From NCBI GenBank assembly GCA_025774805.1, contig JALGZR010000058.1:1-26635 (forward strand): a DNA stretch of 26,635 bases, written 5' to 3'. Made by a program: the position numbers and the translations under genes. Source of the stretch: a bacterium. GTDB taxonomy: Bacteria > ARS69. Each line of letters opens with the position of its first letter. The first letter of the stretch is position 1. Under the pieces are notes generated by a model. The model saw only the letters and a program-made list of their open reading frames with translations. It did not search any database and was not told the origin of the DNA. This document shows positions 1 through 26,635 of the stretch, one piece after another.

Positions 1-726
<726 letters not shown>

Positions 727-907
727 GATGTACGTCTAGACGACCATCCCGGAGGACAGACGTCCAAATCACGGAAATGGAATCGATTCCGTCCGGTCCG
801 GTCGAGACCGGAGCCGGCCGAGAACCCACCCGAATCCTTCTCAAGACGGTGTACGACTCTCGATTATCAAAGACCGTGCGCCGAGTTTTCATTTCAGCGC
901 GGACGTC
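727..907 (-). other. 16S rRNA leader with boxA-like antitermination site
   Basis: This is the transcribed spacer between the predicted rRNA promoter and the 16S 5' end, about 175 nt long. On the minus strand at about 863-875 it contains GGTCTTTGATAAT, resembling the boxA element (core CTTTGA/CTTTAA) that loads the Nus antitermination complex on rRNA transcripts. A 12-bp perfect palindrome GGAATCGATTCC lies at 779-790. No protein-coding gene is seen; the short open frames here are not convincing. The boxA assignment rests on sequence similarity and position only. Confidence 0.5.
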
Positions 908-936
908 AATCTAGCACCCGGAAAGGGGGCCGTCAA
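908..936 (-). promoter_or_regulatory. rRNA operon promoter (sigma70-type)
   Basis: Read on the minus strand, TTGACG (931-936) is separated by exactly 17 nt from TAGATT (908-913). This is a near-consensus -35/-10 pair placed about 180 nt upstream of the 16S 5' end, as expected for an rRNA promoter with a leader. The same TAGATT -10 hexamer recurs in front of the aconitase-family gene. Confidence 0.7.
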
Positions 937-1008
937 CCCTGATCCCGGGATATCCGGCCAAAATCCGACAGGTATTTGCAAGGATCGCAAGCGCGGCGGA
1001 AGCCCATG

Positions 1009-1039
1009 GGGCAACCCTTTTCACGGCAAGAGGTTGTCC
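1009..1039 (-). terminator. possible hairpin after tyrS
   Basis: Eight-base arms (1009-1016 and 1032-1039, one G-U pair) form a hairpin 26 nt beyond the tyrS stop. There is no U-tract on the tyrS strand, so a role as intrinsic terminator separating tyrS from the rRNA promoter is tentative. Confidence 0.3.
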
Positions 1040-1064
1040 CGTCGGCCCCGTCTCTCGCCACCGG

Positions 1065-2300
1065 TCACGTCTTCGAGGCGACCCGGATCCGGAGAAACCG
1101 TCTCTTTCCCACCTTGATCTGGTACACGCGACCCGGCTCGGCGGCGAGCTCCGCCCTCGGATCCGCTATTCTCACCCCATTCACGGTGACTCCTCCCCCC
1201 TCGATCAGGCGCCGCCCCTCGCTCCGGGAGGGCGCCAGGCCGGTCTCCTCGAGCAGCCGGGTGAGGGCGAGGCTCTCCCCCCAGGGATCGACCTCCCGTT
1301 CCGGGATCTCCTCGGGATCCTCTTTCCGCCGGATGACCCGATCGAAGTGGGCGCGCGCCTCGGCGGCCGCCTCCTCCCCGTGGTAGAGCTCCACCACCCG
1401 CGCCGCCAGCCGGGACTTCCACCCCATGGGATCTCCGCCGCCGCCGATTCCCGCGAGCGCGGTCCGGAGCGGCTCTCCCGTCCACCCTGAGACCTGTCTC
1501 ACGTACGTCGCCATCAACCCGTCGGGGATCGACATGATCTTCCCGAACATCTCCTCGGGCGGCTCGGCGACCCCGACGTAGTTCCCCAGCGACTTCGACA
1601 TCCGGCGCTCGCCGTCGAGACCCGGAAGGACCGGGTACGTCAGCGCCACCTGCGGCTCCTGTCCGTGGTCCCGCTGGATCGAACGGGCCGCCAGCAGATT
1701 GAACGTCTGCTCGGTGGCTCCGATCTCGACGTCGGCCTCGATCTTCACCGAGTCGTATCCCTGCATGAGCGGATAGAGGAACTCGTGGAGACCGATGGGG
1801 ATTCCCGCCGCGTGGCGTTTCTCGAAGTCGTCGCGCTCGAGCATCCTGGCGACCGTGAAGCGGGACGTGAGCTCGAGGATCTCCTGCAGGCCCATCTCGG
1901 CGAACCACTCCCCGTTGAATCGGATCTCGGTCCGCTCCCGATCGAGCACCCGGAAGAACTGCTCCTGGTAGGTCTTCGCATTCTCCAGGATCTCCTCCCG
2001 GGTCAGTCGCGGTCTCGTCTCCCTGCGACCGCTGGGATCGCCCACCATCGCCGTGTAGTCCCCGACGATGACCACGATCCGGTGGCCCAGTCTCTGGAAT
2101 CGCTCCAGGATGCGAAGACCCACGGTGTGACCGAGATGGATGTCGGGCGCGGTCGGATCGAAACCTTGCTTGACCCGGAGCGGTCGCCCGGTGGCCCGCG
2201 AGCGCTCCAGCTTCTCGCGGAGCTCCTCCTCGGTGAGGATTTCCTCGAGTCCCGGCCTCAACTCTTCGATCTGTTCGTCGACGGGACGAAAGGACGTCAT
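1065..2300 (-). CDS. tyrS: tyrosyl-tRNA synthetase
   Basis: Class I aminoacyl-tRNA synthetase that charges tRNA-Tyr in the cytoplasm; 411 aa. The ATP-binding HIGH motif is HLGH at residues 55-58 and the KMSKS loop is RMSKS at 233-237. A C-terminal S4-like RNA-binding domain occupies about residues 345-405. The block after HIGH (GDPSGRRETRP) is typical of the second bacterial TyrRS form (TyrZ/TyrS2 type) rather than the E. coli TyrS form. The ATG at 2300 is preceded by GGAGGA. The gene ends about 130 nt upstream of the rRNA promoter on the same strand and is divergent from the PBP1A gene. Nothing is missing by inspection. Confidence 0.95.
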   Translation of the reverse strand: MTSFRPVDEQIEELRPGLEEILTEEELREKLERSRATGRPLRVKQGFDPTAPDIHLGHTVGLRILERFQRLGHRIVVIVGDYTAMVGDPSGRRETRPRLTREEILENAKTYQEQFFRVLDRERTEIRFNGEWFAEMGLQEILELTSRFTVARMLERDDFEKRHAAGIPIGLHEFLYPLMQGYDSVKIEADVEIGATEQTFNLLAARSIQRDHGQEPQVALTYPVLPGLDGERRMSKSLGNYVGVAEPPEEMFGKIMSIPDGLMATYVRQVSGWTGEPLRTALAGIGGGGDPMGWKSRLAARVVELYHGEEAAAEARAHFDRVIRRKEDPEEIPEREVDPWGESLALTRLLEETGLAPSRSEGRRLIEGGGVTVNGVRIADPRAELAAEPGRVYQIKVGKRRFLRIRVASKT

Positions 2301-2452
2301 CCGATCCTCCTCGGACGTCGAAAGTGACCCATGGTAGTCCGTCCCCGAGGGGGAGACGAGCGCATTCGTCCCGGTCGTCCCGGTCCGGATGGCCGCGCCC
2401 CCTCACGTTGACCAACGGGTTCCTTTCTCCCTACCATGGGGGCGGACCTTGG

Positions 2453-2474
2453 CCTGCGTTTCTCACCGGGCTCG
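2453..2474. repeat. solo terminal-repeat-like sequence of the 180-bp element
   Basis: This stretch in the tyrS/PBP1A divergent region matches about 20 of 22 bases of the left end of the element at 15616 (common core TGCGTTTCTCACC followed by GGGCTCG against AGGCTCG). The element interior is not recognisable beside it, so it may be a decayed or solo end. Chance similarity cannot be excluded. Confidence 0.4.
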
Positions 2475-2554
2475 GTCCGGGGATCGGCGAGGCACGCGGT
2501 CGTGCCCCTCGCTCGAGGCCACCGAAACCGTCTCCCGCCCCGGAGTGGTGCGCC

Positions 2555-4650
2555 ATGTCCCATCTTCGCCTTCCCGCCGCCGGCGCGCTCATCCGGACCT
2601 GGCTCCTCCTGACGTTGGCGATCCTGTTCCTCGGGGGGGGCGGCTTCGTGGCCGCCCTGCTCCGCTTCCAGAACGAGCTCCCCTCGACCGTCCATCTCGA
2701 GCGGATCGAGCCCCCCTCGAACACTCGGATCCTCGATCGGGATGGACAGCCCCTCGGCGACCTCTTCGCCGAAGACCGACTCATCGTCCCCCTCGCGGAG
2801 ATCCCCCGCACCGGGGCTTCTACGGGCACTGGGGAATCCGGATGCAGTCGCTCCTCCGCGCGGTGCTCGCGAACGTGCGGCGAGGCCGGACCTCCCAGGG
2901 CGGCAGCACGATCACCCAGCAGCTCGCGCGAAACCTCTTTCTCACGCACGAGAGAACGCTGACGCGGAAGATCAAGGAGGCCCTCCTCACGATCCGGCTC
3001 GAGAGGATCTACACGAAGGACGAGATCCTCGGGATGTATTTCAACCAGATCTACTACGGAAACGGCGCTCACGGCGTGAAGTCGGCGGCCCGCGAGTACT
3101 TCGCCAAGCCTCTCTCCGAGTTCAATCTGGCCGAGTGCGCGTTCCTGGCGGGGATTCCGGCGAATCCCACGCTCTACGATCCCCGCCGCCGCCCCGAGAA
3201 CGCGCGGAACCGCCAGAAGCTGGTACTCGCCATGATGACCGACCACGGATCGATCACTCCGGAGGAGGCCGAGCGGGCAGCCGAAGAGCCGATCGAGCTG
3301 GTGAGTCGCGAGGAGCGGTCGATGCGGGCACCCTACTTCGTCGAGCACGTGCGCCGGCAGCTCGTCGCCCGCTACGGGGCGGACCGACTCTACGGCGACG
3401 GCCTGCAGGTCGAGACCACGCTCGACTGGCGGATTCAGGAGACGGTGGAGATCGCTCTCGAGACCCATCTGAGACGGCTCGAGGGAATCAACGAATACGA
3501 GGTGGCGCGCGACTCGACGTGGGTTCCTCCCGAGTCGCCCTTCGTGAACTCCCCTTACGTACAGGGGGCCGCGGTCGTGATCGACACGCGCAGCGGCGAG
3601 ATCCTGGCGATGGTCGGCGGGCGGAGCTACTGGGAGAGCAAGTGGAACCGCGCCACCCAAGCCACCCGGCAGCCGGGAAGCGCGTTCAAGCCCTTCGTCT
3701 ACACGGCCGCCGTGGAGCAGGGATTCGGGCCGTCGACCGTCATTCTCGACGAGCCGCTCACGGTTCCCATGCCGAACGGGGACGTCTACAAACCGGAGAA
3801 CCAGAAGCGGAACTTCGCCGGCCCGATGAACATGCGCTACGCGATGTCCCGCTCGGTGAACGTCCCCGCGGTTCGGATGATCCTCACCGTGGGCCCGGAG
3901 GCGGCCGTCGACGTCGCGCGCCGGTGCGGACTCACCGGCCGGATCCACCCCTACCCGTCCACCGCCCTGGGCGCCTCCGAGGTCAAGCTCCTCGAGCTGA
4001 CCGCCGCGTACACCGTCTTCCCGAACCTGGGCATCCTCCACCGCCCCTGGTCGATCCGGGAGATTCGCGATCGGAACGGGGCGGTTCTCGAGCGAGGCTC
4101 CGTGCGCAGCCAAGAGGCCCTCGCCGCGCCGGTGGCCGCCGTGATGAACACCATCCTCGCCGAGGTCATGGACCGCGGCACCGCGGCGTCGTCCCGCTGG
4201 AAGGGGATCACCTGCCCCGCCGGAGGGAAGACCGGCACCATGGACGATTATACCGACGCCCTCTTCGTGGGCTTCACGCCTCTCTACACGATGGGGGTCT
4301 GGGTCGGCTTCGATCAGAAGCGGACCCTGGGAAAGGACATGACCGGGGCCACGGCCGCCCTCCCGATCTGGATCGAGACGATGAAGGTCGCTCTCGAGGG
4401 CGCGCAGAAGGACCTCGCCCCGTTCCCCGTTCCGGAGGGAGTCGTCTGGAGGACGGTCTGCCGTGAATCGGGATACCGCGCGGTCCACGACTGCAGCGAT
4501 TCCTACCGCGAGATCTTCGTGGACGGAGACGAGCCCGAAGAGCTCTGTCCGCTCCACTCGGGGAAGAGCCTCGACCCGATGAGCGACGGCATCTCCTTCG
4601 AGATTCTCGACCGCCGGAATCAGGGGGATTCGAGCGACCTCGAGCCCTGA
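2555..4650 (+). pseudogene. penicillin-binding protein 1A, frameshifted with part of the transglycosylase motif lost
   Basis: Class A PBP that polymerises (GT51) and cross-links peptidoglycan at the inner membrane. The N-terminus starts at ATG 2555 (GGAG upstream), with a membrane anchor at about residues 13-36 and the usual run into the GT51 domain as far as LAEIP (about 2800-2806). The rest of the protein is in the next frame, from FYGHWGI (about 2817) to the stop at 4650. It retains GT51 motifs GGSTITQQL, RKIKEA and the GNGAHG region, and a complete transpeptidase with SAFK (active-site Ser), SVN and KTGT. The junction near 2809-2815 lacks about 34-37 nt that in homologues encode the ALLATEDRRF-type block, including the catalytic Glu. 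As read, the gene cannot give a working enzyme. An assembly error is as likely as a true pseudogene, since the flanking reading frames are clean. Confidence 0.85.
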
Positions 4651-4653
4651 TAT

Positions 4654-4691
4654 CGCCGGGAGAGGGGCGGTCGCCGTCCCTCGCCCCGGCG
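4654..4691 (+). terminator. hairpin after the PBP1A gene
   Basis: A GC-rich imperfect inverted repeat (arms 4654-4666 and 4678-4691, loop about 11 nt) begins 4 nt after the PBP1A stop. It lacks a T-tract, so it is a candidate terminator on position and stem strength only. A partial direct copy of its 3' arm (GCCGTCCCTCG) lies just downstream. Confidence 0.4.
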
Positions 4692-4742
4692 CGATGCGGG
4701 CGGCCGCCGTCCCTCGGCCCGAGTCGACGCGGGGGTCGGCCC

Positions 4743-4771
4743 TTGCGCTCCCGGTCCCTTTTCAGTATGAT
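4743..4771 (+). promoter_or_regulatory. promoter of rpmG-rpmB
   Basis: TTGCGC (4743-4748), a 17-nt spacer and TATGAT (4766-4771, 5 of 6 consensus) stand 32 nt before the rpmG GTG. The predicted start near 4778 leaves a short leader containing the ribosome-binding site. Confidence 0.6.
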
Positions 4772-4803
4772 CCTGCGTCGATTTGCCAGCGGGAGGAGAT
4801 GTC

Positions 4804-4971
4804 GTGGCGAAAGCGATCCGGGAGAAGATCCGCCTCGTGTCCAGCGCGAAGACGGGCTACTTCTACACGACCACGAAGAACCGCCGAACCCACCCGGACA
4901 AGGTCAAGTGCATGAAGTACGACCCGAAGGTCCGCAAGCACGTGGAGTTCGTCGAGCAGAAGATGAAATAG
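4804..4971 (+). CDS. rpmG: 50S ribosomal protein L33
   Basis: Small basic protein (55 aa) of the large ribosomal subunit. The family signature is clear: a [10 protein letters not shown] block and the C-terminal [13 protein letters not shown] block. It is the zinc-free form, with a single Cys where C+ forms have two CxxC pairs. The GTG at 4804 is chosen because GGGAGGAGA sits just upstream (4791-4799); the TTG at 4783 would place that Shine-Dalgarno inside the gene. It is cotranscribed with rpmB 98 nt downstream, the reverse of the rpmB-rpmG order in E. coli. Confidence 0.93.
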
Positions 4972-5025
4972 GCCCCCCGGGGTCGGCTCCCGTCGGCGGG
5001 GGCCGAGGGGGCCGGGATCGGCGCC

Positions 5026-5047
5026 CGTCCGCTTCGAACCGCGGACG
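5026..5047 (+). other. hairpin in the rpmG-rpmB spacer
   Basis: A 7-bp perfect stem (5026-5032 and 5041-5047) with an 8-nt loop lies 22 nt upstream of the rpmB start. It could affect processing or translation of L28. No known ribosomal-leader family was recognised. Confidence 0.3.
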
Positions 5048-5069
5048 GCGTAGCGCCGAGGAGGCCAGG

Positions 5070-5306
5070 ATGAGTCGAGTCTGCATGGTCACGGGCATCC
5101 GGCCCCGGACCGGAAACAACGTCAGCCACGCGAACAACAAGACGCGCCGGCGCTGGAAGCCGAACCTCGTCTCCAAGCGGTACTACCTCGAGGAGGAGGA
5201 CCGCTGGATCCGGCTCCGCGTCTCCGCGAAGGGCATGAAGGTCATCGACAAGAGGGGTCTGGCGACCGTCGTCCGGGAGATGAGATCCCGCGGCGTCAAG
5301 ATCTGA
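5070..5306 (+). CDS. rpmB: 50S ribosomal protein L28
   Basis: Large-subunit ribosomal protein, 78 aa, full length. It has the N-terminal [16 protein letters not shown] block, the [14 protein letters not shown] block and the C-terminal [15 protein letters not shown] block. It is the longer form of the kind found in Proteobacteria, not the short CxxC form of Firmicutes. The ATG at 5070 follows GAGGAGG. It converges with deoA, with only 7 nt between the two stop codons and no obvious terminator between them. Confidence 0.95.
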
Positions 5307-5313
5307 CCTCCGC

Positions 5314-6630
5314 TCAACTCATCCCCTGAATCGGGCCGGACCGCACGAGCGGGGGAATCTCCGGCCGTCTCTCGGAAAAGGCCATGGCGCCGAGCAGCCG
5401 CCGCTCGGCGATCTCCGCGTCCTTCTCCGTACGGGCGTGAATCTCGACCAGGGGATCGCCCGTCTCCGCCCGCTCACCCGTCCGGACCCGAAATCGGAAA
5501 CCGACCGCGGGGTCGATCGCCTCGCCGACCCGCGTGCGCCCCGCCCCGAGCGCGTTCGCCGCGAGCCCGACCTCCCGGGTGTCCATTGCCGCCAGCCATC
5601 CCGCCGCCGGGCACTCGAGCGAGCGGACCACGGGCGCGCGCGGGAGGCCGCGTTCCGGGTCCTCGAGTGTTACGGGATCGCCGCCCTGCGCCTCCACCCA
5701 GCGAAGGAAGAGATCGTACGCGGTCCCCTCCGCGAGCGCGCGCTCGACCCGGCGCCGGCCCTCCTCCTCGCTCGCCCCCTCCGCCAGGCGGATCATCTCC
5801 GCCCCGAGCGCCAGGACGAGCTCCCGGACGTCTTCGGGGCCGCCGCCCCGCAGGACCTCCACCGACTCCGCGATCTCGAGCGCGTTCCCCACCGCCCGCC
5901 CCAGCGGCCGCTCCATCGAGGTCACGAACGCGGTGGCCCGCTTGCCGAGCTGGCGGGAGACCTCGACGAGCACCCGGGCGAGCTCCCCCGCCTCCTCCGA
6001 ACCGCGCATGAAGGCCCCCGACCCGGTCTTGACGTCGAGGACGAGGGCGTCGACGCCGGCGGCGAACTTCTTCGAGAGAATGCTCGCCGTGATGAGCGGA
6101 ACGCTCGGCACGGTTCCCGTCACGTCGCGCAGCGCATAGAGACGGGAGTCCGCGGGGGCGAGAGAGGCGTTCGATCCGATGATCGCGAACCCGGTTCTCT
6201 CGAGAACCCGGCGGAAGGCCTCGACGTCGAGATCGGTGCGCAGCCCCGGGATCGACTCGAGCTTGTCGAGCGTTCCGCCGGTGTGCCCGAGACCCCGGCC
6301 GGAGACCATCGGGATGACGACCCCGGCCGAGGCGACGGCGGGAGCGAGAGGGATCGAGACCTTGTCTCCCACCCCGCCGGTGGAGTGCTTGTCCGTCTTG
6401 ACGCCGGGAAGCCGGGACAGATCGAGGATCTCTCCCGACTCCATCATGAGTCGGGTGAACGTCGCCGTCTCCCGCTCGACCATCCCGCGGAAGAGGACCG
6501 CCATGAGCCACGCGGAGATCTGGTAGGGGGGAACGCTCCCGTCGATCAGACCGGCGATCAGCCCGGCGAGCTCTTCCCGGGTGTTCTCCCTTCCGTCCCG
6601 CTTGCGCTCGATGACTTCGGGGAAGTTCAT
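5314..6630 (-). CDS. deoA: thymidine / pyrimidine-nucleoside phosphorylase
   Basis: Splits thymidine or deoxyuridine with phosphate into base plus 2-deoxyribose-1-phosphate in the cytosol; 438 aa. Family blocks are present: KHSTGGVGDKVS (phosphate and metal site), SGRGLGHTGGTLDKLESIPG and LVLDVKTGSGAFM. The C-terminal alpha/beta domain with VGFRFRVRTGE and an EIHA block completes the usual length. The start ATG at 6630 overlaps the deoC stop (ATGA), so it is translationally coupled as the last gene of the alr-deoB-cdd-rpiB-deoC-deoA operon. Whether it prefers thymidine or accepts uridine as well (Pdp type) cannot be read from the sequence. Gene symbol pdp is the alternative. Confidence 0.93.
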   Translation of the reverse strand: MNFPEVIERKRDGRENTREELAGLIAGLIDGSVPPYQISAWLMAVLFRGMVERETATFTRLMMESGEILDLSRLPGVKTDKHSTGGVGDKVSIPLAPAVASAGVVIPMVSGRGLGHTGGTLDKLESIPGLRTDLDVEAFRRVLERTGFAIIGSNASLAPADSRLYALRDVTGTVPSVPLITASILSKKFAAGVDALVLDVKTGSGAFMRGSEEAGELARVLVEVSRQLGKRATAFVTSMERPLGRAVGNALEIAESVEVLRGGGPEDVRELVLALGAEMIRLAEGASEEEGRRRVERALAEGTAYDLFLRWVEAQGGDPVTLEDPERGLPRAPVVRSLECPAAGWLAAMDTREVGLAANALGAGRTRVGEAIDPAVGFRFRVRTGERAETGDPLVEIHARTEKDAEIAERRLLGAMAFSERRPEIPPLVRSGPIQGMS

Positions 6631-7454
6631 CCGGACCAGCCAGCCGCGGCCGCGTCTCCCTGGACGATGGCAAGGGAGGCGCTCGCGCCGAGGCGCGTCG
6701 CCCCGGCCTCGATCATGCGGCGCGCCGACTCGGCATCCCGGATGCCCCCCGCCGCCTTCACTCCCATCTCGGGACCGACGACGCGGCGCATCAGTTGAAC
6801 GTCCTCCACGGTGGCGCCGCCCGGACCGAATCCGGTAGAGGTCTTCACGTAGTCCGCCCCGGCCGCCTTCGCGAGCGCGCACGCCTCCGCCTTCTCCTCG
6901 TCGGTGAGGTACGCGGTCTCCAGGATCACCTTGACCGTGGCCCGGGACCGCGCGGACTCGACCACGCCCCGGATGTCACGCTCGACCGTGCCGTAGTCCT
7001 TCGACTTCAACGCTCCGATGTTCACCACCATGTCGAGCTCGGTGGCCCCGTCGTGGACGGCCCGCCGCCCCTCGAACGCCTTCGTCTCCGGCCGGTTCAT
7101 TCCGTGGGGGAAACCGATCACCGTGCACACGCGGACGTCCGTGTCGGCGAGAAGGTCGGCGCACATCGGCACCCACCAGGGCTGAACGCACACGCTGGCG
7201 AAGCGGTTCTCCCGGGCCTCCGCGCAGAGGCGATCGATCTCCTCTCGGGTGGCGTCGGGCTTGAGAACCGTGTGGTCGATCAGCGAGGCGAGACCGGGGT
7301 CGGTCGTCTCCCCCGGCGCGCCCCCGAGGCGGCAGATGCCGAGATCGCGGCAGAGGTCCGCGAGACCGTCGGCGGGAACGTCCGCGGGAACGCCCTCCCG
7401 CAAAGCGCGCAGAACCTCTTCGGTGATGCGGGCGATGAGCCTCTCGGAGATCAC
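6627..7454 (-). CDS. deoC: deoxyribose-5-phosphate aldolase with N-terminal encapsulation-peptide-like extension
   Basis: Class I aldolase that cleaves 2-deoxyribose-5-phosphate to glyceraldehyde-3-phosphate and acetaldehyde; 275 aa. The catalytic residues are visible: Asp141, Schiff-base Lys204 in VKTSTGFG and Lys233 in GVKAAGG. The catalytic fold begins at about residue 55 (LASLIDHTVLKP), where typical DeoC proteins start at residue 1-5. The extra N-terminus has a short amphipathic helix (hydrophobic at 2, 6, 7, 10, 14, 15, 18) and then a Pro/Gly-containing linker. That architecture is typical of cargo-targeting peptides of bacterial microcompartments. The GTG start at 7454 overlaps the rpiB stop (GTGA) and has GGGAG 8 nt upstream; a start at the core would leave the operon coupling unexplained. 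Confidence 0.93.
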   Translation of the reverse strand: MISERLIARITEEVLRALREGVPADVPADGLADLCRDLGICRLGGAPGETTDPGLASLIDHTVLKPDATREEIDRLCAEARENRFASVCVQPWWVPMCADLLADTDVRVCTVIGFPHGMNRPETKAFEGRRAVHDGATELDMVVNIGALKSKDYGTVERDIRGVVESARSRATVKVILETAYLTDEEKAEACALAKAAGADYVKTSTGFGPGGATVEDVQLMRRVVGPEMGVKAAGGIRDAESARRMIEAGATRLGASASLAIVQGDAAAAGWSG

Positions 7455-7990
7455 GAGTCGAGCTCCCGAATCATCCGGACGCGCCGGAGGTGGCGCCCGC
7501 CCGCGTGCTCGGTGGTCAGCCAGAGGGCGACCATGCGGCGGGCGAGGGCGAGGGGGAGAAACCCGGCACCCAGGGACAGGACGTTCGCGTCGTTGTGCTC
7601 CCGGCTGTTCAGAACGGAGGCGACGTCGTGGCAGACCGCGCAGCGGACTCCCGCAACCTTGTTCGCCGCCATTCCCGAGCCGATCCCCGCTCCGTCGATG
7701 ACGATGCCGGCGTCGCACTTGCCGTCCCTCACCTGTCGGGCCACGGCGAGGGCGAATTCGGGATAGTCGCAGGAATCGCGCGAGCTCGTGCCGCAGTCGA
7801 CCACGGCGTATCCCTTCCTCTCGAGGTAACGCGCGAGGTCCCCCTTCATCTCGTAGCCGCCGTGATCGGAGCCGAGAGCCACCCGCTGCGGCGGCCACCG
7901 GGCGGGGGTCGGTGCCCGGACCTCGACGCGGCGCCTCTCGACCTCGGCCACGACGCGCCGAACGACCTCGGCGACGAGCTCCTCGTTCAT
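7451..7990 (-). CDS. rpiB: RpiB/LacAB-family sugar-phosphate isomerase with encapsulation-peptide-like N-terminus
   Basis: Isomerase of the ribose-5-phosphate isomerase B / galactose-6-phosphate isomerase family; 179 aa. The core starts at residue 36 (RVALGSDHGGYEMK). It continues with DYPEFA, a GAGIGSGMAANK loop, NSREHNDANVLSLG and the C-terminal GGRHLRRV. The active-site Cys of E. coli RpiB (CGTGVG) is replaced by Asp99 (DGAGIG), so the substrate or mechanism may differ. Residues 1-21 form a strongly amphipathic helix (hydrophobic at 5, 6, 9, 10, 13, 14, 17), followed by a Pro-rich linker (APTPARWPP). E. coli RpiB lacks both. The ATG at 7990 follows GGAGGG and overlaps the cdd stop (ATGA). 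The family is certain; ribose-5-phosphate as substrate is less so. Confidence 0.9.
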   Translation of the reverse strand: MNEELVAEVVRRVVAEVERRRVEVRAPTPARWPPQRVALGSDHGGYEMKGDLARYLERKGYAVVDCGTSSRDSCDYPEFALAVARQVRDGKCDAGIVIDGAGIGSGMAANKVAGVRCAVCHDVASVLNSREHNDANVLSLGAGFLPLALARRMVALWLTTEHAGGRHLRRVRMIRELDS

Positions 7991-8427
7991 CGTCCCTCCA
8001 GGTGGAACGCCCGCGGAAGAAGCTCCCCCAGGGTCATCTCGACGGTGCCCTCCGACCCGTCGATCAGGACGGGAACCGACGGTCCCGCGAACTCCCGGAG
8101 AACCTGGCGACACGCGCCGCACGGCCAGGGCATCGCCGGCCCCGGACTGTGAATCGCGATCGCCCTCAGCGGAGAAGACCGCGGATCGACGAGGCCCCGG
8201 GCCCGCGCGGCGAATACCGCGGTCCGCTCGGCGCACACGGAGAGGCCGTACGAGGCGTTCTCCACGTTGACGCCGGTGACGATCGAATCGTCGGCGGTGA
8301 GAAGGGCCGCGCCCACGCGGTATTCGGAGTAGGGAGCGTACGCCCTCGCGATCCCCTCGCGCGCGGCCTCCACCAGAGCCCGGCCCCGTTCTCCGTCCAT
8401 TCCGCGAGTTTCCTCCTTCGCGCTCAT
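7987..8427 (-). CDS. cdd: cytidine deaminase
   Basis: Zinc-dependent deaminase that converts cytidine or deoxycytidine to uridine or deoxyuridine, feeding the phosphorylase DeoA. It is 146 aa from the ATG at 8427. The homotetrameric-type signature is complete: N-V-E-N-A-S-Y, CAERTA (zinc Cys and catalytic Glu) and PCGACRQVL (two zinc Cys). The first ATG overlaps the deoB stop (ATGA). An alternative ATG at 8400 has AAGGAGGA about 11 nt upstream and gives an N-terminus closer to the usual family start; either is possible. Its stop overlaps the rpiB start, so it sits inside the coupled operon. Confidence 0.94.
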   Translation of the reverse strand: MSAKEETRGMDGERGRALVEAAREGIARAYAPYSEYRVGAALLTADDSIVTGVNVENASYGLSVCAERTAVFAARARGLVDPRSSPLRAIAIHSPGPAMPWPCGACRQVLREFAGPSVPVLIDGSEGTVEMTLGELLPRAFHLEGR

Positions 8428-9596
8428 CCGGGCAAGTCCGCCAGGAAGGAAGTGCCGGCCGGGACCGCACCCACTTCGAAGTTCTCCGCCACGGTGGCCC
8501 CGAGATCGGCGAACGTGGACCGGGTTCCCAGGGATACGCCCTCCCCACCCCCCGTCCAGACGAGCAGCGGAACCTCTTCGCGGGAGTGATCGGTGCTCGG
8601 GGTGGTCGGGTCGTTCCCGTGGTCGGCCGTGAACGCGATCAGCGTCCCGTCGGGGGCCGCCCCGACGAGATCGGGGATGCGGGCGTCGAGCGCCTCGAGG
8701 GCCCTCGCCATGCCCTCCGGATCATTCCGGTGTCCGAAGCGCATGTCGAACTCGATCAGATTCACGAAGACGAGACCGGAATCGATCTCGCGTAACGAAC
8801 GCGCCGTCGCGTCGACGCACTCGTCCGTGGGGAGCACGTGTTCGGTGCGGGTGACGCCCCGGCCGGCGAAGATGTCGTCGATCTTCCCGACGGAGACGAC
8901 GTCCCTTCCCGAGGCCGAGACGAGGTCGAGGATGGTCGTTCCGAACGGCTCGAGCGAAAAGTCCCGCCGACGGTTCGTTCGCACGTAGTGCTCCGGACCC
9001 CCCGTGAAGGGCCGCGCGATCACGCGTCCCACCGCGTGCTCGCCCTTCAGCATCCGGCGCGTCTCCTCGCAGATGCAATAGAGCTCGGGGGGCGGAATCG
9101 TCTCCTCGTGGGCGGCGATCTGGAAGACCGAGTCGGCGGAGGTGTAGACGATGGGGCGCCCGGTCCGTTGATGCTCCTCCGCGAGCTCCTGGATGATGGC
9201 CGTTCCCGATGCCGCCACGTTGCCCAGCGCGGGTCTCCCGGCGATCTCCGCGAAGCGTCTCATGACGTCGGAGGGAAAGCCGTCCGGATAGGTCGGCATC
9301 GGACGATCGACCACGAGCCCCGCGATTTCCCAGTGGCCGCTCGTCGTGTCCTTGCCCGCCGACGCCTCCGTCATCCGGCCCCACGAGGCGCCCGGGGAGG
9401 CGCACTCCGGGACCCCCTCGAGATCGAGCACGCGACCGAGCCCGAGCGCCCCGAGACTCGGCAACGCGATTCCCCCTACCGCCAGAGCGACGTTCCCGAG
9501 GGTGTTCGAGCCCTCGTCCCCGAAGGCCGCCGCGTCGGGGGCCCCGCCGACTCCGACCCCGTCCAGCACCACGATCGCCACCCGGGGAAATCGCAT
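8424..9596 (-). CDS. deoB: phosphopentomutase
   Basis: Alkaline-phosphatase-superfamily mutase that interconverts (deoxy)ribose-1-phosphate and (deoxy)ribose-5-phosphate, linking DeoA to DeoC; 390 aa, the usual length. Metal-site and catalytic blocks are visible: VVLDGVGVGGAPDA at the N-terminus, KDTTSGHWE (phosphorylated Thr region), VNLIEFDMRFGHRND, and FTADHGNDPTTPSTDHSREEVPLL near the C-terminus. It starts 3 nt after the alr stop and its own stop overlaps the cdd start, indicating one polycistronic message. Confidence 0.95.
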   Translation of the reverse strand: MRFPRVAIVVLDGVGVGGAPDAAAFGDEGSNTLGNVALAVGGIALPSLGALGLGRVLDLEGVPECASPGASWGRMTEASAGKDTTSGHWEIAGLVVDRPMPTYPDGFPSDVMRRFAEIAGRPALGNVAASGTAIIQELAEEHQRTGRPIVYTSADSVFQIAAHEETIPPPELYCICEETRRMLKGEHAVGRVIARPFTGGPEHYVRTNRRRDFSLEPFGTTILDLVSASGRDVVSVGKIDDIFAGRGVTRTEHVLPTDECVDATARSLREIDSGLVFVNLIEFDMRFGHRNDPEGMARALEALDARIPDLVGAAPDGTLIAFTADHGNDPTTPSTDHSREEVPLLVWTGGGEGVSLGTRSTFADLGATVAENFEVGAVPAGTSFLADLPG

Positions 9597-9599
9597 CGC

Positions 9600-10796
9600 T
9601 CACTCGCCGGTCGTGGGCGAGGGCGAGGAGTGCTCCATCCCGAGGAGAGAGCGGACGCCGACGCTCCGTCCGGTGCGCGTGTAGACGCGCGGCACGCGTC
9701 GCCCGATCCCGATGAGTACCTCGTAGTGCAGCGTACCGGCCAGGGCGGCGAGGTCGCCGGCCCGGATCGTCTCGTCCCCCTGCCGGCCGAAGAGCACGAT
9801 CTCGTCCCCGAGCCGCGCCTCCGGCACGCCCCGCAGATCGAAGACGGTGGTGTCCATCGTGACCCGCCCCAGGATGGGGACCCGCCGCCCGCGCAGGAGA
9901 GCGTAGCCCCGTCCGGAGAGCGCGTACGGATATCCGTGCCCGTACCCCACGGCGGCCGTGCCGATCCGCATCCGCTCCGGGGAGACGAAGTCCCCGCCGT
10001 AGCTGACCGGATGACCGGGCGGCAGCTCGCGCAGGTGGACGATCCGGCTCACGAAGCGCATCACCGGCGTGAGCTCGGGCGGAGGCGGAACGGCCTCCGA
10101 GGGAGTCAACCCGTAGGCGAGAATTCCCGGGCGCACCATGTCGAGCCAGGACTCGGACTGGAGCATCACCGCGGCGCTGTTCGCCGCGTGGAGAAGTCCG
10201 GGATCGATGCCCGCGTCGCGGACCGCGTCGGCGATCCGCCGGAAGTCGGCGAGCTGCCGTCGGACCATCGGCGCCCCTTCGGGGGCGTCCGCCTTCGGGA
10301 AGTGCGTGTAGAGGCCGGCCAGCTCGATTCCGGGAAGCCGGTCGAGACCGGTGCAGAACGCGACGGCCTCTCCCGGCGCGATTCCCGAGCGCCCCATTCC
10401 CGTGTCGACCTCGACGTGAACCGGGGTCCGGGTACCCGCGGCCCGGGAGAGATCGCTGAGCGCGTTCGCGGTCTCCGGATTTCCGACCGTCGGGACGAGT
10501 CGGTTGTCGACGATCGCTCCCGCCTCGTTCGGCAGGGTCGGGGACAGAATGATGATGGGCAGGTCGCTGCCCTCGCGCCGGAGCTCGATCCCCTCGTGGA
10601 GGGTGGCGACCCCGAGGGAGTGGACGTTCTCTTCCCGGGCCACCCGTGCGATGGCGGCCGCGCCGTGTCCGTAGGCATCCGCCTTCACGACGAGGTGAAT
10701 CCGGACGTCGCGACCGAGGCGTCCTCGGATCCAGCGGAGATTCGACGCGAACGCGTCGAGGTCGACTTCGACCCAGGCCGGCAGGTCTCGCACCAT
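9600..10796 (-). CDS. alr: alanine racemase
   Basis: PLP-dependent fold-type III racemase making D-alanine for peptidoglycan; 398 aa. The PLP lysine is Lys38 in VVKADAYGHG. Other family blocks are EVDTGMGRSG, YTHFPKAD, ANSAAVM, MVRPGILAYG, VSYGGDF (Tyr of the active site), a GYGHGYP block where GYADGYP is commoner, and the C-terminal YEVLIGIGRRVPRVY. The ATG at 10796 is preferred, with AAGGGGGG upstream; a GTG two codons earlier would sit on that site. It is the first gene of the deo operon, 3 nt before deoB, with its own promoter at 10853-10881. Its functional link to nucleoside catabolism is not obvious. Confidence 0.94.
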   Translation of the reverse strand: MVRDLPAWVEVDLDAFASNLRWIRGRLGRDVRIHLVVKADAYGHGAAAIARVAREENVHSLGVATLHEGIELRREGSDLPIIILSPTLPNEAGAIVDNRLVPTVGNPETANALSDLSRAAGTRTPVHVEVDTGMGRSGIAPGEAVAFCTGLDRLPGIELAGLYTHFPKADAPEGAPMVRRQLADFRRIADAVRDAGIDPGLLHAANSAAVMLQSESWLDMVRPGILAYGLTPSEAVPPPPELTPVMRFVSRIVHLRELPPGHPVSYGGDFVSPERMRIGTAAVGYGHGYPYALSGRGYALLRGRRVPILGRVTMDTTVFDLRGVPEARLGDEIVLFGRQGDETIRAGDLAALAGTLHYEVLIGIGRRVPRVYTRTGRSVGVRSLLGMEHSSPSPTTGE

Positions 10797-10852
10797 CTTC
10801 ACCCCCCCTTCCCCCGGCGGATCCCTGCCTGAGACGCCGCGGGCCGTCGGCC

Positions 10853-10881
10853 AGCATAGGAGAGGGTCGGGATCCACGCAA
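10853..10881 (-). promoter_or_regulatory. promoter of the alr-deo operon
   Basis: On the minus strand TTGCGT (10876-10881), a 17-nt spacer and TATGCT (10853-10858) lie 57 nt upstream of the alr ATG. As no other promoter was seen before deoB, this probably drives all six genes. No DeoR/CytR-type operator was recognised. Confidence 0.6.
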
Positions 10882-10977
10882 GGCGGCCGCCGACCGCTCC
10901 CACCGCCGGCGGACCCGAATCGCCCACCGGTCGCGGCCGCCCGGCACGCCGGTCCCGGCGTTCGGCGGAGGATGCGC

Positions 10978-11007
10978 TTGATGCGCTCGGACTCCTGCCG
11001 GTACGCT
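10978..11007 (+). promoter_or_regulatory. possible mazG promoter
   Basis: TTGATG (10978-10983), an 18-nt spacer and TACGCT (11002-11007) lie 57 nt before the mazG start, divergent from the alr promoter about 100 nt away. Confidence 0.45.
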
Positions 11008-11063
11008 GGACCGTCCCGTGCCCGCCGCGGTGTCGAAGAATCACTGAGACGAGAGGGACCCCC

Positions 11064-11879
11064 ATGCCGGCCTCCGAGGCCTTTCGACGTCTTCTCGCGC
11101 TCGAGTACACGTTGCGCGCTCCGGGAGGTTGTCCCTGGGACGCTGCCCAGACCATCGAGACCCTGAAGCCGAATCTCCTCGAGGAGACCTACGAGGTGCT
11201 GGAGGCGCACTCGGACGGTAGCGCGGAGGACTTTCGGGAGGAGCTCGGAGACCTTCTGTACGTGCTCCTCTTCATGGGGATCATCGCCGAGGAGGAGAAG
11301 CTCTTCACGGTGGAGGAGATGATCCGGGAGGCGCACGACAAGATCCACCGCCGCCACCCCCACGTCTTCGGGGAGCAGGAGGCGGGCAGCCCGGACGACG
11401 CGAAGCGGGTCTGGGAGGAGATGAAGCGGGGAGAGGGGAAGAAGGACCGGGAGTCGGTCCTCGACGGGATCCCCCACAACCTTCCCGCGCTCATGCGGGC
11501 CCGCCGCGTGCAGGAGCGCGCCGCGGCGGTCGGTTTCGATTGGGAGCACCCCGACGACGTCTTCGCCAAGGTCGAGGAGGAGATGGAAGAGGTCCGGCGC
11601 AGCTACCGGGCCGGCGACCGGGACCACGCGATCGAGGAGCTCGGAGACGTTCTCTTCGCGGTGGTGAATCTCCTCCGGTTCCTCAACCGCAATCCGGAGG
11701 AAGTGCTCGTCACCACCCTCAAGAAGTTCGAGCGACGGTTTCGGGAGGTCGAACGGACGATGAACCTCCAGGGCCGCCGGATGACTCTCGAGGAGATGGA
11801 TGCCGTCTGGGAGCGGGTGAAGCGCGCGGAACGGGACGCCGACCGCGACCGGGGGGCCGGAGGCGACTCCCCCGGCTAG
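11064..11879 (+). CDS. mazG: nucleoside triphosphate pyrophosphohydrolase MazG
   Basis: House-cleaning enzyme that hydrolyses (d)NTPs to NMP plus pyrophosphate; 271 aa, close to the E. coli MazG length. Two tandem MazG domains are visible. The first has CPWDAAQT, EETYEVLEA and EELGDLLYVLL (metal-binding EExxE and EExxD type motifs). The second has VEEEMEEVRR and IEELGDVLFAVVNLLRF, followed by a typical C-terminal LEEMDAVWERVK. The ATG at 11064 follows GAGAGGGA. The TAG stop (11877-11879) falls within the CTAG end of the inverted-repeat element at 11876, so the last few residues may have been set by that insertion. Confidence 0.95.
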   Translation: MPASEAFRRLLALEYTLRAPGGCPWDAAQTIETLKPNLLEETYEVLEAHSDGSAEDFREELGDLLYVLLFMGIIAEEEKLFTVEEMIREAHDKIHRRHPHVFGEQEAGSPDDAKRVWEEMKRGEGKKDRESVLDGIPHNLPALMRARRVQERAAAVGFDWEHPDDVFAKVEEEMEEVRRSYRAGDRDHAIEELGDVLFAVVNLLRFLNRNPEEVLVTTLKKFERRFREVERTMNLQGRRMTLEEMDAVWERVKRAERDADRDRGAGGDSPG

Positions 11880-12057
11880 CCTGCATCTCTCACCAGCCTC
11901 TGCTGCGGCGGCGGCAAAGCCGCGCCTGGCTTCGTCGTCGGGGCGCTTCCACCCTGCGACGGGGCTACGGCCCCGCCTCGGGTGAAGGCCCCCCATCTGC
12001 TCGCCAGACACGACTATCCGCAGCCTCGCGACGAGCCTGGTGAGAGATGCAGGCTAG
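11876..12057. repeat. 182-bp MITE-like element, copy 1, with 21-bp perfect terminal inverted repeats
   Basis: The left end (11876-11896) and right end (12037-12057) are perfect 21-nt inverted repeats beginning CTAGCCTGCATC. The interior is GC-rich with small palindromes and shows no convincing gene. A diverged copy in opposite orientation lies at 15616-15795, with long identical runs such as CTGCGACGGGGCTACGGCCC. The element sits exactly between the convergent mazG and OmpA-like genes, and each takes its TAG stop from the CTAG at its side. The hairpin formed by the ends could act as a two-way terminator. No transposase is in the window, so a non-autonomous transposon is inferred from structure. 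Confidence 0.8.
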
Positions 12058-13748
12058 TCGGCGCCGGATCCTGGATCGGAAACCGGGACGACCTCCACGA
12101 CGGATCGCCCCGGTCCGGGCTCACCTCCCCCGGGCCCGGGGATCTGACGGGGAGGCTGACCCGGTCGGACCACGGCCCGGATGCGGGCGGGAGCCACCCC
12201 GCTCGCGACGAGGAACTCCTTCAAGTACTCCGCCCGCTGGTACGCGAGGTCGAGACCACCCGGCGCGCGGGGAGAGGCGTGCAGCCTCAGCTCGACGATC
12301 CGCGTGGCATCCCCGCGCAGCGTCTCCGCCAGGGCGTTCAGATCGTAGTACGACACCGGGGACGGTGCGACGGCGCTCTCCTCCCACAGCACTCCCCAGA
12401 GATACTGCGCCTCCGTCATCCCCAGGGAGTCGGGGCAGCCGTCCTCATCGTCGACCCGGTTCATCGTCTCCGCCTCTTCCGGACACGCATCGACGTTGTC
12501 GGCGACGCCGTCGCCGTCGAAGTCGGTCTCCGGACAGCCGTCGTCGTCGGCGATCCCGTCGTAGTCCTCCGCCGTCAGAGGACAGGCGTCGTCTTCGTCC
12601 GGGATGCCGTCACGGTCGTTGTCCGGATCGGGAATCCCGTCCGTGTCGAGGTAGGTGTCGTAGTCCTCCGCAGCGTCGGGCTCCTGATCGAACTCGTCCG
12701 GGATGCGGTCGCCGTCGTTGTCGTCATCGGGACATCCGTCCTCGTCTTCCCAGCCGTCCGGGTCCTCCGGCACCCGGGGGCACCGGTCGCGGAAGTCGGG
12801 AACGCCGTCGTCGTCGCGGTCCACGTCCGGCCCGAAGCGGGAGTACGTCAGGGAGAAGACCAGCTGCCAGTCGGGGTAGAGCCGGGACGGCGGACGGTAG
12901 CGATCGGTCGACTCGTCGTCGGAGGCGAGCGCCACCTTGCTCCCCAACAGGAACGAGAACGACTCCCCGAGGGTGAAGCGGAGCCCCGGGGTCAGGAAGA
13001 GCGGTGACTCGCCCCAGGACACGTCGTCGTTGAGGATCCGATCGAGAAGGATCTCGGAGAAGAGCGTCAGGCGGCGCGACCCGATCTCCAGGGCCAGACG
13101 CAGGTCGAGCCGGTCCTTGGAGCCCTCCGGATAGACCGGCTCGAGGAAGTAGAGGGGACGCCCCGCGAACGCCCGCCCTCGGGAGTCACCGAACCAGCGG
13201 TACCCCAGGTTGAAGTGGAGGCGCGCCGAGGTGAGAACGTTCGACTCGGGAAGGGGGACCGTGAGGAGCGCGGTCACGGCCGGGTCCCACGAGTCGGTCG
13301 ACAGCCCGCGCGCCCGATTGCCGAGGGGCACGCGCATGCTGGCCGCCATCGCGGTCAGGAGCCAGCGGTTGCGCCAGGGAAGGGCGACCTTGCCCCCGAC
13401 GAGCCAGTCCCCGTAGGAGAAGATGTCCGGGCCCGGGGCGGAGTCGAACGTCGAGCCCCCCATGGCGTAGAGCTCGGCCCAGCCCCCGGCTCCGTACGTC
13501 ATCTGGAGACCGCCGTCGAGGACGGTCCGGTCCGTCAGGGCCCCCGGGAACTGATCGCGCGCGATCCCGTACCCGGTGCCCGCGATACCGACGGTGTAGG
13601 AGTGGCGATCGGGTACCTCGGCGGTGCGAACGTCGTAGAACCCCTCCCCGCCGGCCCGGGAGGGAAGAGCAAACGACGGTCCCCATCCCCCGAGGAGCAG
13701 GGCGAGGGGCGCCAGGGCGAGCATCGGCGCGGCGCGACGGGAGCTCAT
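12054..13748 (-). CDS. outer-membrane protein with TSP3 repeats and degenerate OmpA-like C-terminus
   Basis: 564 aa. A signal peptide (about residues 1-27, Arg start, Ala/Leu core) precedes a putative beta-barrel region with alternating hydrophobic strands, similar to OmpA-family transporter/porin proteins of diderm bacteria. Residues about 303-441 hold calcium-binding thrombospondin type 3 repeats (DxDxDGxxD and EDxDGCPD units). The C-terminal part (RAEYLKEFLVASGVAPARI) resembles an OmpA peptidoglycan-binding domain, but the usual GHTD and NRRVE blocks are lost (LHAS; no Arg pair), so wall binding is doubtful. The start overlaps the DUF1844 stop (TAATG), placing it in the serS operon. The TAG stop lies in the end of the inverted-repeat element. 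Exact function unknown. Confidence 0.85.
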   Translation of the reverse strand: MSSRRAAPMLALAPLALLLGGWGPSFALPSRAGGEGFYDVRTAEVPDRHSYTVGIAGTGYGIARDQFPGALTDRTVLDGGLQMTYGAGGWAELYAMGGSTFDSAPGPDIFSYGDWLVGGKVALPWRNRWLLTAMAASMRVPLGNRARGLSTDSWDPAVTALLTVPLPESNVLTSARLHFNLGYRWFGDSRGRAFAGRPLYFLEPVYPEGSKDRLDLRLALEIGSRRLTLFSEILLDRILNDDVSWGESPLFLTPGLRFTLGESFSFLLGSKVALASDDESTDRYRPPSRLYPDWQLVFSLTYSRFGPDVDRDDDGVPDFRDRCPRVPEDPDGWEDEDGCPDDDNDGDRIPDEFDQEPDAAEDYDTYLDTDGIPDPDNDRDGIPDEDDACPLTAEDYDGIADDDGCPETDFDGDGVADNVDACPEEAETMNRVDDEDGCPDSLGMTEAQYLWGVLWEESAVAPSPVSYYDLNALAETLRGDATRIVELRLHASPRAPGGLDLAYQRAEYLKEFLVASGVAPARIRAVVRPGQPPRQIPGPGGGEPGPGRSVVEVVPVSDPGSGAD

Positions 13749-14119
13749 TACGTGCTCGCGCCTTCCGAGGGCTCCTCCGCTCCGTCGGGATCCGCAGAGC
13801 CGTCCGCCTCGGACGGTCGATCCCCTTCCTTTTCTCCCTCTCCTCCTTCCTCATTCGCCTCGGTCGAGTCCTCGTCGGCGTGAAGAACCGCCATCCGCAG
13901 CTCGTAGAGGACCTCCTCCAGCATCGCCTTCTCGCGCTCCCGGAGATTGCCCTCGGTCTTGGCCTGGATCGCCGCCAGAGCGTCGATCAGTCCGCGGGCG
14001 TCGGGAATCCGCTTCTCCTGGATGAGCTGGCTCGCCATCTGCCGGAGCAGCAGGATCAGTCCCAGAAAGTTCGCCGTCTGCCGTTCCTCGACAGTGGGCT
14101 CGTGCGGAGCTTCAGTCAT
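13748..14119 (-). CDS. DUF1844 domain protein
   Basis: 123 aa, no assigned reaction. An N-terminal helix NFLGLILLLRQMASQLI is followed by a conserved segment ALAAIQAKTEGNLREREKAMLEEVLYELRM, matching the DUF1844 pattern (KTxGNLxxxExxxLxxxLYxLRM). The C-terminal 35 residues are a highly acidic, low-complexity tail (Glu, Asp, Gly, Ser). No signal peptide is evident. The ATG at 14119 overlaps the serS stop (ATGA) and has GGGAGG inside serS as ribosome-binding site. Its stop overlaps the next gene by one base, so it is coupled to both neighbours. Confidence 0.8.
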   Translation of the reverse strand: MTEAPHEPTVEERQTANFLGLILLLRQMASQLIQEKRIPDARGLIDALAAIQAKTEGNLREREKAMLEEVLYELRMAVLHADEDSTEANEEGGEGEKEGDRPSEADGSADPDGAEEPSEGAST

Positions 14120-15438
14120 CGTCCACCTCCCGGTGGGGACGGTCCGCTTCCGGATCCCGAGGCCATTCCCTCCGGACCGATGACCGAACGGCCCATGTAG
14201 GGACGAAGCGCCTCGGGAACCCGGATGGTCCCGTCCGCTTGTTGATAGTGCTCGAGCAAGGCGATGAACGTGCGAGGCGTGGCGAGTCCGGACCCGTTGA
14301 GCGTATGAACGAGGGCGGGCTTCCCTCCGGCCGGTCGGTACCGGATCTTCATTCGTCGCGCCTGGTAGTCGCGGAAGTTGGAGCACGAGCTCACCTCGAG
14401 CCACTTCCGCTGACCGGGCGCCCAGACCTCCAGGTCGTACTTCTTCGTCTGCGTGAACCCCATTTCGCCGGTGCACATGAGCATCACGCGGTACTTCAGC
14501 CCGAGGGCCTTCAGCGGCCGCTCCGCGTCGACGACGAGCGCCTCGAGAGCGTCGTCCGACGTCGTTGGCGCCACGAAGCTCACGAGCTCCACCTTGTTGA
14601 ACTGGTGCACGCGGTTCAGACCGCGCACGTCGCGACCGTGAGAACCGGCCTCTCTCCGGAAGTTCGGAGTATAGGCGGCGTAGTGAACGGGGAGGGCCTC
14701 TTCGGGGAGAATCTCGTCCCGGTGCAGGTTCGTGACGGGGACCTCCGCCGTGGGCACGAGGTAGAGATCGTCCCGGGCCACGACATACATCTGGTCTTCC
14801 TTGTCGGGAAGCTGACCGGTTCCCATGGCGCTCGTCCCGTTCACGACGATCGGGGGAAAGACCTCGCGATACCGGCCGTCCCGCGTGTGCAAGTCGAGAA
14901 ACCACGAGATGAGCGCCCGCTCCAGGCGGGCCCCGAGCCCCATATAGACGGGGAACCCGCTGCCGGTGACCTTGACCCCTCGCTCGAAGTCGAGAATGTC
15001 GAGGGATTCCCCCAGCTCCCAGTGCGGCCGCGGCTCGAAGTCGAACGTCGGGGCCTCCCCGTGTTCCCGTACGACGACGTTGTCCTCGGGAGTCCGGCCG
15101 ATCGGCACGTCGGGATCGGGGAGGTTCGGCACGGTGAGGAGCGCCTCCGCAAGAAGGGCCTCCACTTCCTTGCGCCGGTCCTCCTGCCTTTTGATCCGAT
15201 CCCCGATCGAGCGCACGGCGGCGCGATCCTCGGCGGCGTCGGTCCCCTCCCGCCTCTTCCGGCCGATCTCCTTCGACCGGACGTTGCGCTCGTGCTGGAG
15301 CTCTTCGATCTCTCCGAGAAGCCTCCGGCGCTCCTCGTCGAGACGGAGGATCCCGTCGAGGTCGGCGGGGAATCCCTTCGCCTCACAGCCGGTGCGGACC
15401 CGGTCGGTCTCGTTGCGGATAGTTTTGATGTCGAGCAT
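14116..15438 (-). CDS. serS: seryl-tRNA synthetase
   Basis: Class II aminoacyl-tRNA synthetase for serine; 440 aa. The N-terminal tRNA-binding coiled coil is at about residues 1-110 (MLDIKTIRNE start, long charged helices). The catalytic core shows motif 2 (FRREAGSHGRDVRGLNRVHQFNKVE) and motif 3 (TLNGSGLATPRTFIALLEHYQ). The ATG at 15438 follows GAGGAAGGGG. It is the first gene of the serS-DUF1844-OmpA-like operon, with a promoter at 15478-15506. After motif 3 a short Gly/Ser/Pro-rich tail extends to the stop. Confidence 0.95.
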   Translation of the reverse strand: MLDIKTIRNETDRVRTGCEAKGFPADLDGILRLDEERRRLLGEIEELQHERNVRSKEIGRKRREGTDAAEDRAAVRSIGDRIKRQEDRRKEVEALLAEALLTVPNLPDPDVPIGRTPEDNVVVREHGEAPTFDFEPRPHWELGESLDILDFERGVKVTGSGFPVYMGLGARLERALISWFLDLHTRDGRYREVFPPIVVNGTSAMGTGQLPDKEDQMYVVARDDLYLVPTAEVPVTNLHRDEILPEEALPVHYAAYTPNFRREAGSHGRDVRGLNRVHQFNKVELVSFVAPTTSDDALEALVVDAERPLKALGLKYRVMLMCTGEMGFTQTKKYDLEVWAPGQRKWLEVSSCSNFRDYQARRMKIRYRPAGGKPALVHTLNGSGLATPRTFIALLEHYQQADGTIRVPEALRPYMGRSVIGPEGMASGSGSGPSPPGGGR

Positions 15439-15477
15439 CCGGCCCCTTCCTCGGGAGACCCCGGGCGATCGGCGCGG

Positions 15478-15506
15478 AGGATACCCGGAATCCCCCGGAC
15501 CGACAA
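15478..15506 (-). promoter_or_regulatory. promoter of serS operon
   Basis: On the minus strand TTGTCG (15501-15506), a 17-nt spacer and TATCCT (15478-15483) lie 40 nt upstream of the serS ATG. No T-box leader is apparent in the remaining space. Confidence 0.55.
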
Positions 15507-15593
15507 CGCGAGGAAGGACGCGGGCGCGCGCCGCCGGTCGAAGTCGCGTGAATTGCGGTGAGGTATCCGGAAAGAACGTCGAGCTCCCGGCCC

Positions 15594-15610
15594 GGCTCCC
15601 CCGGGGAGCC
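15594..15610. other. 17-nt perfect palindrome
   Basis: GGCTCCCC-C-GGGGAGCC is a perfect palindrome between the serS promoter and element copy 2. It may add to termination of the upstream transporter transcript or serve as an operator. Function not shown. Confidence 0.35.
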
Positions 15611-15615
15611 CCGGT

Positions 15616-15795
15616 CAGTCTGCGTTTCTCACCAGGCTCGTCGCGAGGTGGTGGATCGTCGTGTCTGGCGAGGAGATGGTGCGCCTCCGCCCGAGGCGGG
15701 GCCGTAGCCCCGTCGCAGGGCGGAAGCGCGCCAACGACGAAGCCAGGCGCGGCGAGCCGCCGCCGCAGCAGAGGCGGGTGAGATACGCAGGCTAG
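15616..15795. repeat. 180-bp MITE-like element, copy 2 (inverted relative to copy 1)
   Basis: The reverse complement matches copy 1 along its full length. The end at 15795 keeps CTAGCCTGCG and supplies the TAG stop of the Nramp-related gene (15792-15794). The end at 15616 has diverged (TCAGTCTGCG) and has lost the CTAG. The 350-nt stretch between serS and the transporter holds only this element, the serS promoter and a palindrome; no gene is seen. Confidence 0.8.
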
Positions 15796-17057
15796 CCTCC
15801 GGCGAGGCGCCTGTCGAGCTCCACGACCAGCAGGGCGAGGAAGAGCCCGAGACAGATGACGAGCGCCGCGTTCGCGAGGTGACCATTGCGCAGCTCTCCC
15901 ATCTCTCTCCGGCGGTTGTTCATCGCCAGCAGGGTCGCGGCGAGGAACGGCATGAAGAGGGCGCCGGCGAACGCGTATCCGACCACGAGCCAGACCGGCT
16001 TCCCGATCGCGAGAAGGGTCATCGGAGGAAACGTCAGGAAGAGCAGATACCACCGGTACTGCCGATCCCGCGGGCTGATCTTCGCACCGGCGGTGCGCCC
16101 CCGGCTTCGGACGAGGGCGACGTAGTCGGCGAAGAGATACGGTACGCCCTGCCAGACCCCGAACATGGAGGTGGCCACCGCGGCCCAGAAGCCGGCGAGA
16201 AGGACGAGCTCGCCGGCGCGCCCGAATCGATGCCCGAGAACGCCGGCCATCTCCAGTACGCCCGCGCTCCCCGTGATCCGGATCCCTCGAGGGTGGAGGA
16301 CCTCCCCGGCGAGGACGACCAGGGCCACCCCGAAGAGTCCGGTCAGGACGTAGCCGGTGGCGAGATCGAGACGCACGCCGCGAATCCAGGACGGTCCCTC
16401 CCATCCCCTCTCGCGTATCCAGTAGTTGTAGGAGAGCAGGGTCACCGTGCCTCCGACTCCCCCGATCATCCCCAACACAAGGAGCGTGCTCCCCCCCGGA
16501 ACGCGCGGCACGACGAGACCGGCCAGAGTCTCCGCGAGCGGAGGAGCTTGGAGCGCCGCCGTCCCGACGATGGCGACGAACATGGCCCCCACCGCCCACT
16601 TCATTGCGGCCTCGAACGCGAGATACCCCCCCACCCAGACGAACAGGAAGGCGGCGAGCGCGTGGAGGACGCCCCAGGCCGCGACCGGAAGCGCGGGAAT
16701 CAGCGCGTGCGCGACCAGGCCGGTCGCGGCCATCAGCGCCCCTCCGACGACGAACGTCCAGAGGAGCAGGTAGACGAGAAAGAGGACCTGCACCGGTCGC
16801 CCGAAGAGTCTCACCCACCCCTCGAGAACGGTGGTGCCGGTCGAGAGCTGCCAGCGAGCGACGCCCTCGGCGAGCGCGAACTTCAGGCCGGAGCCCACGA
16901 GCACCGCCCAGAGCACGGGAAGCCCGTACGTGGCTCCCGCCTTGGCCGCGGCCACCAGATCCCCGGCCCCGACGCCGGTGGCGGCGACCACGAGGCCGGG
17001 ACCGATGATCCGCAGGAGCTCGACCGGGCGGTGGGGCGGGGAGGGCGAGGGGACCAT
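15792..17057 (-). CDS. Nramp-related membrane transporter lacking the canonical metal motif
   Basis: 421 aa, about 11 hydrophobic transmembrane segments with the LeuT-fold Nramp pattern. The first helix reads GPGLVVAATGVGAGDLVAAAKAG. Canonical Mn/Fe Nramps have GPG followed by a DPGN metal-binding motif; here that position is GAGD, and the MPH motif of helix 6 is not found (GMIGGVGGTVTLLSYNYW instead). It therefore belongs to a divergent Nramp-related subfamily whose substrate is unclear; Mg-transporting Nramp relatives are one precedent for altered motifs. The ATG at 17057 has AGGA 7 nt upstream. It is divergent from the fpg gene, with a 14-bp tandem repeat between them, and its stop lies in the element end. 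Confidence 0.8.
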   Translation of the reverse strand: MVPSPSPPHRPVELLRIIGPGLVVAATGVGAGDLVAAAKAGATYGLPVLWAVLVGSGLKFALAEGVARWQLSTGTTVLEGWVRLFGRPVQVLFLVYLLLWTFVVGGALMAATGLVAHALIPALPVAAWGVLHALAAFLFVWVGGYLAFEAAMKWAVGAMFVAIVGTAALQAPPLAETLAGLVVPRVPGGSTLLVLGMIGGVGGTVTLLSYNYWIRERGWEGPSWIRGVRLDLATGYVLTGLFGVALVVLAGEVLHPRGIRITGSAGVLEMAGVLGHRFGRAGELVLLAGFWAAVATSMFGVWQGVPYLFADYVALVRSRGRTAGAKISPRDRQYRWYLLFLTFPPMTLLAIGKPVWLVVGYAFAGALFMPFLAATLLAMNNRRREMGELRNGHLANAALVICLGLFLALLVVELDRRLAGG

Positions 17058-17097
17058 GGTGGTATCCTAGCGCGGAGTTCTCACGAGGGCCTACCGC

Positions 17098-17139
17098 GGA
17101 TCGATCGTGTGGGATCGATCGCGTGGGATCGACCGCGAA
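17098..17139. repeat. three tandem copies of a 14-bp unit in a divergent promoter region
   Basis: The units are GGATCGATCGTGTG, GGATCGATCGCGTG and GGATCGACCGCGAA (17098-17111, 17112-17125, 17126-17139). They sit between the divergent transporter and fpg genes. A repeated, partly palindromic unit (GATCGATC) in this position could be an operator array. No regulator gene is nearby. Confidence 0.6.
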
Positions 17140-17176
17140 TCGACATCGTCCGCTCCCCCGAACCCGGGACGCCGCC

Positions 17177-18067
17177 GTGCCGGAGCTGCCGGAGCTCACG
17201 GTCTATCGAGAGAGACTGCAGGACGCCCTGGAGGGGCGCCGCCTCCGGCGCGCGCGGGTCCACGATCCTTTCGTGCTGCGCACGGTCGAGCCGCCCCTGG
17301 CGGAGATCGAGGGGCGCACGGTGACGGGGGTGGGTCGTCGGGCGAAGGTCCTCCTCCTGGAGCTCGGCCCGGGGGCCTCGTTCACGCTCGCCTTCCACCT
17401 CATGCTCGGGGGGAGGCTCGTTCTGAGGGACGTCGAAGGCTATCGCCCCCACCGCCGCCGCACGCTGTTCAGCGCGGAGTTCGAGGGGGGGCCGCTCCTC
17501 GAGATGACCGAGGCGGGGACGAAGCGGAAGGCCTCGATCCGCGTCTTCGGCCCGGAGGGAGCGCGGGAGATCACCCCGGGAACCGAACCCCTCGATCCCC
17601 CCCTCGAGGCGGCGAAGCTGGCCGAGCTCCTGGCGCGCCGCAATCGCCGGCTGAAGGGCGCGCTGCGCGATTCCCATCTCCTGGCGGGGATCGGAAACGC
17701 CTACTCGGACGAGATCCTCTTCGCGGCCCGCCTCTCCCCCCTGCGGCTCACCGGACAGCTCACGGAGGAGGAAGTGAAACGTCTGGCCGAGGCGATCCGC
17801 ACGGTGCTGCGGGACTGGACCGAACGGGTGCGGCGCGCCTGTCCCGAAGGGCTTCCGGTGAAGCAGAATCTCTGGCGCCGAAACCTGGCGATCCACGGAC
17901 GCGCCGGGAAACCGTGCCCGGTCTGCGGGGGAACGGTAGCTCGAATCTCGTTCAAGGAATCGGAGACAAACTATTGTCCCGATTGCCAGAACGAAGGGCG
18001 CCTTCTTGCCGACCGACGGCTCTCACGTCTGGGGATCCGGCGCCGTCCTCCCCGCTCTTCCGGCTGA
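17177..18067 (+). CDS. mutM: Fpg/Nei-family DNA glycosylase
   Basis: Base-excision repair glycosylase/AP lyase for oxidised bases; 296 aa from the GTG at 17177. This start is chosen because it gives the obligatory Pro2 nucleophile and Glu3 (M-P-E-L-P-E). Lys57 (RRAK) is at the same number as the E. coli Fpg lysine. The helix-two-turn-helix GIGNAYSDEI (171-180) and a C-terminal zinc finger (Cys247, 250, 267, 270) are complete. In the finger the Arg that usually precedes TxYCPxCQ is replaced by Ser (ESETNYCPDCQ), which may alter lesion recognition. The true specificity (8-oxoguanine or oxidised pyrimidines) is uncertain. It lies upstream of fabI and a uracil-DNA glycosylase on the same strand. 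Confidence 0.9.
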   Translation: MPELPELTVYRERLQDALEGRRLRRARVHDPFVLRTVEPPLAEIEGRTVTGVGRRAKVLLLELGPGASFTLAFHLMLGGRLVLRDVEGYRPHRRRTLFSAEFEGGPLLEMTEAGTKRKASIRVFGPEGAREITPGTEPLDPPLEAAKLAELLARRNRRLKGALRDSHLLAGIGNAYSDEILFAARLSPLRLTGQLTEEEVKRLAEAIRTVLRDWTERVRRACPEGLPVKQNLWRRNLAIHGRAGKPCPVCGGTVARISFKESETNYCPDCQNEGRLLADRRLSRLGIRRRPPRSSG

Positions 18068-18259
18068 CGGCCGGGGCCCTCGTCCGCCGCGCCGCGAGAG
18101 GTCGGACCGCGCCCCGAGGAAGCCCGCGCTTCTCAGCAGGCTCGAAAGTCCGGACTTGCGCCGCCCCGCCGTCCCTGCGAATCTTCCCGGCTCGAACCCG
18201 GGAGCGGACGGGAAACCGCGCCGCGGCTTCAAGAGGCCCTGGAGCGGGCGGACGGCGGG
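18068..18259. other. 192-nt intergenic region between fpg and fabI
   Basis: No convincing gene was found. At 18124-18144 there is a weak match to the end of the 180-bp element (core TTCTCAGCAGGCTCG). A tRNA T-arm-like hairpin (CCCGG, 7-nt loop, CCGGG) lies near 18187-18203, but no full tRNA folds around it. No strong promoter was recognised. Confidence 0.4.
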
Positions 18260-19063
18260 ATGGAAGTGACGGAGACCATGATCGGGACGGAGGGCGCCAG
18301 ACTCCTCGCGGGGCGGAAGGGCCTCGTGGTGGGGGTGGCGAACGAGCGATCCATCGCCTGGGGAATCGCCCGGCGCGCGGCGCAGGCGGGCGCCGAGATC
18401 GCGTTCACTTACCAGGGGGAGACCCTGGAGAAGCGGGTGCGCCCGCTGGCCGAGCGGGTCGACTCGAGCGTCGTCGTTCCCATGGACGTGACCGACGACG
18501 ACCAGGTCGAGCGCGCGTTCGAGCTCGTGCAGGAGGCGTTCGGAGGGCTCGACTTCCTGGTCCACTCCGTCGCGTATGCCGACAAGGAGGATCTCCTCGG
18601 GCGGACCGTGGACACCTCGCGCGAGGGTTTCCGCCGCTCGATGGAGATCAGTGTCTACTCCCTGATCTCGCTCTGCCGTCGGGCGGAGAGGTCGTTCTCC
18701 GAGGGTGCGAGCATCCTGACCCTCTCGTATTACGGGTCGGTGAAGGCCGTCCCCAACTACAACGTCATGGGAATCGCGAAGGCCGCTCTGGAGGCGGCCG
18801 TCCGCTACCTCGCCGTCGAGCTCGGCCCCCGCGGGGTCCGGGTGAACGCCATCTCCGCCGGACCGATCCGCACGCTGGCCTCCTCCGGCATCACCGGGTT
18901 GCGCGACATGCTCGGGGACGCCGCCAAGCGGGCGCCCCTGCGGCGGAACGTGGACACCGACGACGTCGGCGCGGCAGGCCTCTACCTCCTCTCCCCCCTG
19001 TCGAAGGGAGTGACCGGCGAGATCCATTACGTCGACGCCGGCTACAACATCACCGCTCTCTGA
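18260..19063 (+). CDS. fabI: enoyl-[acyl-carrier-protein] reductase (NADH)
   Basis: Short-chain dehydrogenase that carries out the last reduction of each fatty-acid elongation cycle; 267 aa. Visible features are the nucleotide-binding GLVVGVANERSIAWGIA, DVTDDDQ, FLVHSVAYADKEDL, and the catalytic Tyr-x6-Lys in YNVMGIAK. The substrate loop SAGPIRTLASSGI and the C-terminal GEIHYVDAGYNI are also typical. A second ATG at 18278 has GGAG 3 nt upstream, against a weaker GGCGGG before 18260; either is plausible and the protein core is unaffected. It lies between two DNA-repair genes, with 44 nt to the next. Confidence 0.95.
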   Translation: MEVTETMIGTEGARLLAGRKGLVVGVANERSIAWGIARRAAQAGAEIAFTYQGETLEKRVRPLAERVDSSVVVPMDVTDDDQVERAFELVQEAFGGLDFLVHSVAYADKEDLLGRTVDTSREGFRRSMEISVYSLISLCRRAERSFSEGASILTLSYYGSVKAVPNYNVMGIAKAALEAAVRYLAVELGPRGVRVNAISAGPIRTLASSGITGLRDMLGDAAKRAPLRRNVDTDDVGAAGLYLLSPLSKGVTGEIHYVDAGYNITAL

Positions 19064-19108
19064 TCGCGGGAGAGGACTCCCCTCGTGTCGTTGTCGGAGG
19101 GAAGGCGA

Positions 19109-19789
19109 GTGACGCTGGCCGAGAGGATCGTGGCGTGCCGGCGCTGTCCCCGTCTGATCGCCCACGCGCGCCGGATCGCCCGGGAGAAACGACGGGCGTA
19201 CCGGGATCAGACGTACTGGGGCCGGCCGGTGCCCCCCCTCGGGTCGAGGAGCCCCCGCCTGCTCGTCGTCGGTCTCGCCCCCGGCGCCCACGGGGCGAAT
19301 CGGACCGGCCGGGTCTTCACCGGGGACTCGAGCGGGGAGTGGCTGTTCCGGGCGCTGCATGCCGCGGGATTCGCGAACCGTCCGGAGTCGATCGGCCCGC
19401 GGGACGGGCTCCTCCTGCGCGAGGCCGCGGTGACGTGCGCGGTGCGGTGCGCGCCCCCGGGGAACCGTCCCCGGCCGGAGGAGCGCGAGGCGTGCCTCCC
19501 GTTCCTCGTCGAGGAGCTCTCCGTCCACCGGAGACTCCGCGTGATCCTCGCTCTCGGCCGATTCGCCTTCGACGCGGTCCTGCGGGCGGCGAGGTCGGCG
19601 GACTTCCCCGAGTGGCGGCCGAAGCCCGCCTTCGGACACGGCACCGAGTGGACCCGATCCGACGGACGGATCGTCCTTCTCGGCAGTTATCACCCGAGCC
19701 GGCAGAACACGCAGACGGGACGCCTCTCCCGTGCGATGTTTCAGGGACCGGTCGATCGCGCCCGGGAGATCCTCGACGCGGATTCGTGA
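19109..19789 (+). CDS. uracil-DNA glycosylase, family 5 (UDGb)
   Basis: Iron-sulfur uracil/hypoxanthine-DNA glycosylase; 226 aa. The N-terminal Cys pair (C10, C13 in CRRCPRL) and later Cys (CAVRCAPPGNRP, EAC) fit the 4Fe-4S ligands. Motif A is GLAPGAHGANRTGRVFTGDSSG, which is family 5 (no Asp/Glu catalytic residue of family 4). Motif B is GSYHPSRQNTQTGRLS. The GTG at 19109 is preferred, with GGAGG 8 nt upstream; a GTG at 19085 is the alternative. Its 3' end overlaps the convergent deoxyhypusine-synthase-like gene by 49 nt. Confidence 0.92.
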   Translation: MTLAERIVACRRCPRLIAHARRIAREKRRAYRDQTYWGRPVPPLGSRSPRLLVVGLAPGAHGANRTGRVFTGDSSGEWLFRALHAAGFANRPESIGPRDGLLLREAAVTCAVRCAPPGNRPRPEEREACLPFLVEELSVHRRLRVILALGRFAFDAVLRAARSADFPEWRPKPAFGHGTEWTRSDGRIVLLGSYHPSRQNTQTGRLSRAMFQGPVDRAREILDADS

Positions 19790-20865
19790 GACTCCGGGGG
19801 CGGGGAGTCGCCCGCGATCCGCTGGAGAACCGCTCCCGCCACGAGCGGCCAGGCGATCGTCGCGTCGGCGTAGACCTCGGCGAATCGACCTCCCTCCTCG
19901 GGCGGAACGAACTTCCCCCAGCTGACCCCCTCCGAGTAGGTGCATCCGGAGAGCCCGCCCCAGTGCACCGGCTCGGGGCAGATCCGCACTCCGTACCAGA
20001 AGCGCACCGACCCTCCGCCGCCGGGCATGCGCTTCTCGAGCACCTCCCAGAACGGGCCGATCTGCTGCGCCCAGTTGCGCGGGACTCCCCCGCCGACGGT
20101 GAAGATGCCGAGCCGCGGCTTCGAGCGACAGAGGTCGGCGTAGTGGCGAAGATCGAGGAAGGGATCGAAGGCGAGACGGGGACGCCCCGCCGCCTCGCGC
20201 CGGCGGTTGGCCACCTCGAAGTCGAGGCCGACCTCCGAGTCGGTGAACGCCGGAACGTAGACCGGGATTCCCCTTCGACGCGCGATCGGGAGGATTCCCC
20301 GCTCCGCTCCCTTCGCGAGGATCCGGTCGGCGAGGAGCTCGTGCACGCGCCGGCTGCACATGGTCTCGTCGCGGGCCGGCTCCAACGCCTCCTCGATGAT
20401 ACGCTCGATGTCGTCGAGGTTCGCCTCGAGCTCGAGGGTGTCGTGGACCCGGTTGTATCCCTTCGCGTAGAGCTCCCGGTCGTCCATGCGGGAGTCGTAC
20501 CGGAAGTGGGTGAGCCCGGCGGTCTGGACGAACCCGTGCGCCAGCAGAGCTCCCGTCGATACGACCGCGTCGAGGAAACCCGCCTCCATCATGTCGCAGA
20601 GAAGGTGGCCCATCATCCCGACGGTCATCGCGCCGGAGAACGTCCCGACGACGAGGCACCCCGGATCCTCGACCATGGCCTGGAGGACCTCCGCCGCCTC
20701 CCCGACTTGTCGTCCCCCGAATGCGGTTCGCCTCATCTCGTGCACGAGCGCGGAGATGTCGGTCGCCCGCCGGATCTCGAGGGGTCGGACCGCTTCCAGT
20801 CCGTCCTCAGCCCCCCGGTGAAGCTCGCGGCCGAACGTCGGGCGGGGGGGATCGGGATCGCTCAT
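19741..20865 (-). CDS. deoxyhypusine synthase family protein
   Basis: 374 aa, NAD-dependent Rossmann-like DHS fold. In eukaryotes and archaea DHS transfers aminobutyl from spermidine to eIF5A. Bacteria lack eIF5A, and bacterial relatives have been linked to homospermidine-type polyamine synthesis. Family blocks are GTFSGAMTVGMMGHL, DAVVSTGALLAHGF, GIPVYVPAFTDSEVG, GGGVPRNW and YSEGVSWGKF. The last carries Lys318, the position of the DHS catalytic lysine (SWGK). The ATG at 20865 overlaps the stop of the RsbW-like gene (ATGA), so the two are coupled. The last 16 codons overlap the UDG gene on the other strand. The substrate is unknown. Confidence 0.88.
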   Translation of the reverse strand: MSDPDPPRPTFGRELHRGAEDGLEAVRPLEIRRATDISALVHEMRRTAFGGRQVGEAAEVLQAMVEDPGCLVVGTFSGAMTVGMMGHLLCDMMEAGFLDAVVSTGALLAHGFVQTAGLTHFRYDSRMDDRELYAKGYNRVHDTLELEANLDDIERIIEEALEPARDETMCSRRVHELLADRILAKGAERGILPIARRRGIPVYVPAFTDSEVGLDFEVANRRREAAGRPRLAFDPFLDLRHYADLCRSKPRLGIFTVGGGVPRNWAQQIGPFWEVLEKRMPGGGGSVRFWYGVRICPEPVHWGGLSGCTYSEGVSWGKFVPPEEGGRFAEVYADATIAWPLVAGAVLQRIAGDSPPPESHESASRISRARSTGP

Positions 20866-21332
20866 GACTCGGCTCCCGGGCCGTGGGGTGGGATCTCGGG
20901 AACACGTGTGGTGAGGGTCAGCACGTTTCCGGTCCCCGGTTCGTGACGGTGACGGATCTCGTCCATCACGTCGGACAGGATTCCGAGACCGTAGCCGCCC
21001 TCTTGCAGCTCTTCCGGCGGGAGAAGGACGCCGCGTCCGGCCGCGGTCGGATCGAAGGGAGGACCCGCATCCCGAATCTCCACCGTCAGCTTTCCGCCCG
21101 ACCGTTCCATCGTGAGCGTGACGGGACCGGGGCCCCGGCCGGCGTACGCATGCTTCTGCACGTTGTTCAGGACCCCGACGATCGCGATTCGGATCCGGGA
21201 CGTCTCCGGAAGATCGGGGGTCAGTCCCAGCCCGTTCTCGAGGTACTGGCGGACGAGCGCCGACAAAAAGCGGCCCCCTCCGACGGTGGTGTGTGTCTTG
21301 ACCTCGATTCGCAGAGTCGCTTCCGCGAGCAT
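20862..21332 (-). CDS. RsbW/SpoIIAB-like GHKL ATPase domain protein
   Basis: 156 aa single-domain HATPase_c_2 protein of the anti-sigma factor / serine kinase type. The N-box is NNVQKHAY (56-63), followed by RDAGPPFDP and a glycine-rich lid GGYGLGIL (112-119). The residue equivalent to the kinase catalytic Glu four before the second N-box Asn is Gly53, so phosphotransfer may be lost while ATP or partner binding remains. The ATG at 21332 has GAGGGAG upstream and is preferred over a TTG five codons earlier. It is coupled to the DHS-like gene; no sigma factor or STAS partner is nearby. It follows citF after a 139-nt gap with no clear promoter. Confidence 0.82.
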   Translation of the reverse strand: MLAEATLRIEVKTHTTVGGGRFLSALVRQYLENGLGLTPDLPETSRIRIAIVGVLNNVQKHAYAGRGPGPVTLTMERSGGKLTVEIRDAGPPFDPTAAGRGVLLPPEELQEGGYGLGILSDVMDEIRHRHEPGTGNVLTLTTRVPEIPPHGPGAES

Positions 21333-21471
21333 GGCGGTCTCCCTCAATTCGACCCCACGTCAGGAGACGCGTCGACCGGTCCCCCGGTGAGGAGAAACGG
21401 ACGGACGAGGCGCCGGACGCTCGATCGGAGGATCGCCCGCCGGTTCCGCTCTCGGGCGACCCCGATCGTGA

Positions 21472-23073
21472 TCACGCGAGCACACCGCGCACCGCGTCGA
21501 TGACGGTGCCGTCGACCCAGTGGATCGTGGCCACGATCTCGTCCGCGAGCTTCGGGGGCGCGGGAGGTCCACCGGTGAGCCTCTCCACGTCCTCCTTGAT
21601 CTCCCGGATGTCGCGGATCGGGAGATCGCTCCCGCGCAGCGCGTCGAGGAGATCCTGACGGCGCGGATTGATCGCGATTCCCCGCTCGGTCGCGACGACG
21701 TCGATCAGCTCCCCCGGTCCGACGAGGGTCGTGACGCGATCGACGAGGACGGGAATCCGGTCGCGTACCGAGGGGACCGCGAGAACTACACACCTCCCGA
21801 AGAGGCAGTTCTGCCACCCGCCGATGCCGTGCAGCAGCTTCCCGTCGGAGTGGGTGACCACGTTGGCGTTGAAGTCGACGTCGACCTCCGTGGCGCCGAG
21901 AACCGTGACGTCGACGAGCGACGCGAAGTTGCCCTTCCCGTGGTAGTTGTAGCTCGTGAAGGGGCTCGTGTTCACGTGGGTCGGGTTCTCGCGCATGGAC
22001 CGGACGCCCTCGAGGTCGAAGGTCTGCCCGTCGAGGATGCAGGGGGTCAGCCCTTCCTCGAGCATCCGGACGAGGTAGCGATTGCTGCCCCCGCGAACGA
22101 AGGACGCCCGGACATCCTCCTCCACGCCGAGGCGGCGCTTCACCTCCGGATCCCGCATCATCTCCCGGAGGAACAGCGCGAACGCGAGCGAGATCCCCCC
22201 CGCGCCCGCCTGGATGCTGAAGCCGGGCCGGAGAATGCCCGCGTCCCGGACGAGCCTGGCGATGTTCTCCGCGATGAGGAGTCGCTCCGGGCTGTTCGTG
22301 ACCCGCGTCGTTCCGGACACGATCTTCGACGGATCGCCGACGCGGTCCACCTCCACCACCTGGTCGACGTAGTTGCCCTGGATCTGCCAGGGGAGACAGG
22401 GAAAGGGAACGAGGTTGTCGGTCACCACGATGACGTGGTCGGCGTACTGACTGTCGGCGAGCGCGAATCCCAGAAGTCCGCAGGCGGACGGACCCCGATC
22501 GCCTGTCGCGTTGCCGAAGGCGTCGGCGGTCGGCGCCGCGATCACCGCGATGTCGATCCGCAGATCGCCGTCCTGAATCGCCTGGTAACGGCCACCGTGG
22601 GAGCGGAGGATCCCCGTTCCCCGCATCCGTCCCGTCGAGCAGAAGTCGCCCAGCGGTCCGTTCATCGAGCCCTCGATGTGGTGGATCACGCCGCTCTCCA
22701 GGTGGCGGATCAGCGGCGCGTGGCAGGGAAACGACGCGCTCGGCGCCCACACGAGGTCCTTCACACCCATCTCCGCCGCGAGATCGAAGATCTGCCGCGC
22801 GATCAGGTCGCCGTCCCGGAAGTGGTGGTGGGTGGAGATCACCATCCCGTCGCGCAGGCCCGCGCTCTCCAGTGCGGTCCGGAGATCGGTCGCGCGCTTG
22901 TCTCCGTCGGCGGGGAAGTCGGCGCACGTCGCGATGGGGGGAGCGTGCTTGTTTCCCTCGGGGCGATACGCGCCGACGCCCCGGAAGGGAACGCGCGCCC
23001 TCCCGTTCACGACCTCCGGAACTTCGCGGCCCGCGGCGTTCGTGACGATCCCGGTCCGGAGCGTCTCAGGCAT
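21472..23073 (-). CDS. citF: citrate lyase alpha subunit (CoA-transferase-type)
   Basis: 533 aa. In citrate or citramalate lyase the alpha subunit moves the acyl-carrier thioester from acetate to the substrate, before the beta subunit cleaves it. The whole length follows the CitF pattern: the N-terminal GVGAYRPEGNKHAPP, THHHFRDGD, IEGSMNGPLGDFCS, QAGAGGISLAF, SPFTSYNYHGKGNFASL, the FNANVVTHSDG(K)LLHGIGGWQN block and the C-terminal ERGIAINPRR. Its ATG at 23073 overlaps the end of the CitDE gene by 8 nt. The ligase and prosthetic-group genes (citC, citX, citG) are absent from the window. Citrate versus citramalate cannot be decided here. Confidence 0.92.
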   Translation of the reverse strand: MPETLRTGIVTNAAGREVPEVVNGRARVPFRGVGAYRPEGNKHAPPIATCADFPADGDKRATDLRTALESAGLRDGMVISTHHHFRDGDLIARQIFDLAAEMGVKDLVWAPSASFPCHAPLIRHLESGVIHHIEGSMNGPLGDFCSTGRMRGTGILRSHGGRYQAIQDGDLRIDIAVIAAPTADAFGNATGDRGPSACGLLGFALADSQYADHVIVVTDNLVPFPCLPWQIQGNYVDQVVEVDRVGDPSKIVSGTTRVTNSPERLLIAENIARLVRDAGILRPGFSIQAGAGGISLAFALFLREMMRDPEVKRRLGVEEDVRASFVRGGSNRYLVRMLEEGLTPCILDGQTFDLEGVRSMRENPTHVNTSPFTSYNYHGKGNFASLVDVTVLGATEVDVDFNANVVTHSDGKLLHGIGGWQNCLFGRCVVLAVPSVRDRIPVLVDRVTTLVGPGELIDVVATERGIAINPRRQDLLDALRGSDLPIRDIREIKEDVERLTGGPPAPPKLADEIVATIHWVDGTVIDAVRGVLA

Positions 23074-24295
23074 CGGACGAGATCTCCTCTCTCGACTTCC
23101 AGTCCGGATCGAGAAGCCCCGACGCGACCGCGAGGTCGACGACCCGCTCCGCCCGCTTCACCACGGGGGGATCGATCATCTTCGAGCCGAGGGAGACGAC
23201 TCCCAGACGCTTCTCCCGGGCCTCGTCGAACGCGCGAACGATCCGCGTCGCCTTCTCGATCTCCTCTCCGCTCGGGGTGAACTCCCGGTGGACGACCCGG
23301 ATCTGCCGAGGGTGGATGCACCCCTTGCCGACGAAGCCGAGCGATTTCGCCTCGCGAACGGCGGCGGCCAATCCCTCCGGGTCGCCGACGTCGGAGTGCA
23401 CCGAGTCGATCGCCTGCACCCCCGCGGCGGCGGCGGCGGCGACGACCGTGGAGCGCGCCCAGAAGCTCTCGCGTCCCTCGGCGCTGCGGGCCGCCCCGAT
23501 GTCCGCGGTGTAGTCCTCGAGGCCGAGCGTGAGCGCGGCGACGGTCGGATGCGCCGAGGCGATCGCCTCCGCCGCGAGCATCCCCTTCCCGCTCTCCAGG
23601 ATCGGCATCAGCCAGGGCGGATCCTCCCCGGCGGCGTCCGCCAGGCTTCCCGCCGCCTCGGCCACCGCGACGATCTCGTCGGGGCTTTCCACCTTCGGGA
23701 TCAGGATCATCTGCGCGCCGTGACCGACCGCGAACGGAAGATCTTCGAGGCCGCGCGGAAGCTGATTGAGACGCACCATCCGCTCGGACCCGCCCCAGTC
23801 GAGAAACCGGAGGGCGTTGCGCACGAGGACGCGCGCCGCGTCCTTCTCCGGGGGCGCGACGCTGTCCTCGAGATCGAGGATCACCCCGTCGGCTCCGTAG
23901 AGACCGGCGTTCAGCATGAACTTCGGGGACGAGCCGGGAAGGTAGAGACGGGAGCGACGGAATCGATCCCTCGCGCTCGGACCGGTGTTGGCCTCGAGAC
24001 GATCGGGAAGGACCGCGGCGGTCCGGTCGTCGCCGAGGCTCCGCACCGCGGCTTCGAGCCGCGCGGCGAGCACGAAGGGAAGGGCTCCGCCGTCCTCGAC
24101 CTCGAGGGCGGCGTGATCGCATCCCAGCGTGCGGCAACCCTCCTCGAGCTGGCGGCGGATCGCGTCGCCGTACATCCCCGCAACCTTGCTCGTCAGGGCG
24201 ATCTCGATTCCCCCGCTCTCCCGCGGCCGGATCCGCACCCAGGCGTCGGAGCGGACTTCCGCTCCCCGCGGTCCGGCCTCTCCGACCGCACTCAC
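23066..24295 (-). CDS. citE: CitD-CitE fusion: citrate lyase acyl carrier domain plus beta subunit
   Basis: 409 aa in two domains. Residues about 11-88 match the gamma subunit CitD (WVRIRP, IEIALTSKVAGMYGDAIRR, VEDGGALPFVLAARLEAAV). Residues about 114-409 are the HpcH/HpaI-fold beta subunit CitE (RSRLYLPGSSPKFM, GVILDLEDSV at 138-147, the LIPKVESPDE block, GLEDYTADIG, KGCIHPRQI). CitD and CitE are normally separate proteins. The carrier Ser region reads VRSD where CitD usually has ESGD or ESSD; Ser16 next to Asp17 is the only candidate attachment site. The GTG at 24295 overlaps the stop of the aconitase-family gene (GTGA), and the 3' end overlaps citF. The fusion is one uninterrupted frame. 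Confidence 0.9.
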   Translation of the reverse strand: MSAVGEAGPRGAEVRSDAWVRIRPRESGGIEIALTSKVAGMYGDAIRRQLEEGCRTLGCDHAALEVEDGGALPFVLAARLEAAVRSLGDDRTAAVLPDRLEANTGPSARDRFRRSRLYLPGSSPKFMLNAGLYGADGVILDLEDSVAPPEKDAARVLVRNALRFLDWGGSERMVRLNQLPRGLEDLPFAVGHGAQMILIPKVESPDEIVAVAEAAGSLADAAGEDPPWLMPILESGKGMLAAEAIASAHPTVAALTLGLEDYTADIGAARSAEGRESFWARSTVVAAAAAAGVQAIDSVHSDVGDPEGLAAAVREAKSLGFVGKGCIHPRQIRVVHREFTPSGEEIEKATRIVRAFDEAREKRLGVVSLGSKMIDPPVVKRAERVVDLAVASGLLDPDWKSREEISSDA

Positions 24296-26238
24296 GCCGA
24301 CGTCTCCCGGACCAGCGCCTCGGCGCCGCCGGCCACCACGAGCCGCTGGGGAACTTCTCCGAGTCGCGGGAAGGGGAAGACCCTCTCCCCCACCCGGATC
24401 ACCGCGGCACGGAAGTCGACGACGGCGTGCCGACCCGTGCGCAGCGTGAGACCGTCCTCGCGCGAGAGGTCCTCGGCGAGGAAGTCGACGAGAGGAGCGC
24501 ACTCGAGCAGCGGGAACCCGTTGTTGAAGGCGTTTCGCTTGTAGGTCTGCGAGAAAGAGCCGGCGATCACCATCGGGATCCCGAAGAACTTGATCGCGGT
24601 GGCCGCCTGCTCCCGGCTCGAGCCCGATCCGAAGTTCCGGCCCCCCACGAGAAGATCTCCCGGTCGCGCGACGCTCCGGAACTCGGGATCGTAGTTGCGG
24701 AAGACGTGCTCGGCCATCTCGTCCGGTCCGAGGTCGTCCCGGTAGGTGACGTCCTTGCCGTAGATGCCGTCGGTGTTCATGTTGTCGCAGGGCAGATACA
24801 GGAGCTCCCCTTCGACCGTCGCCGGGAAGCCGGGCAGGATCTCGGTCTCCTCTCCCCCGTCCTGGGAGGGCTTGGGCGGCGCCACCGTGATGTCGGTGAC
24901 GACGGCGCGCGATTCGAACTCCTCGGGACCGGTGATCCGGCCGGCGAGCGCGGACGCCGCCACGACCGCCGGGCTCGCCAGGTAGCACTCCGACTCCCGC
25001 GACCCCATGCGACCCCTGAAGTTGCGGTTCGTGGCCGAGATTCCGACCTCGCCCGCCTCCAGCGTCCCCTGCCCGAGCCCGATGCACGGCCCGCATCCGG
25101 GGGGCAGCGCCTTCGCCCCCGCGGCAAGAAGGTCGTCCCACGCCCCGAGACGCTTCGCCTCCTCCTCGACCGTCGCGCTCGCCGCCGCGACGTAGAACTC
25201 GACCCCGTCGGCGACCCGCTTCCCCTTCACGACGCGTCCCGCCTGCACGAGATCCTCGACCCGCGAGTTCACGCAGGAGAGGAGGTAGGCCTTGTTCACC
25301 CGGATGCCCCGCTTCGCGATCTCCGGAAGAGGGTGGACCCGCTTCACCTCGTTCGGCCCGGCGACGTGAGGAATGACGCTCCCCAGATCGAACGTGATCC
25401 GTTTCGCGTAGAAGGCGTCGGGATCCGCCCCGAGACCGTCCGCGGCGAGCGCGTCGATCGTCTCGGCCCGCAGGCGCGGATTCGCGTCCCCGCGGGTCGC
25501 GAGCGCCGCCGCCCGCGCGCGGAGCCACGTCTCGAGCAGGTCGTCGAACGGGAAGACGCCGGCCAGCGCCCCCCACTCGGTCGTCATGTTCGCGATCGTG
25601 AGGCGCTGATCGATCGAGAGCGTGGAGACGCCCTCTCCCGCGAACTCGATCGCGTGGTTGAGGACCTCGTCCCCCCGAAACGCGCCGATGAGCGAGAGGA
25701 TCACGTCCTTGCCCACGACGCCCTCCCGCAACCGCCCTCGAAGCGTGACGAGGGCCACCGGGGGAACTTCCCACCAGGTCTCCCCGGTCGCCCAGATCGC
25801 GGCGGCATCCGTCCGGACGACCGGGGTCCCGACGGCGGCCAGGGCGCCGTAAAGATTCGAGTGGGAGTCGGACGCCACGACGAACGTCCCGGGATGGACG
25901 AATCCCTCCTCGGCCATGATCTGGTGACCGATCCCCTGCTTCGCCGGATAGAACGCGATGCCGTGCTCTTCGGCGAAGTTCCGGATGGCCTCGTACTTCG
26001 CGAGGTTTTCGGGGCTCTCGTTCTGGATGTCGTGATCGAGAACGAAGACGGGCTGATCGGGATCGTGTATGCGCCTCGCACCGATCGACCGGAACTTGGG
26101 AATCACCGCCCCCGTGTTGTCGTGGGTCATCACGTGAAACGGGCGGATGCGGACGACGTCCCCCGAGCGAACCTCACGGTCCGCCGGCCAGCCGACGGCG
26201 AACCGCTGCGTGATCTTTTCCACGAATGTCCGTCCCAC
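24292..26238 (-). CDS. single-chain aconitase-superfamily hydratase, LYS4 (homoaconitase)-like
   Basis: 648 aa iron-sulfur hydro-lyase. The 4Fe-4S cysteines are Cys322 (SCVNSR), Cys382 and Cys385 (GCGPCIGLG). Other blocks are VASDSHSNLYG, RTDAAAIWATGETWW, ISATNRNFRGRMGS, NMNTDGIYGKDVTY and the swivel-domain NFGSGSSREQAATA. From memory the whole chain follows fungal mitochondrial homoaconitase Lys4 far more closely than bacterial AcnA, AcnB or LeuC/D: IANMTTEWGAL, GIGHQIMAEEG and LDHDIQN are shared. Substrate could be aconitate, homoaconitate or mesaconate. The GTG at 26238 is chosen for GGAGGG 6 nt upstream and fit to the family N-terminus. It is the first gene of an operon with CitDE and CitF. 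Confidence 0.88.
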   Translation of the reverse strand: MGRTFVEKITQRFAVGWPADREVRSGDVVRIRPFHVMTHDNTGAVIPKFRSIGARRIHDPDQPVFVLDHDIQNESPENLAKYEAIRNFAEEHGIAFYPAKQGIGHQIMAEEGFVHPGTFVVASDSHSNLYGALAAVGTPVVRTDAAAIWATGETWWEVPPVALVTLRGRLREGVVGKDVILSLIGAFRGDEVLNHAIEFAGEGVSTLSIDQRLTIANMTTEWGALAGVFPFDDLLETWLRARAAALATRGDANPRLRAETIDALAADGLGADPDAFYAKRITFDLGSVIPHVAGPNEVKRVHPLPEIAKRGIRVNKAYLLSCVNSRVEDLVQAGRVVKGKRVADGVEFYVAAASATVEEEAKRLGAWDDLLAAGAKALPPGCGPCIGLGQGTLEAGEVGISATNRNFRGRMGSRESECYLASPAVVAASALAGRITGPEEFESRAVVTDITVAPPKPSQDGGEETEILPGFPATVEGELLYLPCDNMNTDGIYGKDVTYRDDLGPDEMAEHVFRNYDPEFRSVARPGDLLVGGRNFGSGSSREQAATAIKFFGIPMVIAGSFSQTYKRNAFNNGFPLLECAPLVDFLAEDLSREDGLTLRTGRHAVVDFRAAVIRVGERVFPFPRLGEVPQRLVVAGGAEALVRETSA

Positions 26239-26261
26239 GGACTTCCCTCCACTCCGGGCCG

Positions 26262-26290
26262 AATCTAGCAGTGAGATTGGGCCGGAGCAA
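26262..26290 (-). promoter_or_regulatory. promoter of the aconitase-like/citDE/citF operon
   Basis: On the minus strand TTGCTC (26285-26290), a 17-nt spacer and TAGATT (26262-26267) lie 24 nt before the GTG start. The -10 hexamer is identical to that of the rRNA promoter. Confidence 0.6.
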
Positions 26291-26302
26291 GGCAACGCTC
26301 GG

Positions 26303-26331
26303 GCCCCGACCCGGGGGAAGCGGGTCGGGGC
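26303..26331 (-). terminator. strong hairpin, probable terminator of the TPR gene
   Basis: An 11-bp perfect GC-rich stem (26303-26313 and 26321-26331) with a 7-nt loop lies 34 nt beyond the TPR gene stop and just before the next promoter. There is no U-run on the minus strand, so the assignment rests on stem strength and position. Confidence 0.55.
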
Positions 26332-26364
26332 TCGGGACCGGGCGAGGGCGATTCGGACGAGGCC

Positions 26365-26635
26365 TCACCTCGTGCCCGCGGACTCTCCGTCCCGGATCGC
26401 CTGGAACCTTTCGAGCTGCTTCCGGTAGTGCTCCTTTTCCGGAGCGTCCGCGATCGCCTGTCGGATCAGCTCGATCGCGTCCTCGAGGTCTCCGCGCGCG
26501 TGCCGGATCTCGGCCACCGTATCGAGCACCATCGCGCGCTCCGGACCGGGCGGCGCGAGCTCCACTCCCCGCCGGCCGAGCGCCTCGGCCTCCTCCAGGT
26601 TCACCGCGTTCTCGAAGCACCACCAGGCGAAGGAG
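26365..26635 (-). CDS. TPR-repeat protein, C-terminal part (runs off the window)
   Basis: Only the last 89 codons are present; the open frame continues past the window edge (SFAWWCFENAVNLEEA...), so the start is unknown. Two tetratricopeptide units are visible. The first is around NLEEAEALGRRGVEL, and the second is VLDTVAEIRHARGDLEDAIELIRQAI, with the characteristic Gly/Ala/Leu spacing. A third helix pair follows (YRKQLERFQ). TPRs mediate protein-protein contacts; nothing more specific can be said. The GTG near 26604 is an internal Val, not a start. Confidence 0.75.
   Translation of the reverse strand, partial: SFAWWCFENAVNLEEAEALGRRGVELAPPGPERAMVLDTVAEIRHARGDLEDAIELIRQAIADAPEKEHYRKQLERFQAIRDGESAGTR

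Follow-up and report, generated by a model that had tools for sequence, protein, structure and literature searches.

Why would an RpiB-type isomerase, encoded in an ordinary-looking deo operon, begin with a helix of the kind that marks cargo enzymes of bacterial microcompartments (BMCs), and where would the shell be encoded? The window, by which we mean the whole stretch of DNA analysed (26,635 nt), is contig C254 (26.6 kb) of genome G000, and the assemblies compared below are MAGs. Sequence comparison suggests that rpiB and deoC very probably encode cargo of a metabolosome of the sugar-phosphate-utilising (SPU) type, with the shell encoded on another contig of the same genome, C19. The genes run in the order deoB-cdd-rpiB-deoC-deoA on the minus strand, and every junction is a 4-nt overlap, so that the operon is translationally coupled; within it, no terminator-like sites and a single, weak promoter-like site were found. 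The features are as follows.

8424..9596, minus strand: deoB, phosphopentomutase, untagged
7987..8427, minus strand: cdd, cytidine deaminase, untagged, with 4-nt overlaps with deoB and rpiB
7451..7990, minus strand: rpiB-like gene, 179 aa, ATG to TGA, PF02502, with Asp99 for the catalytic Cys and Ala101 for the Thr two residues on
7928..7990, minus strand: encapsulation-peptide-like tag of RpiB, residues 1-21, MNEELVAEVVRRVVAEVERRR
7886..7927, minus strand: Pro-rich linker of RpiB, residues 22-35, VEVRAPTPARWPPQ
6627..7454, minus strand: deoC, 275 aa, PF01791, lysine motif VKTSTGF kept, with a GTG start that overlaps the rpiB stop (GTGA)
7398..7454, minus strand: encapsulation-peptide-like tag of DeoC, residues 1-19, MISERLIARITEEVLRALR, which fits the SPU DeoC tag LVExITREVLxAL
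5314..6630, minus strand: deoA, pyrimidine-nucleoside (thymidine) phosphorylase, untagged, with a 4-nt overlap with deoC

The sequence-only reading had described RpiB as a 21-residue amphipathic helix, a Pro-rich linker and an enzyme core from residue 36, and this description holds in each part. Hydrophobic residues occupy positions 5, 6, 9, 10, 13, 14 and 17, and AlphaFold2, given 23 aligned sequences, predicts with high confidence a helix at residues 3-23. Residues 22-35 contain four prolines and have a pLDDT of about 55, the first core strand lies at residue 36, and the RpiB/LacAB family models match from residue 36 (PF02502 from 37). The N-terminus thus has the form of an encapsulation peptide, a terminal helix of about 18 residues with a hydrophobic face followed by a disordered linker, as in PduP and PduD, although the enzymes here are others and each enzyme type has its own tag consensus.

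It could still be argued that the extension serves no function and is a product of chance or of a misplaced start, given that the hydrophobic moment of the helix alone is within chance (p = 0.115 against shuffles), for which reason we dropped it as proof of a tag. We give this explanation next to no credence, as several other observations speak against it. The rpiB ATG has a Shine-Dalgarno-like GGAGGG just 5′ of it and shares the 4 nt ATGA with the end of cdd, so that residue 1 is a credible start. The tag is kept in four genera, with L5, V9, V10, R11, R12 and V13 invariant in all four same-family RpiBs, and AlphaFold2 predicts it to be helical. Furthermore, in a 16-column profile trained on 30 RpiB N-termini, all from other phyla (29 found by automatic search and the tag of L101 by hand), the window RpiB tag scores 23.2 bits, which none of 3000 shuffles reached. 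This score is attained by 24 of 985 background N-termini, a figure that is not a clean error rate, since these sequences resemble tagged BMC cargo and are mostly the training RpiBs themselves; judging by length and sequence, the high scorers outside the training set, from 23.2 bits to slightly less, include what are probably AldDHs (of about 480 aa), DeoCs and PduL-like proteins. Within the family, the RpiB tag of G004 is weak in the profile (10.3 bits). The proposal that RpiB bears a microcompartment-style targeting helix is therefore well founded, as the tag is both kept in the family and, in the alignment that had been suggested, matched by the RpiB tags of shell-linked SPU loci in other phyla.

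DeoC carries a second tag, MISERLIARITEEVLRALR, which the sequence-only reading overlooked. Its hydrophobic moment exceeds that of shuffles (p = 0.010), and its low score in the RpiB-trained profile (9.3 bits) is explained by DeoC having a consensus of its own: 33 DeoCs of SPU loci, picked by motif search, share a consensus like LVExITREVLxAL, and the tag in the window's family reads REELIxxITEEVxRAL. A profile scan of the N-termini of DeoA, DeoB and Cdd found no tag. The same profile also picks the N-terminus of an AldDH (17.2 bits) and the C-terminus of a class II aldolase (19.4 bits), both encoded on C19.

It is on C19 that the shell genes lie. The Pfam families BMC and EutN_CcmL, searched genome-wide, match this contig alone, so that C254 holds no shell domain, just as had been claimed for the window along with the prediction that the shell would be encoded elsewhere. 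The locus (L008, C19:6000-25900) contains, in order, BMC-H, BMC-H, BMC-P, AldDH, a PduS/RnfC-like Fe-S protein, BMC-T, BMC-P, BMC-P and the class II aldolase, that is, a full shell complement of two BMC-H, one BMC-T and three BMC-P genes. The AldDH is of the CoA-acylating EutE/PduP kind (NF011927, 618 bits against a cut-off of 403) and has an N-terminal tag, while the aldolase has a C-terminal one. We inferred that the RpiB and DeoC tags load this shell. The deo operon had been called a satellite cargo operon; "cargo operon" stands, but in the published catalogue a satellite locus is one that contains shell genes (PMC8217296), and the operon on C254 is enzyme-only, without the one or more shell genes that define a satellite locus in the sense of Sutter 2021.

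Given that the contamination of the bin is 5.06%, we considered whether the shell contig might be a contaminant. This was ruled out by the similarity of both loci to those of the same family, by tetranucleotide composition (r = 0.993 between the window and the C19 locus, with GC of 0.69 and 0.70) and by the same split in G002. On C19, an 86.6-kb contig, 16 kb separate the shell locus from the closer end. In G002, which is 100% complete with 1% contamination in 60 contigs, C35 carries the tagged deo operon and C5 the shell locus, which lies at least 45 kb from the contig ends; no rpiB is present on C5. G004 shows the same arrangement (deo operon on C256, shell on C260), although its contigs of about 10 kb make it less decisive. 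Of the other two same-family genomes compared with G000, G001 (67% complete) has shell genes and no detected RpiB, and G003 (82% complete) has the tagged operon with no shell, BMC AldDH or MurJ detected. The latter might look like the shell-less relative with the same N-terminus that would have spoken against the proposal, and it is the sole such case. However, in G000, G002 and G004 the shell locus has MurJ at its flank, in G001 MurJ adjoins BMC-P genes, and the absence of MurJ from G003 indicates that this region is missing from that assembly, for which reason we rejected G003 as a counterexample. Nor did a complete genome of the family prove to be without shell genes: G000 has the full locus on C19, and the complete G002 shows the same split.

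A wider scan was queried with eight RpiBs that have Asp in place of the catalytic Cys (Asp-type), so that its ranking favours Asp-type cores, whereas shell association was not selected for. It gave 80 loci, of which 79 were Asp-type, 56 had a shell gene within the locus and 71 had DeoC. The RpiB N-terminus was a tag in 32, a EutQ-N-like domain, assigned by a short motif, in 23, and neither in 25; the 32 tags are a further sign that the helix is more than a product of chance. In these roughly 23 SPU RpiBs (L079, L082, L085, L087, L096, L105 and others), a domain of about 50 aa replaces the short helix; we take it to resemble the start of EutQ, Pfam gave no significant match for the two examples searched, and it is possibly another cargo-loading domain. 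RpiB and DeoC share one frame in at least 13 of the 80 loci (L086, L090, L092, L113, L116, L118, L120, L126, L129, L131, L133, L138 and L150), and this fusion is thus wider than the Marinimicrobia case reported in 2014.

Of the Asp-type loci, 26 have no BMC-H/T gene linked to them; for 24 of these, the genome has one elsewhere. Altogether, 27 genomes were checked, nearly all chosen because BMC-H/T had not been found near RpiB, and 25 of them, including that of the Cys-type outlier L154, have BMC-H/T elsewhere. In G060, G062, G065, G066 and G068, contig position makes the separation of RpiB and shell clear, and in the single-contig Eisenbacteria genome CP070702 (G069, L103), a lone BMC-P gene is found 3 kb from a tagged RpiB, but the main shell locus is 1.29 Mb away from it. 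Two apparent counterexamples were set aside: in G083, the contig that carries RpiB is 7.6 kb long and ends about 0.5 kb from it, and the related L112 has shell genes in its locus, and G085, in which no BMC-H was found, has three BMC-P genes adjoining RpiB.

These counts bear on the possibility that the helices do no more than hold the enzymes together in the cytosol, as a complex or condensate (a metabolon), with RpiB and DeoC outside the shell. Encapsulation peptides can drive condensation without a shell (PMC12339742), and both the translational coupling of the operon and the RpiB-DeoC fusions would suit such an assembly. Nevertheless, Asp-type RpiB is nearly confined to shell-bearing genomes (seven of eight, against three of 22 for other RpiBs; Fisher p = 0.0004, kinship uncorrected), as also seen in the 24 of 26 unlinked loci, and we regard a shell-free assembly as very improbable.

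As the sequence-only reading stated, the published BMC catalogue includes an SPU type with RpiB and DeoC: the name was given in 2014 to loci that hold DeoC, RpiB and AldDH (PMC4207490), and more than 280 such loci were known by 2021 (PMC8217296). G000 has what characterises this type, namely DeoC (PF01791), RpiB (PF02502, Asp-type), a CoA-acylating AldDH, a BMC-H/T/P shell with three BMC-P genes and tagged cargo. What differs is that DeoC and RpiB share their operon with deoA, deoB and cdd and with no shell gene, and that this operon is not linked to the shell locus. As the signature enzymes and the shell genes are on separate contigs, in G000 as in G002, we consider this a split variant that belongs to the SPU type by content only. 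The Eisenbacteria illustrate both arrangements. CSMAG_2930 has Cdd-RpiB-DeoC-DeoA on one contig and, on a second one, a shell locus whose nine genes follow the order of C19, while in L086 the signature enzymes share a locus with shell genes, and RS_16_23 unites RpiB, DeoC and shell, AldDH and class II aldolase genes of like kinds in a single locus.

The class II aldolase on C19 counts against the SPU assignment, as it means that another substrate may be primary. The C19 shell could belong in the first place to a metabolosome built around this aldolase, one that resembles the PVM, ACI or HO types and takes a ketose or deoxyhexose phosphate, with DeoC and RpiB as guests that share the AldDH. A C-terminal tag on this aldolase is also a feature of ACI loci (PMC8217296), the closest natural solved structure to the C19 BMC-H is HO-5815, and the SPU-like loci of Axen pair RpiB with a class II aldolase (PMC4207490). 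In HO-type genomes, DeoC lies away from the shell locus, in some with an EP-like N-terminus (PMC8217296), and the likeness extends to the aldolase and the BMC-P triplet. Here, in contrast, RpiB is tagged too, and the structure nearest to the BMC-T is the PduT-like 3nwg, not one of the HO BMC-T structures. Moreover, the single locus of RS_16_23 indicates that a class II aldolase is compatible with the SPU type, and we noticed neither fucose nor rhamnose genes in the stretch of C19 that was read. We therefore hold a primarily class II aldolase shell to be unlikely, if worth keeping in mind.

A metabolosome that serves deoxyribonucleosides, with its signature enzymes in the shell-less deo operon, is thus the most likely reading. 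The sequences themselves show the tags and how they are conserved, the shell locus, and that tagged enzymes and shell co-occur yet are encoded apart; the flux through the predicted pathway is inferred. In the cytosol, DeoA would convert deoxyribonucleosides to deoxyribose-1-phosphate, from which DeoB would make deoxyribose-5-phosphate. The sugar phosphate would then enter the shell, where the helices would have gathered the enzymes and bound them to it. Inside, DeoC would act together with the tagged AldDH from C19, which would turn acetaldehyde into acetyl-CoA, so that acetaldehyde would be kept out of the cytosol. Cofactor recycling is left unexplained by the C19 locus, in which only the PduS-like protein would serve and no phosphotransacylase (PTAC) or alcohol dehydrogenase (AlcDH) was seen.

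The role of RpiB in such a pathway might be ribose-5-phosphate (R5P) isomerisation with Asp as the base, or another step. In RpiB, Cys66 is the proton-abstracting base, Thr68 its proton-transfer partner and His99 the ring opener (E. coli numbering; PMC4783025, PMC3755991). The window RpiB passes the equivalog cut-off of TIGR01120 (143.0 against 138.65), yet it has Asp99 and Ala101 in the places of Cys66 and Thr68, and IDGAG where the Clostridium thermocellum enzyme has ICGTG; given the change from Cys to Asp, R5P isomerase activity is not to be assumed. Each of the 61 Asp-type rows that aligned cleanly retains His132, Asn133, Arg166, His167 and Arg170; the rows outside the 61 are mostly RpiB-DeoC fusions misplaced by the alignment. 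In the tree, a branch with support of 99/97 splits off the Cys-type RpiBs, and the family RpiBs fall among SPU RpiBs, with two Eisenbacteria RpiBs as neighbours and a bootstrap that is not fully settled. All five family genomes also encode RpiA, so that RpiB need not serve the cytosol. On the basis of the Asp/Ala active site, the kept ring-opening residues and this presence of RpiA, RpiB looks specialised. One possibility is that SPU organelles use their RpiB not as an R5P isomerase but to open the ring of deoxyribose-5-phosphate and pass the linear aldehyde to DeoC. The isomerisation residues are replaced while the ring-opening His and the phosphate-binding Arg are kept, DeoC is fused or co-translated, and 2-deoxyribose lacks the C2 hydroxyl for an aldose-ketose isomerisation; even so, we think it a doubtful proposal.

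This analysis adds three points on the SPU type. Its gene set is split here, with RpiB and DeoC both tagged and encoded in a deo operon of enzymes only; the arrangement recurs in other genomes; and the RpiB has an Asp/Ala active site. In the literature under open licence, we found no description of any of the three. Given that the catalogue gathered its genes from a range of 12 ORFs around each shell gene (PMC8217296), it would miss such an operon. Catalogues built on shell-adjacent genes will thus pass over tagged enzymes in ordinary-looking distant operons, with the consequence that the metabolic reach of these organelles in uncultured phyla is underestimated and that shells are typed without their real signature enzymes. 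Tag profiles specific to RpiB and DeoC, together with the Asp signature, offer a way to find such operons, and the Asp/Ala active site raises the question of why an "isomerase" should be a signature enzyme of a deoxyribose organelle.

Two other regions of the window deserve mention. At the contig end (1-726, minus strand) there is a partial 16S rRNA gene, about 20% distant from Eisenbacteria, in which some 160 nt near position 388 are absent relative to G002, perhaps through assembly collapse or a real deletion. The 16S distance, the high GC and a phylum that consists of one family would together suit Ca. Effluviviacota (PMC11323493) as a tentative placement of the host. At 21472-26295 (minus strand), an aconitase gene, a frame joining a CitD-like acyl-carrier domain (PF06857) and a CitE-like lyase (PF03328), and CitF follow in a row, that is, a citrate lyase set adjoining aconitase with its gamma and beta subunits apparently fused.
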